Assembly: GCF_003148805.1 (NCBI RefSeq)
Contig: NZ_QGGX01000021.1
Coordinates: 1-64,000, forward strand
Length of the DNA: 64,000 nucleotides
Source: Aminobacter sp. AP02
GTDB lineage: Bacteria; Pseudomonadota; Alphaproteobacteria; Rhizobiales; Rhizobiaceae
Direction of reading: 5' to 3'
This document shows, piece by piece, positions 1-64,000 of the stretch. The notes below the pieces were generated by a model that saw only the letters and a list, made by a program, of their open reading frames with translations, was not told the origin of the DNA and did no database searches. The translations under genes and the position numbers were made by a program. Positions within the stretch are counted from its first letter, which is position 1. Each line of letters begins with the position of its first letter.

Positions 1-168
1 GCTCCGACGGGCCATGTCGTGCCGGTGCGCGAGGTCAGGCTGTCGGCAGGTGCCGGCTTCGTCGTTGCCATCTGCGGCGAGATCATGACCATGCCGGGCC
101 TGCCCAAGGCCCCATCGTCGGAAAAGATCTTCCTCAACGAACAGGGCCAGATCGAAGGCCTGTTCTAG
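1..168 (+). CDS. fhs: Formate-tetrahydrofolate ligase, C-terminal end (partial)
   Basis: The window opens inside a gene; 55 codons and a TAG remain in frame 1. The visible tail contains [15 protein letters not shown] and ends in EGLF, which is typical of the C-terminus of formyltetrahydrofolate synthetase. That enzyme joins formate to tetrahydrofolate using ATP. Its place directly before the dimethylamine demethylation operon fits one-carbon handling, since that pathway releases formaldehyde-level carbon. The N-terminal ATP-binding part lies outside the window, so only the family assignment can be made. Confidence 0.88.
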
Positions 169-233
169 GCGAAAGCTTTCTCCCACGGCGCTCCCAACCA
201 CCCTCCTGTCCCCCAGGCCCGGAGCGCCTTTTC

Positions 234-264
234 AAGGCCTGGCATCTCTTGCCAGGCCTTTTTT
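234..264 (+). terminator. Rho-independent terminator after fhs
   Basis: A perfect 11-bp stem (234-244 with 250-260) closes a 5-nt loop and runs into a T tract. It lies 66 bp after the fhs stop and separates fhs from the dimethylamine operon. Confidence 0.9.
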
Positions 265-317
265 CCGCCAACCGTCGAGCCATGTTTGGGAGACATGACT
301 CGGATGCGGGCCTTATG

Positions 318-405
318 TTCGCGAAAGGCAAAATGTTGCCTATCAGTAAAATTTCTTGCACTTGGATATTGCCCTAGCGGCAATTTTGGGTTCAAATGTT
401 CCCAA
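318..405. promoter_or_regulatory. Candidate operators in the dimethylamine operon promoter region
   Basis: The stretch between the fhs terminator and the first operon gene carries three short dyads. They are TTCGCGAA at 318-325, AGGCAA/TTGCCT with a 4-nt centre at 326-341, and TTGGG/CCCAA with a 10-nt centre at 386-405. Such clustering suggests regulator binding. No site here clearly matches the palindrome upstream of the nearby HTH-cupin gene, so the binding protein is unknown. Confidence 0.35.
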
Positions 406-462
406 CAATGTCCGCCGCACGGCAAGGCCAAGGGCGGGGTACAATATGGAGGAGTACCGAAA

Positions 463-1596
463 ATGACAGCTTCTTGGCGTTTTTCGACGTTGGGTGACCG
501 CCACCGCGCGCTTGGTTCCAAACTGGAAGACTGGAGCGGCATGGGCACGGCCTGGAGCTATGACAAGGACGCGAACGAGGAATATGTCGCGATCCGCACC
601 AAGGCCGGTCTGATGGACGTTTCGGGCCTCAAGAAGGTCCACATCACCGGTGCGCATGCCTCGCACCTGATCGACCTGTGCACCACTCGCGACGTCGAGA
701 AGATCTATCCCGGCAAGTCGGTCTACGCCTGCATGCTCAACGACGCCGGCAAGTTCACCGACGACTGCGTCATCTATCGCATCTCGACCAACTCCTGGAT
801 GGTCGTGCATGGCTCGGGTTCGGGCCATGAGGAACTCACCCGCGCCTCGATCGGCCGCGACGTTTCGGTGCGCTTCGACGACAATCTGCACGACCTGTCC
901 CTGCAGGGCCCGCTCGCCGTCGACTACCTCGCCAAGCACGTGCCCGGCATCCGCGACCTCAACTACTTCCACCATATGCAGACCCAGTTGTTCGGCCTGC
1001 CGGTCATGATCTCGCGCACCGGCTATACCGGCGAGCGCGGCTACGAGATCTTCTGCCGCGGCCAGGATGCCGGAAAGATCTGGGACACCATCGTCGAAGA
1101 AGGCAAGTCGATGGGCATCATCCCCACGCGCTTCACGACGCTCGACATGCTGCGCGTCGAGAGCTACCTTCTGTTTTACCCGTACGACAATTCGCAGAAG
1201 TACCCGTTCGCAAACGAGGGCCCTGGCGATACGTTGTGGGAGCTCGGCCTCGACTTCACCGTCAGCCCAGGCAAGACCGGCTTCCGCGGCGCTGAAGAGC
1301 ACTATCGCCTCAAGGGCAAGGAGCGCTTCAAGATCTTCGGCGTGCTTCTCGACAGCGACAAGGCAGCTGACGAAGGTGCCGAGATCTGGCGCGACGGCAA
1401 GAACGTCGGTGTCGTGACCTGTGCGATGTATTCGCCGCTGGTCAAGAAGTCGATGGGTATCGCCCGTCTCGACGTCGACTGCGCCATTGTCGGTACGCCG
1501 CTCGAGATCCGCAACGCCAGCGGCACCGTGAAGGCAACCGCCCAGTCGCTGCCGTTCGACGATCCCAAGAAGCTGAAGCGGACGGCAAAGGGCTGA
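463..1596 (+). CDS. dmmD: GcvT-family tetrahydrofolate-dependent aminomethyltransferase of the dimethylamine operon (DmmD-like)
   Basis: The protein has 377 aa. The ATG at 463 follows GGAGGAG at a good distance; the open frame runs further upstream only through promoter DNA. It looks like a folate-binding T-protein: N-terminal GcvT domain with GLMDVSGLKK and SRTGYTGERGYEIF (the folate-site signature), then a C-terminal barrel with GFRG. First gene of a tight run with a 202-aa DmmA-like protein, a flavin/2Fe-2S reductase and a haem N-demethylase. In known dimethylamine monooxygenase clusters the GcvT-like member is thought to pass released formaldehyde to tetrahydrofolate. The letter name follows that context and is less certain than the family. 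Confidence 0.72.
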   Translation: MTASWRFSTLGDRHRALGSKLEDWSGMGTAWSYDKDANEEYVAIRTKAGLMDVSGLKKVHITGAHASHLIDLCTTRDVEKIYPGKSVYACMLNDAGKFTDDCVIYRISTNSWMVVHGSGSGHEELTRASIGRDVSVRFDDNLHDLSLQGPLAVDYLAKHVPGIRDLNYFHHMQTQLFGLPVMISRTGYTGERGYEIFCRGQDAGKIWDTIVEEGKSMGIIPTRFTTLDMLRVESYLLFYPYDNSQKYPFANEGPGDTLWELGLDFTVSPGKTGFRGAEEHYRLKGKERFKIFGVLLDSDKAADEGAEIWRDGKNVGVVTCAMYSPLVKKSMGIARLDVDCAIVGTPLEIRNASGTVKATAQSLPFDDPKKLKRTAKG

Positions 1597-1600
1597 GACC

Positions 1601-2209
1601 TTGGACAGTGCACCGGTGAAGACGATCCTCAGTCGCCCGGTCTACGGAACATTGTCACCGCAGGCCGGCAAGAGCCACCTTCTGATCGCGGACGCCGAAG
1701 GGGCGTCCGCAATCCTGGACCTGGCGAAGAAGGCTCCAGAGGACTTCTTCGCCAACGCACATATCATGTTCATACCGGGCCGGACCGGAGACAGCTTTCA
1801 GAACGCTTTGAAAGCCTTGAAGCCGGCCCAGTACTATGAGGGCCCGTCGGTCGCGGCAGCATTGCCGCGCCTGACCTGGGTACTTGCCAACGCCCATATG
1901 GGCTTGCGCATGTATCTCGCCGGGACTGAAGGCCTGATCGGCCAGATGATGCAGGCAGCACTCGAAGCCGGCATCGACCCTGCCTCGATCCAGACCGAGC
2001 ATCGCGGCTCGTGGGCACGCAGGATGCAGTGCGTCCACTGCAAGGGCATTACCGAGAACGTCACCACCCAGCCGGCAACCTGCTCGCATTGCGGCCTGCT
2101 GCTTCTCGTCCGCGACCACTACTCCAAGCGCCATGCCGCCTTTCAGGGCGTCTGCATCAATGCCGAGGATCCGACCGAGATCCCTCAGAAAGAGGAGATT
2201 TTCCGGTGA
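1601..2209 (+). CDS. dmmA: Dimethylamine monooxygenase small subunit, DmmA family
   Basis: The protein has 202 aa with a C-terminal zinc-ribbon-like cluster (CVHCKG followed about 14 residues on by CSHCG). Start is TTG at 1601 with AAAGGG upstream; GTG at 1616 is a possible alternative. It begins 4 bp after the GcvT-like gene, and its stop overlaps the GTG of the reductase gene, so translation is probably coupled. DmmA-family proteins are a subunit of the complex that oxidises dimethylamine to methylamine and formaldehyde. The Cys pairs could bind zinc. The naming of subunits A, B and C differs between reports. Confidence 0.68.
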   Translation: MDSAPVKTILSRPVYGTLSPQAGKSHLLIADAEGASAILDLAKKAPEDFFANAHIMFIPGRTGDSFQNALKALKPAQYYEGPSVAAALPRLTWVLANAHMGLRMYLAGTEGLIGQMMQAALEAGIDPASIQTEHRGSWARRMQCVHCKGITENVTTQPATCSHCGLLLLVRDHYSKRHAAFQGVCINAEDPTEIPQKEEIFR

Positions 2210-3171
2210 GCGCGGGAACAAACAAGCTGAACGTCACCGTGACCGAAGTGGTCGCGGTCAATGAACTGGTCAAGCGGTTTCACTTCGAGCGCACCGACGG
2301 CGGCAACCTGCCGACCTTCTCCGGCGGCGCCCATGTTGTCGTCGAAATGCGCGACGGCGACATCACCCGCCTCAATCCCTATTCGCTGATGAGTTCGCCG
2401 CTCAGCACCCGCGACTACACCATCTCGGTGCGCCGCGACGATGTCGGCCGGGGTGGCTCGCTGTTCATGCATAACCGCGTCAAGCGTGGCATGGAAATGG
2501 TGATCAGCTATCCGGTGAACCTGTTTTCGCTGGATTTGCGCGCCAAGAAGCATCTGATGATCGCCGGCGGCATCGGTATCACGCCGTTTCTCGCCCAGAC
2601 GGCCCAACTGGCTTCGTATGGCGGCAATTTCGAGCTGCACTACACCTGCCGCTCCGAAGCGCTCGGCAGCTACTCCGATGTGCTGCGCGAGCGCTACGGC
2701 AACCGCGTCAGCCTTTATCTCGACGAGCGAAACGAACGCATCCCGCTTGAGCGCCTGCTCGCCACACAGCCACTCGGCACCCATATCTATGTCTGCGGCC
2801 CCGCAGGCATGATCAAATGGGTGCGCGATTCCGCCGCCGCCCACGGCTGGCCGGACGATGCGGTGCACTACGAGCATTTCGCTGCACCCCAACCGGGTAC
2901 GCCCTTCGACGTCAAGCTGGCGGTGAGCGGGCTGGAGATCCGGGTCGGCGAACAGCAGAGCCTGCTCGAAGCTATCGAGGCGGCGGGTGTCGATCCGCCC
3001 TATCTGTGCCGCGGCGGCGTCTGTGGCCAGTGCGAAACCAACGTCATCTCGTATGACGGCACCTTCAAGCACAACGACCATTGGCTGAGCGATGAGGAGC
3101 ACTGCTCGGGCAAGAAGATCATGCCATGCGTTTCGCGCTTCGAGGGCCGCTCGCTGGTCCTGGAACGGTAG
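2206..3171 (+). CDS. PDR/VanB-type oxidoreductase (FMN, NAD(P)H, C-terminal 2Fe-2S), dimethylamine monooxygenase reductase
   Basis: The protein has 321 aa from GTG 2206, which overlaps the previous stop (GTGA) and follows AGAGGAGA. Domains in order: FMN-binding barrel with RLNPYSLMS, NAD(P)H domain with GGIGITPF, and a C-terminal plant-type ferredoxin with CRGGVCGQC and a final Cys near MPCVS. This is the phthalate dioxygenase reductase layout. It should carry electrons from NAD(P)H through flavin and 2Fe-2S to the haem subunit encoded next. It is usually called DmmB or DmmC; I do not fix the letter. Confidence 0.82.
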   Translation: MSAGTNKLNVTVTEVVAVNELVKRFHFERTDGGNLPTFSGGAHVVVEMRDGDITRLNPYSLMSSPLSTRDYTISVRRDDVGRGGSLFMHNRVKRGMEMVISYPVNLFSLDLRAKKHLMIAGGIGITPFLAQTAQLASYGGNFELHYTCRSEALGSYSDVLRERYGNRVSLYLDERNERIPLERLLATQPLGTHIYVCGPAGMIKWVRDSAAAHGWPDDAVHYEHFAAPQPGTPFDVKLAVSGLEIRVGEQQSLLEAIEAAGVDPPYLCRGGVCGQCETNVISYDGTFKHNDHWLSDEEHCSGKKIMPCVSRFEGRSLVLER

Positions 3172-3179
3172 AACATCCT

Positions 3180-3197
3180 GGAGCGTCCAACGCTCCG
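3180..3197 (+). repeat. Intercistronic hairpin in the dimethylamine operon
   Basis: GGAGCGT and ACGCTCC are separated by 3 nt, directly before the ribosome-binding site of the haem subunit. No T run follows, so this is more likely an mRNA stability or processing element than a terminator. Confidence 0.55.
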
Positions 3198-3213
3198 GAA
3201 GAGGGAGGAATTG

Positions 3214-4254
3214 ATGGGAATTAACTTCAGGAAAGAAACGTTCCGCGACGATTTTACCTTCAGGAACAGTCCGGAGAACATCAGGCGGTTTCCCTTTCCC
3301 TACCATGAAGACGCCTACATGTACTCGGTCAACATCGAGCCGCATGTGCCGGGGCCGAAGAACAGCGTGTTCGAACACCTGATCGACGTCGACGAGCATT
3401 ATGTCTCGGAAATGCAGGATCGCGCCATGGTCCTGGCCGAGGATCCTCTGCGCTGCCAGTCGCTGCCGCACATGACGCTCGCCGGCTGGGACCTGCTCGA
3501 ACTCCTGATGACCGAGATGGCCAAGGGCTATCCCGAGCACTTCACGCTGACGCGCGACGGCGACCGGTGGCGCTGGATCAACCGGCCGCTGGGTATCGAC
3601 GACACCTTCACTTTCGGTGACGTCTCCACGCTGCCTTACGGGCCGATGGAGTACATCACCCGCCAGAGCCAGGGTGACTTCGCCATCCTCGACCAGCGCG
3701 ACGGCAATCTGTGGATGGATGCCGGCATGGTCACCACGCAGGCCGACTGGTCGCTTGATTTCGACATCGGCATGAATTTTTTCGAATGGCATGCGCCAGT
3801 GCCGCTGGCGCATGAAATGGGTGTCTTCACCCGCGCACTGAAGTTCTTGACCAACATCCAGCAGGGCCAGCCGGCACGGCGCCTGAATTGGACGATGACG
3901 ATCAACCCAAGGCTCGATACCAGCCCGGAAAACTTCCACAAATGGGGCAGCGACCGCTTGACGGTAACGCCGGAGAACGTCGGGCAGAAGGTGCATCTGC
4001 GCGTTGAGCTGCAGACCTTCTTCCGGCTGCCGCGCTCCAACGCGCTGGTCTTCCCGATCCGCTGCTACCTGCTCAAGATGGACGAGCTGGTGACGGTGCC
4101 GAAGTGGGCGCGCCGCTTCCATCGCGTCCTGCGCGACCTGCCGGTGGAACTCGCCGAGTACAAGGGTCTGACGCGCTATCGCCAGACCACGGTCGAGTGG
4201 CTGTCGAAATATGACGACGGGGCACCGACCTCGCCCGGCTTCAGCCCGGAATAG
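3214..4254 (+). CDS. Haem-dependent oxidative N-demethylase subunit (DUF3445)
   Basis: The protein has 346 aa; ATG at 3214 after GAGGGAGGAA. It has no signal peptide. It shows the DUF3445 features: the N-terminal FPFPYHEDAYMY region, the central LPHMTLAGWDLLELL helix, and RRLNWTM followed by LRVELQTFFRLP. Members of this family bind haem and oxidise dimethylamine to methylamine and formaldehyde together with a flavin/2Fe-2S partner. All other parts of that system lie directly upstream. A short inverted repeat in the 42-bp gap before it may tune expression. A terminator follows, so this is the last gene of the operon. Confidence 0.82.
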   Translation: MGINFRKETFRDDFTFRNSPENIRRFPFPYHEDAYMYSVNIEPHVPGPKNSVFEHLIDVDEHYVSEMQDRAMVLAEDPLRCQSLPHMTLAGWDLLELLMTEMAKGYPEHFTLTRDGDRWRWINRPLGIDDTFTFGDVSTLPYGPMEYITRQSQGDFAILDQRDGNLWMDAGMVTTQADWSLDFDIGMNFFEWHAPVPLAHEMGVFTRALKFLTNIQQGQPARRLNWTMTINPRLDTSPENFHKWGSDRLTVTPENVGQKVHLRVELQTFFRLPRSNALVFPIRCYLLKMDELVTVPKWARRFHRVLRDLPVELAEYKGLTRYRQTTVEWLSKYDDGAPTSPGFSPE

Positions 4255-4278
4255 GCTTCGGCCCGAGCTTGAATTGCC

Positions 4279-4313
4279 AAACGCCGCGTGTCCCAGGATG
4301 CGCGGCGTTTTGG
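4279..4313 (+). terminator. Terminator of the dimethylamine operon
   Basis: A perfect 10-bp stem (4279-4288 with 4301-4310) has a 12-nt loop and ends in TTTTGG, 25 bp after the last operon gene. The A-rich 5' side could also serve the convergent regulator. Confidence 0.8.
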
Positions 4314-4424
4314 TTGGTGAGCACAAGCGGGCGATTGCTTTCGCTAGCCGGCAACGAATGCCCGATCCCAGCCGGGCTATCACGGGGAAGCAGAAACCAT
4401 GCAGAGGTCGATCAAGGCCGTAGC

Positions 4425-5135
4425 TTATTCGCTGCCGCTGCCCTGCGGATAAGAAATGATCGAGAGATAGCGGATCGGCAATGTCGTCAGCTCTTCCGGT
4501 CCATGCGGGGCGTCGGCGTCGAAGAACAGGCTGTCGCCCGGCGTCATCCGGTAGAGATTGCTGCCGTGGCGGTAAACGACCTCGCCCTCGAGCATGTAGA
4601 GAAACTCCATGCCTTCATGCTGGAACATCGGGAAAACGTCGGAATCTTCCGACAGGGTGATCAGGTAGGGCTCGACCACGACGCCGGCGGTGTTGGAGCC
4701 GATGTGGCCGAGAAGATTGTACTGGTGACCGGCGCGGGTGCCGCGGCGCTCGACGTCGACGCCCTCATTTGCCTTGACGAAGACGGCATTACGCTCCTCT
4801 TCGAAGCGGCGGAAAAACGCTGTCAGCGGCACGCCCAGCGCGCGCGACAGCGATTGCAGCGTTGTCAGCGACGGCGACGTGATGCCGTTTTCGATCTTGG
4901 ACAGCATGCCGAGCGAAATGTTGGTCATCGCCGCCAGGTCGGCGACGGTGATGCCGAGCTTCTTGCGAAAGGCGCGCACTTCGTGGCCAAGCGCCACTTC
5001 CAGCACCTTTTCGGGCGTGTCGCGTACCGCATGCGGGTCCTGTAGCAATGGGACCGGGCGGGCCTTTGCCGCGACTGCGGCGGGTACCTTCTTGCCGTCG
5101 GCGCTACCGACGGCTGACAATCGGTCTTCCTTCAC
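4425..5135 (-). CDS. XRE-family transcriptional regulator with C-terminal cupin sensor
   Basis: The protein has 236 aa from GTG 5135 (GGGGA about 10 nt upstream); the longer frame starts inside promoter sequence. After an Ala/Pro-rich N-terminus it has a Cro/CI helix-turn-helix (FRKKLGITVADLAAMTNISLG, then SKIENG), followed by a cupin with HEGMEFLYMLEGEV and a late DADAPHGPE strand. This layout senses a small ligand, often an amine or amino acid. It converges on the dimethylamine operon, which makes it a candidate regulator of it; no direct evidence. A palindrome at 5175-5190 sits 40 bp upstream and suggests self-regulation. Confidence 0.8.
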   Translation of the reverse strand: MKEDRLSAVGSADGKKVPAAVAAKARPVPLLQDPHAVRDTPEKVLEVALGHEVRAFRKKLGITVADLAAMTNISLGMLSKIENGITSPSLTTLQSLSRALGVPLTAFFRRFEEERNAVFVKANEGVDVERRGTRAGHQYNLLGHIGSNTAGVVVEPYLITLSEDSDVFPMFQHEGMEFLYMLEGEVVYRHGSNLYRMTPGDSLFFDADAPHGPEELTTLPIRYLSIISYPQGSGSE

Positions 5136-5174
5136 TCTAGTGATCCCCAGCCATGACAATGCGCAAAAACAACA

Positions 5175-5190
5175 TTTCACCAGTGGTAAA
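5175..5190. promoter_or_regulatory. Palindromic operator upstream of the HTH-cupin gene
   Basis: TTTCACCAGTGGTAAA is a near-perfect 16-bp dyad with ACCA/TGGT arms, 40 bp before the start of the HTH-cupin gene. Its position suits repression or autoregulation by that protein. Confidence 0.5.
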
Positions 5191-5281
5191 GTTTTTTCAC
5201 ACGAAATCAAGCCCCGCCGATCAAAGCGAAGGCAAATTGCTCAAAGTCGTGGCAATGTTGGCGATAGCCGAGAAGTCTGGA

Positions 5282-6223
5282 CTAGGCGAGGGCGAACCCC
5301 CGCAACTCGGCGGGCGGGAGCAAGGCACCGTGATGGACTATGACGGTTGCAGCGACGCGGGCGGCAAATTCCGCAGCGCCGACATGATCGCCAGTTTCGA
5401 TGTACCTTGCCAGGAAGGCGCCGTTGAAGCTGTCGCCGGCACCGGTCGTGTCGACGACCTTGCTTGCCGCGACCGACGCCACGAAGGTTTCATTGCCACC
5501 GACGCTGAGCGTAATGCCCTCGGCACCGTTCTTGACCACAAGCTTGTCGATGCCCAAGGCGCGGTATCGCGCGATGGTCGCCTCGATGGAAGCGTCGTCG
5601 AAATACGTCGCCTCGTCTTCGAAACTCGGCATGACGACGGTGGCGGCAGCAGCCCCAGCGGTGATCGTGCGCCGCATTGTCTCGGCGTCGTCCCACAAGC
5701 GAGGGCGGATGTTGGGGTCGAAGGCGACCAACTTGCCCGCCGCCTTGGCGCGGCCGATTTCGGCCAACAAGGTTGCGACAGCCTCGGGTGCGAGGATCGC
5801 AAGCGTGATGCCGGAGAAGAAGATCACCTCGGACGGGTCGATTGCCTTGCGCAGCGCATCGCCATCGTCGGCCAGAAGCCGCGCGGCGGAAGCCGAACGC
5901 CAGTAGGAGAAGCTGCGCTCGCCGTCCTTGAGATGGATCATGTAGAGGCCCGGGCTGCGTCCCGGTACGCGGCGGACAAAGCTCGTACCAATGCCGGTGC
6001 CTTCGACGAAGGCCAGCATTTCATCGGAAATCGTGTCCGTGCCGACTGCGGTGAAATAGTCGACCGGCTGGAGTTCGGGCAGGAAGGCCCTGACATAGTA
6101 GGCGGTATTGAAGCTGTCGCCGGCAAATCCCTGCCGCAGCAACCCACCTTCGGCCTGCCTGAGCTCGACCATGCATTCGCCGATTGAAAGAACGCGTCCC
6201 GCCATGCTTTGCGGCCAATCCAT
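5282..6223 (-). CDS. kdgK: 2-dehydro-3-deoxygluconokinase (KDG kinase, PfkB family)
   Basis: The protein has 313 aa from ATG 6223; a second ATG at 6205 would give MAGRVLSIGE. It carries the KdgK hallmarks: GECMVEL at the N-terminus, GFAGDSFNTAYYV, a PGRSPGLYMI stretch, GERSFSYWRSASAAR, and the PfkB anion-hole signature VVDTTGAGDSFNGAFLA near the C-terminus. The enzyme phosphorylates 2-keto-3-deoxygluconate to KDPG for the Entner-Doudoroff pathway. It is the last gene of the minus-strand operon with an IclR regulator, RidA and an amino-acid ABC transporter, which supports a role after a deaminating dehydratase. Confidence 0.86.
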   Translation of the reverse strand: MDWPQSMAGRVLSIGECMVELRQAEGGLLRQGFAGDSFNTAYYVRAFLPELQPVDYFTAVGTDTISDEMLAFVEGTGIGTSFVRRVPGRSPGLYMIHLKDGERSFSYWRSASAARLLADDGDALRKAIDPSEVIFFSGITLAILAPEAVATLLAEIGRAKAAGKLVAFDPNIRPRLWDDAETMRRTITAGAAAATVVMPSFEDEATYFDDASIEATIARYRALGIDKLVVKNGAEGITLSVGGNETFVASVAASKVVDTTGAGDSFNGAFLARYIETGDHVGAAEFAARVAATVIVHHGALLPPAELRGFALA

Positions 6224-6240
6224 GGTTGATTTGGTTGAGG

Positions 6241-7071
6241 TCAGGCGCTCATTGCCGGACGGCCGCGCCCTGCAACGCCATGCCCGTCCTCGTCGGCGGC
6301 GTGCCCAAGTCGGCTCGACAGATCGGCTGCCGCATCGAGTAGCGTCTTGAGATAACTGGCGTGGTTCTTGAGCCCGTCCTCGCGCGGCGCAACCAGGCAC
6401 AAGGTCGCCACGCAGATGCGGTCGGCCTGATAGACTGGAACGGCAAAGCAGTGGGTGAAGGTCTCGACCGCGCTGTTGAACGTGTAGTAGCCAACACGGG
6501 ACGCCTCGCGCACCTCGGCGATGAATACCGCCGGATCGAGCCACTCGCCGTTAGGCAAGCGGAAATCGTCCTTCGGGATGAATTCGAGGATCTCTTCGTC
6601 GCTCATATGCGCGACAAGCAGGCGGCCCGAAGCCGTCCACGGGATCGCCACCGGGTCGCCGACATTGGAGGAGATGCGAAACGGGCGCAGCCCTTCCTTC
6701 ATCTGGGCGACAGTGTATTTGTTGCCCTCAAGCAGACACATCTGCGCCGTCTCGCGCGTTTCCTCGGCGATGTGGGTGAGCAACTTGTCGCATTCGCGCA
6801 TCAGGTCGAATTGCTCGGAATAGGCGACGCCGAGGAAATAGAGCTTGCGGCCGAGGAACACACGACCGTCTTCGCCGCGATATTCCAGGACGCCCTGGCG
6901 CATCAACAGGTTGACCAATTCGTAGACCGAGGAGCGCGGCGCACCGATGCCTTGGGCGATCTCGTTGGGACGCAGCGGCTGCCGCTTCAGGCGCAGATAG
7001 TTCAATATCTCGAAGGCGCGGTCGAGACCGCGTGCCCGCCTGTTGATGATATCGTCCGCAACTTCGTCCAT
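6241..7071 (-). CDS. IclR-family transcriptional regulator (KdgR-like)
   Basis: The protein has 276 aa; ATG 7071 follows GAGGAG. The N-terminal winged helix (LDRAFEILNYLRLKRQPLR, then APRSSVYELVNLLMRQG) is followed by an effector-binding domain (residues ~90-250) with SNVGDPVAIPWTASGRLLVAHM and a late FAVPVYQ strand. IclR proteins commonly control sugar-acid pathways. It lies between ridA and kdgK in the operon. The 34-bp palindrome between the two divergent arms is the obvious candidate target. The ligand could be KDG or D-glucosaminate; this is inference. Confidence 0.85.
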   Translation of the reverse strand: MDEVADDIINRRARGLDRAFEILNYLRLKRQPLRPNEIAQGIGAPRSSVYELVNLLMRQGVLEYRGEDGRVFLGRKLYFLGVAYSEQFDLMRECDKLLTHIAEETRETAQMCLLEGNKYTVAQMKEGLRPFRISSNVGDPVAIPWTASGRLLVAHMSDEEILEFIPKDDFRLPNGEWLDPAVFIAEVREASRVGYYTFNSAVETFTHCFAVPVYQADRICVATLCLVAPREDGLKNHASYLKTLLDAAADLSSRLGHAADEDGHGVAGRGRPAMSA

Positions 7072-7111
7072 GCGCGCTCCTCGGCGAAATGCCGAAGTAG
7101 AATCTTGTTTG

Positions 7112-7495
7112 TCACGGCGCCTTGTAGGCGACGCAGTCGATTTCGACTTTGCAATCGACCATCATACTCGACTGGACGCAAGCGCGGGCCGGCGGGTGAT
7201 CGCCGAAATACTCGGCATATACACCGTTGAACGACCAAAAATCCCTGGGGTCGTCGAGCCAGACTCCCACGCGCACGACATGCTCCAGGCCATACCCTGC
7301 CTCTTCAAGGATGGCGATCAGATTTTCCATCGTCTTGCGCGTTTCGGCAATGATGCCGCCGCCGACGATCTCGCCATTTTCCATGGCAACCTGTCCCGAA
7401 ACGTGCAGCCAGCCATCGGCCTCGACGGCGCGGGCGAAGGGCAATGCCTGCTTGCCCGCCCCGGTCTGGCCGGTGCCGTAGCGTTTGATCGTCAT
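7112..7495 (-). CDS. RidA family enamine/imine deaminase
   Basis: The protein has 127 aa, the usual RidA length. It contains WLHVSGQVAMENGEIVGGG, a central helix TRKTMENLIAILEEAG, and a C-terminal PPARACVQSSMMVDCKVEIDC with the Arg that holds the carboxylate of the imine. RidA proteins hydrolyse reactive enamines released by PLP-dependent dehydratases. It lies 16 bp downstream of the ABC ATPase gene, and the divergent gene encodes just such a PLP enzyme, so it probably finishes that reaction. Confidence 0.85.
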   Translation of the reverse strand: MTIKRYGTGQTGAGKQALPFARAVEADGWLHVSGQVAMENGEIVGGGIIAETRKTMENLIAILEEAGYGLEHVVRVGVWLDDPRDFWSFNGVYAEYFGDHPPARACVQSSMMVDCKVEIDCVAYKAP

Positions 7496-7511
7496 GTTGA
7501 TTCTCCGAATG

Positions 7512-8282
7512 CTAGTTGAAGGTTGAGGTCTTGAGGAATTCCATCAGCCGCTCGGTCTGGGGCTTGTGGAACATCTCGCGCGGGTTGCCCTCTTCGCCGA
7601 TGCGGCCCTGGTTCATGAAGATGACGCGCGAGGACACTTCATAGGCGAATCGCATTTCGTGAGTGACGAGCAGCATGCTCATGCCGTCGCGGGCGAGGTC
7701 CTTGATGACCTGCAGCACCTCGTTGACGAGTTCGGGATCGAGCGCCGAAGTCACCTCGTCGAACAGCATCAGCTTGGGGTTCATGGCGATGGCGCGAGCA
7801 ATGGCAACGCGCTGCTGCTGGCCACCGGAGAGCTGGCTCGGAAATCGGTCGCGGCGCTCGGCAAGGCCGACGCGGTCGAGCCACTTCTCGGCAACGCTGC
7901 GCGCCTCGTCGCGGGACATCTTCTTGACCTTGACCAGGCCGAGCATGACGTTCTCGGCCGCGCTCATATGCGGAAAAAGGTTGAACTGCTGGAAGGCCAT
8001 GCCGGTCATCGCGCGCTGGCGGGCGATTTCCTTTTCCTTCTTGCGGCGGCGTGTGCCACCCGCGGTCTCATAGCCGATTTCCTCGCCGTCGATACGGATC
8101 GAGCCGCCCTGGAATTCCTCCAGCATGTTGATGCAGCGGAGCATCGTCGTCTTGCCGGAACCCGAGGAGCCGATGATCGAGATGACATCGCCCTGGGCCA
8201 TGGTGCAATCGACGCCCTTGAGCACTTCGACTTCGCCGTAGCGCTTGTGCAGGTCGCGGATTTCGAGAAGGTTGCCGGTCAT
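7512..8282 (-). CDS. Polar amino-acid ABC transporter ATP-binding protein
   Basis: The protein has 256 aa from ATG 8282; a longer in-frame start at 8321 would overlap the permease gene. Motifs: Walker [11 protein letters not shown]-loop, ABC signature [16 protein letters not shown], Walker [14 protein letters not shown], switch His in VTHEMRFA. It belongs to the HisP/GlnQ class. There is an unusual charged insertion [17 protein letters not shown] before the Q-loop, seen in some members of this class. It works with the two permeases and the binding protein upstream in the operon. Confidence 0.9.
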
Positions 8283-8292
8283 TGCTGCGGCC

Positions 8293-8955
8293 TCACGATG
8301 GAATGGCGGTTTTGCGTTCAACGTAGCGGCCGAAACGCTCGATGCCGTAGTTGATGACGAAATAGAGGAAGCCCGCGAAGAAATAGAATTCGAGGCTCAT
8401 GAAGGTGCGCGAGATCAGTTCCTGCGTCCTCAGCAAAAGCTCGGCGACGCCGATGATCGACAACAGCGTCGAAGCCTTGACCATCTCGGCCGCCGTGTTG
8501 ACCCAGGCCGGCAGGACCTGGCGCAGGGCCTGGGGCCCAAGCACATAGGCGAAGGTCTGGGGAAAAGTCAGCCCGATCGCCTTTGCCGCCTCGGTCTGGC
8601 CCTTGGGGATCGACTGCAGTGCGCCGCGCACGATCTCGCCGACATGCGAGCTGCAGAACACGGCAAGCGCCAGCACACCCGCCTGGAACGGTCCGAGATC
8701 AATGCCGACGGTGCCGAGCACGTAGTAGCTCGCCAGGACCAGCACCAGCACCGGAGTGCCGCGGATGAAATCGGTGTAGCCGCGCACCAGCCAGCGCAGA
8801 GGCCGGGCGCCATAGGTCAGCGCGAGACCGACCCCAACGCCCAGTATGGTGCCCACCAGGATCGCCAGGACCGAGATGGAGACGGTGACGCCGATGCCCT
8901 TGAGGATGGGGATACGGGCGAGCCACAGCGTTTCAAAGAATGTCACGAGTTCCAT
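8293..8955 (-). CDS. Amino-acid ABC transporter permease (HisM/GlnP type), second subunit
   Basis: The protein has 220 aa from ATG 8955 (GAGGTGA 5 nt before it); a GTG at 8964 is less likely. It has about five membrane helices and the EAA loop with [42 protein letters not shown] is the typical polar amino-acid permease stretch after the second helix. It starts 5 bp after the preceding permease gene and pairs with it in the membrane. Confidence 0.9.
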
Positions 8956-8960
8956 GTCGA

Positions 8961-9623
8961 TCACCTCGGGATGGACATGCGCCGCTCGAGCTGGCGCAGC
9001 AGGGCTGCGAGCACGGAGCAGGTGGCGACGTAAAGACAGCTAGCGACGATCCAGGTCTCAATGACACGGAAGGTCTCGACATTGATCTTGCGCGCTTCGA
9101 AGGTCAGTTCCGGCACAGCTATCGCTGCGGCCAGGGACGTGTCCTTGAACAGCGAGATCAGCGTACTTGAGAGCGAAGGCAGGACATTGCGCAGCATCAG
9201 CGGCATGACGATCGAGTTGCGGATCTGCGATTGCGTCAGGCCGATAGCAAGGCCCGCTTCTTTCAGTCCATTGGGCACTGCGAGCAGGCCACCACGAAAC
9301 ACCTCGGCGAGATAAGCGCCGGAATAGATCGCCAGCGTCGATACGAAGCTTTCTATCTTGCCGAGCCGGATGCCTAGCTGGGGCAGCGCGAAAAAGGTGA
9401 ACAGCACCAGCACCAGGATCGGGGTGTTGCGGATGATGGTGACATAGATGCGCGCGGGGTGGCGCAGCATTCCGCGCTTCGACAACAACCCGAAAGCCGT
9501 TATCAGGCCGAGCACGCAGCCGATGGCGATCGCCACGAAGGCGAGCCCCAGACTGAGCGCAAGGCCCCAGAGCAGCTGGTCGAAGCTACGCCAGACCGCC
9601 GAGAAATTGAGCGTGTAACCCAT
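8961..9623 (-). CDS. Amino-acid ABC transporter permease (HisQ/GlnP type), first subunit
   Basis: The protein has 220 aa. It shows the family stretch VTIIRNTPILVLVLFTFF, AYLAEVFRGGLLAVP, and the EAA loop EAGLAIGLTQSQIRNSIVMP that contacts the ATPase. It follows the binding-protein gene by 69 bp and is directly followed by the second permease. Confidence 0.9.
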   Translation of the reverse strand: MGYTLNFSAVWRSFDQLLWGLALSLGLAFVAIAIGCVLGLITAFGLLSKRGMLRHPARIYVTIIRNTPILVLVLFTFFALPQLGIRLGKIESFVSTLAIYSGAYLAEVFRGGLLAVPNGLKEAGLAIGLTQSQIRNSIVMPLMLRNVLPSLSSTLISLFKDTSLAAAIAVPELTFEARKINVETFRVIETWIVASCLYVATCSVLAALLRQLERRMSIPR

Positions 9624-9692
9624 GGTGCCGTCAGGTTCCGATCGGAAAGGTAGGCGCGGCCGGCAAAACCGGTGCCGCGCCCATGGGCGAGC

Positions 9693-10532
9693 TTACTTGT
9701 ACTCGACCGGGAAGCCGATCTGCGGCGGAGCCAGTTCCTTGCCAAACCAGGTCTTGTAGGAATTTGCGTAGAAGTCGAACTCGACCCCCGTCATCGCTTC
9801 ATGCAGGGCGGTGTTGACGAAGTTCAGCCAGTCCTGGTCGCCGCGCTTGACGCCGCAGGCATAGGTCTGCGGGTTCCAGCCATAGCCGGCGTCCTTATAG
9901 CGGTCGGGGTTCTGCTTCATGTACCAGGCCAGCGACGATTGGTCGGTGGCGACCGCGTCGGCCCGGCCCGATTCCAGCGCCTGGTAGATCAGGTCGACTG
10001 ATTCATACTGGTCGACCTTCGCCTCCGGCAATGCTGCATGCACCATCGATTCGGCATAGACATTCTGCAGCACCGAGATGGTCACGCCCGAACCGGCCGC
10101 CTTCAGCGCCGCGTAGTCGGCATACTTGCTGTCGCCCTTCAGCATCAGGCCGACGCCCTCGCGGTAGTAGGGAATGGTGAAGGCGATCTGCTGGGCGCGC
10201 TCGCCGGTCACCGTCATGAACTGGCAGGTCAGGTCCACCTTGTCGGTGGTGATGTTGGGGATGCGCGCATCCGACGACTGATTGACGTATTCGATCTTGT
10301 CGGGATCGCCGAACAGCGCCTTGGCGACTATACGGCCCATATCGACGTCAAAGCCCTGAAGCTTGTCGTCGGCGCTCTTGAAGTGCCACGGCGCATTCGT
10401 GCTGCCGGTACCCATGACCAGATGGCCACGCGCCAGAACCTCATCGAGCTTGCTTTGCTTTTCCTGCGCGCCTGCAGGCACTGCGCTCATCAGCGCGACG
10501 GCGGCCACGGCCGCCAGGAGATACGCCTTCAT
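9693..10532 (-). CDS. Periplasmic substrate-binding protein, family 3 (candidate D-glucosaminate or related amino acid binder)
   Basis: The protein has 279 aa with a clear signal peptide (MKAYLLAAVAAVALMSAVPAGA, cut before QEKQ). The two-lobed family 3 fold shows GFDVDMGRIVAKALF, DARIPNITTDKVDLTCQFMTVTGER and the hinge region near ADAVATDQSSLAWYM. It is the first gene of the minus-strand operon; the 156-bp gap to the divergent gene holds a large palindrome. The neighbours (KDG kinase, RidA, fold-III PLP enzyme) suggest a sugar-amino-acid ligand, which is inference. Confidence 0.87.
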   Translation of the reverse strand: MKAYLLAAVAAVALMSAVPAGAQEKQSKLDEVLARGHLVMGTGSTNAPWHFKSADDKLQGFDVDMGRIVAKALFGDPDKIEYVNQSSDARIPNITTDKVDLTCQFMTVTGERAQQIAFTIPYYREGVGLMLKGDSKYADYAALKAAGSGVTISVLQNVYAESMVHAALPEAKVDQYESVDLIYQALESGRADAVATDQSSLAWYMKQNPDRYKDAGYGWNPQTYACGVKRGDQDWLNFVNTALHEAMTGVEFDFYANSYKTWFGKELAPPQIGFPVEYK

Positions 10533-10567
10533 CTCACCAATCCTCCCAGAAAAACTCTTGATCGATG

Positions 10568-10601
10568 TCCATTATTATGGACACGTGTCCTGAATAATGG
10601 A
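10568..10601. promoter_or_regulatory. 34-bp near-perfect palindrome between divergent arms (probable IclR operator)
   Basis: The two 17-nt arms match at 15 of 17 positions. The centre is the perfect 12-bp palindrome GGACACGTGTCC (10579-10590), and the ends are TCCATTATT and AATAATGGA. It lies 36 bp before the binding-protein start and 88 bp before the divergent PLP-enzyme gene, so one bound regulator could control both arms. The IclR protein of the operon is the best candidate. Confidence 0.72.
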
Positions 10602-10688
10602 TTGTCACATGAGAATGCATGTGCCATTGTTTGTCAAGCGCTTCGGAGGCAAGGTCGTCCGACGTATCGAGTTGGAGGCAGTGCAATC

Positions 10689-11747
10689 ATGTTCGACAAA
10701 ATCCAGACACCCGCCGTGCTGGTGGACATCGATCTGGCCAAGCGCAACATCGAACGCTTCCAGGCCTATGCCGACAGCCACGACCTCAAGGCCCGGCCCC
10801 ATATCAAGACGCACAAGCTTCCCCGCATCGCGGAACTGCAGCTCGCCGCTGGTGCTGTCGGCATCACCTGCCAGAAGGTTTCGGAAGCAGCGGCGATGGT
10901 CGCCGGCAGCGACCGCATCACCGATGTGCTGATCACCTTCAACATCATTGGCGACGCCAAGATCGCCGGTCTTCTGGAGCTGTCGCGCAAGGTGCGGCTC
11001 GCCGTCGTTGCCGACAATGCCACTGTCGTCGATGGGCTTTCGGCATCATTCGCTGCCGCAGGTGCTTCGCTCGACGTCTTGGTCGAATGCAACACCGGCG
11101 CCGACCGCTGCGGCGTCGGCTCGCCCGAGGCGGCAGCTGAACTCGCCGCACGCATCGCAGCCGCACCTGGACTGCATTTCGCCGGGTTGATGACCTATCC
11201 GCCCGTTGGCGGTGCCCCCCGGGTTCAGGCCCTCATGACTGAGGCAAAAGCACTGATCGAAGCAAAGGGCATTGCGGTGCCTACAGTCACGTCGGGCGGC
11301 TCGCCTGACCTGATGTCAGCGCACCTGGCGCCCGTCGCTACCGAATACCGACCCGGCACCTATGTCTACAACGATCGTTCGCTGGTGGCGCGTGGTGTCT
11401 GCGACTGGGACGATTGCGCACTGACCGTGCTTGCCACGGTCGTTTCGGTGCCCGCGCCCGATCGCGCCATCATCGATGCCGGCTCCAAGACGCTGACCTC
11501 GGATTTGCTCGGCCTCAAGGGCCACGGCCATGTGCTTGGCCGTCCCGACATCTCCATCGACCAATTGTCGGAGGAACATGGCAGGCTCAGGACCGACGGC
11601 GACATCAACCTGAGCGTCGGCCAGCGGCTGCGCATCGTACCCAACCATGCCTGCGTGGTGACCAACATGGTCGACGGGGTCTACGCCTATGGCAAGGATC
11701 GCGCGCCCGAACTGTGGCCGGTTCCGGCGCGCGGCAAGATAGTCTGA
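10689..11747 (+). CDS. Fold-type III PLP enzyme, D-threonine aldolase/DSD1 family; probable D-glucosaminate dehydratase
   Basis: The protein has 352 aa from ATG 10689 (GGAGG 10 nt upstream); the open frame extends far upstream only by chance. N-terminal barrel with RPHIKTHKLP, the PLP-binding Lys motif of this family; mid-part VLVECNTGADRCGV; C-terminal PNHACVVTNM with the His and Cys that bind the metal in D-serine dehydratase/D-threonine aldolase relatives. The family includes D-threonine aldolase, 3-hydroxy-D-aspartate aldolase, DSD1 and, as far as I recall, D-glucosaminate dehydratase. The divergent KDG kinase and RidA favour the last. Family confident, substrate inferred. Confidence 0.72.
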   Translation: MFDKIQTPAVLVDIDLAKRNIERFQAYADSHDLKARPHIKTHKLPRIAELQLAAGAVGITCQKVSEAAAMVAGSDRITDVLITFNIIGDAKIAGLLELSRKVRLAVVADNATVVDGLSASFAAAGASLDVLVECNTGADRCGVGSPEAAAELAARIAAAPGLHFAGLMTYPPVGGAPRVQALMTEAKALIEAKGIAVPTVTSGGSPDLMSAHLAPVATEYRPGTYVYNDRSLVARGVCDWDDCALTVLATVVSVPAPDRAIIDAGSKTLTSDLLGLKGHGHVLGRPDISIDQLSEEHGRLRTDGDINLSVGQRLRIVPNHACVVTNMVDGVYAYGKDRAPELWPVPARGKIV

Positions 11748-11754
11748 ACGACGC

Positions 11755-12204
11755 CTAGCGAACGACGAGCACCGGCACCTGGCTGTTGGTCAAGACCTCG
11801 ACGGTCTGGCTGCCAAGAATGAGCCGGCCAAGCCCGCGACGGCCATGCGAGGCCATCACGATCAGGTCGCAGCCGCGATCCTTGGCGACCTGGTTGATCG
11901 CCTCGGCCGCCCACATCTCCTCCACATGCACGACTTCGGCGTTGACGCCGAGCTTGTCGGCCTGGGCCTTGGCGGCGTTCAGCACCTTGGCGCCGTATTC
12001 CTCGCCGGCCCTCTGGTAGGAAACAATGTCTTCGGCGGTGGCGACAGGGCCATACATGCCGGCCGATGCGAAGATCGGCGCCGGCTCGGTGACGCTCATC
12101 ACCGTCACCTTGCTGCCGAGGCCCTTGGCCAGGTTCAAGCCATGGTCGAGGCCCTTCTGCGCCAGTTCCGAACCGTCGGTGGCGATGAGAATATGTGCGT
12201 ACAT
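11755..12204 (-). CDS. Universal stress protein (UspA family)
   Basis: The protein has 149 aa, one Usp domain. It starts MYAHILIATDGSE and ends with the nucleotide-binding signature GRRGLGRLILGSQTVEVL followed by VPVLVVR. The G-x2-G-x9-G(S) pattern indicates an ATP-binding type. It converges on the PLP-enzyme gene with a 7-bp gap and has no evident functional link to it. Confidence 0.9.
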   Translation of the reverse strand: MYAHILIATDGSELAQKGLDHGLNLAKGLGSKVTVMSVTEPAPIFASAGMYGPVATAEDIVSYQRAGEEYGAKVLNAAKAQADKLGVNAEVVHVEEMWAAEAINQVAKDRGCDLIVMASHGRRGLGRLILGSQTVEVLTNSQVPVLVVR

Positions 12205-12318
12205 GACGAGGTCTCCATGGGCTGTAGATTCTGTCGGCAGCCTCGCCCGGCGAACACGCCCGGGTCAAGGCAAGGCCACGCCAAATCGGATGGGTCAGAG
12301 CATCGAAAATCGCTTGAC

Positions 12319-12374
12319 CGCTATATCCGCGCAAACATAACAATGCGATGCGCTATATTCCGTTGGATATAGCC
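12319..12374. promoter_or_regulatory. Two Mo-box-like (ModE-type) operators
   Basis: Two dyads share the half-site CGCTATAT with the same 8-nt spacing. Site 1 (12319-12342) has a degenerate right arm ACATAACA. Site 2 (12351-12374) has ATATAGCC, a 7 of 8 match. They lie 29 bp upstream of the broken binding-protein gene. The half-site resembles the CGNTATA pattern of ModE/MopA-type molybdate regulators. The nearby mop gene supports control by molybdenum. Confidence 0.6.
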
Positions 12375-12402
12375 GTAACTCATCACACATCGGACCGTGC
12401 TC

Positions 12403-13040
12403 ATGAACCGTCGCAACATCTTGCTTTCGCTTGTAACAGTGGCCGCGGTCGTCAACGGCTTCACCGCTGTGGCGGCTGGCCAAGAGCGCACCTTCACCGA
12501 CGCGGCAGGCCGCAAGGTGGCATTGCCGGCGAATATCACCCGTGTCATGGCCGCCGGCCCGCCCGCTTCGGTCCTGCTCTATTCCGTGGCGCCCGAAAAG
12601 CTGGTCGGCTGGGTGCGCGAATTCAAGGACGACGAGAAGGAATTCATCGCCGAGCCTACCGCGCACTGCCGGTGCATGGACGCCTGACCGGCAAGGGCGA
12701 CACCGCCAACATGCAAGCGGTACTGGCGATGAAGCCTGACATCATCCTCGACGTCGGCACGGTCAACCCGACCTATGCCTCGCTCGCCGACAAGGTGTAG
12801 GAACAGCCCGGCATTCCCTACTTGCTCATCGACGGCACCTTTGCCAACACGCCGAAATCGCTGCGCGAGGTCGCGACCTCGCCTCGATCATTCCCGCCGT
12901 CATCGTCGCGTTGGTGCCGATGGTGCTACTGTGCTGGCGCATGAACCTGATGACCCTCGACGACGAGGAGGCGCGTGCGCTCGGCGTCGAAACGCGCCGG
13001 ATCCGCGTCGTCGTCGTCGCTGCCGCAACCCTGACCGAAA
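12403..13040 (+). pseudogene. Remnant of a molybdate/iron-type (MolA-FecCD) ABC transporter, collapsed by mutations and two deletions
   Basis: From ATG 12403 a signal peptide and the N-terminus of a class III binding protein are readable (FTDAAGRKVALPANITRV). A one-base loss near 12655 shifts the frame; the protein continues as RALPVHGRLTGKGDTANMQAV and GTVNPTYASLADKV. A TAG at 12798 stands where CAG would give Gln, after which EQPGIPYLLIDGTF is still readable. Near 12875 the sequence jumps into the middle of a FecCD permease (MNLMTLDDEEARALGVETRRIR), which breaks off near 13035 just before mop. The C-terminal half of the binding protein, most of the permease and the ATPase are missing. Confidence 0.85.
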
Positions 13041-13050
13041 GGAACGCATC

Positions 13051-13257
13051 ATGAAGATCAGCGCCCGCAACCAGATCAAGGGAAAGATCGTCGAAGTGAC
13101 CAAGGGAGCAACCACGTCACATGTCCGCATCGACATCGGCGGTGCCGTCGTCACGGCTTCGATCACCAACGCTGCGGTCGATGAACTGAAACTCGCCGTG
13201 GGCAAGGACGCCTACGCGGTCATCAAGGCATCCGACGTCATGGTGGCGGTGGACTGA
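13051..13257 (+). CDS. mop: Molybdenum-pterin/molybdate-binding protein (Mop, TOBE domain)
   Basis: The protein has 68 aa, one TOBE/Mop domain: [19 protein letters not shown], then [19 protein letters not shown] and a C-terminal [15 protein letters not shown]. Mop proteins assemble into oligomers that bind molybdate in the cytoplasm. GAAAGGAAC precedes the ATG. It starts right at the edge of the decayed transporter and ends 2 bp before trmO, so the three once formed one operon. Whether it is still transcribed from the Mo-box promoter is open. Confidence 0.88.
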
Positions 13258-13259
13258 GC

Positions 13260-13751
13260 ATGGCCCGCGAAAACGAGATCCGCGACGGCGAAAGCGCGGT
13301 CGCGTACCCCACCGAATTCGACGCCGGACTGGTGTTCATCGGACGCATCCACACACCCTGGACCTCGCGACTGATGACACCGCGCCAGGGCCGTGCCGAT
13401 GGCCCCATCTGCCGCATCGAGATCTTCGAGCCCTGGCAGGCTGCCCTCGATGGTGTCGAAAGGTTCGAGCGCCTCGAAGTGCTCTACTGGCTGCATATGT
13501 CCAGGCGTGATCTCCTGCGCCAGAGCCCGGCCAATGACGGGACCTCGCGCGGTACTTTTGCCTTGCGCTCGCCTGTCAGGCCCAACCCGATCGGCACCTC
13601 GATTGTCGAGCTCGTCAGCGTCGAGGCCAACATATTGAACGTACGTGGCATGGATTGCCTCGACGGCACACCCTTGCTCGACCTCAAGCCCGACCGCAGC
13701 CTGTTCAAGCCGATCGCCCCGCCGCAGCCGGGCGACTTCGAGACCGGCTAG
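13260..13751 (+). CDS. TrmO/TsaA-family SAM-dependent methyltransferase
   Basis: The protein has 163 aa. It shows the TsaA beta-barrel signatures: [12 protein letters not shown], a long loop with [28 protein letters not shown], then [23 protein letters not shown], which lines the SAM site. E. coli TrmO methylates t6A37 in tRNA. Short versions like this one lack the C-terminal domain and often sit beside molybdate-type ABC transporters, as here, where the role is unknown. Its stop codon overlaps that of the convergent binding-protein gene. Confidence 0.82.
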
Positions 13752-14662
13752 TTCCGGCAGACTTCCGCAGCCAGCCCTTCCGCACCGCGCTTCGCCTCGG
13801 CCCCCACCGAGAAAGTCGCGCATTCCAGCGTGTCGGCCATCTTGGCGCCAGCGAGGTCGAATTCCATCTGCCGCGGCCCGTTGGGGAACACCTGGCGCTC
13901 GAGTATCCAGGTCAGCTGGTTGCGCACGATTTCAGAATCCATGTCCGGCGAACGCCTGATCACCGCGTCGACGCCGAGCTGCGGATCGCGAAGGCAATCA
14001 TGCCAGGCCTGGCGGGTGATCGCCTGCAGCTTGCTTGCGAGCCCAGGCTCCTGCTCCAGCACCGTATTGAGCGCCACGAGCGCGCCCGAATATATGTCGA
14101 GGCCGTTATCGGCGAAATAGAGGAAGTCGAGGGTGCTGGCATCGTAGCCGCGCATCTGCATGGCGAATTTCAGCGTCGCGTCGAAGCAGGTCGCGGCCAG
14201 CACGGACCGCGAGGCAACCAGGCGGTCGCGCTCCTCTGGCTGGACGCCGTGATAGGCGTAGCTATCGGGGGCAAAACCGTTGCGCTTGAGCAGCAGCGGC
14301 AAAAGTCGCGCCGAGGTGTCGCCGTTGGGCCCACAGAGCGTGCTGCCGGGAATGTCGGCCAGCGTCAGGCGCTTGCCGTCCGAGAGATAGCCAAGGCAGC
14401 AGGGGGTGTGCTCGTAGATCGGCACGAGGCACGAAATCTCGGGCTCGCCGGTGCGCAGCGCGCGCTCGAAAACCGACGAAACGTCGCCGAATCCGATGTC
14501 CGCCTCGCCGCCCACCAGGGCGCGCGTCACCAGCGACGAGCTGAAGCCCTCGACGAAGGTGCAGGACAGGCCGTGATCGGCGAAATAGCCGGCGTCGACG
14601 GCGTGCAAGAACGGCGAATTCTGCCCTTGATACAGGTAGTTGAGCTTGAAACGCAGCTCCAT
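13748..14662 (-). CDS. NMT1/THI5-like ABC substrate-binding protein without signal peptide
   Basis: The protein has 304 aa starting [21 protein letters not shown]; the [22 protein letters not shown] pattern is typical of NMT1/SsuA-like ligand-binding proteins, followed by [14 protein letters not shown]. No signal peptide is visible at this start, and a longer upstream frame does not supply one, so export is doubtful. Relatives bind pyrimidine precursors, aliphatic sulfonates or nitrate. No permease or ATPase of that class is adjacent; the following plus-strand ABC genes are of the polar amino-acid type. Confidence 0.75.
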
Positions 14663-14817
14663 TCCACAAATCCTCGAACTTTCGAAACGGCCGTTCTTGA
14701 GAAACAGCTTCGCAAGAAACTATCCTAACATTGGAGGGTTGCCGTCCTTGGTGGCCCTCCGGGTTTGCGATATAACCCGTCAATACAGTTTTCAAGCAGC
14801 CCATCAAAGGAGTGATC

Positions 14818-15621
14818 ATGGGAATTGCGCGGACAGCTCTGCTGGCCCTCATCGCGGTTTTCGGCGTGAGCGCGGCAAGTGCGCAGGACTACAAGGCCGC
14901 CCTCGTCAATGCCGACACCATCACGGTCGGCACGTCGGGTTCGGCTCCGCCGTTCAGCATGACCAACGCCGCTGGCGAGCTCGAAGGCTTCGACATTGAC
15001 GTCGTGAACCTGGTCGCCAAGCAGTTCGGCCTCACCGCTAAGTTCGAGAAGCTCGACTTCGCCGGGCTTTTGCCAGGCCTCACCGCGGGTCGCTTCGACC
15101 TGATCGCCTCGGGCGTCACCCGCACGCCGGAGCGCCTGGCCTCGCAGGACTTCTTCCTGCTGTCGCCCTATATCGTCAACGGCGCGGCGATTACCCGCCG
15201 TGAGGCCGACGCCGATATCGCCAGCTGGAAGGACGTCTGCGGCAAGACCATGGGTGCTGTGCGCGGCGGCGCGTTCCAGAAGGTCGCCAAGGAGAAGCTG
15301 CCGGCCGATTGCGTCACCAAGAGCCGCGAATATCCCGGCGCGACCGAGCTGTTTCTCGATCTCGAGAACCGCCGTATCGACTTCGCCGCCCATGACTTCC
15401 TTGGCCCGAAATATCTCGCCAAGTCGGGCAAGCTGACCGGCACGGTCACCCTCGACGACCTGCTCTCGACCATCACCCAGAGCGTCGCGGTCAACAACAA
15501 GAACAAGCCGCTGGCCGACGCCATCGACGCCCAATTCGAGACCTGGCGCAAGGACGGCACCCTGCAGGGCCTGGCCGACAAGTGGTTCGGCGCCTCCATC
15601 GACTGGTCGAAGTCGCAGTAA
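14818..15621 (+). CDS. Periplasmic amino-acid-binding protein, family 3
   Basis: The protein has 267 aa from ATG 14818 (AAAGGAG 5 nt upstream; GTG 14812 lies inside the RBS region). Signal peptide ends at SAASA before QDYK. The fold shows TVGTSGSAPPFSMTNAAGELEGFDIDVV and LPGLTAGRFDLIASGVTRTPER. First gene of a three-gene operon with two permeases. The downstream convergent dadA hints at D-amino acids, but this is only context. Confidence 0.88.
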   Translation: MGIARTALLALIAVFGVSAASAQDYKAALVNADTITVGTSGSAPPFSMTNAAGELEGFDIDVVNLVAKQFGLTAKFEKLDFAGLLPGLTAGRFDLIASGVTRTPERLASQDFFLLSPYIVNGAAITRREADADIASWKDVCGKTMGAVRGGAFQKVAKEKLPADCVTKSREYPGATELFLDLENRRIDFAAHDFLGPKYLAKSGKLTGTVTLDDLLSTITQSVAVNNKNKPLADAIDAQFETWRKDGTLQGLADKWFGASIDWSKSQ

Positions 15622-15649
15622 AAGGGCTCTCCGCGAGGGGCGACGGAAA

Positions 15650-16294
15650 ATGGAAATCGCACTTGCGTGGCTGCCGCGGCTGTTGGTTGCGGCAGCCCTC
15701 ACCATTGGGCTGTCGGCAGTAGTATTCACCCTGTCGGCGGTCTTCGGCCTGCTTTTGTCGCTGGTCCACTACGGCCGCGAGAAATCCTACGCCAGGAAGG
15801 CCATCGAGGCGTTCAGTGCCTTCTTTCGCTCGGTGCCGGAACTGGTGGTGCTGTTCCTGTTCTTCTTCGGCGGACCGCAGGTCGGCATCGACTTCGGCCC
15901 CATCGGCTCGACCATCATCGCGTTTGCGCTGGTTGGCATTGCCTTCGACTACCAGGTTTTCAAAGGCGCGCTCAAGGCCATCCCCTTCGGCCAGTACGAG
16001 GCGGGGCTCGCGCTCGGGCTGCCGAAACGGATCGTCTTCCTGCGCGTGCTGATCCCGCAAGTCCTGCCGCTCGCGCGCAAGGGCTGGATCACCTACGCCA
16101 TCGGCACGGTCAAGCGCATGTCCATCGCCTCGGCCGTCTCGGTCAGCGAAATCCTCTACGTTACCAAGCAGGGTATCGCCGCCACCAACGCGCCCTTCAC
16201 CTTCCTGACGCTCGCCGTCGGCCTCTACATCCTTATCGTCACGCCGCTGCTCGTCTTCAACGAGCGCAAGCCCAAGCAGCTGGTGGCACGATGA
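15650..16294 (+). CDS. Amino-acid ABC transporter permease
   Basis: The protein has 214 aa with five predicted membrane helices. Family motifs: FFRSVPELVVLFLFFFGGPQVG and the EAA loop YEAGLALGLPKRIVFLRVLIPQ. It begins 28 bp after the binding-protein gene, and its stop overlaps the ATG of the next permease by 4 bp (ATGA), so the two are translationally coupled. Confidence 0.9.
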   Translation: MEIALAWLPRLLVAAALTIGLSAVVFTLSAVFGLLLSLVHYGREKSYARKAIEAFSAFFRSVPELVVLFLFFFGGPQVGIDFGPIGSTIIAFALVGIAFDYQVFKGALKAIPFGQYEAGLALGLPKRIVFLRVLIPQVLPLARKGWITYAIGTVKRMSIASAVSVSEILYVTKQGIAATNAPFTFLTLAVGLYILIVTPLLVFNERKPKQLVAR

Positions 16295-16944
16295 ACATCC
16301 TGCTCGACCCGACCTACCGGCAAATGCTGTTCGATGGGCTGGCGTTGACGCTGCTCATCTCGATCATCGTCATCATCGTATCGAATCTGCTGGCGCTGCC
16401 GCTGGCCATCTACATGCAGCGGCCCGCGGGCGCGTTTCGCCGCCTCATCATCGGCTACAGCTTCTTTGCCCGCGCAGCGCCCGTGCTGGCGCTGCTGTTT
16501 GCGCTCTATTACGGCCTGCCGCGCCTTGGCATCTATCTGGAGCCGGTGCCGTCGGCGCTGATCGGCCTCATCTTCGCCTCGACCGCGTACAATCTCGAAT
16601 TCCTGCGATCGGGCTTCGAGAGCATCCCCTCAGGCCAGCTCGACGCCGCCAGGTCGCTCGGACTCAGGCCGTTCGCGACCTACTGGAAGGTGATGATCCC
16701 ACAGGCCTACAGGCTCGCGGCCCCGTCGCTGTTTTCCAACGCCATCCAGATGGTCAAGGGCAGCTCGCTCGCCAGCCTGGTCGCCATCGACGAGCTGACG
16801 GCGGCCTCTACCGTCATCATCTCGGAGACCTACAAGGCCATCGAGGTGCTGCTGGTCGTGTCGGTGTTCTATCTCTTGATCGCAGCCGTCATCATCGGCC
16901 TGCAATATCTCTACGAATCCAGGCAGAGCGTCGGCCGGCGCTAG
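16291..16944 (+). CDS. Amino-acid ABC transporter permease
   Basis: The protein has 217 aa from ATG 16291. It contains FFARAAPVLALLFALYYGLP, YNLEFLRSGFESIPSGQ and the EAA loop LDAARSLGLRPFATYWKVMIPQ. It completes the permease pair. No ATPase gene follows: the next gene is dadA on the other strand, 3 bp away. The transporter must borrow an ATPase, possibly the one at 7512-8282. Confidence 0.9.
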   Translation: MNILLDPTYRQMLFDGLALTLLISIIVIIVSNLLALPLAIYMQRPAGAFRRLIIGYSFFARAAPVLALLFALYYGLPRLGIYLEPVPSALIGLIFASTAYNLEFLRSGFESIPSGQLDAARSLGLRPFATYWKVMIPQAYRLAAPSLFSNAIQMVKGSSLASLVAIDELTAASTVIISETYKAIEVLLVVSVFYLLIAAVIIGLQYLYESRQSVGRR

Positions 16945-16947
16945 CCG

Positions 16948-18198
16948 TCAGCCCTTGTAGACCAGTCCCTCCGGATCGATCTCGGGCTTACGCCCCGCGA
17001 TCAGGTCGGCGAGGAACTTGCCGGAACCGCAGGCCATGGTCCAGCCGACATGGCCATGGCCCGTGTCGAGATAGAGGTTCTTGAAGCGTGCGCGGCCCAT
17101 GACCGGCACCGAACCTGGCATCATCGGCCTGAGGCCGGCCCACAGTTCGGCCTTGCTTGGATCGAAGGCTCCGGGGAACAGCTCCTTGCCGGCCCTGAAC
17201 AATCGCGCGAAGTCCTGTGGCTTGTAGCTGCGGTCGAAACCGGCAAATTCGGCGGTAGAGGCCAGCCGCAGGCGGTCGCCGAGCCGCGAATAGGCGATCA
17301 GATTGTCCTCGTCGGCACCGCCCATCGTAGGGCCCTTTTCGGGATCGTCGAGCGGCACGGTCGCTGTGTACCCCTTGACCGGATAGACCGGCAGGTCAAT
17401 GCCGTGGGGGCGGCCCAGCAATCCGCTTTCCGGCCCCATGGCGATGACCACGGCGTCGGCGGTGACAACACCGGCTGCAGTCTTCACGCCACTCACCCGA
17501 TCGCCGTCGATGACCAGGTCTTCGACGGCAGTGTCGAACATGAATTTCACGCCGAGGCGCTCGGTGGCGTAAGCGCCGAGATTTTCAACGAACATTCGGG
17601 AATCGCCGGTCTGGTCGATCGGCGAATAGACACCACCTGATATGCCGTCCTTGGCTGCGGCCAGGCCGGGCTCCAGTTCGACCATGCGATTACGATCGAC
17701 GATCTCGATGGGCAGGCCATGTTCGGCCAGGAAACGGTAGTTTTCGCTGCCTTCGTCGAGACTTTTCTGTGAGCGGAAAAAATAGAGGATGCCCCGGCGG
17801 CGCTCGTCATAGGCAAGGCCGGTCTCCGCCGAAATGTCGTTGATGCACTGGCGCGCATAGAGCGCGAGCCTGAGTTTGACCTCGCTGTTTGCGCGCAGTC
17901 GCGCGGTCGTGCACTGAAACAGGAACCGGAGGCTCCAGGCATAGAAATACGGATCGAGCCGCAGCCTGACCTTGATGCCAAGGTCGGGCGTGTAGAGCGA
18001 GCGGAGGAAGGTCTTGAGCGCTGCGGGCGAAGCCCAGGCAGTGGCGTCGCCGGGCGAGACCAGGCCGGCGTTGGAATAGCTGGTTCCACGTGCCACGGCC
18101 GGATGCCGCTCGAGCACGGTGACTTCATGGCCGTCGCGGGCGAGATAGTAGGCGGCCGCCGTTCCGACCACGCCTGCGCCGAGAACCAGGATCTTCAT
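16948..18198 (-). CDS. dadA: D-amino acid dehydrogenase small subunit (FAD)
   Basis: The protein has 416 aa. It starts with the FAD-binding MKILVLGAGVVGTAAAYYLARDGHEVTVLER and carries SYSNAGLVSPG, the DadA signature near residue 42, and the C-terminal GHGHVGWTMACGSGKFLADLI. The enzyme oxidises D-amino acids to 2-oxo acids and passes electrons to the respiratory chain. It converges on the amino-acid ABC operon. With the fold-III PLP enzyme at 10.7 kb it makes this part of the window rich in D-amino-acid functions. Confidence 0.9.
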   Translation of the reverse strand: MKILVLGAGVVGTAAAYYLARDGHEVTVLERHPAVARGTSYSNAGLVSPGDATAWASPAALKTFLRSLYTPDLGIKVRLRLDPYFYAWSLRFLFQCTTARLRANSEVKLRLALYARQCINDISAETGLAYDERRRGILYFFRSQKSLDEGSENYRFLAEHGLPIEIVDRNRMVELEPGLAAAKDGISGGVYSPIDQTGDSRMFVENLGAYATERLGVKFMFDTAVEDLVIDGDRVSGVKTAAGVVTADAVVIAMGPESGLLGRPHGIDLPVYPVKGYTATVPLDDPEKGPTMGGADEDNLIAYSRLGDRLRLASTAEFAGFDRSYKPQDFARLFRAGKELFPGAFDPSKAELWAGLRPMMPGSVPVMGRARFKNLYLDTGHGHVGWTMACGSGKFLADLIAGRKPEIDPEGLVYKG

Positions 18199-18328
18199 TT
18201 CGTACCCAAGTTGATATCGGGCTCTGACCGGGAACCCACGACCGCCGGGAACTCAACTCCACGAGGCACCACTAGCCGTTGCCGTGCGGCATTTCGAGAG
18301 ATCCCATCAGGAATCGGCTGAGCCAGCT

Positions 18329-19324
18329 TCAATCGCCGACGGAGTTCTTGCGGCCGAGTAGCTTTTCCCAGTTGAGCGCGTCGCCCACGATGGCGTCGAG
18401 ATCGTCGTGCTTGGGCGCCCAACCGAGTTCGCCGCGTGCCAGGTCCGCATTGGCAACGACCGAGGCCGCGTCGCCGGCTCGGCGGGGCCCCATCTCGACC
18501 TTGAAATCGCCGCCATGCACGCGCCGCACGCTGTCGATGACTTCGAGCACCGAGTAGCCGTGGCCGTAGCCACAGTTGGCGACCAGATTGCCGCCGCCTG
18601 CCCGCAGTCGGGCAAGCGCCAACCGGTGCGCCGCTGCGAGATCCGAAACGTGGATATAGTCGCGTACGCAGGTGCCGTCAGGCGTCGCATAGTCGGTTCC
18701 GTAGACCTGCATCGCGGCGCGCTTGCCGAGCGCTGTCTCGGAAGCAACCTTGATCAGGTGCGTGGCTCCCTTGGTCGACTGGCCGGTGCGTCCCTTCGGA
18801 TCAGCGCCCGCGACGTTGAAGTAGCGCAGCGCTGTGTAGCGCAGCGGGTGCGCCGCCGCCGCATCGCGCAGCATCCATTCACTCATCAGCTTGGACAGGC
18901 CATAGGGCGATTCCGGTGCCAGGCGCGCGTCCTCGACCACCGGTTCCATGCCAGCCGCGCCGTAGACGGCAGCCGTCGACGAAAAGATGAAATGCTTCAC
19001 GCCACAGCGCACCGCCGTCTCGATCAGACCGCGGGTCTTGCAGGTGTTGTTTTCATAGTAGCCCAGCGGATCGGCGACCGATTCCGGCACCACGATCGAG
19101 CCGGCGAAATGGATGATGGCGTCCACGCCATGTTCGCGGATCAGCTTGCCAACCAGTTCCTGGTCTGCGACGTCGCCCCGGACCAGTTTTGCCTCCGGTG
19201 CGACGGCCCACTCGAAGCCGGTCGAAAGGCGGTCGAGGACGACGACTTGCTCGCCGGCATCCAGCAGTTCCCAGACCATGTGGCTGCCGATGTAACCCGC
19301 CCCGCCCGTCACCAGTACCGCCAT
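18329..19324 (-). CDS. galE: UDP-glucose 4-epimerase
   Basis: The protein has 331 aa from ATG 19324; the frame is open further upstream but GalE starts at [20 protein letters not shown]. Rossmann GxxGxxG, a SSTAAVYG catalytic Ser region, YGLSKLMSE (YxxxK) and the C-terminal ARGELGWAPKHDDLD identify it. It interconverts UDP-glucose and UDP-galactose for surface polysaccharides. It is transcribed divergently from hemA. Confidence 0.92.
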   Translation of the reverse strand: MAVLVTGGAGYIGSHMVWELLDAGEQVVVLDRLSTGFEWAVAPEAKLVRGDVADQELVGKLIREHGVDAIIHFAGSIVVPESVADPLGYYENNTCKTRGLIETAVRCGVKHFIFSSTAAVYGAAGMEPVVEDARLAPESPYGLSKLMSEWMLRDAAAAHPLRYTALRYFNVAGADPKGRTGQSTKGATHLIKVASETALGKRAAMQVYGTDYATPDGTCVRDYIHVSDLAAAHRLALARLRAGGGNLVANCGYGHGYSVLEVIDSVRRVHGGDFKVEMGPRRAGDAASVVANADLARGELGWAPKHDDLDAIVGDALNWEKLLGRKNSVGD

Positions 19325-19422
19325 CGAATAACTCCGCTTCAGATTTCGCTTTTTCTCTCTAACGCAAAAGATCGGGCAAATGCGAGGCGGCCTGCGCACG
19401 GATCATTCTGTCGCGGCCGGGT

Positions 19423-19436
19423 TTGATCCACATCAA
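19423..19436. promoter_or_regulatory. FNR/FixK (anaerobox) site upstream of hemA
   Basis: TTGATCCACATCAA is an exact match to the TTGAT-N4-ATCAA consensus of FNR/FixK/FnrN regulators. It lies 124 bp before the hemA start, and low-oxygen control of hemA by such boxes is known in alphaproteobacteria. It is also 99 bp upstream of galE on the other strand. Confidence 0.8.
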
Positions 19437-19559
19437 GGGACTTTTCGGCGTTCCATGATCGTTTGGGACGTCGAGGGCGTGGCATTTTGACCAAAAACGG
19501 TTGATGGACGCCGAACCGGCCGTTGATTATGCTCGCGGTTGAAAAATTGGGACGTCCAC

Positions 19560-20837
19560 ATGAACTACCAACGGTTTTTCGAAGAAGCGATCGACCAAAT
19601 CCACGCCGAACGCCGTTATCGCGTGTTCGCCGATCTGGAGCGCATCGTAGGCAAGTTCCCGCGCGCGATCTGGCGTTCCAACGGTCGAGCGCAGGAAATT
19701 ACCGTGTGGTGCTCGAACGACTATCTCGGCATGGGCCAGCACCCGGACGTGGTGACGGCGATGCAGAAGGCAGCCGGCAACATGGGCACCGGTGCAGGCG
19801 GCACGCGCAACATTTCCGGCAACAACCATCCGCTGGTCGAGCTTGAGCACGAGCTCGCCGATCTCCACGGCAAGGAAGCCGGCCTCGTCTTCACGTCGGG
19901 CTTCGTCTCCAACGAAGCCGCGATCTCGACCATCGCCAAGCTCCTGCCCAATTGCCTGGTCCTGTCCGACGAACTCAACCATGCCTCGATGATCGAGGGC
20001 GTGCGCCGCTCGGGCGCGGAAAAGAAGATCTTCCGTCACAACGACGTGGCTCATCTTGAAAGCCTGCTGCAGGCGGCAGGCCGCGAGCGCGCCAAGCTGA
20101 TCGTGTTCGAAAGCGTCTACTCGATGGACGGCGACATCGCGCCGATCAAGGAGATCGCCGACCTCGCCGAGAAGTACAATGCGATGACCTACATCGACGA
20201 GGTCCATGCGGTTGGCATGTACGGACCGCGCGGTGGTGGCATCACCGAGCGCGAGGGCCTGGCCCATCGCATCGACATCATCGAGGGAACCCTGGCCAAG
20301 GCGTTTGGAACGCTGGGCGGCTACATTACAGGCACCCGGGCTTTGGTCGATGCCGTTCGTTCCTACGCACCAGGCTTCATCTTCACCACCGCCCTGCCGC
20401 CGGCGATCGCGGCGGCGACCACCGCATCGATCCGCCATCTCAAGAACTCGCAGGCAGAGCGCGACGCACAGCAGCGCCAGGCTGGGCACGCCAAGCAGGT
20501 GCTCGCCGGTGCGGGGCTCCCCGTCATGGAGTCACCGACGCACATCGTGCCGATCCTGGTCGGCGATCCCGAGTTGTGCAAGATGGCCAGCGACCGCCTG
20601 CTCGGCGTCCACGGCATCTACATCCAGCCGATCAACTATCCGACAGTGCCGCGCGGCACAGAGCGCCTGCGCATCACGCCGACGCCGTTCCACGACGACG
20701 CGCTGATCGAGTCGCTCAAGGATGCGCTGGTCGAGACGTGGAATGCGCTCGGCATCCCATACCGCACCGCGGGCCATACCGGGGTTGCCAAGAGCGAACG
20801 GATCGTCCCGTTGCTGGTGCCGCAATCAGGCGGCTGA
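19560..20837 (+). CDS. hemA: 5-aminolevulinate synthase
   Basis: The protein has 425 aa from ATG 19560 ([20 protein letters not shown]); an earlier in-frame start at 19539 adds only seven residues. PLP enzyme of the alpha-oxoamine synthase family: glycine-rich [36 protein letters not shown], and the PLP Lys in [16 protein letters not shown]. It condenses glycine and succinyl-CoA to 5-aminolevulinate, the Shemin route to haem used by alphaproteobacteria. The FNR/FixK box upstream suggests induction at low oxygen. Confidence 0.95.
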
Positions 20838-20855
20838 GCGGCAAGCCAACTTATC

Positions 20856-20892
20856 AAAAGGCCCGAAACCGGATCGGTTTCGGGCCTTTTTT
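20856..20892. terminator. Bidirectional terminator between hemA and the aminotransferase gene
   Basis: A perfect 15-bp stem (20856-20870 with 20876-20890) with a 5-nt loop has A-rich and T-rich flanks, so it can end transcripts from both converging genes. Confidence 0.93.
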
Positions 20893-20910
20893 GTTCGCAG
20901 AACTATCCGC

Positions 20911-22083
20911 CTATTGCGCGTTGATCCACTTCGCCAGCCGGTGCGAGGCTTCCTCGACCTGGTCGAGACGCCGGTGGAAGCAGAGTCTGAGAAAACCTTC
21001 GCCGCCGGCACAGAAAGCAGTGCCGGGCGCAACGCCGACAGCCGCCATGTCGACGATGTCGAAGGCGGCCGCCTCGGCATCCTTCATGCCATCCACCGAG
21101 AAGAACAGGTAGAAAGCGCCGGGGGGCACGCAGAAGCGGACCTTGCCAGTATCGCCCAGAACCTTGCAGACGATGTCGCGTGCCTGCTGGGCACGTTCGA
21201 CCTGCGAGACGATGAAGTCGTCGCCTTCGTCGAGCGCAGCGATCGCACCGCGCTGCATGAATTGCGCCACGCCCGAAGTCGAATATTGGACCAGGTTTTC
21301 GAAGGTGCGGGTGAGCGAAGGATGCGAGCGCAGCCAGCCGACGCGCCAGCCGGTCATCGCCCAGTTCTTGGAGAAGGTATTGACGAACAGGATCTTGTCT
21401 TCCGGATCCATGATGTCCATGAACGAGGCCGCGCGATGCCCGCCGAAATGGAACAACGCATAGATCTCGTCGGCGATGATCCACAGATTGTTCTTGCGTG
21501 CCAGCTCGAGAATGGCCTGCAGGGTTTCGCGGTCGGCGGTCCAGCCTGTCGGGTTGGACGGCGTATTGACGAAGATCGCCTTGGTGCGCGGGGTAATCGC
21601 AGCGGCGACCTTTTCGACATCGCAACTCCAGCCATTGTCGGTCATGTCGAGCAGCACCGGTACCGGCTTGACGCCGGCGACCCCCGCCGCACCAGCGAAG
21701 TTCGGCCAGGCTGGCGCGAGATAAAGCGCTTCGTCGCCAGCACCCACGGCCACCTGCAACGCCATGGTGATCGCCTGCATGCCGCCAATGGTGACGATGA
21801 ACTCGTCCTCGGAAAAGTCCATGCCGAAATGGCGCTTGTGATAGCGGGCGAGCGCCTGGCGCAATTCCGGAATGCCGGCCTGCCAGGTGTAGAAGGTTTC
21901 GCCATTGGCGAGCCCGCGCGCGGCAGCCGAACTGATGAAGTCCGGTGTCGGCATGTCGCCTTCGCCGGACCATAGCGGTATGAGGCCGGCGCGGTCGCGC
22001 CCGTAGTTTGCCACTGCCTCAATGCCGCTGACGGGCGCGAGACGGGCTTCCGCGCGAACCATATCGATAAGGCTCATGATCAT
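20911..22083 (-). CDS. Pyridoxal-phosphate aminotransferase, class I/II
   Basis: The protein has 390 aa; ATG 22083 with a second ATG at 22077. Fold-type I aminotransferase: WQAGIPELRQALARYH, VNTPSNPTGW, ADEIYALFHF, the PLP Lys in NTFSKNWAMTGWRVGW, and an Arg near FLRLCFHRR for the substrate carboxylate. It resembles aspartate/aromatic aminotransferases, but the substrate cannot be told from sequence. It stands alone, convergent with hemA. Confidence 0.85.
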   Translation of the reverse strand: MIMSLIDMVRAEARLAPVSGIEAVANYGRDRAGLIPLWSGEGDMPTPDFISSAAARGLANGETFYTWQAGIPELRQALARYHKRHFGMDFSEDEFIVTIGGMQAITMALQVAVGAGDEALYLAPAWPNFAGAAGVAGVKPVPVLLDMTDNGWSCDVEKVAAAITPRTKAIFVNTPSNPTGWTADRETLQAILELARKNNLWIIADEIYALFHFGGHRAASFMDIMDPEDKILFVNTFSKNWAMTGWRVGWLRSHPSLTRTFENLVQYSTSGVAQFMQRGAIAALDEGDDFIVSQVERAQQARDIVCKVLGDTGKVRFCVPPGAFYLFFSVDGMKDAEAAAFDIVDMAAVGVAPGTAFCAGGEGFLRLCFHRRLDQVEEASHRLAKWINAQ

Positions 22084-22138
22084 CCCAGGTTGAATGTCTG
22101 TTCTGGATCCAAGTCCTAGCGCGCCCGCACGAATGAAA

Positions 22139-22172
22139 GAACCCCCGGTGGACCAGCCAGCCGGGGGTTATT
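22139..22172 (-). terminator. Probable terminator of mscL
   Basis: A GC-rich stem, AACCCCCGG with CCGGGGGTT around a 15-nt loop, lies 31 bp beyond the mscL stop. On the minus strand it is followed by TCTTTC. Confidence 0.55.
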
Positions 22173-22203
22173 CAGCATGCCAGAGCGAGACAGCGCTCAG
22201 TCG

Positions 22204-22620
22204 TTACTTCTTGGCCAGCAGGTCGCGGATTTCAGTCAGCAGCACCACATCAGCGGACGGCGCGGCCGGCTCGGCAGCCTTTTGCTTCTCCAGCTTGCGT
22301 CGCATGGTGTTCACGCCCTTGACCATCAGGAAGATGATCCAGGCAAGGATCAGGAAATTGATGACCACGGTGATGAAATTGCCGTACGCGAAGACTGGTC
22401 CCTGTTTTCTTGCCTCCGCCAGCGAAGTCGCGGTCACCGCATCCGAAAGCGGGAGGAAATAGTTCGAGAAATCCGCGCTTCCAGCCATGCCGATGATCGG
22501 CATGATGATGTCGGCGACCAGCGACGACACGATGAGGCCGAAGGCGCCGCCGATGATGACGCCGACGGCAAGGTCCATCACATTGCCTTTGGAAATGAAT
22601 TCCTGGAATTCCTTGAGCAT
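22204..22620 (-). CDS. mscL: Large-conductance mechanosensitive channel
   Basis: The protein has 138 aa from ATG 22620 (GGAGGG before it). The start [28 protein letters not shown] is the conserved MscL amphipathic helix and TM1; TM2 is [21 protein letters not shown], followed by a charged C-terminal helix. It opens on membrane tension to release solutes during osmotic downshock. Confidence 0.95.
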
Positions 22621-22856
22621 AGAACCCTCCTTGTCGTGGTCCGCGAGACGGCGAATCGAGACACCCTGCCTGCCGCCAATTGCCGCCACCATAGCAAAAA
22701 CCGCCAGTTGCAAAACCCGGCAATGTCGACCGCCAGACGGGCGCACCAGTGACGGGCATCACCGCATGTAGGAGACAAGGATAATAGACTTGCCAGCCAA
22801 GCTGTGATTGCCTCACCTCGGAGGCAATGGGCCGTCCAAGGGAGTGAGAACTTAGA

Positions 22857-25800
22857 GTGCAGGGCCTGGCCGTCGTCCTCATCGCCATTGCCTATGTCAC
22901 GCTTTTGTTCGCCATCGCGAGCATTGGCGATCGCCGGGCCGCCAGCTGGGGCCCGGGCCGGCCGCGGCCGTTCATCTATGCGCTCAGCCTTGCTATCTAC
23001 TGCACGTCGTGGACCTTCTTCGGCTCGGTCGGGCTCGCCTCCGAGCGCGGGCTCGAATTCCTCGCCATCTATATCGGCCCGGTGCTGGTGTTCATGTTCG
23101 GCTTCCCGCTGCTCAGCCGCATCATCAAGCTGGCCAAGGCGGAAAAGATCACATCGATCGCCGACTTCTTGGGCGCGCGCTATGGCAAGAGTTTCGCAGT
23201 CGCTTCGATCGCGACGCTGATCGCTACCGTCGGCGCCATCCCCTATATCGCGCTGCAGCTCAAGGCGATTTCGGGTTCGGTCAGCCTGATGGTCGAGCAC
23301 TACACCGGCTCGCCGCCCTCCTTCGATCCCTTCGTCAGCGACATCTCATTGGTCGTGGCGCTGCTGCTTGCCTTGTTTGCCACGCTGTTCGGCACCCGCC
23401 ATGCCGACGCAACCGAGCATCAGAACGGGCTGGTCCTTGCGGTCGCAGTCGAGTCGATCGTCAAGTTGGTCGCTTTCCTCGCCGTCGGGCTGTTCGTCAC
23501 CTTCGCCCTGTTCGACGGGCCCGGCGACATGCTCAAGAGCTTCGCCGCCACCGAGCAGGTCGGCGACGCCATGGGCTACAGCACCTCGCTCGGCACCTGG
23601 CTGGTGGTGACCGTGATCAGCGGCTTTGCCATCATCATGCTGCCGCGCCAGTTCTACGTCATGATCGTGGAGAACCGCAGCGAAAGCGAGCTGCGCACGG
23701 CGACCTGGGTCTTCCCGGCCTATCTGGTAGCGATCAACCTGTTCGTGCTGCCGATCGCCTTTGCCGGCCTGTCCACCGTAGGCACCGCAACGACGAGCGA
23801 CCTCTATGTCTTGTCGCTGCCGCTGCTCAAGGGCCACGACCTGCTCGCCATGGTCGCCTTCATCGGCGGCCTGTCGGCGGCCACCGCTATGGTCATCGTG
23901 GCAAGCGTGGCACTGTCGATCATGATCTCCAACGATCTCGTCATACCGATCTTCGTGCGCCGGCTGATCAAGATCAAGTCCGGCGATACCGAAGATTGGT
24001 CGGCGATCATCCTCAACATCCGCCGCGCCTCGATATTCATCATCCTGTTCGTCGCGTTCCTTTATTATCGCGAAAGCACCAACAACACGCGGCTCGCCTC
24101 CATAGGTCTGATGTCGTTTGCGGCCATCGCCCAGTTTGCACCGTCCTTCATCGGCGGCCTGATCTGGCGCCGTGCCAATGCGCGCGGTGCCGCCCTCGGC
24201 ATGGCCGCCGGCATCGCCGTGTGGTGCTACACGCTGATGCTGCCAACGCTCGCGGGCCCGGACACCTCGATCATCACGATCGGGCTTTTCGGCATCGAGG
24301 CACTCAGGCCGCAGGCGCTGTTCGGCACGGTCGCAGAACCGCTCAATCACGGCGTTCTGTGGAGCCTTGCGATCAACGCGCTGTTCTTCTTCTTCGGCTC
24401 GCTGTCGCGCGCCTCAGTGCCGCTCGAGCGCATCCAGGCATCGATCTTCGTGCCACGCGACGCAAGCCCGATGCCTTCGCTGCGCCGCTTCCGCACCACC
24501 ATCACGGTCAACGACCTCAAGGACACCATTGCGCGCTATCTCGGCGTCGAACGCACCGAACGCTCGTTCCAGACGTTCCAGAACGAAAGCGGCAGCAAGC
24601 TCAACGGCAATGATCCGGCCGGCATGGACGTCATCCGCTTTTCGGAGCAACTGATGGCAAGCGCCGTCGGCTCGTCCTCGGCGCGGCTGATCCTGTCGCT
24701 GCTGTTCAAGCGTGGCGACAACTCCTCGAAAGACACGTTCCGCTTGCTCGATGACGCCACCGAGGCGCTGCAGCACAACCGCGACCTCCTGCAGATCGCG
24801 CTCGACCAGATGGAGCAAGGCATTACCGTCTTCGACCAGGATTTCCGCCTGATCTGCTGGAACCGCCAATACCGCGCACTTTTCGATTTGCCCGACGACA
24901 TGGGCCAGGTCGGCGTTTCGATCGACCGCATCCTCGGCTATCTCGTCGCGCGCGGCGATATCCCGCAAACCTCGCGCCTGACGACCCTCAACCGCCTGAC
25001 CAGTTTCGGAGGGCCCTGGCAGATCGAGCTGCAAACCAGCGGCAGGATCATCGAGATGAGCTCCAACCCCATGCCCGATGGCGGCATCGTTGCGACCTAC
25101 ACGGACATCTCCGCGCGGGTCGCGGCCGATCTGGCACTGAAACGGGCCAATGAGTCGCTGGAGCAGCGGGTGAAGAACCGCACCGCCGAACTGACCCGGG
25201 TCAACGAGGAACTGGCCCAGGCACAAATGCTCGCCGAAGAGGCCAATCTCGGCAAGACGCGCTTCCTCGCCGCGGCAGGCCACGACATCCTGCAGCCGCT
25301 CAACGCCGCCCGGCTCTACTGCTCGTCGCTGATCGAAAAGGCAGCCAAGGGCAACGCCGGCATTGCCGCCCGCAATATCGAATCCTCGCTTGAATCGGTC
25401 GAGACTATCCTGGGCGCCGTGCTCGACATTTCCAGGCTCGACGCAGGTGCGATGAAGCCGGCCGAAACAGTGTTCCGCCTCGATGGACTGCTGCGCCAGA
25501 TCGGCACCGACTTCCTGCCCATGGCACGCGCCAAGAACCTGGAACTGGTGATCGTGCCATCGACCTCGACCGTCAATACCGACCGTAACCTGTTGCGCCG
25601 GCTGATCCAGAATCTGGTGTCCAACGCGATCAAATACACCCGCACCGGTCGCATTCTCGTCGGCGTCAGGCGCCGCGGCGAACTCGTCGAAATCCAGGTG
25701 ATCGATAGCGGAATCGGCATCGCCGCCGACAAGCTTGGCACCGTCTTCCAGGAGTTCACGCGCCTCGATGACGGTGCGCGCGAGGCGCAGGGCCTTGGGC

Positions 25801-26351
25801 TGGGCCTGTCGATCGTCGACCGTATCGCGCGCGTGCTCAAGCTCGAGATCCAGATCGAATCGCACAAGGGGCAAGGCACGCGGTTTTCAGTGATCCTGCC
25901 CGTCACCACCGCTGCGGAACTGCCGGCCGCGACGACGGCCCGCCCCCGCATCCAGGCTGCGGCGGCGCTGAGCGGGCTGACGGTCGTGTGCATCGACAAC
26001 GATCCCCGCATCCTTGAAGGCATGCGGCTGTTGCTCGAAGGCTGGGGTTGCAGCGTTCGAACCTACTCCGGGTCACAAGCGTTCGAGGCCGACCAGACGG
26101 CAGGGCCGGCACCGGAGATCATTCTTGCCGACTATCACCTCGACGGCGAAAACGGCCTCGACGTCATCCGCACCCTGCGCGGCGCTTATGGCGAAGCGGT
26201 CCCGGCGGTTTTGATCACAGCCGACCGTTCCAACGAAGTGCGCGCGGCGGCCGACCAGATCGACGTCGCGGTGCTCAACAAGCCGCTAAAACCCGCCGTG
26301 CTGCGATCGATGATGAACCGGATGCGGCGCATGGCCCACGCCGCCGAATAG
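22857..26351 (+). CDS. SLC5-type transporter fused to hybrid sensor histidine kinase (CbrA/NahK-like)
   Basis: The protein has 1164 aa from GTG 22857 (GGGAG upstream at a rather long distance). Domains: a sodium/solute symporter-like part with about 13 membrane helices (residues 1-530), a linker, a PAS domain near 640-760 (IALDQMEQGITVFDQDFRL), a coiled coil, HisKA with FLAAAGHDILQPLNAARLY (phospho-His), HATPase with NLVSNAIKYT and GLGLGLSIVDRIA, and a C-terminal receiver with phospho-Asp in ILADYHLDGENG. Such proteins link nutrient sensing or uptake to phosphorelay. A LuxR-type response regulator converges on it 7 bp away and is the likely partner. Confidence 0.88.
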   Translation: MQGLAVVLIAIAYVTLLFAIASIGDRRAASWGPGRPRPFIYALSLAIYCTSWTFFGSVGLASERGLEFLAIYIGPVLVFMFGFPLLSRIIKLAKAEKITSIADFLGARYGKSFAVASIATLIATVGAIPYIALQLKAISGSVSLMVEHYTGSPPSFDPFVSDISLVVALLLALFATLFGTRHADATEHQNGLVLAVAVESIVKLVAFLAVGLFVTFALFDGPGDMLKSFAATEQVGDAMGYSTSLGTWLVVTVISGFAIIMLPRQFYVMIVENRSESELRTATWVFPAYLVAINLFVLPIAFAGLSTVGTATTSDLYVLSLPLLKGHDLLAMVAFIGGLSAATAMVIVASVALSIMISNDLVIPIFVRRLIKIKSGDTEDWSAIILNIRRASIFIILFVAFLYYRESTNNTRLASIGLMSFAAIAQFAPSFIGGLIWRRANARGAALGMAAGIAVWCYTLMLPTLAGPDTSIITIGLFGIEALRPQALFGTVAEPLNHGVLWSLAINALFFFFGSLSRASVPLERIQASIFVPRDASPMPSLRRFRTTITVNDLKDTIARYLGVERTERSFQTFQNESGSKLNGNDPAGMDVIRFSEQLMASAVGSSSARLILSLLFKRGDNSSKDTFRLLDDATEALQHNRDLLQIALDQMEQGITVFDQDFRLICWNRQYRALFDLPDDMGQVGVSIDRILGYLVARGDIPQTSRLTTLNRLTSFGGPWQIELQTSGRIIEMSSNPMPDGGIVATYTDISARVAADLALKRANESLEQRVKNRTAELTRVNEELAQAQMLAEEANLGKTRFLAAAGHDILQPLNAARLYCSSLIEKAAKGNAGIAARNIESSLESVETILGAVLDISRLDAGAMKPAETVFRLDGLLRQIGTDFLPMARAKNLELVIVPSTSTVNTDRNLLRRLIQNLVSNAIKYTRTGRILVGVRRRGELVEIQVIDSGIGIAADKLGTVFQEFTRLDDGAREAQGLGLGLSIVDRIARVLKLEIQIESHKGQGTRFSVILPVTTAAELPAATTARPRIQAAAALSGLTVVCIDNDPRILEGMRLLLEGWGCSVRTYSGSQAFEADQTAGPAPEIILADYHLDGENGLDVIRTLRGAYGEAVPAVLITADRSNEVRAAADQIDVAVLNKPLKPAVLRSMMNRMRRMAHAAE

Positions 26352-26358
26352 TCTTGCC

Positions 26359-27015
26359 CTATGCCGACGCACGCGGTTCGCCGCCGATCTTGGACAGCAG
26401 GATGACGGCCTGTGTACGGCTATCGACGCCGAGCTTTTGCAGGATCGCCGACACATGCGCCTTGATGGTGGCTTCCGACACGCCGAGTTCATAGGCGATC
26501 TGCTTGTTGAGCAACCCCTCGGCCAGCATGCCAAGCACCCGCGTCTGCTGGGGGGTCAGCGATTGCAGCCGCTTGATCAGGTCGGAAATTTCGGGGTCCC
26601 GCTCGACGCCGAGATCGATGTCGCCCGGAGCCGAGATTTCGCCCGACAGCACCGCTTCGATGGCAGCTCGTATGTCGTCCATGCTCGCCGATTTCGAGAT
26701 GAATCCCGAAGCACCCAGCTCAAGTGCGCGGCGGATGGTTTCGGGATCATCATGAGCCGACACGATGACCACGGGCACCGTCGCATGGATGCCGCGCAGC
26801 GAGATCAGGCCGGAAAGCCCGGAGGCACCGGGCATGGACAGGTCGAGCAGGACGATGTCGATGTCTTCATGGGCGCCAACGATCGCCTTGACGCTCTCGA
26901 AGTCGCCGGCTTCCAGCACGCTGGAAACATCGGCTAGGCCGGCAATGGCTTGTTTGAGTGCTCCGCGAAAAAGCGGATGGTCGTCCGCGATGACGAACTT
27001 GTGGCCTGCTGGCAA
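26359..27015 (-). CDS. NarL/LuxR-family response regulator
   Basis: The protein has 218 aa from TTG 27015, supported by GGAGGG just upstream; no in-frame ATG occurs near the N-terminus. Receiver domain with FVIADDHPLFRGALKQAI, phospho-Asp in IVLLDLSMPGASG and Lys in GFISKSAS; then a LuxR helix-turn-helix (LTPQQTRVLGMLAEGLLNKQIAYELG, SEATIKAHVSAIL). It resembles AgmR/ErdR-type regulators found beside SLC5-linked kinases. The convergent layout with the kinase gene suggests a pair. Confidence 0.88.
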   Translation of the reverse strand: MPAGHKFVIADDHPLFRGALKQAIAGLADVSSVLEAGDFESVKAIVGAHEDIDIVLLDLSMPGASGLSGLISLRGIHATVPVVIVSAHDDPETIRRALELGASGFISKSASMDDIRAAIEAVLSGEISAPGDIDLGVERDPEISDLIKRLQSLTPQQTRVLGMLAEGLLNKQIAYELGVSEATIKAHVSAILQKLGVDSRTQAVILLSKIGGEPRASA

Positions 27016-27169
27016 ATATCCCTCCCGAGGTCCCGACCGTTCTGTGCGCCTTGGACCGTCGGGTGCGATTATGCGATCCGGTGCCGGCTTTTCAAGCAGT
27101 TAAAGTCAAAAGGATCACCAAAGCAGCGCTTCATGCTCAAATTTCGGTCGCAAGCACACCGGACAGTGC

Positions 27170-27607
27170 TCAGGTCTTGTTCGGTGCAGGTTCGGGTTGC
27201 TGCGCCTTGTCTTCCTTTTCCATGTCCTTGACGATACCCATGAAGCTACGGAAGAAGCGCTCCATGTATCCCATGCTCTTCTGGAATTCTTCTTCGGTGG
27301 GCAACTTCGATTCCATCCGGGCGGTCAGCGAATTCTCGAGCTTTAGCACGCGATCTTCAATCGTCTTGATGTCACCTTGCAGGCGGCCGATCTCGTCCTG
27401 CAGCGCCGAGCGTTCGTCGGCGGCAAGCTTGCACACCAGTTGATTGTCGCGCTCCTCGCAGATCGACATCTCGCCGGTCTGGGTGTCCATGCGGACATAT
27501 CCCCTGTCGGTCTTTTCCATCTGGAACCGCTGCCCTTCGGCGGCAAATGCCGAGGTGGAACCGAGGCCAGCAAGCAGTGGAACAAACATCAATAAGGCGC
27601 GGCGCAT
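27170..27607 (-). CDS. Exported coiled-coil protein of unknown function
   Basis: The protein has 145 aa from ATG 27607 (GGAGAC 6 nt before it). It has a signal peptide (MRRALLMFVPLLAGLGSTSAFA), then a region with MEKTDRGYVRMDTQTGEMSICEE containing two Cys (CEERDNQLVC), then a coiled coil of about 40 residues (ADERSALQDEIGRLQGDIK...) and a charged C-terminus. Probably periplasmic. Related proteins are common in Rhizobiales but I know no function. Confidence 0.7.
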   Translation of the reverse strand: MRRALLMFVPLLAGLGSTSAFAAEGQRFQMEKTDRGYVRMDTQTGEMSICEERDNQLVCKLAADERSALQDEIGRLQGDIKTIEDRVLKLENSLTARMESKLPTEEEFQKSMGYMERFFRSFMGIVKDMEKEDKAQQPEPAPNKT

Positions 27608-27720
27608 GACTGTCTCCATTTGCGGACTGTACGAATTGTCGCGCCGCAATAGGCCCAAATTGCGGTGGGGCAAGCCAAGCCGCCCTTTCGCGCATGATGC
27701 TTTCAGCCTATAGCGCGGAT

Positions 27721-28068
27721 ATGACGAAGACCATCTACAAGATCTGCCCCGAACCGATGTGGCGGCAAGCCGAGCAGAGCGGATTTTTCCACGGCGCGCC
27801 CATCGATCTCGCTGACGGCTTCATCCACTTCTCGACCGCCGAACAGGTTGTCGAGACGGCGGCAAAGCATTTTTCCGGCCAGGACAATCTCCTGCTCGTC
27901 GCCATCGACGCCGACAGGCTCGGACCGGCGCTGAAGTACGAAGTCTCGCGTGGCGGCGCCTTGTTTCCGCACCTTTTCGCGCCGCTCGAAACGAGTGCCG
28001 CCAAATGGGTTCGTGCCTTGCCACTGACGGCCAATGGCACCCACGATTTCCCGGAGCTTGAGGCATGA
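27721..28068 (+). CDS. DUF952 family protein
   Basis: The protein has 115 aa from ATG 27721. It contains IYKICPEPMWRQAEQSGFFHGAPIDLADGFIHFSTAEQV, the typical DUF952 beginning with its conserved GFIHFS, followed by LLLVAIDADRLGPALKYE. The fold resembles ADP-ribosyltransferase-like small proteins, but the role is unknown. It overlaps pyrD by 4 bp (ATGA) and so is probably co-translated with it, an arrangement often seen in Rhizobiales. Confidence 0.85.
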   Translation: MTKTIYKICPEPMWRQAEQSGFFHGAPIDLADGFIHFSTAEQVVETAAKHFSGQDNLLLVAIDADRLGPALKYEVSRGGALFPHLFAPLETSAAKWVRALPLTANGTHDFPELEA

Positions 28069-29141
28069 GCGCATTCGACCGTCTTGGCCGGCACCTGCTG
28101 TTCAGCTTCGATGCCGAGACCGCGCACGGCATGTCGATCAAGGCGCTGCGCTGCAACCTGCCGGTGGGCGGACGCGCCCCGCGCGACGCCCGCCTGAGGG
28201 TAAGGGTCGCCGGCCTCGACATTCCCAATCCGCTCGGCATGGCCGCGGGTTACGACAAGAACGGCGAGGTGCCGGACGCCCTGCTCGGCCTCGGCTTCGG
28301 CTTCGCCGAAATCGGCACGGTGACACCGCTGGCGCAGGCCGGCAATCCCAGGCCGCGCATCTTCCGTCTCGTCGAGGATGACGCCGTCATCAACCGGCTC
28401 GGCTTCAACAACGAAGGCCATGACGCCTGCGAAAAGCGGCTCATCGCGCGCGCGGGACGACCCGGCATCGTCGGCGTCAACATCGGTGCCAACAAGGACA
28501 GTACCAACCGCATTAGTGACTATATCAGCGGCGTGAAGCGCTTCGCTCGCTACGCCTCGTATCTCACCGTCAACATCTCCTCGCCCAACACGCCGGGCTT
28601 GCGCAACATGCAGGCGCGCGAACAGCTCGCCGAGCTGCTGGCAAGTGTGATGATCGCTCGCGCCGAGGCGGGGCAGCCGGTCCCGATCTTCCTCAAGATC
28701 GCGCCCGACCTGCATGAGGCCGAACTCGAAGACATCTCGGCAGAAGTCACCGAAAAGGCGATCGACGGCGTAATCGTTTCCAACACCACCATCACCCGAC
28801 CGACCCTGCGCAGCCCGACGCACACCGGTGAAACAGGAGGCCTGTCAGGCAAGCCGCTGTTTACACGTTCGACGGCTGTGCTCGCGCGCATGCGCAAGCT
28901 GCTCGGCCCACAGCGGGCCATCATCGGCGTCGGCGGCGTTGACTCGACCGAAACCGCGCTGGAGAAAATCCGCGCCGGTGCCGATCTCGTGCAGCTCTAC
29001 ACCGGCATGATCTATGCCGGTCCCTCACTGCCGGCGCGCATCGTGCGCGGCATGTCGGAATTCGCCGCGCGCGAAGGCCTCACGAACATCTCCGAGCTAC
29101 GCGACAGCAAGCTCGATCAGTGGTCGGCGGCACCGCTTTGA
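28065..29141 (+). CDS. pyrD: Dihydroorotate dehydrogenase (quinone), class 2
   Basis: The protein has 358 aa. The N-terminal helices typical of membrane-associated class 2 enzymes are followed by the FMN barrel: AAGYDKNGEVPDALLGLGFGFAEIGTVTP, NISSPNTPGLRNMQ with the catalytic Ser, VSNTT, and GVGGVDS with LVQLYTGMIY. It oxidises dihydroorotate to orotate in pyrimidine synthesis and reduces quinone. Its last 25 bp overlap the convergent MATE gene. Confidence 0.95.
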   Translation: MSAFDRLGRHLLFSFDAETAHGMSIKALRCNLPVGGRAPRDARLRVRVAGLDIPNPLGMAAGYDKNGEVPDALLGLGFGFAEIGTVTPLAQAGNPRPRIFRLVEDDAVINRLGFNNEGHDACEKRLIARAGRPGIVGVNIGANKDSTNRISDYISGVKRFARYASYLTVNISSPNTPGLRNMQAREQLAELLASVMIARAEAGQPVPIFLKIAPDLHEAELEDISAEVTEKAIDGVIVSNTTITRPTLRSPTHTGETGGLSGKPLFTRSTAVLARMRKLLGPQRAIIGVGGVDSTETALEKIRAGADLVQLYTGMIYAGPSLPARIVRGMSEFAAREGLTNISELRDSKLDQWSAAPL

Positions 29142-30475
29142 AAGGTCGCCCGCGCTCGCGGCTTCAGGATCGCCAGCAGGCACACGCCGCGCACGATCAG
29201 CAGCAGGTGCAGTGCCGCCCATAGGCCGGCATTGCCGTAATGCGACGGCAGCACCAGCAGTGCCGCGACGAAGACCAGAAGCGAAATCACCATCATGTTG
29301 CGCATGTCGCGCGACCATGCGGCACCGATGAAGATGCCGTCCATCTGGAAGGCGAGCACGCCGCTCAGCGCGGTGAACGCTGCCCAAGGCAGGAAGGCGA
29401 TGGCCGCGGCGCGAACATCCTCGGCCGTCGAAATCAGCGCAATGAGATCGACGCCGAAGACCATGAGTGCCGCCGTCATGCTGCCGGCCAGCGCAAAACC
29501 CCAGATCGAGCAGAGATAGACCGCCTTGCGGAAAGCCGGCTCGTAGCGCGCACCGACGGCGCGGCCGGCAAGCTGCTCGGCTGCGGCGGCAAAGCCGTCA
29601 AGGAAAAACCCGGCCGCAATGAAGAAGTTCATCAGCACTGCATTTGCCGCAAGAGTCACCGTGCCGAACTGGGCCCCCTGGCGCGTGAACAAGGCGAAGG
29701 CGACGAGCAGCGACAGCGACCTGATCATGATGTCGCGATTGAGCACGAACAAGCGCCGGAACGCCGCGGCGTCGAAGATGCGCCCGCGCGCCAGCTTCGG
29801 CTGTCCCCCGAAGCGCCGCAACAGCACGGCAAGGCCGATGACCATGCCCGCCGCCTCGCCCGCAACGGCGGCCCAGGCGACACCCTCGACACCCCATCCG
29901 AAATGCAGGCCCAGCAGGATCGAAAGCACGATGTTGACGCCGTTGAGGGTCGCTTGCAAAAACAGCGCGAAGCCGCCCTCGCCCCGCCCCAGAATGTAGC
30001 CGAGGATGGCGTAGTTGATCAGCGCAAAGGGCGCGCCCAGCATGCGGATGCGGACGTAGTGGTCGAGCGTCTCGTTGACACGCGGCTCGGCCTGCATGAA
30101 CCATTGCCCGGCGAGCGAGGTCAGAGGTGCGGTCAGCGCCAGCACGATGCCGGCAATCAGCGCGATCACCACGGCGCGCCAGAAGACGGCCTGCTCTTCC
30201 GCCGCATCATTGCGGCCAAAGGCCTGGGCCACGAGGGCGGTCGTGCCCGCTCGCAGGAAGTTGAAACTGGTGAAGACCACGTCGAAGGCGACGGCACCCG
30301 CGGCCAGCCCACCGAGCAAGGCGGCATCGCCGAACTGGCCGACGACGCCGGTACCGACAAGGCCGATGAAGGGCGTCGTCAGATAGGCAAGGGTCATTGG
30401 CACGGCAATCGCCAGCACCGAGCGGTTGGTGACGGAAAAAGGCGTCACGCGGCCCTCTGGCGATACGCTGTCCAA
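29117..30475 (-). CDS. MATE-family efflux transporter (DinF-like)
   Basis: The protein has 452 aa from TTG 30475, which follows GGAGGAATTCG; longer starts begin before the ribosome-binding site. Twelve membrane helices; MATE features include MTLAYLTTPFIGLVGTGVVGQFGD in helix 1-2 and FNFLRAGTTALVAQAFGR. The protein probably exports drugs or metabolites using a cation gradient. The 3' end overlaps pyrD. Confidence 0.88.
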   Translation of the reverse strand: MDSVSPEGRVTPFSVTNRSVLAIAVPMTLAYLTTPFIGLVGTGVVGQFGDAALLGGLAAGAVAFDVVFTSFNFLRAGTTALVAQAFGRNDAAEEQAVFWRAVVIALIAGIVLALTAPLTSLAGQWFMQAEPRVNETLDHYVRIRMLGAPFALINYAILGYILGRGEGGFALFLQATLNGVNIVLSILLGLHFGWGVEGVAWAAVAGEAAGMVIGLAVLLRRFGGQPKLARGRIFDAAAFRRLFVLNRDIMIRSLSLLVAFALFTRQGAQFGTVTLAANAVLMNFFIAAGFFLDGFAAAAEQLAGRAVGARYEPAFRKAVYLCSIWGFALAGSMTAALMVFGVDLIALISTAEDVRAAAIAFLPWAAFTALSGVLAFQMDGIFIGAAWSRDMRNMMVISLLVFVAALLVLPSHYGNAGLWAALHLLLIVRGVCLLAILKPRARATFQSGAADH

Positions 30476-30592
30476 CGAATTCCTCCCTGTTGCCGAATCT
30501 CCCGTTCGGGCACATGCCCCGGTTTCCCTAACGCCCGCAACCATTTAAGTTGCCGATCCAATCGAATTGGTCCGCTGGTTCAGCAGTCATCC

Positions 30593-31489
30593 ATGCCGCT
30601 TCAGATCGTCAGCCATCCCGACTATGACGCCGGTTTCGCGCCGGAGCATCGTTTTCCAATGAGCAAATACGGCCATCTCATGGATCGGCTCGGCGAACTT
30701 GGCCTGATCGGCGGCCTCACCCAGGCAGAACCGATCGCGGCCGCTAGGCTTCATCTGGCCCATGACGCCGACTACGTCGGACAGGTACTGGCCTGTTCCG
30801 TGCCCGCGCATATCGAGCGCGAGATCGGATTTCCAGTCGGCGAGCGCGTGTCGCGCCGTGCACAGCTTGCGGCGGGCGGCACGCTGGCCGCAGCACATCT
30901 TGCGCTTGCCCACGGCGTCGCCTGCAACGCCGCCGGAGGCAGCCACCACGCGCGCCGCGCCCAAGGCGCCGGTTTCTGCACCTTCAACGACGTGGCCATC
31001 GCAGCCCTTGCACTGCTTGACGGCAGGCTCGTCGGTAGCGTGCTCGTTGTCGATCTCGACGTCCACCAAGGCGACGGCACGGCGGAAATCCTGGGCGGCA
31101 ACCCAGATGTCTTCACCTTCTCCATGCATGCCGAGAAAAATTACCCGGTGCGCAAGGTCGCCTCCGGCCTCGACATTGGATTGCCCGACGGCACCGGCGA
31201 CGACGTTTACCTGGAGATCCTGGTCGAAGCCCTGGCGCGGCTATCGCGGCGCGGGGAATGGGACCTTGTGTTCTACAATGCCGGCGTTGACCCGCATCGC
31301 GAGGATCGGCTCGGCCGCCTCGCCTTGAGCGACGATGGATTGCGCCGACGCGAGCGCATGGTCATCGAGCACTTTCGCGATGCCGGCATTCCGCTGTGCG
31401 CCGTAATCGGCGGTGGCTATTCGACCGACGTCGCAGCGCTGGCAGCACGCCACGCGATCCTGTTCGAAACGGCAAGCGCCTTCGCCTGA
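30593..31489 (+). CDS. Histone deacetylase family protein (amidohydrolase)
   Basis: The protein has 298 aa from ATG 30593; the frame is open far upstream, antisense to the MATE gene, without being coding. It has the zinc hydrolase motifs: GGSHHARRAQGAGFC with the HH pair, VVDLDVHQGDGTAEIL with Asp-x-His zinc ligands, YNAGVDPH and the final GGGYS. Bacterial relatives deacetylate small molecules such as acetylpolyamines. Substrate not predictable here. Confidence 0.88.
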   Translation: MPLQIVSHPDYDAGFAPEHRFPMSKYGHLMDRLGELGLIGGLTQAEPIAAARLHLAHDADYVGQVLACSVPAHIEREIGFPVGERVSRRAQLAAGGTLAAAHLALAHGVACNAAGGSHHARRAQGAGFCTFNDVAIAALALLDGRLVGSVLVVDLDVHQGDGTAEILGGNPDVFTFSMHAEKNYPVRKVASGLDIGLPDGTGDDVYLEILVEALARLSRRGEWDLVFYNAGVDPHREDRLGRLALSDDGLRRRERMVIEHFRDAGIPLCAVIGGGYSTDVAALAARHAILFETASAFA

Positions 31490-31549
31490 GCATTATCCCG
31501 GAACAGGGCAGCCCTTTCCCGAAAGGATCGTGCTCAAGCAAGATGACAG

Positions 31550-31813
31550 CTATTTGCGGTAGCTGAACAGCCTGAGAATGATGAAGGCCGGGACGACAAT
31601 CGCAGCACCCAGCAGGAAATAGCCGAGGAAGCGGTCGATGGCCCGGAAGCCCATGCGCCAGATGTCGACGAAGAAGTCGCGGATGCCGTAGAGCACATCG
31701 AAGGGGGACCAGCCGAAGGCGCTCATGACGATGCCGACGAGGAAGGAGATGACCAGGAGCTTGATGGACACCCGAAGCGGAGTGTCTCCGAGAAAACGCG
31801 TCAATCCGGACAA
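31550..31813 (-). CDS. Small membrane protein (DUF6460-like)
   Basis: The protein has 87 aa if started at TTG 31813, which has GGAGAC 5 nt upstream; an ATG at 31840 has no ribosome-binding site. It has two hydrophobic segments (LLVISFLVGIVMSAFGW and FLGYFLLGAAIVVPAFIIL) around an amphipathic stretch DVLYGIRDFFVDIWRMGFRAID. It is probably an inner-membrane protein of unknown role; the family name is from memory. Confidence 0.65.
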   Translation of the reverse strand: MSGLTRFLGDTPLRVSIKLLVISFLVGIVMSAFGWSPFDVLYGIRDFFVDIWRMGFRAIDRFLGYFLLGAAIVVPAFIILRLFSYRK

Positions 31814-31923
31814 GTTCAGTCTCCTGCGATTCTGGCCCAACAGGGATATCGTGATAACGCCGCCTGCTTCAAGATGCGGATACCCACCATACAGGCTGGC
31901 ATTTCGACTTCTTGCCTCTTGGA

Positions 31924-32904
31924 TCAGGAAACCGGAACTGGCGCGCGCCGGGCACGCTGGCCCTCATCTTGCAGTTCCCGGAAATAAGCCACCGTACGCT
32001 GCAAGCCTTCGGTCAACGCGGTTCGCGGCTGCCAGCCCAAGGTTCCGGCCAAGGCGATGTCCGGCCGCCTCTGCCTCGGGTCGTCGACGGGCAAGGGGAA
32101 GAACTCCAGACGTGACATGCTTCCCGTCTCCGCCAGCACTGCCTTGGCCAACTCGAGCATCGAGAATTCTTCCGGATTGCCCAGATTGACAGGACCGGTA
32201 AACGCCTTCGGCGAGGCCATCAGCCTGATCAGGCCGTCGACAAGATCATCGACGTAGCAGAAAGACCGCGTCTGCGCGCCGTCGCCAAAGATCGAGATGC
32301 TGTCGCCTGCGAGCGCCTGGATGATGAAGTTCGACACGACGCGTCCGTCGTTCGGCTGCATCCTCGGACCGTAGGTGTTGAAGATCCTGGCGACCTTGAT
32401 CTCAAGGTCGTGCTGGCGCTGATAGTCGAAAAACAGCGTTTCAGCGCAGCGCTTGCCTTCGTCATAACAGGAGCGCGGGCCGATGGGATTGACGTTGCCC
32501 CAGTAGTTCTCAGGCTGCGGATGAACCGTCGGGTCGCCATAGACCTCGGACGTGGACGCCTGGAGTATTCTGGCGCCGCGCCGCTTGGCGAGGCCAAGCA
32601 TGTTGATCGCCCCCAATACGCTGGTTTTTGTCGTTTGCACCGGGTCGCGCTGGTAGTGGATCGGCGAGGCCGGACAGGCGAGGTTGTAGATCTCGTCGAC
32701 CTCGACATGGAGGGGCAGGCACACGTCGTGGCGCAAGAACTTGAACCGAGGACGAGAGCCTAGATGCTCGATGTTTTCGGCAGCGCCGGTGTAGAAGTTG
32801 TCGACACACAAAACTTGCGCGCCGGCATCGAGCAGCTTTTCGCAAAGATGCGAACCAAGAAAGCCGGCGCCGCCCGTCACAAGTACCCGTTTACCAGGAT
32901 GCAT
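31924..32904 (-). CDS. NAD-dependent epimerase, UDP-glucuronate decarboxylase (UXS)-like
   Basis: The protein has 326 aa from ATG 32904. Rossmann fold with [37 protein letters not shown] (the UXS signature), [18 protein letters not shown] (YxxxK) and [21 protein letters not shown]. This set points to conversion of UDP-glucuronate to UDP-xylose. It is transcribed divergently from a GT2 glycosyltransferase, so both may serve a surface polysaccharide. Confidence 0.83.
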
Positions 32905-33001
32905 GTTGCCTTGTACTTTCGCTATTGGCGCAGGCTGATATATCGGCGTGGGCGATTTCCCAAGCCGCATCTATAAGCTCATGGTTCAAGGCCAATACCG
33001 A

Positions 33002-34294
33002 ATGAACGACTTCGAGGGCAAGGCTTCCCGTGGGGATAGCGAGGTCGAGCATCCCGCAACAGATTTCAGCATCGGCGGCCGCAGCATCGCGCAACTGTCT
33101 GACAACGCGATCAAGCCGCCGCTCGTCAGCTTCGTCGTCATCTGCTGGAACTACGCCCAGTTTGTCGGTGCCGCGATCGACTCGATCAAGAAACAGGATT
33201 ACCCGCATTTCGAATGCCTGGTCATCAACAATGGCTCGACCGACGACAGCGCCGAGGTGATTGCCAGCCACGTCGAGGGCGACAGCCGCTTCGCCGTCGC
33301 CACGCTTTCCGAAAACCTGGGACAACTGGGCGCCGCATTCTGGGCGCTGGACAAGATCAGGGGCGGTTTCGTTACCTTCGTCGACGCGGACGACGTGCTG
33401 TTTGCGAACTTTGCCTCGATGCACGTTCAGGCGCATCTGGCGCTGCCGCACAGCGTCGCCTTTACGTCTTCAAGCGTGGCGGAAGTGGATACGTTCGGCA
33501 ACGCGCTGACGGCCGCGGGTGCGTGCGTCGACATCAGCGACGCGAACTTGGCGCGCGGCTTGCGCGCAGCGGACGCTACACTGCGGGTGCCGTCAGTTGC
33601 CCCTACGGATTTCGATGTCCTGTCTGCCAGGACCGCCATCCTCCCCAGACCCGTCTTCGGCTGGCATTGGGGGCCGGGCACCGCCAACATGTACCGCGCT
33701 TCCATCCTGCGTCTGGTCCGCCGAGAAGGCACCCACATGCGCTCGGCCGACGGCTACTTCAATTTCATGTGCAATGCTTTTGCCGGGAGCGCGCTGATCG
33801 ATGTCATCGCCTCGGGATACCGCCTGCATGGCGCAAACTACTTCTCGGCGCGTGAACGCTCCGCCTGGCTCGTGTCGGGCGGTCCCGCTTACAATCTCAA
33901 GGCCGCGCAAGCGACACTGACGGATATCGAGTTCCTCCTGGCCAATGTCGGCAAGTACGCCTGGATGCTCAACGGCACGTTCTGGCAAGTCCTGGATCAG
34001 GTTACCAGGGAAGCACCGCGGCACCTGCGCAGGTTCTATCGCGACCCACCGCTCTTCGAGATGTTCCTGGCCCACGCGCCTCAGCTCGCGGCCGAATTTC
34101 CAGAGCGCGTTTTTTGCCGCGAAATCCTGGCGCGCTTCTCCGGCAGCCAGGCACGCAACATCTTGCGCAGGGGGCTCGGCGGAGAGCTCAACGCACGCGC
34201 CTATGGCGAAATAGCGCTGGCTCATCTGCGGAGAGCCCTTTTGGGTTTGCGGAAACGGAAATCGCGCCGTCCCCGCACCGGCATCGTTTGGTAG
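33002..34294 (+). CDS. Glycosyltransferase family 2
   Basis: About 430 aa; the start is uncertain (ATG 33002, ATG 32981 or GTG 32948; none has a good ribosome-binding site). The GT-A domain shows VSFVVICWNYAQFVGAAIDSIKKQDYPHFECLVINNGSTDDS, then DADDVLFANF (DxD-like). The C-terminal part is long, with several Trp/Phe-rich segments and a basic end (RKRKSRRPR). It likely adds a sugar to a polysaccharide, together with the divergent UXS-like gene. Confidence 0.8.
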   Translation: MNDFEGKASRGDSEVEHPATDFSIGGRSIAQLSDNAIKPPLVSFVVICWNYAQFVGAAIDSIKKQDYPHFECLVINNGSTDDSAEVIASHVEGDSRFAVATLSENLGQLGAAFWALDKIRGGFVTFVDADDVLFANFASMHVQAHLALPHSVAFTSSSVAEVDTFGNALTAAGACVDISDANLARGLRAADATLRVPSVAPTDFDVLSARTAILPRPVFGWHWGPGTANMYRASILRLVRREGTHMRSADGYFNFMCNAFAGSALIDVIASGYRLHGANYFSARERSAWLVSGGPAYNLKAAQATLTDIEFLLANVGKYAWMLNGTFWQVLDQVTREAPRHLRRFYRDPPLFEMFLAHAPQLAAEFPERVFCREILARFSGSQARNILRRGLGGELNARAYGEIALAHLRRALLGLRKRKSRRPRTGIVW

Positions 34295-34350
34295 GATCAA
34301 GCCGTTTCCCGATTGCCGAGCCGCATCGCGAATGCTAACCAAGTGCCCGC

Positions 34351-34424
34351 GCGGGTATGATGTAATGGTAGCCTGTCAGCTTCCCAAGCTGAACGCGCGG
34401 GTTCGATTCCCGCTACCCGCTCCA
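34351..34424 (+). tRNA. tRNA-Gly (anticodon CCC)
   Basis: A complete 74-nt cloverleaf including encoded CCA. Acceptor stem GCGGGTA/TACCCGC, anticodon stem TCAGC/GCTGA with loop TTCCCAA, T arm GCGGG-TTCGATT-CCCGC. Anticodon CCC reads GGG. No integrase or repeat of its 3' end is visible nearby. Confidence 0.95.
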
Positions 34425-34458
34425 GCAACAGCCAGAACTACGTCGAGACTACACCCTG

Positions 34459-34659
34459 CTACGGTCGCAGTTCCCGGGTGCGGAAACTGCTGAGATCACG
34501 CAGGTGGTGGTCCTTTTGCCCGGCTGAATAGCCGAACCTCAGGCCGCTATTGTTGTAGTAATCAGGCTGAAAGGAACTGACATAGTCGTAATTGTCCGAC
34601 ATGCAGCCGGACAAAGACATCGTCAGGCCGATCGCCAGCGGGATGAACACATAACGCAT
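34459..34659 (-). CDS. Small predicted lipoprotein
   Basis: The protein has 66 aa with a lipoprotein signal peptide (MRYVFIPLAIGLTMSLSGC; lipobox LSGC). The mature part is short and rich in Tyr, Asn and Ser (SSFQPDYYNNSGLRFGYSAGQ). An AGG-rich site precedes ATG 34659. Function unknown. Confidence 0.6.
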   Translation of the reverse strand: MRYVFIPLAIGLTMSLSGCMSDNYDYVSSFQPDYYNNSGLRFGYSAGQKDHHLRDLSSFRTRELRP

Positions 34660-34853
34660 GGCCCTTACCTCCGATCAGGCAAATGATGCACCCGATCGGT
34701 CCAATCTGCCAGTGGGTCCCAGTAAGATTTCCAGTATTGGGCAGCGGGACAAGTATTTGAAACCAGCCGAGCCAACGCCGGCCGTGCCCGCACCAGGATA
34801 TCGAACAGCCAGGCCGGACGTCATCGCCGCCCGGCCCGCCTGTATTCAGCCCA

Positions 34854-35639
34854 TCAGTCCTTGGCGCCGTATATGTCGAAGTCGAAATATTTGGCGTTGA
34901 TCTTGGCGTAGGTGCCGTCCTTGACGATGGCGTCGATCGCAGCGTTGAGCTTGTCGCGCAGGGCCGTGTCCTCCAGCCGCACGGCAATGCCCGTCTCGGA
35001 GTCGGTGCCTTTAAGATCGCCGATCATCTTGCAGCAATCCTGGCCGGTGGTCTTCATCCAGTCGACGAGCACGAACTTGTCGGCGACGACCGCGTCGAGG
35101 CGGCCGTTGGTAAGGTCGGCCACCGCCTCGTCCTGCGTCGGATAGAGCTTCACGTCTGCACCCGCCTTGGCGTAGTGGTCCTCGGCATAGATGCTCTGCG
35201 TGGTCGACGCCTGCGCACCGACCGACTTGCCCTTGAGTGCGTCGGGCTCGGGCGAGGCAAGGTCGGAATCCTTCGGGGCGATCAGCGCCAACGGCGTGGT
35301 GTAGTACTTGTTGGTGAACGAGACCTGTTTCTTGCGCTCGTCGGTGATGGTCATCGAAGCGACGATGGCATCGAACTTCTTGCCCTGCAGCGCCGGAATG
35401 ATGCCGTCCCAATCCTGGGCGACGATTTCACATTCGACCTTCATCTGGGCGCACAGCGCATTGGCGATGTCGACGTCAAAGCCAACAAGCTTGCCGTCGG
35501 CAGTCAGGTTGTTGAAGGGCGGATAGGCGCCTTCGGTTCCGATCTTGAGCTTGCCGCCCTCTTGCGCCGAGGCACTCCCCATTGCCAACAGCAGCGCCGC
35601 GAAGGCGGCCGAGTATGCGAATTTCCGCGAAATCTGCAT
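34854..35639 (-). CDS. Periplasmic amino-acid-binding protein (Lys/Arg/Orn type), orphan
   Basis: The protein has 261 aa from ATG 35639 (GAGAGGAAA before it). Signal peptide ends SASA before QEGGK. IGTEGAYPPFNNLTADGKLVGFDVDIANALC and DGIIPALQGKKFDAIVASMTITDERK are the classic LAO/HisJ signatures. The carboxylate-binding Arg lies in DERKKQ and the Asp in the second lobe. No permease or ATPase is near, so it must serve a transporter elsewhere. Confidence 0.9.
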   Translation of the reverse strand: MQISRKFAYSAAFAALLLAMGSASAQEGGKLKIGTEGAYPPFNNLTADGKLVGFDVDIANALCAQMKVECEIVAQDWDGIIPALQGKKFDAIVASMTITDERKKQVSFTNKYYTTPLALIAPKDSDLASPEPDALKGKSVGAQASTTQSIYAEDHYAKAGADVKLYPTQDEAVADLTNGRLDAVVADKFVLVDWMKTTGQDCCKMIGDLKGTDSETGIAVRLEDTALRDKLNAAIDAIVKDGTYAKINAKYFDFDIYGAKD

Positions 35640-35741
35640 TTTCCTCTCCATTTACCAGGCGCTCTTTCCGAGCGTCCCTGGCTCAGCCAATCACAGCGGC
35701 CGGCAATGGACAAGCAGACTGAGGGATAGGCCCAGTTGACC

Positions 35742-36830
35742 TTAGGTCATGCGGAAATGCTTGGAGAGCTTGAGCCCCTGGGCCTGATAGTTGGAGCCGA
35801 GGTCGGTACCATAGAGCGCGCGCGGGCGCGCCAACATGTGCTCGTATACCAGGCGCCCCACCACCTGGCCGTGTTCCAGGATAAAGGGCACTTCGTGGCT
35901 GCGCACCTCGAGGACGGCACGGCTGCCTGTGCCTCCGGCGCCGGAATGGCCGAAGCCGGGATCGAAGAAGCCGGCGTAATGCACGCGGAATTCGCCTACG
36001 AGCGGATCGAAAGGCGTCATCTCTGCGGCGTAGAGCGGAGGCACATGCACGGCCTCGCGCGAGACGAGAATGTAGAACTCGTCGGGGTCGAGAACCAGTT
36101 CCTCGGCGCCGTGATTGTAGATCGGCTCCCAGAAATCGACGACGTCTTGCGCTGCACGCTTGTCGACATCGACGAGGCCCGTGTGGTGCTTGCCACGATA
36201 ACCGACGATGCTGCCCGGCGCGCCGGCCAGATCGATGGACAGTGCGATGCCGCCGCCCGAGATGTTGGGCGGGTCGATCGCGACCAGCCGGTCGGACAGA
36301 TGCAGGGCGTGAAGCTCTGCCTCAGAAAGCAGCGCATTGCCCTTGCGAAAGCGGATCTGCGACAGCCGCGAGCCCTTTCGTGCGACGATCGGGAATGTCC
36401 GCGGGCTGACTTCGAGGTAGAGCGGTCCGGTATAGCCAGCGGGGATCTTGTCGAACTCCTGGCCGCGGTCGGTCATCACGCGGGTGAAGATGTCGAGGCG
36501 ACCGGTCGAGCTCTTGGGATTTGCGGAGGCCGAAATGTCGGCCGGAAGCGCCAGGCCTTCGAGCAGCGGCACTATGTAGACGCAGCCGGTCTCCAGAACT
36601 GCACCGTTGGTCAGGTCGATCTCGTGAAGCTTGAGGCGGTCGAGCTTCTCCGACACCAGGTGGCCGGGGCCCGGCAGGAAGCTGGCGCGGGTGCGGAATG
36701 CCGTTGCGCCAAGCCTGAGATCCAGGCTCGCAGGTTGGATCTGGTCGGCATCGAGCGGCGGCGCCAAAAGCGCGCCCGACGCGAACAATGCCGCGATATC
36801 CTGATCCGGAAGAATGCCCGACTGCCGCAA
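35742..36830 (-). CDS. 2'-deoxycytidine 5'-triphosphate deaminase, long (double-domain) form
   Basis: The protein has 362 aa from TTG 36830 (AGGAG 7 nt upstream); the frame is open to 36881. It has two dUTPase-like domains: SGALLAPPLDADQIQPASLDLRLG with SANPKSSTGRLDIFTRV in the first, then EFYILVSREAVHVPP, AEMTPFDPLVGEFRVHYAGFFDPGFG in the second. This is the long alphaproteobacterial Dcd family (about twice standard Dcd), which should deaminate dCTP to dUTP. It is divergent from metZ. Confidence 0.85.
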   Translation of the reverse strand: MRQSGILPDQDIAALFASGALLAPPLDADQIQPASLDLRLGATAFRTRASFLPGPGHLVSEKLDRLKLHEIDLTNGAVLETGCVYIVPLLEGLALPADISASANPKSSTGRLDIFTRVMTDRGQEFDKIPAGYTGPLYLEVSPRTFPIVARKGSRLSQIRFRKGNALLSEAELHALHLSDRLVAIDPPNISGGGIALSIDLAGAPGSIVGYRGKHHTGLVDVDKRAAQDVVDFWEPIYNHGAEELVLDPDEFYILVSREAVHVPPLYAAEMTPFDPLVGEFRVHYAGFFDPGFGHSGAGGTGSRAVLEVRSHEVPFILEHGQVVGRLVYEHMLARPRALYGTDLGSNYQAQGLKLSKHFRMT

Positions 36831-36910
36831 TTTCTCGCTCCTATGGTACAAATGGTTTAGTCGACCCCACGATTGACGCAAGCAGGCTACGGGTCTAAAG
36901 GACTTTTATC

Positions 36911-36963
36911 CCGTGGTGATTTGGCCGGTCGGCTTGCAGCCACGTTAAACAAGTCGCTAAAGG
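36911..36963 (+). ncRNA. SAM-II riboswitch
   Basis: The stretch shows the conserved SAM-II order: GTGGTGATTTGG at the 5' side of P1, CCGGTCGG, CTTGCAGCCACGTTAAA and AAGTCGCTAAA at the 3' pseudoknot side. P1 forms from GTGG/CCAC. It lies 59 bp before the metZ start, the usual place for SAM-II in alphaproteobacteria, and should turn metZ down when S-adenosylmethionine is abundant. Confidence 0.93.
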
Positions 36964-36974
36964 GCCGTTGACGG

Positions 36975-37005
36975 ACCGGTTGCGACTTTCGCGGCCGGTT
37001 TTTTT
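36975..37005 (+). terminator. Intrinsic terminator between the SAM-II aptamer and metZ
   Basis: An 11-bp stem (36975-36985 with 36989-36999, two G-U pairs) with a 3-nt loop runs into seven T. It lies 12 bp after the aptamer and 17 bp before the metZ start codon, so premature termination is possible in this leader. Confidence 0.8.
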
Positions 37006-37021
37006 GTATTTGGATTTGGCT

Positions 37022-38215
37022 ATGACCTCCGAGAAGCAGCGCAACTGGAAACCCCAGACCACCCTCATCCATGGCGGAACCCTGAGATCCGGCTTCGGTG
37101 AAACCTCTGAATCGATCTTCCTGACCCAGGGCTATGTCTACGCCAGCGCCGAAAGCGCCGAAGCGCGCTTCAAGGGCGAAAGCCCGGGTTTCATCTATTC
37201 GCGCTACGCCAACCCCACCGTCGACATGTTCGAAAAGCGCATGTGCGCCCTCGAAGGCGCTGAAGATGCCCGTGCCACCGCCTCGGGCATGGCTGCGGTC
37301 ACGGCCGCGATCCTGTGCAGCCTCAAGGCCGGCGACCATATCGTCGCCGCGCGCGCGCTGTTCGGCTCCTGCCGCTGGGTCGTCGAGACGCTGGCGCCGA
37401 AATACGGCATCGAAGCGACGCTGGTCGACGGCACGCTGACCGAGAATTGGGAAAAGGCCGTCCGGCCGAACACCAAGCTGTTTTTCCTGGAAAGCCCGAC
37501 CAACCCGACGCTCGAGGTGGTCGATATCGCGGCCGTCGCGGCACTTGCCAATTCGATCGGCGCGCGCCTGGTCGTCGACAACGTCTTTGCCACCCCGCTG
37601 CAGCAGAAGCCGCTCGAACTCGGCGCCCATGTCGTGGTCTATTCGGCGACCAAGCATATTGACGGCCAGGGTCGCTGCCTCGGCGGCATCATCCTGTCCG
37701 ACAAGAAGTGGATCGACGAAAACCTGCACGACTACTTCCGCCACACCGGCCCCAGCCTGTCACCCTTCAACGCCTGGACGCTGCTCAAGGGCCTGGAGAC
37801 GCTGCCAGTGCGCGTGCGCCAGCAGACCGAGACTGCCGCCAAGATCGCCGACTTCCTGGCCGGGCGGCCGGAAGTGTCGCGGCTGATCTATCCGGGCCGC
37901 CCCGACCATCCGCAGGCTGACATCATCAAGAAGCAGATGAGTGGCGGTTCGACCCTGCTCTGCTTCGACGTAAAGGGCGGTAAGAAGGCGGCTTTCGCCT
38001 TCGAAAATGCGCTCAACATCATCCTGATCTCGAACAATCTCGGCGATTCCAAGAGCCTGATCACCCATCCGGCGACGACGACGCACAAGAGCCTCACCGA
38101 CGAGGCCCGCGCCGAACTCGGCATCGACGATGGCACGTTGCGCCTGTCGGTCGGCCTCGAAGATGCCGACGACCTGCTCAACGATATCGAAAATGCGCTG
38201 AAGGCAGCGCGCTGA
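37022..38215 (+). CDS. metZ: O-succinylhomoserine sulfhydrylase
   Basis: The protein has 397 aa from ATG 37022. PLP enzyme of the Cys/Met metabolism family: SRYANPTVDMFEKRMCALEGAE, SGMAAVTAAILCSLKAGDH, DNVFATPLQQKPLELGAHVVVYSATKHIDGQGR with the PLP Lys, and SLITHPATTTHKSL. It makes homocysteine directly from an acylated homoserine and sulfide. The SAM-II riboswitch upstream confirms the methionine role. Confidence 0.93.
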   Translation: MTSEKQRNWKPQTTLIHGGTLRSGFGETSESIFLTQGYVYASAESAEARFKGESPGFIYSRYANPTVDMFEKRMCALEGAEDARATASGMAAVTAAILCSLKAGDHIVAARALFGSCRWVVETLAPKYGIEATLVDGTLTENWEKAVRPNTKLFFLESPTNPTLEVVDIAAVAALANSIGARLVVDNVFATPLQQKPLELGAHVVVYSATKHIDGQGRCLGGIILSDKKWIDENLHDYFRHTGPSLSPFNAWTLLKGLETLPVRVRQQTETAAKIADFLAGRPEVSRLIYPGRPDHPQADIIKKQMSGGSTLLCFDVKGGKKAAFAFENALNIILISNNLGDSKSLITHPATTTHKSLTDEARAELGIDDGTLRLSVGLEDADDLLNDIENALKAAR

Positions 38216-38220
38216 GAAAA

Positions 38221-38248
38221 ATGGCGCTCCGGCGAGCCGGAGCGCCAT
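38221..38248. terminator. Perfect hairpin after metZ
   Basis: A perfect 12-bp stem (38221-38232, 38237-38248) with a 4-nt loop starts 5 bp after the metZ stop. Only an A run precedes it and no T run follows on the plus strand, so it may protect the mRNA end or act on the minus strand. Confidence 0.6.
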
Positions 38249-38394
38249 CCTCCGTCGGCGGGGTGAGGCGGATACGTCGGCGAGGTGAAATTGCCCGCAC
38301 AATCATCACATTTGGCGTGAAAACGAAAAACGGCGGTTGACCCGCCGCCTCGCGCGGCGGACTCTGTCATTGTGCAGGCCAAGGAGCGCAGCAT

Positions 38395-38787
38395 ATGTAT
38401 CGCGCGGTCACCCGCAACATCGCGGTCGAGGTCGAGCCGTTCTATCTGGAGGATCGGTCCGAGCCTTCGGAAAACCGTTATGTCTGGGGCTATCGCGTGA
38501 CGATCGAGAACAACTCGGATGAGTTCGTTCAGCTTTTGTCGCGCTACTGGCATATCACCGACGCATCGGGGCGGGTCGAGGAAGTCCGCGGCCCGGGCGT
38601 GGTCGGCGACCAGCCCGAACTCAATCCCGGCGACAGCTACCAATATGCATCCGGCTGCCCGCTCGCGACACCGTCAGGCATCATGGTCGGGCGCTATACA
38701 ATGCGCAACGAAGCGGGCGAGATGTTCGACGTAGCCATCCCCGCCTTCTCGCTCGACATGCCCGACGCTAGGCCCCGGCTGAACTAA
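38395..38787 (+). CDS. apaG: ApaG protein (Co2+/Mg2+ efflux-associated, DUF525)
   Basis: The protein has 130 aa. The ApaG fold is clear: [63 protein letters not shown], and [18 protein letters not shown]. It forms a fibronectin-like beta sandwich. The name derives from a proposed role in cobalt/magnesium balance; the actual activity is uncertain. It is convergent with hslO. Confidence 0.93.
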
Positions 38788-38790
38788 CCA

Positions 38791-39783
38791 CTACTGCGCT
38801 GGCACGAACTCGGCCGGATCGAACTCGTAGGATTTGGAGCAGAATTCGCAGGCGACGCGGATGACGCCGTCCTCGACGCTTTCAGCGATCTCCTCGGCCG
38901 TAAAGCCCTTCAGGATGCCCTTGATCTTCCTGTCCGAACACGAGCATTCGTCGGCGACGCGCACGCCTTCGTAGACATGTACGCCGTGCTCGTGGAACAG
39001 CCGATAAAGCAGCCTTTCCGTGCCGACTGTCGGGTCGATCAGCTCGGTTGGCTCGATGGTCGCGGCCAGCGCCAGAAGCTCCTGCCAGGAATTGTCGTCG
39101 GGATGTATGGCGACATCGCGCTCGTCGCCGTCGCCGCCATGAATGTCCTGGACACGCCGGCGCTCGGGTGAATCAGGCAGGAACTGCGCCAACAGGCCGC
39201 CGGCGCGCCAATGCTCGCGCGGACCGCCCTCGGCAGGCAGAACAAGCTTTGCCACTGACAGACGCACGTCGGTGGGGATCTGCTCCGACTGACGGAAATA
39301 GGCGCGCGCCGCGTCTTCAAGCGTGATGCCGTTCAGTTCGACGATGCCTTGGTAGCGCTGGGTGTGTTCGCCCTGGTCGATGGTCAGCGCAAGAACACCG
39401 CTGCCGAGAAGATCCTCGGGCGAGGTCATGCCGGCACCGATCGCGGCCTCGACGCGGTCAGGGTCGAAACGTGCGTAGGCGCGCAGGGCTTGCGGCGTGG
39501 TGAAGTCGGCGACCAGCATGTCCACCGGCCCGTCGGTGCGGGTCTGGAAAATGAACTTGCCTTCGAACTTCAGCGACGTGCCGAGCAGGACTGTGACCAC
39601 GCAGGCCTCGGCCAAAAGCCGCGCCACCGGTTCCGGATAGTCGTGCCGTCCGAGAATCTGGTCGAGCAATGGGCCGAGCTGGACTGTGCGGCCGCGCACG
39701 TCGAGCGGCTCCACCGCGAAGGGAACAACATGGTCGTCGCCGGCGAATCCAAATTCGCCGAGCTTGCGTTCGGTCTCAGCCAC
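38791..39783 (-). CDS. hslO: Redox-regulated chaperone Hsp33
   Basis: The protein has 330 aa. The N-terminal holdase domain is followed by the C-terminal redox switch with DECSCSDRKI and VACEFCSKSY, i.e. CxC plus CxxC zinc ligands. These Cys form disulfides under oxidative stress and activate the chaperone. It lies 3 bp from the convergent apaG and downstream of argD-argF on the same strand. Confidence 0.93.
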   Translation of the reverse strand: MAETERKLGEFGFAGDDHVVPFAVEPLDVRGRTVQLGPLLDQILGRHDYPEPVARLLAEACVVTVLLGTSLKFEGKFIFQTRTDGPVDMLVADFTTPQALRAYARFDPDRVEAAIGAGMTSPEDLLGSGVLALTIDQGEHTQRYQGIVELNGITLEDAARAYFRQSEQIPTDVRLSVAKLVLPAEGGPREHWRAGGLLAQFLPDSPERRRVQDIHGGDGDERDVAIHPDDNSWQELLALAATIEPTELIDPTVGTERLLYRLFHEHGVHVYEGVRVADECSCSDRKIKGILKGFTAEEIAESVEDGVIRVACEFCSKSYEFDPAEFVPAQ

Positions 39784-39904
39784 TGGAACTTATCCCATAT
39801 GATTGGCTCTGCGACCCTCGGGCCAGCCGATGGTCGCAGAACAAGGCGTTAACGCCAATAGGTTGAACTGATCCCGCACCAGATAGGAGCGGCAGATCAG
39901 GCAT

Positions 39905-40822
39905 TCAAGCGCCCAGGCACCAGGCAAGCACGGCCTTTTGCGCGTGGAGGCGATTTTCGGCCTCGTCGAAGACCACCGAGTTTGGCCCGTCGATGACCCC
40001 GTCGGTCACTTCCTCGCCGCGATGCGCGGGCAGGCAGTGCATGAACAGCGCGTCCGGCTTGGCGAGTTTCATCAAGTCGGAGTTGACCTGATAGGGCAGG
40101 AATACGTTGTGGCCACGCGCACGGTGCTCCTGGCCCATCGACACCCAGCAATCGGTGACGATGGCATCGACGCCGCGCACTGCATCTTCGGCGGAACGAG
40201 TGATCATGACCTTGCCGCCATTGGCGCGGGCCCAGTCGATGTATTTCTGTTCCGGCTCGCTGCCTTCCGGCACCGCCACGTTGACGTTGAAGCTGAAGCG
40301 GGCAGAAGCCTCGAGCAGCGAATGCAACACATTGTTGCCGTCGCCGGTCCAGGCGAAAGTCTTGTCGCGCACCGGGCCCCTGTGCTCCTCGAAGGTGAGG
40401 ATGTCAGCCATCAGCTGGCACGGATGGGTGTCGTCGGTCAGCCCGTTGATCACCGGTATGGTGGCGTTCTCGGTCAGTTCGATCAGCCGCTCATGGGCAG
40501 TGGTACGGATCATTATCGCGTCGACATACCGCGACAGCACCTTGGCGGTGTCGGCGATCGACTCCGAACGGCCGAGCTGCATCTCGGTGCCGGTCAGCAT
40601 GATGGTCTCGCCGCCAAGCTGGCGCATGCCGACGTCAAACGAGATGCGCGTGCGGGTCGACGGCTTGTCGAAGATCATCGCCAGCACCTTGCCTTCGAGG
40701 GGCTTGGATCGCTCGCCGGCTTTCAGGCGCGCCTTGCGCACCGCCGCATCGTCCAGAATCCCGCGAAGGTCGCTCCCGGAAAGTGCCGAGAGGTCGGTGA
40801 AATGGCGAATCCCGCTGGTCAT
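39905..40822 (-). CDS. argF: Ornithine carbamoyltransferase
   Basis: The protein has 305 aa. Carbamoyl-phosphate site [25 protein letters not shown], an Asp/Ser loop DCWVSMGQE, and the ornithine-site [13 protein letters not shown]. It makes citrulline from ornithine and carbamoyl phosphate. It follows argD by 15 bp, the usual argD-argF(-hslO) order of Rhizobiales. Confidence 0.95.
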
Positions 40823-40837
40823 GTAACTTCCTTGGGT

Positions 40838-42031
40838 TCAGCCGCCGTTGGCGGCGGCCTTGGAGAGGCTGGCAGCTCCGGCGCGAATGCGCGCCAGCGC
40901 CTCTTGGATGTCGGCGTCGGTCGTCGTCAGCGGCGGCAACAGGCGCAACACGTTCTCGCCCGCTGGCACAGCAAGCAGCTTCTGGTCGCGCAGCGCCATG
41001 TTCACCTTGGTGTTTGGCATGGCGCATTTGATGCCCAGCAGCAGGCCGGTGCCGCGGATATCCTCGATCACGTCGGGGAACTCGTCGGCGATGGCGGCCA
41101 GGCCCTGCTTCATCAGCAGCGCCTTGCGGCTGACCTCTTCGAGGAAACCCTCTTCGAGCACGATGTCTAGTACGGCGTTGCCGACCGCCATGGCCAGCGG
41201 ATTGCCGCCAAAAGTCGTGCCATGGACGCCTGCCGTCATCGCCTTCGCTGCCTCTTCGGTGGCGAGACAAGCGGCGACCGGGAAGCCGCCGCCAATACCC
41301 TTGGCGATTGCCATCAGGTCGGGCGAAACGCCGGCCCACTCATAGGCGTAAAGCTTGCCCGTGCGACCGATGCCGCACTGGACTTCGTCGAAAATGAGCA
41401 GCAGGCCGTGCTTGTCGCAAAGCTGGCGCAGGCGCTTCAGTGACTGCGTCGGGAACGGACGGATGCCGCCCTCGCCCTGCACCGGCTCAAGCAGGATCGC
41501 GGCCGTCTCCGGGCCGATCAGCTTTTCCGCCGCATCGATGTCGTCGAAGGCTACCTGATCGAAACCGTCGACCTTGGGGCCGAAACCTTCGAGATACTTC
41601 GCCTGCCCGCCAGCGGCGATGGTCGCAAGCGTGCGTCCATGGAAGGCGCCTTCGAAGGTGATGATGCGATAGCGTTCCGGATGACCGTTCGCAAATTGGT
41701 AGCGGCGCGCGGTCTTGATCGCACATTCCAGCGCTTCCGCGCCCGAATTGGTGAAGAAGACACGGTCGGCAAACGAGCTTTCGGCCAGGCGCTCGGCCAG
41801 CCGGCTCTGGCCCGGGATCTGGTAGAGGTTGGAGACATGCCAGAGCTTGGCAGCCTGCTCGGTCAGCGCCTGGACAAGATGCGGATGGCTGTGGCCCAAC
41901 GAATTAACCGCGATGCCACCAGCGAAATCGAGATATCGCTCGCCCTTGTCGGTGATCAGCCAAGAGCCCTCACCTCGCTCGAAGGCCAGGGGTGCACGAG
42001 CAAAGGTCTCGTAAAGCGCTGATCCGCTCAT
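40838..42031 (-). CDS. argD: Acetylornithine aminotransferase
   Basis: The protein has 397 aa. Class III PLP aminotransferase: [60 protein letters not shown] Lys in [12 protein letters not shown], then [11 protein letters not shown]. It converts N-acetylglutamate semialdehyde to N-acetylornithine. The short leader upstream carries a strong promoter and a terminator-like hairpin, so transcription may be controlled early. Confidence 0.94.
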
Positions 42032-42056
42032 TATATGCGTCTCCGAACCCGGAAAA

Positions 42057-42118
42057 TCAAAAAGCCGCCTCAGAGCGGCGGCCTGCGGCTATATCAGGTT
42101 TTTCTGCCATGAAGTCAA
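42057..42118 (-). promoter_or_regulatory. argD promoter with initial-transcript hairpin and possible leader ORF
   Basis: On the minus strand TTGACT (42113-42118) and GATATA (42090-42095) are 17 nt apart, a good sigma-70 promoter for argD. Directly downstream, GCCGCC/GGCGGC (42077-42082 with 42064-42069) forms a hairpin followed by five T (42059-42063), 28 nt before the argD start codon. An open frame from ATG 42110 to TGA 42057 encodes [17 protein letters not shown] with two adjacent Arg codons, but it has no ribosome-binding site and starts inside the promoter. Confidence 0.5.
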
Positions 42119-42207
42119 CGAAAACGTCACATAAGCCGATGTGACCAAACCCGTCCGTTGCCATGCAGTCACGCCGCATCGGCAAGTTGGGGAAAACCAC
42201 AAAAACC

Positions 42208-42349
42208 GATTCGTCACGACCCCTCGGACTCTTGTCACGGAGTCAGCGTATCGATAATTGTAATTGAGAAATAACTAGATTTCGTGCGGCGGACATATTC
42301 ACCGAATAGATGTGGTGTCCACCCGGCTTGCCGGGACGGAAAAGGATTC
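42208..42349. promoter_or_regulatory. Cluster of GANTC (CcrM) methylation sites upstream of gcrA
   Basis: GATTC at 42208, GACTC at 42227 and GAGTC at 42240 fall within 37 bp; another GATTC is at 42345. All lie in the 352-bp gap between argD and gcrA. GcrA acts at methylated GANTC promoters, so the cluster suggests cell-cycle or self control. The rest of this gap holds only the argD promoter and a small CCCGGC/GCCGGG dyad near 42332. Confidence 0.6.
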
Positions 42350-42383
42350 CGCTTTCCGCACGTTAAATCAGGAGCACGGTCTC

Positions 42384-42902
42384 ATGAACTGGACTGACGA
42401 GCGGGTCGAACTTCTCAGAAAACTATGGTCGGAGGGTCTGAGCGCGAGCCAGATCGCCGCGCAATTGGGTGGCGTGAGCCGCAATGCCGTCATCGGCAAG
42501 GTTCATCGCCTGAAGCTGTCGAGCCGAGGGCGCGCGACAGCGGCACCGGCACGCCAGAAAAAGACGACACAGGTAGCAGCCGCAACCAAGACGGTGCAGC
42601 GCACGGTGACAGCCACGCGCACGGTGACCGCCAGCATCGGCGCCACGGCACTACAGGCGCAGTTCGACGTCGAGCCGGTTGCACGCCAGTATATCCGCCC
42701 GGTCGAAAATGTCGTCGTTCCGATTTCGCGCCGCCTTCAGCTGGTCCAGCTCAACGAGCGCACCTGCAAGTGGCCGAACGGCGACCCGCTGAGCGAAGAC
42801 TTCAGCTTCTGCGGCAACGAGGCCGGCGAAAGCGGACCTTACTGCGGCTATCACTCGAAGGTGGCTTTCCAGCCGGCTTCGGAGCGCCGCCGCTCGCGCT
42901 GA
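42384..42902 (+). CDS. gcrA: GcrA cell-cycle regulator
   Basis: The protein has 172 aa from ATG 42384. The N-terminal DNA-binding domain MNWTDERVELLRKLWSEGLSASQIAAQLGGVSRNAVIGKVHRL is diagnostic. An Ala/Thr-rich linker follows, then the C-terminal sigma-70-interacting part with QLNERTCKWPNGDP and FCGNEAGESGPYCGYHS, whose Cys are conserved. It is an alphaproteobacterial co-activator at methylated GANTC promoters. Confidence 0.95.
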   Translation: MNWTDERVELLRKLWSEGLSASQIAAQLGGVSRNAVIGKVHRLKLSSRGRATAAPARQKKTTQVAAATKTVQRTVTATRTVTASIGATALQAQFDVEPVARQYIRPVENVVVPISRRLQLVQLNERTCKWPNGDPLSEDFSFCGNEAGESGPYCGYHSKVAFQPASERRRSR

Positions 42903-43000
42903 GCGAATAGCGAATAGCGAATAGCAGACATTGTCAGGGCCTCGGATCGTCAAGCGTTCCGGGGCCTCTCTATTCGCTACTCACTGTTCGCTATTCGCTC
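42901..43000. repeat. GCGAATAGC tandem repeat with inverted copies between gcrA and corA
   Basis: Right after the gcrA stop, GCGAATAGC is repeated three times with an 8-bp period (42903-42925). Inverted copies lie at 42970-42979 and 42987-43000. The outer arms pair over 14 bp (42901-42914 with 42987-43000) and the inner arms over 10 bp, leaving a 7-nt bulge. It likely folds as a long hairpin that ends both convergent transcripts, though no T run is present. Confidence 0.7.
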
Positions 43001-43003
43001 TTC

Positions 43004-44017
43004 TTACAGCCAGCCATTCTTCCTGAACCGCCAGTAGAGGATCGAGCAGATGGCTACGATCGCCACAAGCACCGTCGGATAGCCGTATTCGAAATGCAGC
43101 TCCGGCATGTCGGAGAAATTCATGCCATAGATGCCGGCGAGCGCGGTCGGAACGGCCAGGATCGCAGCCCAGGAAGCGAGTTTCTTGGCGATCGCGGTCT
43201 CCTGGCTCTGTCCAACCAGCAGGCTCGCCTCGAAGGCGAAAGCAAGCACCTCGCGCAGGTTGTCCACCTTTTCCACCACCGTACGAATGTGATCGGTGAC
43301 GTCCCGGAACATGGGATGCATCGCAGGGCGCAACTGCGGCAGGTCGGCGCTCGTCAGTCGCCTGCAAACCTCGACAAGCGGGCCCGCCGCATTGCGCAGG
43401 CGCAACAGGTCGCGGCGCAGCATGTAAAGCCGCTCGATGTCCCTTGAGGTCATCGGCCGTGCCAGAACGCCATCTTCGATGGCGTCGACCTCCTCTTCGA
43501 TCTGCTCGAGCACCGGCATGTAATTGTCGACGATGAAATCGAGGATGGCATAGAGGATGAAATCCTCGCCCTTGGCGAGCGCCGCGGGACAGGATTCCCA
43601 ATGCTGGCGCACCGCGGCATAGGAAGTCGAAACGCCGTGGCGAACGCTGACGATGTAGCCCTTGCCGACAAAAATATGGGTCTCGCCGAAATTCACCCTC
43701 CCCTGCACGAGCTGGGCCGTGCGCGCGACAATGAACAGCGCGTCGCCATACTGCTCGATCTTGGGCCGCTGGTGGGGATGTTCGGCATCTTCGATGGCGA
43801 GATCGTGGAGGTGGAACTGCTGCTGGACCCGCAACAGCAGTTCGCGGCTCGGTTCAAGCAGGCCGATCCACACGACGTGGCCTTCCTTGGCCGCCCAGTC
43901 GCCGGCTTCTTCGATGGCGATGTCGGCTATGCGGCGGCCGCCAAGGTAGACGCTGGAAGCGACGACGCCGCTTTCCAGCTTGGGGCCCTTGTCGAACTTT
44001 CTGGCAAGTTCGGTCAT
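43004..44017 (-). CDS. corA: Magnesium/cobalt transporter CorA
   Basis: The protein has 337 aa. A large cytoplasmic N-terminal domain with HPHQRPKIEQYGDALFIVAR leads to two C-terminal membrane helices, with the pore signature YGMNFSDMPE between them and a basic C-terminus. It forms a pentameric Mg2+ channel. GGGGTGCAGC precedes the ATG. It is downstream of phoU on the same strand. Confidence 0.93.
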   Translation of the reverse strand: MTELARKFDKGPKLESGVVASSVYLGGRRIADIAIEEAGDWAAKEGHVVWIGLLEPSRELLLRVQQQFHLHDLAIEDAEHPHQRPKIEQYGDALFIVARTAQLVQGRVNFGETHIFVGKGYIVSVRHGVSTSYAAVRQHWESCPAALAKGEDFILYAILDFIVDNYMPVLEQIEEEVDAIEDGVLARPMTSRDIERLYMLRRDLLRLRNAAGPLVEVCRRLTSADLPQLRPAMHPMFRDVTDHIRTVVEKVDNLREVLAFAFEASLLVGQSQETAIAKKLASWAAILAVPTALAGIYGMNFSDMPELHFEYGYPTVLVAIVAICSILYWRFRKNGWL

Positions 44018-44106
44018 GCTGCACCCCTACGGGGCATGCGCCCCGCCGATCGGAGCTATCCTAAACCTTCGCTACCCCGCGCAGAAGAGCCTTATTGGAC
44101 GCCGGT

Positions 44107-44832
44107 TCAAGTGGATTTGCCATCGTCCGACAGGGTTACGCGATGGCTCTTGTCTTCCTTGGGGCGCTCGGGGGGCATCTGATCGCCGGTGACGATGTAG
44201 TAGATCGTCTCGGCGATGTTGGTGGCGTGGTCGCCGATACGCTCGATGTTCTTGGCCACGAACAGCAGATGCGTGCAGGGCGTGATGTTGCGCGGATCTT
44301 CCATCATGTAGGTCAACAGCTCGCGAAACAGCGAGGTGTACATGGCGTCGATCTGCTCGTCGCGGTCGCGCACGAAACCGATGCGCTCGACCGAACGCGA
44401 GGCATAGACGTCGAGCACCTCCTTGAGCTGGGTCAGCGCCAGTTCGGCCAGGGCTTCCAGTCCGCGGAACAGGCTGTTGGGCTGGCGCCCTTCGGCCACC
44501 GCCGACACGCGCTTGGCGATGTTCTTGCCGAGATCGCCGACGCGCTCGAGATCCGCCGAAATGCGGATCGCTCCGATGATCTCGCGCAGATCGGTGGCCA
44601 TCGGCTGGCGCCTGGCGATGATCAGGATCGCCTTGTCGTCGATCTCGCGCTGGGCTTCGTCGAGCAAGACGTCGTCCTGGACCACACGCCGTCCGAGTTC
44701 CGGATCGCCGTTGACCAGGGCGGCAATCGCCTGATCGACCATGCGTTCGGCCTGGCCGCCCATGGCCGCGATCTTGCGTGCGAGGAACTTCAATTCCCCG
44801 TCATAGGCGCTGACGATGTGAACGGACTGCAT
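44107..44832 (-). CDS. phoU: Phosphate signalling protein PhoU
   Basis: The protein has 241 aa, two repeated three-helix bundles. Metal-binding motif copies are DEAQREIDDKAILIIARRQPMATDLR in the first half and KNIERIGDHATNIAETIYYIVTGD in the second. It restrains the Pho regulon through PstB and PhoR. Here no pst genes flank it; an SdpI-like gene lies upstream. Confidence 0.93.
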   Translation of the reverse strand: MQSVHIVSAYDGELKFLARKIAAMGGQAERMVDQAIAALVNGDPELGRRVVQDDVLLDEAQREIDDKAILIIARRQPMATDLREIIGAIRISADLERVGDLGKNIAKRVSAVAEGRQPNSLFRGLEALAELALTQLKEVLDVYASRSVERIGFVRDRDEQIDAMYTSLFRELLTYMMEDPRNITPCTHLLFVAKNIERIGDHATNIAETIYYIVTGDQMPPERPKEDKSHRVTLSDDGKST

Positions 44833-45000
44833 TTCTGCTCTGGGCCTCCCGAGTTACGGATGAATCATGCTTCTGAATCCGCAACCCTAAGCTAGCTGCG
44901 TGACGGAATAAAGAAATCGCCGAAACGGCTGGTTTTCACTGTAGCCGGCTTTCGGCCATCGCCTGACTCAAGCCATCGAACATCGACGCCTCGACGTCGC

Positions 45001-45648
45001 TCAGCTGCGATGCGCCAACCGGTAGCTGTAGAGGCTACCTATCGCAATTGGCGTCAGCACGGCCGCAAGCAATGCGATGAAGAGCCAGACAGGCTCCTTG
45101 ACCAGCACCGCGCAGAGCAGCAGCAGAGTGCCGCCTGCGACGAAAAGCAGGCCGGTCAGGCGCTGTGTCGCACGCCAGAGGGCCGGGTCGTTCATGATCC
45201 ACGGAAGACGCACGCCAGACAGCGTGTTGGGCTGCGTCTTTGGCATGACATTGCCAAGCAGGATCAGCATGACCGCGATGGCAATCGTGATAACGCGAAC
45301 CATCTGGTCGGGATACCCAAGACCAATCAGCACAATCGCGGACTGGATGGCCAAAGCCAGTCCGGTCATAGCCGGTATCACCGTGGCAAAGGCATGCTTG
45401 CTGGAGGCTATCTGAGACTGATCGACGCGACGACCTACCAGAGTGAACAACAATGAAAGGACCATCACCATCGCCGGCGCCATCAGAAGGGCTGCGTTGC
45501 GCGGCCAAAATGTATCTGGCTCACCATTCGGTCCCCAATGAATCGGCAGGCTCATGTCTGCTGGAATGAGCGCATAACCGGCAAACGTGACGGCGGCCAA
45601 CGCGGCCAGCAGCACCGAGTTGGTGCGCGAAAACAATGCCTGGTTCAT
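45001..45648 (-). CDS. SdpI-family membrane protein (DUF1648 + SdpI domains)
   Basis: The protein has 215 aa with about six membrane helices. The N-terminal DUF1648 region has ALIPADMSLPIHWGPNGEPDTFWPRN, and the second half has GNVMPKTQPNTLSGVRLPWIMNDPALWRATQR, the SdpI signature. In Bacillus, SdpI gives immunity to the SdpC toxin and sequesters the repressor SdpR. The gene overlaps an ArsR/SdpR-like gene by 4 bp, the same pairing, but there is no toxin gene. Confidence 0.87.
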   Translation of the reverse strand: MNQALFSRTNSVLLAALAAVTFAGYALIPADMSLPIHWGPNGEPDTFWPRNAALLMAPAMVMVLSLLFTLVGRRVDQSQIASSKHAFATVIPAMTGLALAIQSAIVLIGLGYPDQMVRVITIAIAVMLILLGNVMPKTQPNTLSGVRLPWIMNDPALWRATQRLTGLLFVAGGTLLLLCAVLVKEPVWLFIALLAAVLTPIAIGSLYSYRLAHRS

Positions 45649-45914
45649 GTGTCCTGGTCCTTCAGGCTGAGAAGCCCAGCCAGGGCCTCTTCGAGGATCG
45701 ATGTGTTGAGATGGTAGATCAGGCTCGTGCCACGCCGCTCGACGGCGACCAGCTCGGCTTCCTTGAGCTTGTTGAAATGCACCGACAGCGTTGGCTTGGT
45801 GAGGTCGAAATGTGCAGCGAGTTCGCCGGCGCTGCGCGGCCCATCCTTGAGCAGCGCCAGGATCCTGCGCCTCACAGGATGCGAAAGTGCCTCGAAGACC
45901 GCATTGATACCCAT
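45645..45914 (-). CDS. ArsR-family repressor (SdpR-like)
   Basis: The protein has 89 aa, a single winged helix: FEALSHPVRRRILALLKDGPRSAGELAAHFDLTKPTLSVHFNKLKEAELV. No metal-binding Cys are present. It overlaps the SdpI-like gene by 4 bp, matching the Bacillus SdpR/SdpI pair in which the membrane protein inactivates the repressor. Two AT-rich dyads lie just upstream as probable operators. Confidence 0.87.
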   Translation of the reverse strand: MGINAVFEALSHPVRRRILALLKDGPRSAGELAAHFDLTKPTLSVHFNKLKEAELVAVERRGTSLIYHLNTSILEEALAGLLSLKDQDT

Positions 45915-45937
45915 CTGGCCGCCATTGTTTGCGCCTG

Positions 45938-45966
45938 ACTATAATTAGATATTCCTCTAATTAGAG
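45938..45966. promoter_or_regulatory. Operator dyads upstream of the sdpR-sdpI pair
   Basis: CTCTAATTAGAG (45955-45966) is a perfect 12-bp palindrome, and a similar TATAATTAGATA lies at 45940-45951. Both share the core TAATTAG and sit 24-52 bp before the repressor start, where ArsR-type autorepression would act. Confidence 0.6.
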
Positions 45967-46029
45967 TCAAGGCGAAATATGAAGCCAAGCGTAAACGAGC
46001 TGGCGAGAGGTGGCTGAGCGGGATTGTGG

Positions 46030-47307
46030 TCAGGCGACGGGGAAATGCACGGTAAAGGCTGCGCCTTCGCCCAGCTTCGAGCGGATCGACAACCGTGCGC
46101 CGTGCCTGGTCAGGATATGCTTGACGATGGACAACCCCAGTCCCGTACCCTTCTGGGCACGACTGGTTTCAACGTCGGCCCGATAGAAGCGCTCGGTGAC
46201 ACGCGGGATATGCTCGGCAGGAATGCCCGGCCCGAAGTCGCGGACCGTGACCTCGAACTCCGGTTCGCCGCCTTCGCTGGCTCGGTGCATAGTAACCAGA
46301 ACACGCCCGCCCGACTGTCCATATTTGCAGGCGTTTTCGAGCAGGTTCTGAAACACCTGAAACAGCTCGTCGCGGTCGCCATGAACCTCGAACGGGCCGT
46401 CAGCGAAATCGCGCTCGACGACCACGCCTGTCTCGCTGGCGAGCGGAGCGAGCGATGCAATGACCGCCTCGATAGTCTGGCGCAGATCGACGCGCACGCC
46501 CGGCTTCAGATAAGGCTTCATCTCCAGCCGCGACAGCGACAAGAGATCGTCGATCAGTCTTGCCATGCGGCCGGTCTGGTTCTGCATGATCTGCAGGAAC
46601 TGGTCGCGTGCGTTAGGGTCGTTGCGGGCCGGGCCGCGCAACGTTTCGACGAAACCGGCGATCGAGGCAAGCGGCGTGCGCAGTTCGTGGCTGGCGTTGG
46701 CGATGAAGTCGGCACGCATGCGGTCGATGCGACGCGCCTCGCTCTGATCCTTGAAGGCAAGCACAAACAGCCCGGTGCCGCGCCCGACCGCCGAAGCGGT
46801 CACGCGATAGACCCGTTCGAAGGGCACGCGCTCGACATAATCGGTCGCTTGTCCATTTCCTCCACCGCTTAGCACGGCCTCGATCAGGGCCTGCATTTCC
46901 GGCGCCCGGAACTTCAGCAGCAAAGGCAGTTCGGGCCTGATCGCGCCAAAGGCCGTCTCGGCGGCGGCATTTGCGTGCACCACCGTGCCGCCGCGATCGA
47001 AAATGATGAGCGGATCGGCAACCGCCGCGGCCAGCTTTTCGCCCGAAAGCCTGTCGAGCGGCGAGCGTTCGACGCGCGTATTTGCTTCGGCAAGCCGGCG
47101 TGCCGCCGGCGTGCGCGGCGCAACGAGCGCGAACAGGACAAGGGCTGCGATGACCAGCGCCGTAAAGTTCGCGGAAGCCGCACCAAAAAAATGTACAGCA
47201 AGAACGGCTGTGACGGCGGCGGTGAGCATCCAGCGGTTCTGGTAGAGCCGGCCTGCCGTTAGCCTCGCCGTTCGCCGTGCCCTTGTCTGCGTGCTGGTCT
47301 CAGCCAT
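46030..47307 (-). CDS. phoR: Phosphate regulon sensor histidine kinase PhoR
   Basis: The protein has 425 aa from ATG 47307; an open frame extends over 1 kb upstream antisense to ppk2 but is not coding. Two N-terminal membrane helices, then a PAS domain (ADPLIIFDRGGTVVHANAAA), HisKA with FIANASHELRTPLASIAGF, and HATPase with NLLENACKYG and GTGLGLSIVKHIL. This is the PhoR layout of Rhizobiales. No phoB or pstSCAB follow; an SdpR/SdpI pair and phoU do. Confidence 0.87.
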   Translation of the reverse strand: MAETSTQTRARRTARLTAGRLYQNRWMLTAAVTAVLAVHFFGAASANFTALVIAALVLFALVAPRTPAARRLAEANTRVERSPLDRLSGEKLAAAVADPLIIFDRGGTVVHANAAAETAFGAIRPELPLLLKFRAPEMQALIEAVLSGGGNGQATDYVERVPFERVYRVTASAVGRGTGLFVLAFKDQSEARRIDRMRADFIANASHELRTPLASIAGFVETLRGPARNDPNARDQFLQIMQNQTGRMARLIDDLLSLSRLEMKPYLKPGVRVDLRQTIEAVIASLAPLASETGVVVERDFADGPFEVHGDRDELFQVFQNLLENACKYGQSGGRVLVTMHRASEGGEPEFEVTVRDFGPGIPAEHIPRVTERFYRADVETSRAQKGTGLGLSIVKHILTRHGARLSIRSKLGEGAAFTVHFPVA

Positions 47308-47403
47308 ACGATTTTCCGCCGCGACAGCGCCTTCAAGAAGCCTCTGGACCACTCCCAAGCCACCCCATAGCATGACTTGCCGAGCTGGAAAGGTGTCGAA
47401 GTC

Positions 47404-48342
47404 ATGAAAAAAGACAAGGAAAGCAAGAAGGGGAATGCTGCCGAAGCAGCGGCGATGGCCGATGCGGTGCCTACGGCCGGGCCAATCGAGGTCAAGATCG
47501 GCAAGGACATCAGGTCCTTCGACGTCAACGACCCCATCTTGCCGGACTGGATTGACAAGAAGGCGCTGAAGTCGGGAAACTATCCCTATGACGACAAGCT
47601 GCCGCAGAAGGAATACGACGAGACCATCGAGCAGTTGCAGGTCGAACTGGTCAAGCTTCAAGCCTGGCTGCAAGCCACCGGCAAGCGTGTCCTTTCGGTG
47701 TTCGAAGGCCGCGACGCAGCTGGCAAGGGCGGCACGATCTTCGTGCTGCGCCAATATATGAACCCTCGCACGGCGCGCAACGTGGCGCTGACCAAGCCGA
47801 CCGAAACCGAACGCGGCCAGTGGTATTTCCAGCGCTACGTGGCGCAATTCCCTACATCGGGCGAATTCGTGACGTTCGACCGCTCCTGGTACAACCGCGC
47901 CGGCGTCGAGCCGGTGATGGGCTTTTGCACGCCCGAGCAGCACCGTCAGTTCCTCGACGAGACGCCGCAATTCGAAAGGATGATCGTCAACGAGAACGTT
48001 CATTTCTTCAAGTTCTGGCTCGACATTAGCCAGGAAATGCAGCTCAAGCGCTTCCACGACCGGCGCCACAGCCCGCTGAAGAGCTGGAAATTCTCGCCGA
48101 TGGACGTAGCCGGCATCAGCAAGTGGGACGATTACACCAAGGCGATCGAGCTGATGGTTGAAAAGACCCACACCCAGCAAGCGCCATGGATCGTCGTCCA
48201 GGCCAACGACAAGCGGCGCTGCCGTGTCGCGGTGATCAGGCACATCCTGCGGGCATTGCCTTATGAGGGGCGCGACCTCGACAAGGTCGGCCGGCCCGAC
48301 GGCAAGATCATCGCCGAAGGCATGAAGTTCCTGAAGGATTGA
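47404..48342 (+). CDS. ppk2: Polyphosphate kinase 2 family protein
   Basis: The protein has 312 aa from ATG 47404 (GGAAAGG upstream). Walker A in [30 protein letters not shown] (Walker B-like and lid region) and [22 protein letters not shown] are the PPK2 class I signature. The enzyme uses polyphosphate to phosphorylate nucleoside diphosphates, or the reverse. It is divergent from phoR, which fits phosphate storage. The first ~40 residues are Lys/Ala-rich and probably disordered. Confidence 0.92.
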
Positions 48343-48349
48343 CTGGCGC

Positions 48350-50305
48350 TCAAGCCGTCGCCCGGATGGTACGCTTGCGATGCGGCGTCTTTGACCAGTG
48401 GTGCGGACGCCGCCACAGCTCGAACAAGGCGCACCATGCCGCAACCGACAGCATCGTCCAGTAGACCGGGGTAAACAGACAGACCTTCCAGAAGCCGCGC
48501 TTTTCCTTGGGCTTGAGCGCGAGCCGGCCCAGCATCAGGTACGCGCTGTAGCCAAGCAGGATGCTGATCACATCCAGGGCGATCAGTGATGACTGCCAAA
48601 GCCCCATCGGCACGTCGAATGCGATCTGCACGGCCAGTCCGGCAAGCATCGCAATCAATACCAGGTGCAGCAACGACGACAGCACCATGCCTGCGAACAG
48701 GATTTGCGTGACGATGAAGGACATCGTCGGCAATTCGGCAGCGAGTGCGCGGGGCTCGCGCATATGCACCAGCCATGTCTGTATCCAGCCCTTGAACCAG
48801 CGCACGCGCTGGTGATGCCATGACACAAGGTCTTCCGGCGCCTCCTCCCGGGTCGGACAAGTCAGCGTCTCGCAGCGATAGCCATGACGGGCGAGACGCA
48901 GCCCGAGATCCGCATCCTCGGTGACGTTGTAAGGATCCCAGCCTCCGATCTCTTCCAGCACTTCGCGCCGGAAATGGTTGGAGGTGCCACCGAGTGGAAG
49001 CGTGATCCGGTTATGGGCGAGCCAGGGAAGCAGGCCACGAAACAGCGCCGCATACTCGAAGCCAAACATGTTGGCGATCATGTTCGCGCTGCGGTTGGAT
49101 ATCTCAAGCGGCGCCTGCAGGCAGGCAAGATCGCGCCCGGAGCTTTGAAAGCGCTGCCACGCCTCGGCGAGTTGCATCGGGTGCGGGCGATCCTCGGCAT
49201 CGTACAGCACGATCACCTCGCCTCGCGTCAAAGGCAGCGCATAGGCTAGTGCCTTGGGCTTGGTGCGCGGCAGCGACGGCGGCACCAGAACAACCTCGAC
49301 ATAGGAACGCAGCGGATGGGCGGTGATCGCCGCGATGGTCTCGGTGTCGTCTGCCTCGCAGATCAGCTTTATCTCAAGCTTGCTGCGTGGCCATTGCAGC
49401 TTGCTGAGCCCTACCAGCAGGTCTGGCACGACCTCGGACTCCTTGTAGAGCGCCACGAGGACGGAATAGACCGGCAAGTCGGGCGAAAGCGGAAGCGAAA
49501 TCCGCGAAGTTGTCGACGGAGGTATCGAAACCGCCGCAACGGCTCGCAAGGCCGCGCATGCGATGAAAAAGATGACCATGACCAGGTGCGCGACAAACAG
49601 CGCCAACATGGGTCCGGTGGCAAACGCCACGGGCAGCAGCACCGTCAACATGCCGAGGCTGTAGGTCTGCCAGGGCCAGAACACGTCGCGCGCGGAGTGT
49701 TCCGGCTGGCTGTCATGCAGCTTGTTGAGCGCGAGCCGCGTCAGCATGGGCTGCGCGTTCATCAACAATGCCGCCCTGAGCACCGATGGGGCGACGACCT
49801 TGATGCGGCGACCCAGGCCTGGGCTGGCCAGGCAATGCTTCTTCAGCAGGGCCCAGCCTGCCTGATCGGGCGCCACGACACAGGTGTATTGCCCCGGCGC
49901 CTCGCACAGCTTGGCAGACATGGCGCGGCCGCAGCGATCGAACTGCGCCCAGCAGGCCTTCTCGTCCATCAAAAGCCGACCCGGATCGATCGACTTCAGC
50001 CATTCGACACCGATCTCACGCGCCATAGCGGCAAAATATGCCTGCTCGGAAACCAGCCCCGAGACAAGCAACTCAGCCTGGAAGGTCGTGCCATGGAAGA
50101 GCGCGCGGGAACCTAGCCTAAGGCGGTTGGCCTCGGAAATGCCAAGCCTGTCGAGGGCCGACTGCATTTCGGGCACGGACGCCAGTGCCAGCTCATAGGC
50201 GTTGAGGCTGTTGTCGTTCGCTTCTTTGATTGGATGATGCTCGGGGAGCAGATCCTCGGAAAAAGCGGGGCGGATGGTCACGTGACTGGAGTCAAGCGTA
50301 ACCAT
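48350..50305 (-). CDS. Membrane glycosyltransferase GT2 with N-terminal MshEN-like domain
   Basis: The protein has 651 aa from ATG 50305 (a GTG directly precedes it). Residues ~50-110 (LFHGTTFQAELLVSGLVSEQAYFAAMAREIGV) resemble MshEN/GspE N-terminal repeats. Two membrane helices follow, then a processive-type GT-A domain: YSVLVALYKESEVVP, CEADDTET, LYDAEDRPHP, TEDADLGLRL (acceptor base) and HHQRVRWFKGWIQTW (QxxRW), then about five C-terminal helices. The nearest relatives I know are XagB-like exopolysaccharide synthases. The MshEN part could bind cyclic di-GMP. Confidence 0.82.
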   Translation of the reverse strand: MVTLDSSHVTIRPAFSEDLLPEHHPIKEANDNSLNAYELALASVPEMQSALDRLGISEANRLRLGSRALFHGTTFQAELLVSGLVSEQAYFAAMAREIGVEWLKSIDPGRLLMDEKACWAQFDRCGRAMSAKLCEAPGQYTCVVAPDQAGWALLKKHCLASPGLGRRIKVVAPSVLRAALLMNAQPMLTRLALNKLHDSQPEHSARDVFWPWQTYSLGMLTVLLPVAFATGPMLALFVAHLVMVIFFIACAALRAVAAVSIPPSTTSRISLPLSPDLPVYSVLVALYKESEVVPDLLVGLSKLQWPRSKLEIKLICEADDTETIAAITAHPLRSYVEVVLVPPSLPRTKPKALAYALPLTRGEVIVLYDAEDRPHPMQLAEAWQRFQSSGRDLACLQAPLEISNRSANMIANMFGFEYAALFRGLLPWLAHNRITLPLGGTSNHFRREVLEEIGGWDPYNVTEDADLGLRLARHGYRCETLTCPTREEAPEDLVSWHHQRVRWFKGWIQTWLVHMREPRALAAELPTMSFIVTQILFAGMVLSSLLHLVLIAMLAGLAVQIAFDVPMGLWQSSLIALDVISILLGYSAYLMLGRLALKPKEKRGFWKVCLFTPVYWTMLSVAAWCALFELWRRPHHWSKTPHRKRTIRATA

Positions 50306-50691
50306 CACGCACCCACGGCCTGCGAGCCGTAAATTTGGATACTACGACAGTAATCGAACCAAGCCACGCCAGCTGCATTATGCAGCTCGCACGCGAACGT
50401 GCATCCTCCCCAAGGCGACCGGTCCAGTTCCATTGCAACACCCCCAAATGCTGCAATTCCCCGGGGCAATAATGCATATCGCCCTCACTGAGACCATGCC
50501 CCGAATGGGTGAGATATCGGCCAATTGATATAATTTATTATACCCATCCCCGACTTATCCCGCCTTGTCGTGCAAAGCTTCACAATCGCTTTGCCTGATG
50601 GCCATCGCGACGGTAAAGCTTCTGCAAGTTTACGACTTGAATGCCTGTCGCCGCCTTTTTGGCGGCGCGTCCACCGAGGGCCAGAGCAAAC
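50306..50691. other. Intergenic region between two divergent genes
   Basis: This 386-bp gap holds an AT-rich segment at 50524-50546 that suits promoters. A perfect CGCCGCC/GGCGGCG hairpin with a T5 loop lies near 50648-50667 in the leader of the plus-strand binding-protein gene, about 25 bp before its start. I see no conserved RNA or small gene. Confidence 0.4.
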
Positions 50692-51534
50692 ATGAAGCCC
50701 GCACCGCTGATGCTCGCGATCACCATGTCGCTGGCAGCCCTGCTCGGCCCGGCCAAGGCTGCCGAACCGCAGGTGCCGGTGCTATGGGACAGCAAGGAGC
50801 GGCTGCAGAAGCCGGACCTTTCAACACTGCCGCGCTTGCGCTTCTTGACGACGACCGATTTTCCGCCCTTCAACTTCATAGACAAGAGCGGTCGGCTGTC
50901 AGGTTTCCACATCGATCTCGCACGCGCCATCTGCGCTGAACTCGGCATTGCCGAGAAATGCCAGATCCAGGCATTGCCCTGGGCCGAACTCGACGGCGCG
51001 CTGAACTCCGGCGAAGGCGAAGCGCTCATAGCGGGTGTACCGGCAACGGCCGAGACACGCGAAAGATATGCCTTCTCGCGGCCCTATCTGCAGTTCCCCG
51101 CACGCTTCATCATGAAAAAAGCCCAGGCCGTCAGCGAGCCAATCGCCGACAAGCTCATGGGCAAGCGTGTCGGCGTGCTTGCCGGCTCGGCGCATGAGCG
51201 CGTGCTCAGGGATTATTTCGGCAATGTGAAGGTCGTCACCTATTCCAAGTCAGATTGGCTCAATACCGACCTCAAGGACGGCAAGCTCGACGCCGTCTTT
51301 GGCGACGGCATGCGCCTGTCGTTCTGGCTTAGCGGCACTGATGCAGCCGGCTGCTGCCGCTTTGCCGGCGGCCCTTATCTTGCGCCCGAATATCTCGGCA
51401 CCGGCCTGGCGATCGCAACCAAGCCGGACAATGAACCGCTGGCCGCAGCCTTCGACTACGCGCTGCACCAGATCTCGGCCAAGGGTACCTTCGCCGAGCT
51501 CTATCTGCGCTACTTCCCGGTCAGTTTCTTCTGA
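50692..51534 (+). CDS. Periplasmic solute-binding protein, family 3, orphan
   Basis: The protein has 280 aa from ATG 50692; the longer frame starts inside the leader hairpin. Signal peptide ends AKAA before EPQV. FLTTTDFPPFNFIDKSGRLSGFHIDLARAIC and NSGEGEALIAGVPATAETRERYAFSRPY mark the family 3 fold. A Cys pair (AGCCRFAGG) in the second lobe is unusual. It is distant from typical amino-acid binders and no transporter genes are near. It is convergent with the TerB-like gene. Confidence 0.8.
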   Translation: MKPAPLMLAITMSLAALLGPAKAAEPQVPVLWDSKERLQKPDLSTLPRLRFLTTTDFPPFNFIDKSGRLSGFHIDLARAICAELGIAEKCQIQALPWAELDGALNSGEGEALIAGVPATAETRERYAFSRPYLQFPARFIMKKAQAVSEPIADKLMGKRVGVLAGSAHERVLRDYFGNVKVVTYSKSDWLNTDLKDGKLDAVFGDGMRLSFWLSGTDAAGCCRFAGGPYLAPEYLGTGLAIATKPDNEPLAAAFDYALHQISAKGTFAELYLRYFPVSFF

Positions 51535-51539
51535 AACTG

Positions 51540-51953
51540 CTAGGTGAGCGTGCGGTGGCGCGCCTTGGTGGCGCGTTCGATGGCGGCGACCGTCAGGGCA
51601 TCCACGCTCAGGTTCTGACGCATCAGTTGCAGCACGCGCAGCTCCTCCATGCGCATTTCGAGATCGACCGACGCGACTTCGAAAGCAGCGGCATAGGCGG
51701 TTTCGTGCAGTCGCTCTGGGATTACCCTGCGCGCCGTATCCATGATGTCGTCGAGGCCATTGTCGGCGTGCAGCAAAAGCTGGCAATCCTGGGCAACCGA
51801 GATCAGCCGCTTGGCGTCGAAATCCATGAACACCGGCCACGTCCTGACCACCTCGCCGATCCGCGCCAGCTCGACATCGGTCATGTCACGGTCAGAGGCG
51901 GACGTGACGACCATCAGATAAATCAGCGCCTCGTGGGCGGTCGGCAAGGGCAT
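51540..51953 (-). CDS. TerB-family (tellurite resistance-like) protein
   Basis: The protein has 137 aa from ATG 51953; longer starts run into the lysK promoter. All-helical TerB/DjlA-like fold: HEALIYLMVVTSASDRDMTDVELARIGEVVRTWPVFMDFD, then a cluster AFEVASVDLEMRMEELRVLQLMRQNL with acidic metal-binding positions. Such stand-alone TerB proteins are common in Rhizobiales; their function is not known. Confidence 0.8.
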   Translation of the reverse strand: MPLPTAHEALIYLMVVTSASDRDMTDVELARIGEVVRTWPVFMDFDAKRLISVAQDCQLLLHADNGLDDIMDTARRVIPERLHETAYAAAFEVASVDLEMRMEELRVLQLMRQNLSVDALTVAAIERATKARHRTLT

Positions 51954-52108
51954 CGAAGTCTCCAGACAGTTGATTTGCCGCCCGAATTTAGGAACGCGAC
52001 GGCGCCGCCGCAATGAAAAATGGCCGGAATCGTTGACGCCCGAGGCATGCGCGCATAGAGCATGCCGTCTTCGGCGGACATTCCGCCCAACGAAAAAGGG
52101 CTCTCGAC

Positions 52109-53758
52109 ATGACGAGATCAAGCATCACAGATCTCAACTCTGAAATCCTCGCGGCAGCGGCTGAAAGCAAAGCCTGGCCGTTCGAGGAGGCCAAAAAAAT
52201 TGTCGAGCGCTACACAGGCAGGGATTTCCCCGAGACGGTGCTGTTCGAGACCGGCTACGGTCCCTCGGGTCTGCCGCATATCGGCACGTTCGGCGAAGTG
52301 GCGCGCACCACCATGGTGCGCCATGCCTTTCGCGTGCTGACCGAAGACAAGGTCAAGACGAAGCTTCTGTGCTTCTCCGACGACATGGACGGAATGCGCA
52401 AGATCCCCGACAACGTGCCGGACCGCGCCTTCCTGGAGCCACATCTGCACAAGCCGCTGACAGCGGTGCCCAATCCCTTCGGCGGCGATTATGCCAGCTT
52501 CGGCGACCACAACAACGCGATGCTGCGCCGCTTCCTCGACACGTTCGGCTTCGACTACGAGTTCGCCAGCGCCACCGACTACTACAAGTCGGGCAAGTTC
52601 GACGCGATGCTGCTGAAGGCCGCGGAGAAGTACGACGACATCATGAAGGTGATGCTGCCGACGCTGGGCGAAGAGCGACAGGCGACCTATAGCCCGTTCC
52701 TGCCGATTTCACCGAAGAGTGGCCGCGTGCTCTACGTGCCGATGAAGCATGTCGACGCCAAGGCCGGAACCATCACCTTCGACGACGAAGGCACCGAAAC
52801 GACGCTTTCGGTCACCGGCGGCAGGGTCAAGCTGCAGTGGAAGCCGGATTTCGGCATGCGCTGGGCAGCGCTCGGCGTCGATTTCGAGATGTTCGGCAAG
52901 GATCACCAGACCAACGCGATCATCTACGACCGCATCTGCAACATCCTGGGCGGGCGGGCGCCGGAACATTTCGTCTACGAGCTGTTCCTCGACGAGAACG
53001 GCCAGAAGATCTCGAAGTCAAAGGGCAACGGCCTGACCATCGACGAATGGCTGACCTACGCGCCGACCGAAAGCCTCGGGCTCTACATGTACCAGCGGCC
53101 CCGCCAGGCCAAGAAGCTCTATTTCGACGTCATTCCACGGGCGGTGGACGAATATTACACCTTCCTCTCTGCCTACCCCCGTCAGGAGTGGAAAGAGCGC
53201 CTGGGCAATCCGGTCTGGCACATGCACGACGGCAACCCGCCTGCCATCGACATGCCGGTGCCGTTCTCGATGCTGCTCAACCTGGTCAGCGCCTCCAATG
53301 CCCAGAACAAGGACGTCTTGTGGGGCTTCATTTCGCGCCATGCGCCTGGCATCACGCCTGCAACTCATCCCGAGCTCGACAGGCTGACCGGCTATGCGAT
53401 CCGCTATTTCGACGATTTCGTGAAGCCGACGAAAACCTTCCGTGCGGCCGACGAGGTCGAACGCGAAGCGTTGGCAACGCTCGAAAAGACACTCGGCGCC
53501 CTGCCTGCAGGTGCCGACGGCGAAGCGATCCAGAACGCCTCGCTCAACATCGCCCGCCAGATCGAGCGCTACCAGGATCATTCCAAGAAGAGCCCGGAAG
53601 GTGGTCCCGGCGTATCGGGCGCTTTCTTCCAGATGATCTACCAGGTGCTGATCGGCCAGGAACGCGGGCCGCGTTTCGGCTCTTTCGCCGCGCTCTACGG
53701 TATCGAAGAAACGCGCGCGCTGATCCGCAAGGCACTTGAAGGCGAACTGACGGCGTAA
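52109..53758 (+). CDS. lysK: Lysyl-tRNA synthetase, class I
   Basis: The protein has 549 aa. Class I signature sites: [16 protein letters not shown] (HIGH-like) and [14 protein letters not shown] (KMSKS-like), followed by a helical anticodon-binding cage. Alphaproteobacteria such as rhizobia use this archaeal-type enzyme instead of class II LysS. It charges tRNA-Lys. It is transcribed divergently from the TerB-like gene. Confidence 0.94.
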
Positions 53759-53797
53759 GCCGAGCACCGCGTCCTTCCAGGCTTCCCCAAAACCCTA

Positions 53798-53837
53798 ATG
53801 GCGAGCCTGTCGAACCATGGTTCGATAGGCTCGCCAT
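53798..53837. repeat. 40-bp REP-like palindrome after lysK
   Basis: Two 20-nt arms pair at 19 of 20 positions (the exception is a G-U pair in RNA), centred on CCATGG. The arms contain GAGCCTGTCGAAC, which resembles dispersed REP-type motifs of alphaproteobacteria. It lies 39 bp after lysK and 60 bp from the convergent SNase-like gene, where it could also stop transcription. Confidence 0.75.
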
Positions 53838-53896
53838 GAAGGGGCTGTAGCGGCCCGGATCGCAACAAAGCTGAACTTGCCTCAAAGACGCTTGGG

Positions 53897-54658
53897 CTAT
53901 TGAGCTGGAGCCTCGACCGTCGGCTCGACAGAGGGCAAGCTCGTGCCGTCAGGCGAGAGCGTCATTTCGATCAATTCCGGCGGTGGCCCGTAGATGCCTT
54001 TCTTCTCGGTCTCGGCCTTCTTGCCGATGTCGGCATAGGGTCCGCCTGCATCGGCCTTGGCCCAACCGTTTGCCGCCAGCCACTCGCCAACGTCCTGCTT
54101 GCCGATCCGGCATTTGGCGACAACCTCGCCCTGAGCCGCGTCAGCCGGCACGTCGCAGACCACGGCCCGGCTCCGCAAGAAGCTGCGAAATTCCGTCCGT
54201 GCTCGCGTCCCGCAATTCCATTCCTTGCCTTCGAAAGAGCAAGTTTCGCCAGCATCCAGCCTGGCAACGCCAGATATCGCCACGTGCAGGCCCTTGGCCT
54301 CTATCAGCCCGGAAGCGGAAGCGACCGGATGGAACAGCGTGGTGCCCTCATCTGCCTTCGGCTTCGGCGGCAAGGCGAGGCTGAGGTCGCTCAGTGGAGC
54401 GCGAGGAGCCTCCCGCGACAAGCCTCCCTGCGCCGTCGAAGGCGGCTCGGCAGTATCAGGGACAGTGGCTTCAGGCTCCTGCTGCTCAGTCTGTGATGGA
54501 TCCACCGCAGCGATGCCATCGTCCGTGGGAAGGTCGTCCTCATCGATGGCATCGACTGAGGGTGCTTCAACGGCTGCCAATCTGTGCCCGCCAAAGGTGA
54601 CGAGCAGCGTGGCGATGCCGAACCCGGCGGCAGCGACGGCTATGGCGGCTGGACGCAT
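53897..54658 (-). CDS. SNase-like (thermonuclease homologue) exported protein
   Basis: The protein has 253 aa from ATG 54658. A signal or anchor helix (residues 3-23) is followed by an acidic, Pro-rich linker of about 80 residues, then an SNase-like barrel: ISGVARLDAGETCSFEGKEW, VVCDVPADAAQGEVVAKC, DVGEWLAANGWAKADAGGPY and KKGIYG. I cannot pick out all the catalytic Arg/Glu residues of true nucleases, so it may be non-catalytic. It starts 5 bp after the S24 repressor gene and is probably co-transcribed. Confidence 0.7.
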   Translation of the reverse strand: MRPAAIAVAAAGFGIATLLVTFGGHRLAAVEAPSVDAIDEDDLPTDDGIAAVDPSQTEQQEPEATVPDTAEPPSTAQGGLSREAPRAPLSDLSLALPPKPKADEGTTLFHPVASASGLIEAKGLHVAISGVARLDAGETCSFEGKEWNCGTRARTEFRSFLRSRAVVCDVPADAAQGEVVAKCRIGKQDVGEWLAANGWAKADAGGPYADIGKKAETEKKGIYGPPPELIEMTLSPDGTSLPSVEPTVEAPAQ

Positions 54659-54663
54659 CGGCC

Positions 54664-55314
54664 CTACTGGCTCGCCCAGACGATACGCGCTATCCACTCG
54701 ACCTCGCCGGTGTGGAAGCGCCTGACGGGATGTTCGGGATTGAGCGACACCAATTCGATGATGCCTTGCGTCTGGCGTTCGAGCACCTTTGCCATGACCT
54801 CGCCCGACATCGTCTTGACCACGACACGGTCGCCCTTGCGGACGGCGGCCCCCGGCTCGACGATCAGCACGTCGCCATTGCGGTAGAGCGGCAGCATCGA
54901 GTCGCCCTGAACTTCAAGCGCATAGGAACTGTCGGTTGCGCGTGCCGGAAGCTCGATCAGTTCCCAGCCCTGCCCCGCCGGAAAACCGGCGTCGTCGAAG
55001 AAACCGCCAGCACCAGCCTGGGCGAATCCCAGCAGCGGCACGCCCGTCTGCTGCTCACGCGGCTTGGTCCTGACGGTCGCCTTAGCCGGCTCGACAAAAC
55101 CCAAGAATTCCTCGAGCGAGGAATTGGTCGCCTCGATGATCTTGGCAAGCGACTCGGTCGAGGGCCAGCGTGGTCGGCCGTCGACCGACTGACGCTTGGA
55201 TTTGTTGAACGCGGTCGAGTCGAGCCCTGCCTTCTTGGCGAGGCCCGACGCCGAAAGCGAATAGCGCTCGGCAAGAGCGTCTATCGCGGCCCAGACACGT
55301 TCATGCGAGAGCAT
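54664..55314 (-). CDS. LexA/CI-like repressor (HTH plus S24 peptidase)
   Basis: The protein has 216 aa from ATG 55314 (AAGGAGAG before it). The N-terminal XRE-type helix-turn-helix (YSLSASGLAKKAGLDSTAFNKSKRQS) is followed by a peptidase S24 domain with the Ala-Gly cleavage region QAGAGGF, catalytic Ser in QGDSMLPLY and Lys in RKGDRVVVK. Self-cleaving repressors of this type respond to DNA damage or act as phage-type switches. No phage genes are near. Its downstream partner is the SNase-like protein. Confidence 0.87.
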   Translation of the reverse strand: MLSHERVWAAIDALAERYSLSASGLAKKAGLDSTAFNKSKRQSVDGRPRWPSTESLAKIIEATNSSLEEFLGFVEPAKATVRTKPREQQTGVPLLGFAQAGAGGFFDDAGFPAGQGWELIELPARATDSSYALEVQGDSMLPLYRNGDVLIVEPGAAVRKGDRVVVKTMSGEVMAKVLERQTQGIIELVSLNPEHPVRRFHTGEVEWIARIVWASQ

Positions 55315-55339
55315 GGCGCTCTCCTTGCGAACAGGAAAA

Positions 55340-55356
55340 AATACCTTTTTAGTATT
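55340..55356. promoter_or_regulatory. Candidate operator upstream of the S24 repressor
   Basis: AATAC and GTATT are inverted around a T-rich 7-nt centre, 26-42 bp before the repressor start. The location and symmetry fit self-repression. Confidence 0.4.
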
Positions 55357-55403
55357 AACCACGCCGGCGGCGATTGTCCATACGCGTCTCGCCCGGGCAG
55401 CCG

Positions 55404-55949
55404 TCAGTCCTGCGTCTTCGCCAGTATCCGCAACCCCTTGTGCGAGGCGATGAATATCTCTTCTTCGGCGCTCACCGGGCGCGGCGTGGCATCCACCCCA
55501 AGCTGCCGCATGAGATCGCCTATCTCCACGAAGCGCCGGTTGCCGCGATCGTAAACGCCGGCACTTGTCATGATCAGCGCCGCCGTTTCACCATTGTCGA
55601 GCACGAAGCGGTGCTTGCCGATGACCTCGGTGCCATTCCAGGTCTCGATCGAGGACACCACGTCGAAGCGCTTCCACAGCCTGATCTCGCGCACGAACAC
55701 TGTCTGCAGGCCGCCCAGCATCGGTGCCCAGCCGCGCTTGCGGGCCAGCTCGATCAGACCTGAGCGCATGAAGATGTCGATGCGGCCGACATCGGCCAGC
55801 ATCATGTAGCGCGCATTGTTGAGGTGCATGTTGAAGTCGATGTCGGTCGGCAGGCAGCGGAACGACAGCCGGCCCTCATCGCCAAAACGGTAAGGGCCGC
55901 GACGAGATTTCGTCGCGGCCATGCGAGCCAGTCTTGCCCAGACGTACAT
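55404..55949 (-). CDS. Thioesterase-like protein (hotdog fold, 4HBT type)
   Basis: The protein has 181 aa. LPTDIDFNMHLNNARYMMLADVGRIDIFMRSG is the typical hotdog start with the catalytic-type Asp and the NxHxNN run, followed by VVSSIETWNGTEVIGKHRFVLDNGE. It probably hydrolyses acyl-CoA or another acyl thioester. It lies 6 bp downstream of fadJ, so a link to fatty-acid breakdown is likely. Confidence 0.8.
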   Translation of the reverse strand: MYVWARLARMAATKSRRGPYRFGDEGRLSFRCLPTDIDFNMHLNNARYMMLADVGRIDIFMRSGLIELARKRGWAPMLGGLQTVFVREIRLWKRFDVVSSIETWNGTEVIGKHRFVLDNGETAALIMTSAGVYDRGNRRFVEIGDLMRQLGVDATPRPVSAEEEIFIASHKGLRILAKTQD

Positions 55950-55955
55950 GCTGCG

Positions 55956-58178
55956 TCAGGCCGCCTTCTTTTCCTCTGATTTCGCGTAGGGATCGAAGCG
56001 CTGGTAGAATGTCTCGCCCTTCTCCGCCATGTCGATGAGAAGCTTGGGTGCCTTGAATTCGGCGCCGTATTTCTTCTGCAGGTCCTTGGCGATCTTGACG
56101 AACTTCTTGGCGCCGATGCCGTCAATGTAAGACAGCGCGCCGCCCGTGTAAGGGGCGAAGCCGAAGGCCAGGATCGAGCCGACATCCGCCTCGCGCGGAT
56201 CGGTGACGATGCCCTCTTCCATGACCCGCACCGCTTCCAGTGCTATGACCGACAGCAGGCGCTGCTTGAGTTCCTCGACATCGACCTTTTCCGGGGCGAT
56301 CTGCGGGTAGAGGTTCTTGAGGCCCGGCCACAACTTCTTCTTGGCGGGCTTCGGCGGGTAGTCGTAGAAGCCCTTGGTGTTCTTGCGGCCGAAGCGGCCG
56401 TGGGTGTCCACCATGGTATTGATCAGCGCCATCTGGCGCGGATCGACCGCCTTTTCGCCGAGATCCCTGATCGTCTGCTTCATGATCTTCTGGGCGAGGT
56501 CGACAGCCGTCTCGTCCGTCAATGCGAGCGGGCCGACCGGCATGCCGGCAGCCTTTGCGGCATTCTCGATCATCGCCGCCGGCACGCCCTCGATCAGCAT
56601 CTTGAAGGCTTCCGACATGTAGCGCAGCACGCAACGGTTGACGTAGAAGCCGCGCGTGTCGTTGACGACGATCGGCGTCTTCTTGATGGCGCGGACGAAG
56701 TCCATCGCAACCGCGAGCGCCTTGTCGCCCGTTTTCTTGCCCATGATGATTTCGACCAGCATCATCTTGTCGACCGGCGAGAAGAAGTGGATGCCGATGA
56801 AGTTCTTCGGACGCACCGAGTTCTTGGCGAGCGAAGTGATCGGAATGGTCGAAGTGTTGGAGGCAAACACCGCCGATGACTTGAGTACGGCCTCGGCCTT
56901 TTCGGTCGCGCCCTTCTTGACTTCCGAGTCCTCGAAAACCGCCTCGACGACGAGGTCGCAGCCATTGAGATCGGCATAGTCGGCGGTCGGCGTGATCAGC
57001 GACAACAGCTTGTCGCGCTCTTCGGCCTTGGCGCGGCCCTTCTTGATCTGTTCCGAGATCAGGTTGTCGCAATGCGCCTTGCCCTTTTCGGCCGCAGCCA
57101 TGTCACGATCGAGCAGCACGACCGGAATGCCGGCCTTGGCGGTGACATAGGCAATGCCCGCGCCCATGAAGCCGGCGCCGAGGATGCCGATCTTCTTGAA
57201 CTTGGTGTCAGCAATGCCTTCCGGGCGGCGCGCGCCCTTGTTCAACTCTTGCAGCGACACGAACAGCGAGCGGATCATCGCTGCCGCTTCCTTGGTCTGC
57301 ATGATCTCCGTGAAATAGCGCTGCTCGATGCGCAGGCCGGTGTCGAAGGGCACCAAAAGGCCCTCATAGACCGACTTCAGGATCGCGGTGGCAGCCGGAT
57401 AGTTGCCATAGGTCTCGCGGCGCAAGATGGCGATTGCCGGTGGCCAGAGATTGGCGCCGGCAGCCGAATAGACCGGACCGCCGGGCAGCTTGAAGCCCTT
57501 TTCATCCCATGGCTGAACCGGCTTCAGGCCGGCAGCGATCATCGCCTTTGCGGCCTCGATCAGCTTGGCCGGTTCGACGACGGCATGGATCAGGCCCATG
57601 GCTTTGGCCTTCTGCGGCGAAAGTGTCTGGCCCGAGGTCAGCATCTGCAGGGCCGACTGCGGATCGGTCAGCCTCGGCACACGCTGGGTGCCGCCGGCGC
57701 CCGGGAAGATGCCGACCTTGACTTCCGGCAGGGCCATCTTGACCTTGTCGCTGTCGGCGGCAACGCGGCCGTGGCAGGCCAGCGACAGCTCGAAAGCGCC
57801 GCCCATGCAGGTGCCGTTGATCGCCGACACCCACGGCTTGCCGCAGGTCTCGAGCTTACGCCACAGGCCGCCCATGCGGCCGGCGTTGTCGAACAGAAGC
57901 TTGGCCGCCTTTTCCGGATCCTTGGCCTTTTCCTTGGCGAAGACCTTCAGCATCTTCTGCAGCATGGTGAGGTCGGCGCCGCCAGAGAACGTTTCCTTGC
58001 CCGAGGTGAACACGGCACCCTTGATGCCGGCGTCGGCCACGACCTGATCGATGATCTTGTCGAGTTCGTTCATCACCTCTTCGGTGAATACGTTCATCGA
58101 GCGGTCGGGCATGTTCCAGGTAACGAGCGCAATGCCATCGGCATCGGTTTCGACCGTGAAGTTGATGTAGTCAGCCAT
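55956..58178 (-). CDS. fadJ: Bifunctional enoyl-CoA hydratase/3-hydroxyacyl-CoA dehydrogenase
   Basis: The protein has 740 aa. The N-terminal crotonase domain (residues ~1-290) has SGKETFSGGADLTML and INGTCMGGAFELSLACHGRVA with the catalytic Glu region AGGTQRVPRL. The NAD-binding domain starts at KIGILGAGFMGAGIAYVTA, with FASNTSTIPI and GIHFFSPVDKMMLVEII, and a C-terminal HAD domain follows with NRCVLRYMSEAFKML. It performs hydration and oxidation in beta-oxidation. FadB and FadJ cannot be separated strictly by sequence here. Confidence 0.9.
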   Translation of the reverse strand: MADYINFTVETDADGIALVTWNMPDRSMNVFTEEVMNELDKIIDQVVADAGIKGAVFTSGKETFSGGADLTMLQKMLKVFAKEKAKDPEKAAKLLFDNAGRMGGLWRKLETCGKPWVSAINGTCMGGAFELSLACHGRVAADSDKVKMALPEVKVGIFPGAGGTQRVPRLTDPQSALQMLTSGQTLSPQKAKAMGLIHAVVEPAKLIEAAKAMIAAGLKPVQPWDEKGFKLPGGPVYSAAGANLWPPAIAILRRETYGNYPAATAILKSVYEGLLVPFDTGLRIEQRYFTEIMQTKEAAAMIRSLFVSLQELNKGARRPEGIADTKFKKIGILGAGFMGAGIAYVTAKAGIPVVLLDRDMAAAEKGKAHCDNLISEQIKKGRAKAEERDKLLSLITPTADYADLNGCDLVVEAVFEDSEVKKGATEKAEAVLKSSAVFASNTSTIPITSLAKNSVRPKNFIGIHFFSPVDKMMLVEIIMGKKTGDKALAVAMDFVRAIKKTPIVVNDTRGFYVNRCVLRYMSEAFKMLIEGVPAAMIENAAKAAGMPVGPLALTDETAVDLAQKIMKQTIRDLGEKAVDPRQMALINTMVDTHGRFGRKNTKGFYDYPPKPAKKKLWPGLKNLYPQIAPEKVDVEELKQRLLSVIALEAVRVMEEGIVTDPREADVGSILAFGFAPYTGGALSYIDGIGAKKFVKIAKDLQKKYGAEFKAPKLLIDMAEKGETFYQRFDPYAKSEEKKAA

Positions 58179-58239
58179 TGGAGAATTTCCTCCTTGAAAT
58201 CTGTTGCGTCAGCGGCAAGCGCGACGGTGAAACTGAGGG

Positions 58240-58364
58240 CCTCTCCCCGTTTACGGGGAGAGGATGCCGGCAGGCAGGTGAGGGGCAGAGTTGACGTTGC
58301 CAATCCTGGCGCAGCCCCTCATCCGGCCCTTCGGGCCACCTTCTCCCCGTGAACGGGGAGAAGG
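58240..58364. repeat. Pair of inverted two-hairpin intergenic repeats (gene-less)
   Basis: The left copy (58240-58286) and right copy (58314-58364) are inverted versions of one unit. Each has a CTCCCCGTTnACGGGGAG-type palindrome, a short spacer and hairpin (GGCCCTTCGGGCC in the right copy), then a GAGGGGC end. The core between them is 27 bp. The unit matches the repeats that flank the DUF559 gene at 60.8-61.3 kb. It fills the space between fadA and fadJ. Confidence 0.85.
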
Positions 58365-58372
58365 AAAAAGCG

Positions 58373-59581
<1,209 letters not shown>

Positions 59582-59612
59582 TTTCCAGCTCCTTGGTTTC
59601 CGGATCGGCGGC

Positions 59613-60785
59613 TCAGAGCGAGCGGGCGATCAGCAACTTCATGATCTCGTTGGTACCGCCATAGATGCGCTGCACGCGCGCGTCGCGGTACATGCGGGCG
59701 ATCGGGTATTCATTCATATAACCATAGCCGCCAAACAATTGCAGGCATTCGTCGACGATCTTGCACTGCAGGTCCGACAGCCAATACTTGGCCATTGATG
59801 CAGTTACCGGATCGAGCCCGCCAGAAATATGACGCGCGACGCAGTCATTGTAGAAGACGCGCCCGATGGTCGCCTCGGTCTTCAATTCGGCGAGCTTGAA
59901 CTGGGTGTTCTGGAAGTCGAGGATCGCCTTGCCGAAAGCCTTGCGCTCCTTGACGTAATCGATGGTTTCGGCAAGCGCGCGCTCGATCATGGCGATCGCG
60001 CCGGCGCCGATTTCGAGCCGCTCCTGCGGCAGCTGCTGCATGAGCTGGACGAAACCCTGGCCTTCTTCCTGTCCCAGCAGATTGGAGGTCGGCACGCGCA
60101 CGTCGTTGAAGAACAGCTCGGACGTGTCGTTGGCCTTGAGACCGATCTTGTCGAGGTTGCGGCCGCGCTCGAAACCTTCGACCTCGTCGGTCTCGACGAC
60201 GATCAACGAGGTGCCCTTGGCGCCCTTGGACGGATCGGTCTTGGTCACGACGATGATCAGGTTGGCGTGCTGGCCGTTGGTGATGAAGGTCTTCGAGCCG
60301 TTGATGCGGTAGTGGTTGCCATCACGCTCGGCGCGTGTCTTGACGCCCTGCAGGTCGGAACCTGCTCCCGGCTCGGTCATGGCGACGGCACCGATCAGCT
60401 CGCCGGTCGCCATCTTGGGCAGCCACTTCTTCTTCTGCTCTTCCGAGCCGTAGTGCAGGATGTAGGGCGCGACGATCGAGTTGTGCAAGGCGATGCCGAA
60501 GCCGTCGACGCCGACATGCCCGATCGCCTCGATGATCGCGCTCTCATGGGCGAAGGTGCCGCCCGACCCGCCATATTCCTCGGGCATCGATGCGCAGAGC
60601 AGACCGGCAGCACCCGCCTTTTCCCAGCTCGCGCGGTCGACCATCTCGTTCTTTTCGAACGCGTCGTAGTGCGGCAGGATTTCTTCCGTCATGAAGCGGT
60701 GCGCCATGTCGTAGAGCATCGACACATCGTCCGCCGCCCAGGCGGGCTTGGGCAGTCCCAGAACATCTGCAGGAATTGTCGTCAT
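59613..60785 (-). CDS. Acyl-CoA dehydrogenase
   Basis: The protein has 390 aa from ATG 60785. FAD-binding signatures GAVAMTEPGAGSDLQGV and YRINGSKTFITNG, flavin-contact QLFGGYGYMNEYPIARMYRDARVQRIYGGTNEI near the C-terminus with the catalytic-type Glu. It introduces the first double bond in acyl-CoA oxidation. Its ATG overlaps the stop codon of the broken DUF559 gene, so that insertion sits right at its ribosome-binding site. Confidence 0.92.
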   Translation of the reverse strand: MTTIPADVLGLPKPAWAADDVSMLYDMAHRFMTEEILPHYDAFEKNEMVDRASWEKAGAAGLLCASMPEEYGGSGGTFAHESAIIEAIGHVGVDGFGIALHNSIVAPYILHYGSEEQKKKWLPKMATGELIGAVAMTEPGAGSDLQGVKTRAERDGNHYRINGSKTFITNGQHANLIIVVTKTDPSKGAKGTSLIVVETDEVEGFERGRNLDKIGLKANDTSELFFNDVRVPTSNLLGQEEGQGFVQLMQQLPQERLEIGAGAIAMIERALAETIDYVKERKAFGKAILDFQNTQFKLAELKTEATIGRVFYNDCVARHISGGLDPVTASMAKYWLSDLQCKIVDECLQLFGGYGYMNEYPIARMYRDARVQRIYGGTNEIMKLLIARSL

Positions 60786-61263
60786 GGCGCGGTTCCTCCC
60801 TCCCCCTTGAGGGGAGGGTGGCCGCGCAGCGGCCGGGTGGGGTCCCCCAACATGCTCTCCGCCCTCTCCCTTACAAACTGCGCGACGTGCCAGGCGCTGT
60901 GCATCACATCCGGCTCGTCAATCCTGAGCACGACATATCCGAGAGACTCCAGGTAAGCGTCGCGATTGGCGTCGTGCCGCTTACCTGCTCCGTTTCGTGA
61001 CTGTCGCCATCAATCTCAACCACCAGACGAACGGATGGACAGAGGAAGTCGACAATGTACGGTCCAATCGGAGACTGGCGCCTGAACTTCAACCCTGCAG
61101 CTCGCAACTCCCGCAATTCGTACCAAAGCAAGGTTTCCGCCTTGGTGGTGTGCAGGCGCAACGAGCGCGCCTTCTGGCGCATTTCGAAACCGATGCGAGT
61201 GCGAGGCACGACAGTTTTCCTCTCGGTGTGTACCTTCAACAAATCGTCGCTACCTGTCGTCAC
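60782..61263 (-). pseudogene. DUF559 (Vsr-like) endonuclease gene, frameshifted
   Basis: From ATG 61263 the reading gives a DUF559 core: KAETLLWYELRELRAAGLKFRRQSPIGPYIVDFLCPSVRLVVEIDGDSHE, the PD-(D/E)XK-type nuclease signature. Near 60982 one base is missing. The other frame continues the family pattern (KRHDANRDAYLESLGYVVLRI) and ends GHPPLKGEGGTAP at 60782. The broken frame stops at 60904. The gene starts 2 bp after an inverted repeat that supplies GGGAGGGG as ribosome-binding site, and its tail reads through the second copy. The break could also be a sequencing error. Confidence 0.85.
60795..60843. repeat. Left inverted copy of the two-hairpin repeat flanking DUF559
   Basis: A 49-bp unit with the palindrome CCCTTGAGGGG-type stem, then GGCCGCGCAGCGGCC, then GGGTGGGGT. 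Its reverse complement matches the right copy over almost the entire length. It lies inside the C-terminal coding part of the DUF559 frame. Confidence 0.85.
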
Positions 61264-61265
61264 GA

Positions 61266-61311
61266 ACCCCTCCCGGCCCTGCGGGCCACCCTCCCCTCAA
61301 GGGGGAGGGGT
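61266..61311. repeat. Right inverted copy of the two-hairpin repeat flanking DUF559
   Basis: A 46-bp unit: ACCCCTCCC, then the hairpin GGCCCTGCGGGCC, then the CCCTCCCCTCAAGGGGGAGGG palindrome. Read on the minus strand it ends 2 bp before the DUF559 start codon and provides its ribosome-binding site. It lies 9 bp after the upstream acyl-CoA dehydrogenase gene. Confidence 0.85.
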
Positions 61312-61320
61312 ACGTATTCC

Positions 61321-63117
61321 TCAGAACGCCTCCGCCGGAAGCGCCATCATCGTCGCCGAGCCGGTCGAAAGCCGCGCCAGATGCGCAGCGGTCTCGGGCA
61401 TCACGCGCTCCATGAAATAGCGGCCGGTGACCAGCTTGGTCTCGTAGAAATCGGCCGAACCGTTGGCGCCGGTGGCCAGCTTGTCCTGCGCCGACTTGAC
61501 CATACGTCCCCACATGTAGCCAAGGGCCACAAGGCCAAAGAGATGCATGTAGTCGGTCGAGGCGGCACCCGCATTGTCCGGATTGGCCATGCCGTTCTGG
61601 ACCAGCCACATCGTCGCTGCCTGCAGGTCGTTGAGGCCCTTCTTCAGCGCCTTGGTGTATGGCGCCATCTGCTCGTCGCCGCGATTGGCCTCGCAGAACT
61701 CGCCGACTTCCTTGAAGAAGGCCTGCACGGCGCGGCCGCCGTTGAGACCGAGCTTGCGGCCGACGAGGTCGAGCGCCTGCACGCCATTGGCGCCTTCATA
61801 GATCATGGCGATGCGGGCATCGCGCACGAACTGGCTCATGCCATGCTCTTCGATGTAGCCGTGACCGCCGAAGACCTGCTGCGCCATGACGGCATGCTCG
61901 AAGCCCTTGTCGGTGAGCACGCCTTTGACGATCGGCGTCATCAGGCCCATGTGGTCGTCGGCGACCTGGCGTTCACCCGCGTCCTCGGAGCGATGGGCGA
62001 CGTCGGAGTTGATCGCGGTCCACAGCACCAGCGCGCGACCGGCCTCGTTGAAGGCCTTCATGGTCATCAGCTTGCGGCGGATGTCGGGGTGGACGATGAT
62101 CGGGTCGGCCTTCTTGTCGGGCGCCTTCGGGCCGGTCAGCGAACGGCCCTGGATGCGGTCCTTGGCGTAGGCGACGGCGTTCTGGTAGGCGACCTCGGAA
62201 ACGGCGAGACCCTGCAGGCCGACGCCGAGACGCGCCTCGTTCATCATCGTGAACATCGCCTTCAGGCCGCCATTGGCTTCGCCGAGCAGGAAGCCTTCGG
62301 CCTCGTCATAATTCATGACGCAGGTCGAGTTGCCGTGGATGCCCATCTTCTCCTCGATCGAACCGCACGACACGGCATTGCGCGTGCCGGGATTGCCCTG
62401 ATCATCGAGATTGAACTTCGGCACGATGAACAGCGAGATGCCCTTCACGCCTTCCGGCGCGCCCTCGATGCGGGCCAGCACCAGGTGGACGATGTTGTCC
62501 GACATGTCGTGTTCGCCGGCCGAGATGAAGATCTTCTGGCCTGAAATCCTGTAGGAGCCGTCGCCGTTCGGCACGGCCTTCGAGCGCAGCAGGCCAAGGT
62601 CGGTGCCGCAATGCGGTTCGGTCAGGTTCATTGTGCCGGTCCAGGCGCCCTCGACCATCTTTGGCAGCCAGGTCGCCTTCTGTTCTTCGGAACCGTGCAC
62701 GAGGATCGCAGCCATCGCGCCCTGGGTCAGGCCGGGATACATCATCAGCGCCATGTTGGCCGCCGACATGTATTCGCCCACCGCCGAGTGAACGGTGTAG
62801 GGCAGGCCCTGGCCGCCATGTTCGGCCGGCACCGCCAGGCCCATCCAGCCGCCTTCGCGGTACTGGTCGAACGCTTCCTTGAAGCCCTTGGGCGTGGTCA
62901 CCGTGCCGTCTTCGTTGCGGACGCAGCCTTCCATGTCGCCGACGCGGTTGAGCGGATGCATGACGTTTTCAGCGAGCTTGGCGCCTTCGGCGAGGATTGC
63001 CTCGAGAACGTCGGGGCTGGCGTCGGAGAAGCCGGCAAGATTGCTATAGCGCTCGTAGCCGAGCACATCATTCAGCACAAAAAGCGTGTCTTGGACCGGC
63101 GCCCGGAATATCGGCAT
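61321..63117 (-). CDS. Acyl-CoA dehydrogenase, long form with C-terminal extension
   Basis: The protein has 598 aa, the length of the FadE5/DmdC-like class. [19 protein letters not shown] and [35 protein letters not shown] are FAD-site signatures. [44 protein letters not shown] holds the catalytic Glu. An extra C-terminal domain of about 130 residues follows. It is the first gene of the beta-oxidation operon, behind a 32-bp palindrome. Confidence 0.92.
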
Positions 63118-63196
63118 TGCTCATCCTCCAGCAAATGTAAGCCGGTTCCGGCCAGACGGTATGCGACAGGGAACCGCTTGTCGAACGGGGATTAGC

Positions 63197-63228
63197 AAAA
63201 ATTGACGTTTGCGTAAACGTCAATTTTT
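63197..63228. promoter_or_regulatory. 32-bp palindrome upstream of the beta-oxidation operon (probable MerR-family operator)
   Basis: Two perfect 14-nt arms (AAAAATTGACGTTT and its complement) flank GCGT, 80 bp before the first acyl-CoA dehydrogenase gene. The core GTTTGCGTAAAC resembles GTTTACGTAAAT upstream of the merR gene at the window end. It also resembles, as I remember it, the LiuR-type motif. Confidence 0.75.
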
Positions 63229-63304
63229 ACTGCCACCGATTTTTCGATGACGTCGCCGAAATCACTTCTCAGGGACCCCGCCGGCACCAGCCAGCCCCAA
63301 ATGC

Positions 63305-63342
63305 AAAACGACCCGGCGAAGTCTCCCTCGCCGGGTCGTTTT
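63305..63342. terminator. Terminator downstream of the merR gene
   Basis: AAAACGACCCGGCGA pairs with CGCCGGGTCGTTTT around a short loop. On the minus strand it is followed by a T-rich run. It lies 23 bp after the merR stop and isolates it from the beta-oxidation operon. Confidence 0.88.
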
Positions 63343-63364
63343 CAAACACGCAAACAGCTTGATA

Positions 63365-63823
63365 TCAGCTTGCGGCGCTGGCCTGCTGCACGGCGGTGCG
63401 CTCGGCAAGCAGCTGGCGGACAACCGCCATGTGCTCGCTCAGCTCGCCGATCGCCTCGTCGAGCAACTGGCGCTGCTTGTTCAGGCGGCCGAGCTGCTTG
63501 TCCGACTTGTCGAGCGTCAGCCGCAGCTGCTTGGCGTTGGTGCCGGTCGGATCGTAGAGGTCGATCATCTGCTTGACGTCGCGTAGCGAGAAGCCAACCT
63601 TCCTGCCGAGCAGGATCAGCTTCAGCCGCGCGCGGTCGCGACGGGTGTAAAGGCGCGTAGCACCCTCACGCTTGGGGTTGAGCAACCCCTTGTCTTCGTA
63701 AAAACGCAACGTGCGCAAGGTCACGCCGTATTTCTTCGCCATCTCGCCAATGCGGACATAGTCGTCACTGGAGAGATTGTTTTCATTGGCCGCAACGTCG
63801 GCGACCGACACAAGCTTCATCAT
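63365..63823 (-). CDS. MerR-family transcriptional regulator (LiuR-like candidate)
   Basis: The protein has 152 aa (ATG 63823 or 63820). N-terminal winged helix DYVRIGEMAKKYGVTLRTLRFYEDKGLLNPKREG and TRRDRARLKLILLGRKVGFSLRDVKQMI, then a coiled-coil dimerisation helix (KSDKQLGRLNKQRQLLDEAIGEL). No effector-binding Cys are visible. The position beside an acyl-CoA dehydrogenase operon and the shared palindromes suggest control of fatty-acid or branched-chain acyl-CoA breakdown, as LiuR does in other proteobacteria. The ligand is unknown. Confidence 0.83.
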   Translation of the reverse strand: MMKLVSVADVAANENNLSSDDYVRIGEMAKKYGVTLRTLRFYEDKGLLNPKREGATRLYTRRDRARLKLILLGRKVGFSLRDVKQMIDLYDPTGTNAKQLRLTLDKSDKQLGRLNKQRQLLDEAIGELSEHMAVVRQLLAERTAVQQASAAS

Positions 63824-63953
63824 CTACTCTGCAATCCCCAATTGCGAGCACGGCGGCTGAGCCGGCCGGTGCTCTGATGGAAGCCGCAGGGGGCGGGGCT
63901 TCCGATCGTGGTTTCTATGTAAATGCTTCCTAAAGACGGCGATCTGCACACGT

Positions 63954-63972
63954 CTTACGTTTACGTAAATGC
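63954..63972. promoter_or_regulatory. Candidate autoregulatory operator upstream of merR
   Basis: TTTACGTAAA (63960-63969) is a perfect palindrome within TTACGTTTACGTAAATGC, about 135 bp upstream of the merR start. It shares the GTTTRCGTAAAY core with the 32-bp palindrome before the beta-oxidation operon. The remaining sequence up to the window end shows no gene. Confidence 0.5.
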
Positions 63973-64000
63973 TATAACGATAGCGCCTACCCTACGCAAG

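What the first reader, a model, noticed from the sequence alone, without database searches (positions are those of the whole stretch)
60782..61311. DUF559 endonuclease gene framed by inverted copies of an intergenic repeat that supplies its RBS: candidate repeat-mobilising unit
Seen directly: 49-bp and 46-bp repeats in inverse orientation bracket a DUF559 gene. The right copy ends 2 bp before the start codon and contains the GGGAGGGG ribosome-binding site. The C-terminus reads through the left copy. A gene-less pair of the same repeat lies 2.5 kb away (58240-58364) with only a 27-bp core. The pairing resembles REP elements and their RAYT nuclease genes, but with a Vsr-like nuclease. The idea that DUF559 proteins act on, or spread with, these repeats is inference; I know of no description of it.
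Basis: partly seen in the sequence, partly recalled or inferred. Interest (0 to 1): 0.85.

Follow-up and report, generated by a model that had tools for sequence, protein, structure and literature searches.

The report
Nuclease gene bracketed by triplex repeats
A small Vsr-like DNA-cutting enzyme gene (DUF559) was nearly always found beside, and often between inverted copies of, a widespread bacterial DNA repeat of unknown origin, and gene types go with repeat types, so the enzyme may be what spreads the repeat.

Summary
The window holds a frameshifted DUF559 (PF04480) gene between perfect 26-nt inverted arms. DUF559 genes had a pyrimidine/purine palindrome within 300 nt in 174 of 175 sampled Pseudomonadota loci and 77 of 80 named loci from several phyla, against 33 of 419 control genes and 2 of 30 true Vsr genes (within 510 nt). 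Where orientation is readable, 112 pairs are inverted and 8 direct. The repeats are PIT/TM 'intrastrand triplex' elements or relatives, reported from more than 260 genomes, origin unknown. Of 398 genomes, 69 of 110 with DUF559 and 11 of 253 without it have three or more canonical cores. Protein type predicts repeat type with host background controlled. E. coli K-12 fits: its DUF559 gene ycjD lies beside a published PIT. Best reading: a repeat-plus-nuclease system that works like REP/RAYT but with an unrelated nuclease (EDxHD/Vsr fold). The association is shown. Cutting and mobilisation are inferred: the gene itself rarely moves, no target duplication was seen, and only one of five displaced gene pairs shares DNA ending at palindromes on both sides. 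The RBS and 'same repeat' claims fail.

The parts
60782..61209 (-). DUF559 (PF04480) gene, frameshifted near 60985; start by homology GTG 61209; the shifted frame would end at 60782, overlapping the ATG of the next gene
   Evidence: 78.9 bits, profile 3-69 of 109; intact relative at the orthologous site in genome G003 (L029, L064)
60798..60818 (.). Palindrome of the 3'-side repeat arm, CCCTCCCCCTTGAGGGGAGGG
60820..60834 (.). Second hairpin of the 3'-side arm, GGCCGC-GCA-GCGGCC
   Evidence: seen directly
60835..60844 (.). G-rich tail of the 3'-side arm, GGGTGGGGTC (mirror of the purine stem; possible third strand)
   Evidence: seen directly; mirror statistic over the collected loci
61289..61309 (.). 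Palindrome of the 5'-side repeat arm (inverse orientation)
61275..61287 (.). Second hairpin of the 5'-side arm, GGCCC-TGC-GGGCC
   Evidence: seen directly
61266..61274 (.). Tail of the 5'-side arm (GGGAGGGGT on the - strand)
   Evidence: seen directly
58240..58263 (.). Gene-less pair, first palindrome (a related but different repeat type)
   Evidence: pair present in 2 of 10 genus genomes, short spacer in 6 of 10, other neighbour gene in 2 of 10
58339..58364 (.). Gene-less pair, second palindrome

Best explanation
DUF559 proteins are the cognate nucleases of PIT/TM-type (intrastrand-triplex) repeats, as RAYTs are of REPs. The full unit is two inverted repeats, each a pyrimidine/purine hairpin with a G-rich mirror tail (in the window type with a second hairpin between), around one small EDxHD/Vsr-fold nuclease gene. 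SHOWN here by sequence: near-universal adjacency in the samples, inverted orientation, gene-repeat type pairing and genome-level co-occurrence. PARTLY SHOWN: unit ends at the palindromes (both sides in 1 of 5 displaced pairs, right side in 4 of 5). INFERRED: the nuclease recognises the folded arm (hairpin or triplex, most easily in single-stranded or extruded DNA), nicks or cuts there, and repair carries the arm pair to a new intergenic place with small target changes and no target duplication. Pairs without the gene then spread in trans and decay to single palindromes, while the gene stays low-copy and mostly vertically inherited. The window copy is a degenerating member.
For: Adjacency: 28/29 genus, 90/90 family, 29/29 order, 27/27 phylum loci, against 33/419 control ORFs; 150 hairpins in 54.6 kb of DUF559 zones against 84 in the other ~635 kb. 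Named loci 77/80, incl. records titled Nitrospirae, Aminicenantes, Omnitrophota, Chloroflexi and Gastranaerophilales. Inverted arms >=20: 15/29 and 37/90, 16/29 and 12/27, 43/80, against 0/528 ORFs (3 at 16-19) and 0/30 Vsr. Orientation 112 inverted, 8 direct, p 1e-24. Genomes with >=3 canonical cores: 69/110 with DUF559, 11/253 without; odds ratio 37, or 18.7 stratified by family, p 1e-9. Pairing: cognate beats swapped in 107 of 131 genome pairs, 21/21 at strong protein contrast, within-genome shuffle p<=0.0005; 7 window-clade genes not used in the profile all lie between inverted arms (scores 19-43). MG1655 ycjD (PF04480, 167 bits) lies about 168 nt from TMECO 9 of Holder et al.. The host genome has no PF01797 match. 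Fold: 3hrl, then homing endonuclease I-Bth0305I 3r3p.
Against: No cleavage, binding or movement was observed. 33 of 38 close DUF559 pairs (>=80% identity) are syntenic (at least two of them are 100% pairs that are probably one genome met twice). Of the five displaced pairs only L189/L192 ends at palindromes on both sides, and L058/L081 on neither. At three sites with alleles lacking the element target bases are replaced and no duplication is visible. 11 of 253 genomes without DUF559 have >=3 cores, one with 107; 41 of 110 with DUF559 have fewer than 3. 90 of 255 loci have repeats on at most one side and 45 were unclear. The pairing test is weak on disjoint genomes (median 9 against 2, p 0.03). 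The window-clade cut of 134 bits was set by me after seeing the list; the next two genes (127 and 121 bits) have no inverted arms. The PF04480 control search rang in 2 of 14 known genomes and not in its E. coli genome, although ycjD is present in MG1655; not resolved. A Caulobacter DUF559 protein (VsrA) is proposed to be a mismatch-repair nuclease (PMC12907096, passages).
Confidence: 0.68

Rival explanations
1. DUF559 is a host housekeeping nuclease that resolves structures formed by these repeats (hairpins, triplexes, stalled forks). Selection keeps gene and repeat together, but the protein does not spread the repeat.
For: The gene is mostly vertical (33 of 38 close pairs syntenic). Holder et al. 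link the motif to local instability and discuss repair at the structure (PMC4666352, discussion section part 1). VsrA of Caulobacter acts in a DNA-damage context (passages).
Against: Does not explain why the gene so often lies between two inverted copies of its own repeat type. A housekeeping enzyme needs no repeat beside its gene.
Confidence: 0.17
2. The arms are regulatory: hairpins that terminate or attenuate transcription or let the protein control its own mRNA. Copies elsewhere are independent terminators.
For: Arms lie close to both gene ends, and in six relatives the C-terminus is read from the arm.
Against: Repeats with the same core also occur as gene-less inverted pairs: six in the host genome, 48-89 nt start to start, though with another tail. 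Holder et al. report that PIT motifs showed no promoter or terminator activity in earlier work. Pairing across genomes follows the protein, not the host.
Confidence: 0.06
3. The unit is passive cargo: inverted repeats moved by another enzyme pick up genes, and DUF559 merely hitch-hikes.
For: Repeats also occur without DUF559 in 11 of 253 genomes at >=3 copies.
Against: No other ORF in the sample was bracketed at score >=20 (0 of 528, three at 16-19). The host genome has no Y1 transposase match. Repeat type tracks DUF559 type.
Confidence: 0.05
4. DUF559 is simply a Vsr-type mismatch-repair enzyme and the repeats are coincidental.
For: Fold related to Vsr (1vsr E 0.009); the VsrA model.
Against: True Vsr genes (PF03852) in the same order: repeat within 510 nt in 2 of 30, inverted arms 0 of 30. 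DUF559 with the same windows: 29 of 29 and 16 of 29.
Confidence: 0.04

Closest known systems
REP elements / REPINs with RAYT (TnpA-REP)
   Same: Gene bracketed by two inverted palindromic repeats; gene-less inverted doublets; repeat and protein types co-vary; singlets explained as decayed doublets (PMC2817692 and PMC3116915, abstracts and passages only).
   Different: RAYT is a Y1 HUH transposase, DUF559 an EDxHD/Vsr-fold nuclease. The repeats are pyrimidine/purine with a mirror tail, and the window arms lack the GT(A/G)G head described for Stenotrophomonas REPs.
PIT / TM (TMECO) intrastrand-triplex motifs
   Same: Same hairpin plus mirror-tail plan; inverted pairs; intergenic. One of the 23 published E. 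coli copies lies beside ycjD (PMC4666352; abstract, sections 12 and 15, part 1 of section 20, and passages).
   Different: That paper names no enzyme and reports no link with mobile elements. Window arms carry a second hairpin in loop 2 and a different stem.
EDxHD homing endonucleases (I-Bth0305I)
   Same: Nearest solved fold after the DUF559 protein 3hrl. A paper already assigns a cyanobacterial DUF559 gene to EDxHD (PMC9403480, passage).
   Different: I-Bth0305I belongs to a group I intron and has extra DNA-binding regions (PMC3943268, passages). These genes are free-standing beside or between repeats.
Vsr (PF03852) and Caulobacter VsrA (DUF559)
   Same: Related fold; VsrA carries a DUF559 domain (PMC12907096, passages).
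   Different: Vsr genes lack the repeats. The VsrA paper's main text has no word beginning with 'palindrom'; the flanks of vsrA were not looked at here.

Membership tests
DUF559 / PF04480 | Match over the curated cut-off | tested here: met
   78.9 bits, cut-off 20.6; truncated by a frameshift
DUF559 / PF04480 | Whole conserved nuclease core in one open frame | tested here: not met
   In the window only the N-terminal part is in frame; the D-x-x-R region and the C-terminus are in another frame. Intact in relatives
REP/RAYT | Y1 HUH (PF01797) enzyme | tested here: not met
   No PF01797 match at E<=0.001 in the host genome; the enzyme here is PF04480
REP/RAYT | Gene flanked by two inverted repeats | tested here: met
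   window; generally about half of DUF559 loci by the strict measure; orientation
REP/RAYT | GT(A/G)G head on the repeat | tested here: not met
   Absent from the window arms by inspection; feature as given in PMC2817692 passages
REP/RAYT | Repeat type follows enzyme type | tested here: met
PIT/TM triplex motif | Pyrimidine/purine hairpin followed by a mirror purine tail | tested here: met
   Window arms. Over 1297 hairpin readings (each palindrome read on both strands) the mean mirror score is 6.0, against 5.1 unmirrored, 4.9 swapped and 4.4 shuffled; mirror beats unmirrored 533 to 205 among 1236 asymmetric arms, the rest tie; 501 are within 2 points of perfect
PIT/TM triplex motif | Strict TMECO consensus with 3-nt loop 2 | tested here: not met
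   The window arms have a 13-15 nt hairpin there; consensus
PIT/TM triplex motif | Triplex forms in the cell | not testable with these tools
   Holder et al. [quoted passage not shown]
DDE-type IS / MITE | Target-site duplication at an occupied site against an empty site | tested here: not met
   Three sites with alleles lacking the element, no duplication seen
EDxHD homing endonuclease | Related catalytic fold | tested here: met
   3r3p E 4e-5 by Foldseek with the predicted model, 0.004 by profile
EDxHD homing endonuclease | Cleaves alleles that lack the element | not testable with these tools
   needs enzyme assays
Vsr / PF03852 | PF03852 match | tested here: not met
   Scan of the window protein against Pfam-A lists only PF04480 at E<=0.001
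Vsr / PF03852 | Nicks T:G mismatches | not testable with these tools
   needs enzyme assays

The most novel reading that the evidence does not exclude
DUF559 proteins (E. coli YcjD and perhaps Caulobacter VsrA among them) are the missing mobilisers of the intrastrand-triplex (PIT) repeats reported from hundreds of bacterial genomes. They form a second repeat-disseminating system that arose independently of RAYTs, works with a restriction-type nuclease, spans several phyla, and recognises the folded hairpin-plus-mirror-tail (triplex) shape of its own gene's borders.
Probability: 0.52. Interest if true: 0.93.

Novelty: new variant of a known kind. Interest (0 to 1): 0.85.

Why it matters
PIT/TM repeats are described without any enzyme or origin in the paper I read. 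If DUF559 is their nuclease, a common source of bacterial genome variation gets a mechanism that can be tested in E. coli K-12. It would also mean that short palindromic repeats acquired cognate nucleases at least twice, with unrelated enzymes. It gives a likely role to a large family of unknown function and bears on how VsrA-like proteins damage DNA.

Tried and rejected
Rfam at the gathering threshold found only a SAM_alpha riboswitch and a tRNA in the window; the arms match no family. Clean insertion with target duplication: looked for at the fad operon, the 58240 pair and E. coli hrpB-mrcB and alx-sstT; replacement or collapse was seen, so the simple transposon reading is not supported. High mobility of the gene itself: not supported, 33 of 38 close pairs are syntenic. 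RBS supplied by the repeat: not supported. Y1_Tnp as benchmark: inverted arms >=20 in 6 of 30 loci, pyrimidine/purine hairpin in 5 of 30, both sides 0 of 30; the set mixes RAYTs with ordinary IS200/IS605 genes, so it is a weak positive control. PDB hits to unrelated toxin B subunits (E 0.26 and up) were set aside as chance.

Rows dropped before counts: L030 (second fragment of L026) and L061, L064, L127, L129 (duplicates of other loci); fragments of one frameshifted gene were counted once. In the 398-genome table 35 genomes with only weak DUF559 matches were kept apart (4 of 35 with >=3 cores). The window-type core pattern also takes in a second subtype with another tail (seen), so the counts of 12 of 13, 27 of 61 and 4 of 47 are for the core, not for the full window arm.

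Sampling limits: genus loci are 30 of the 32 listed places; order and phylum loci are the best-scoring ones only (29 and 27 new loci). Family loci are 30 best plus 60 stretches: every second of the 113 listed rows not yet fetched (57, three contig-end rows replaced by a neighbour) and three further stretches; the list itself was cut. The 80 named loci are the best of 584 candidates, and at least two (L217, L229) are identical to unnamed loci already counted. Related genomes are not independent.

Confidence was lowered from 0.72 to 0.68 and the odds of the novel case from 0.55 to 0.52 for the first of these.
Full report
WHAT IS IN THE WINDOW. Positions 60798-60823 and 61284-61309 are perfect 26-nt inverted copies. 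Each copy is a three-part unit: a pyrimidine/purine palindrome, a short second hairpin, and a G-rich tail that points at the gene. Between them lies a DUF559 gene on the minus strand (78.9 bits). It is broken: the Pfam match stops at profile position 69 of 109, and the remainder is in another frame that runs on through the left arm. An intact relative sits at the orthologous place in another genome of the genus (L029/L064). Six relatives align from a conserved M/V-(P/T)-x-T-R, equivalent to GTG 61209, so a ribosome-binding site in the repeat is not supported. In the same six, DP(T/S)RPLRGHPPL(K/E)G is read from the arm, so there the C-terminus really is repeat-coded. The degenerate core CCCTCCCCCTYGNGGGGAGGG occurs 21 times in the host genome, with no match of the reversed control pattern; 4 of the 21, the window's two included, have the window's exact palindrome. 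Six gene-less inverted pairs of the core lie 48-89 nt apart, start to start, but they have another tail and no second hairpin; one further pair (L346) resembles the window arms.

THE ASSOCIATION IS GENERAL IN THE SAMPLES. I collected DUF559 loci from the genus (10 of 10 genomes), the family (74 of 121), the order (92 of 199) and the phylum (145 of 398). With a simple finder for pyrimidine/purine hairpins (stem of 8 or more), such a hairpin lies within 300 nt of the domain in 28 of 29 genus, 90 of 90 family, 29 of 29 order and 27 of 27 phylum loci; both sides in 20, 48, 21 and 15. Control ORFs more than 700 nt from DUF559 in the same stretches: 33 of 419, both sides 1 of 419; with close neighbours kept, 111 and 8 of 538. 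Inverted arms scoring 20 or more occur at 15 of 29 genus and 37 of 90 family loci and 0 of 528 control ORFs, 16 of 29 order and 12 of 27 phylum loci, and 43 of 80 named loci: about half, so one-sided or degenerate cases are common. True Vsr genes (PF03852) in the same order, with wider windows, give 2 of 30 and 0 of 30; DUF559 with those windows gives 29 of 29 and 16 of 29. Where the tail shows orientation, 112 pairs are inverted (102 with both tails inwards) and 8 direct; 90 loci had repeats on at most one side and 45 were unclear, of 255.

WHAT THE REPEATS ARE. Their plan (pyrimidine arm, loop, purine arm, loop, mirror purine tail) is that of the PIT or TM intrastrand-triplex motif (Holder et al. 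2015, PMC4666352; abstract, sections 12 and 15, part 1 of section 20, and passages read). [quoted passage not shown] coli K-12 with five inverted pairs, and no association with mobile elements or particular gene functions; the word endonuclease does not occur in its main text. Across my loci the tail follows the stem: the mirrored purine arm fits the flank better than the unmirrored one in 533 readings and worse in 205 (1236 asymmetric arms of 1297 readings, both strands read). Window-type arms carry a second hairpin in loop 2, so they are relatives rather than strict members.

E. COLI. MG1655 ycjD is b1289 and matches PF04480 at 167 bits. About 168 nt behind it lies a PIT whose coordinates equal entry 9 of Holder's table. 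In strain ET201 a second, degenerate palindrome overlaps the ycjD stop. With 18 PIT sites in 4.64 Mb this meeting is unlikely by chance, but it is a single case, and I did not test for other DUF559 genes in MG1655. The tool's own PF04480 control over 14 known genomes rang only in Caulobacter and Corynebacterium, which I could not reconcile with ycjD.

GENOME-LEVEL COUPLING. The exact core CCCTCTCCC-N2-8-GGGAGAGGG was counted in the same 398 genomes. Three or more copies: 69 of 110 genomes with a good DUF559 match (E 1e-10 or better), 4 of 35 with only weak matches, 11 of 253 without; Fisher odds ratio 37, and 18.7 when stratified by family, p 1e-9. For the window-type core within the family: 12 of 13 genomes with the window's own DUF559 clade, 27 of 61 with other DUF559 only, 4 of 47 with none; this core pattern takes in a second subtype.

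PAIRING. In 33 family genomes with DUF559 genes usable for the test (76 genes) I asked, for pairs of genomes and excluding syntenic loci, whether repeats look more alike along the protein pairing than when swapped. They do in 107 of 131 genome pairs, with 22 against and 2 ties; at strong protein contrast 21 of 21; shuffling repeats within genomes gives p of 0.0005 or less; on disjoint genome pairs the median is 9 against 2 (p 0.03). A profile of six window-clade proteins found 13 genomes at 134 bits or more, a cut I set after seeing the list. The 7 genes not used in the profile (the window gene aside) all lie between inverted arms (scores 43, 41, 38, 25, 23, 22, 19) with window-like palindromes, on both sides in six; the next two genes below the cut (127 and 121 bits) have no inverted arms.

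MOBILITY. Of 38 DUF559 pairs at least 80% identical in DNA, 33 are syntenic and 5 are not. In those five the shared DNA was mapped. L189/L192 ends within 4 nt of the outer palindrome edges on both sides. L211/L242, L050/L081 and L054/L074 end within 5 nt of a palindrome edge on the right but not on the left. L058/L081 ends at no palindrome. Alleles with and without the element were compared at the fad operon (2 of 9 genus genomes occupied), at the 58240 pair, and at E. coli hrpB-mrcB, where about 110 nt stand in place of 8 (16 of 50 listed records, spread over 5374, align through in one piece). No target duplication was seen. E. coli alleles with one palindrome instead of two (L353, L355) show how pairs can decay to singlets.

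PROTEIN. The invariant residues of 12 diverse members include E13, D42, E53-x-D55-G-x-Q58-H59, D65 and R68. The predicted structure of a window-clade protein (mean pLDDT 80.5, pTM 0.75) matches 3hrl, annotated as an endonuclease-like protein and a strong hit of my DUF559 profile, at E 2e-7, then the catalytic domain of homing endonuclease I-Bth0305I (3r3p, E 4e-5), then Vsr (E about 0.01). A 2005 study already placed YcjD with Vsr in the PD-(D/E)XK superfamily (PMC1189080, passages); PMC9403480 assigns a DUF559 gene to EDxHD (passage).

READING. Anatomy, orientation, pairing and genome coupling resemble those by which RAYTs and REPs were linked (PMC2817692 and PMC3116915, abstracts and passages), but enzyme and repeats are different, and the host genome has no Y1 transposase match. 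I therefore say it works like REP/RAYT and is not a member. The most likely mechanism is that the nuclease cuts or nicks at its folded arms and repair spreads arm pairs. That step is inference. A paper linking DUF559 with these repeats was not found in searches for DUF559, COG2852/PF04480, Vsr and palindromic terms, intrastrand triplex, ycjD and PIT elements. That library holds open-licence PubMed Central papers only, lists were capped, and most papers in them were seen only as titles and abstract beginnings.

Noticed in passing
window 36903-36980 and 34351-34421: SAM_alpha (SAM-II) riboswitch aptamer and a tRNA gene, the only Rfam matches in the window at the gathering threshold.
   Followed up: no
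window 60950-60987: A near-perfect short inverted repeat (I14) lies at the frameshift of the DUF559 gene, as one would expect of a quasi-palindrome mutation hot spot.
   Followed up: no
window 60782-61000 against L029: The 3' part of the window unit (gene end, arm, next start codon) is almost identical to that of G003 while the 5' part and outer flank differ clearly, suggesting gene conversion or a recombination boundary inside the unit.
   Followed up: no
L347, L349, L350 (E. coli MG1655): Three E. coli PIT pairs share sequence beyond the triplex motifs (TTTTC before, GGGGAC(C/T)G after) and two of them share a similar spacer, so the moving unit may be longer than the motifs.
   Followed up: partly
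L188, ycjD-fabI gap: The gap behind ycjD seems to hold a partial duplicate of the ycjD 3' end in front of the PIT (seen by eye).
   Followed up: no
L223 (record titled Legionella anisa): DUF559 gene between 98-nt inverted arms mostly unlike the usual type (score 83): a possible long-arm variant.
   Followed up: no
L171: DUF559 gene between 101-nt arms with score 98; the long middle part of each arm looks able to form a second stem (by eye).
   Followed up: no
L159: An A/T-richer version of the repeat (CCTAACCCCTCTTTGCTAAAGAGGG) stands repeated behind DUF559 in a small unnamed Pseudomonadota genome; possibly the same system in a low-GC host.
   Followed up: no
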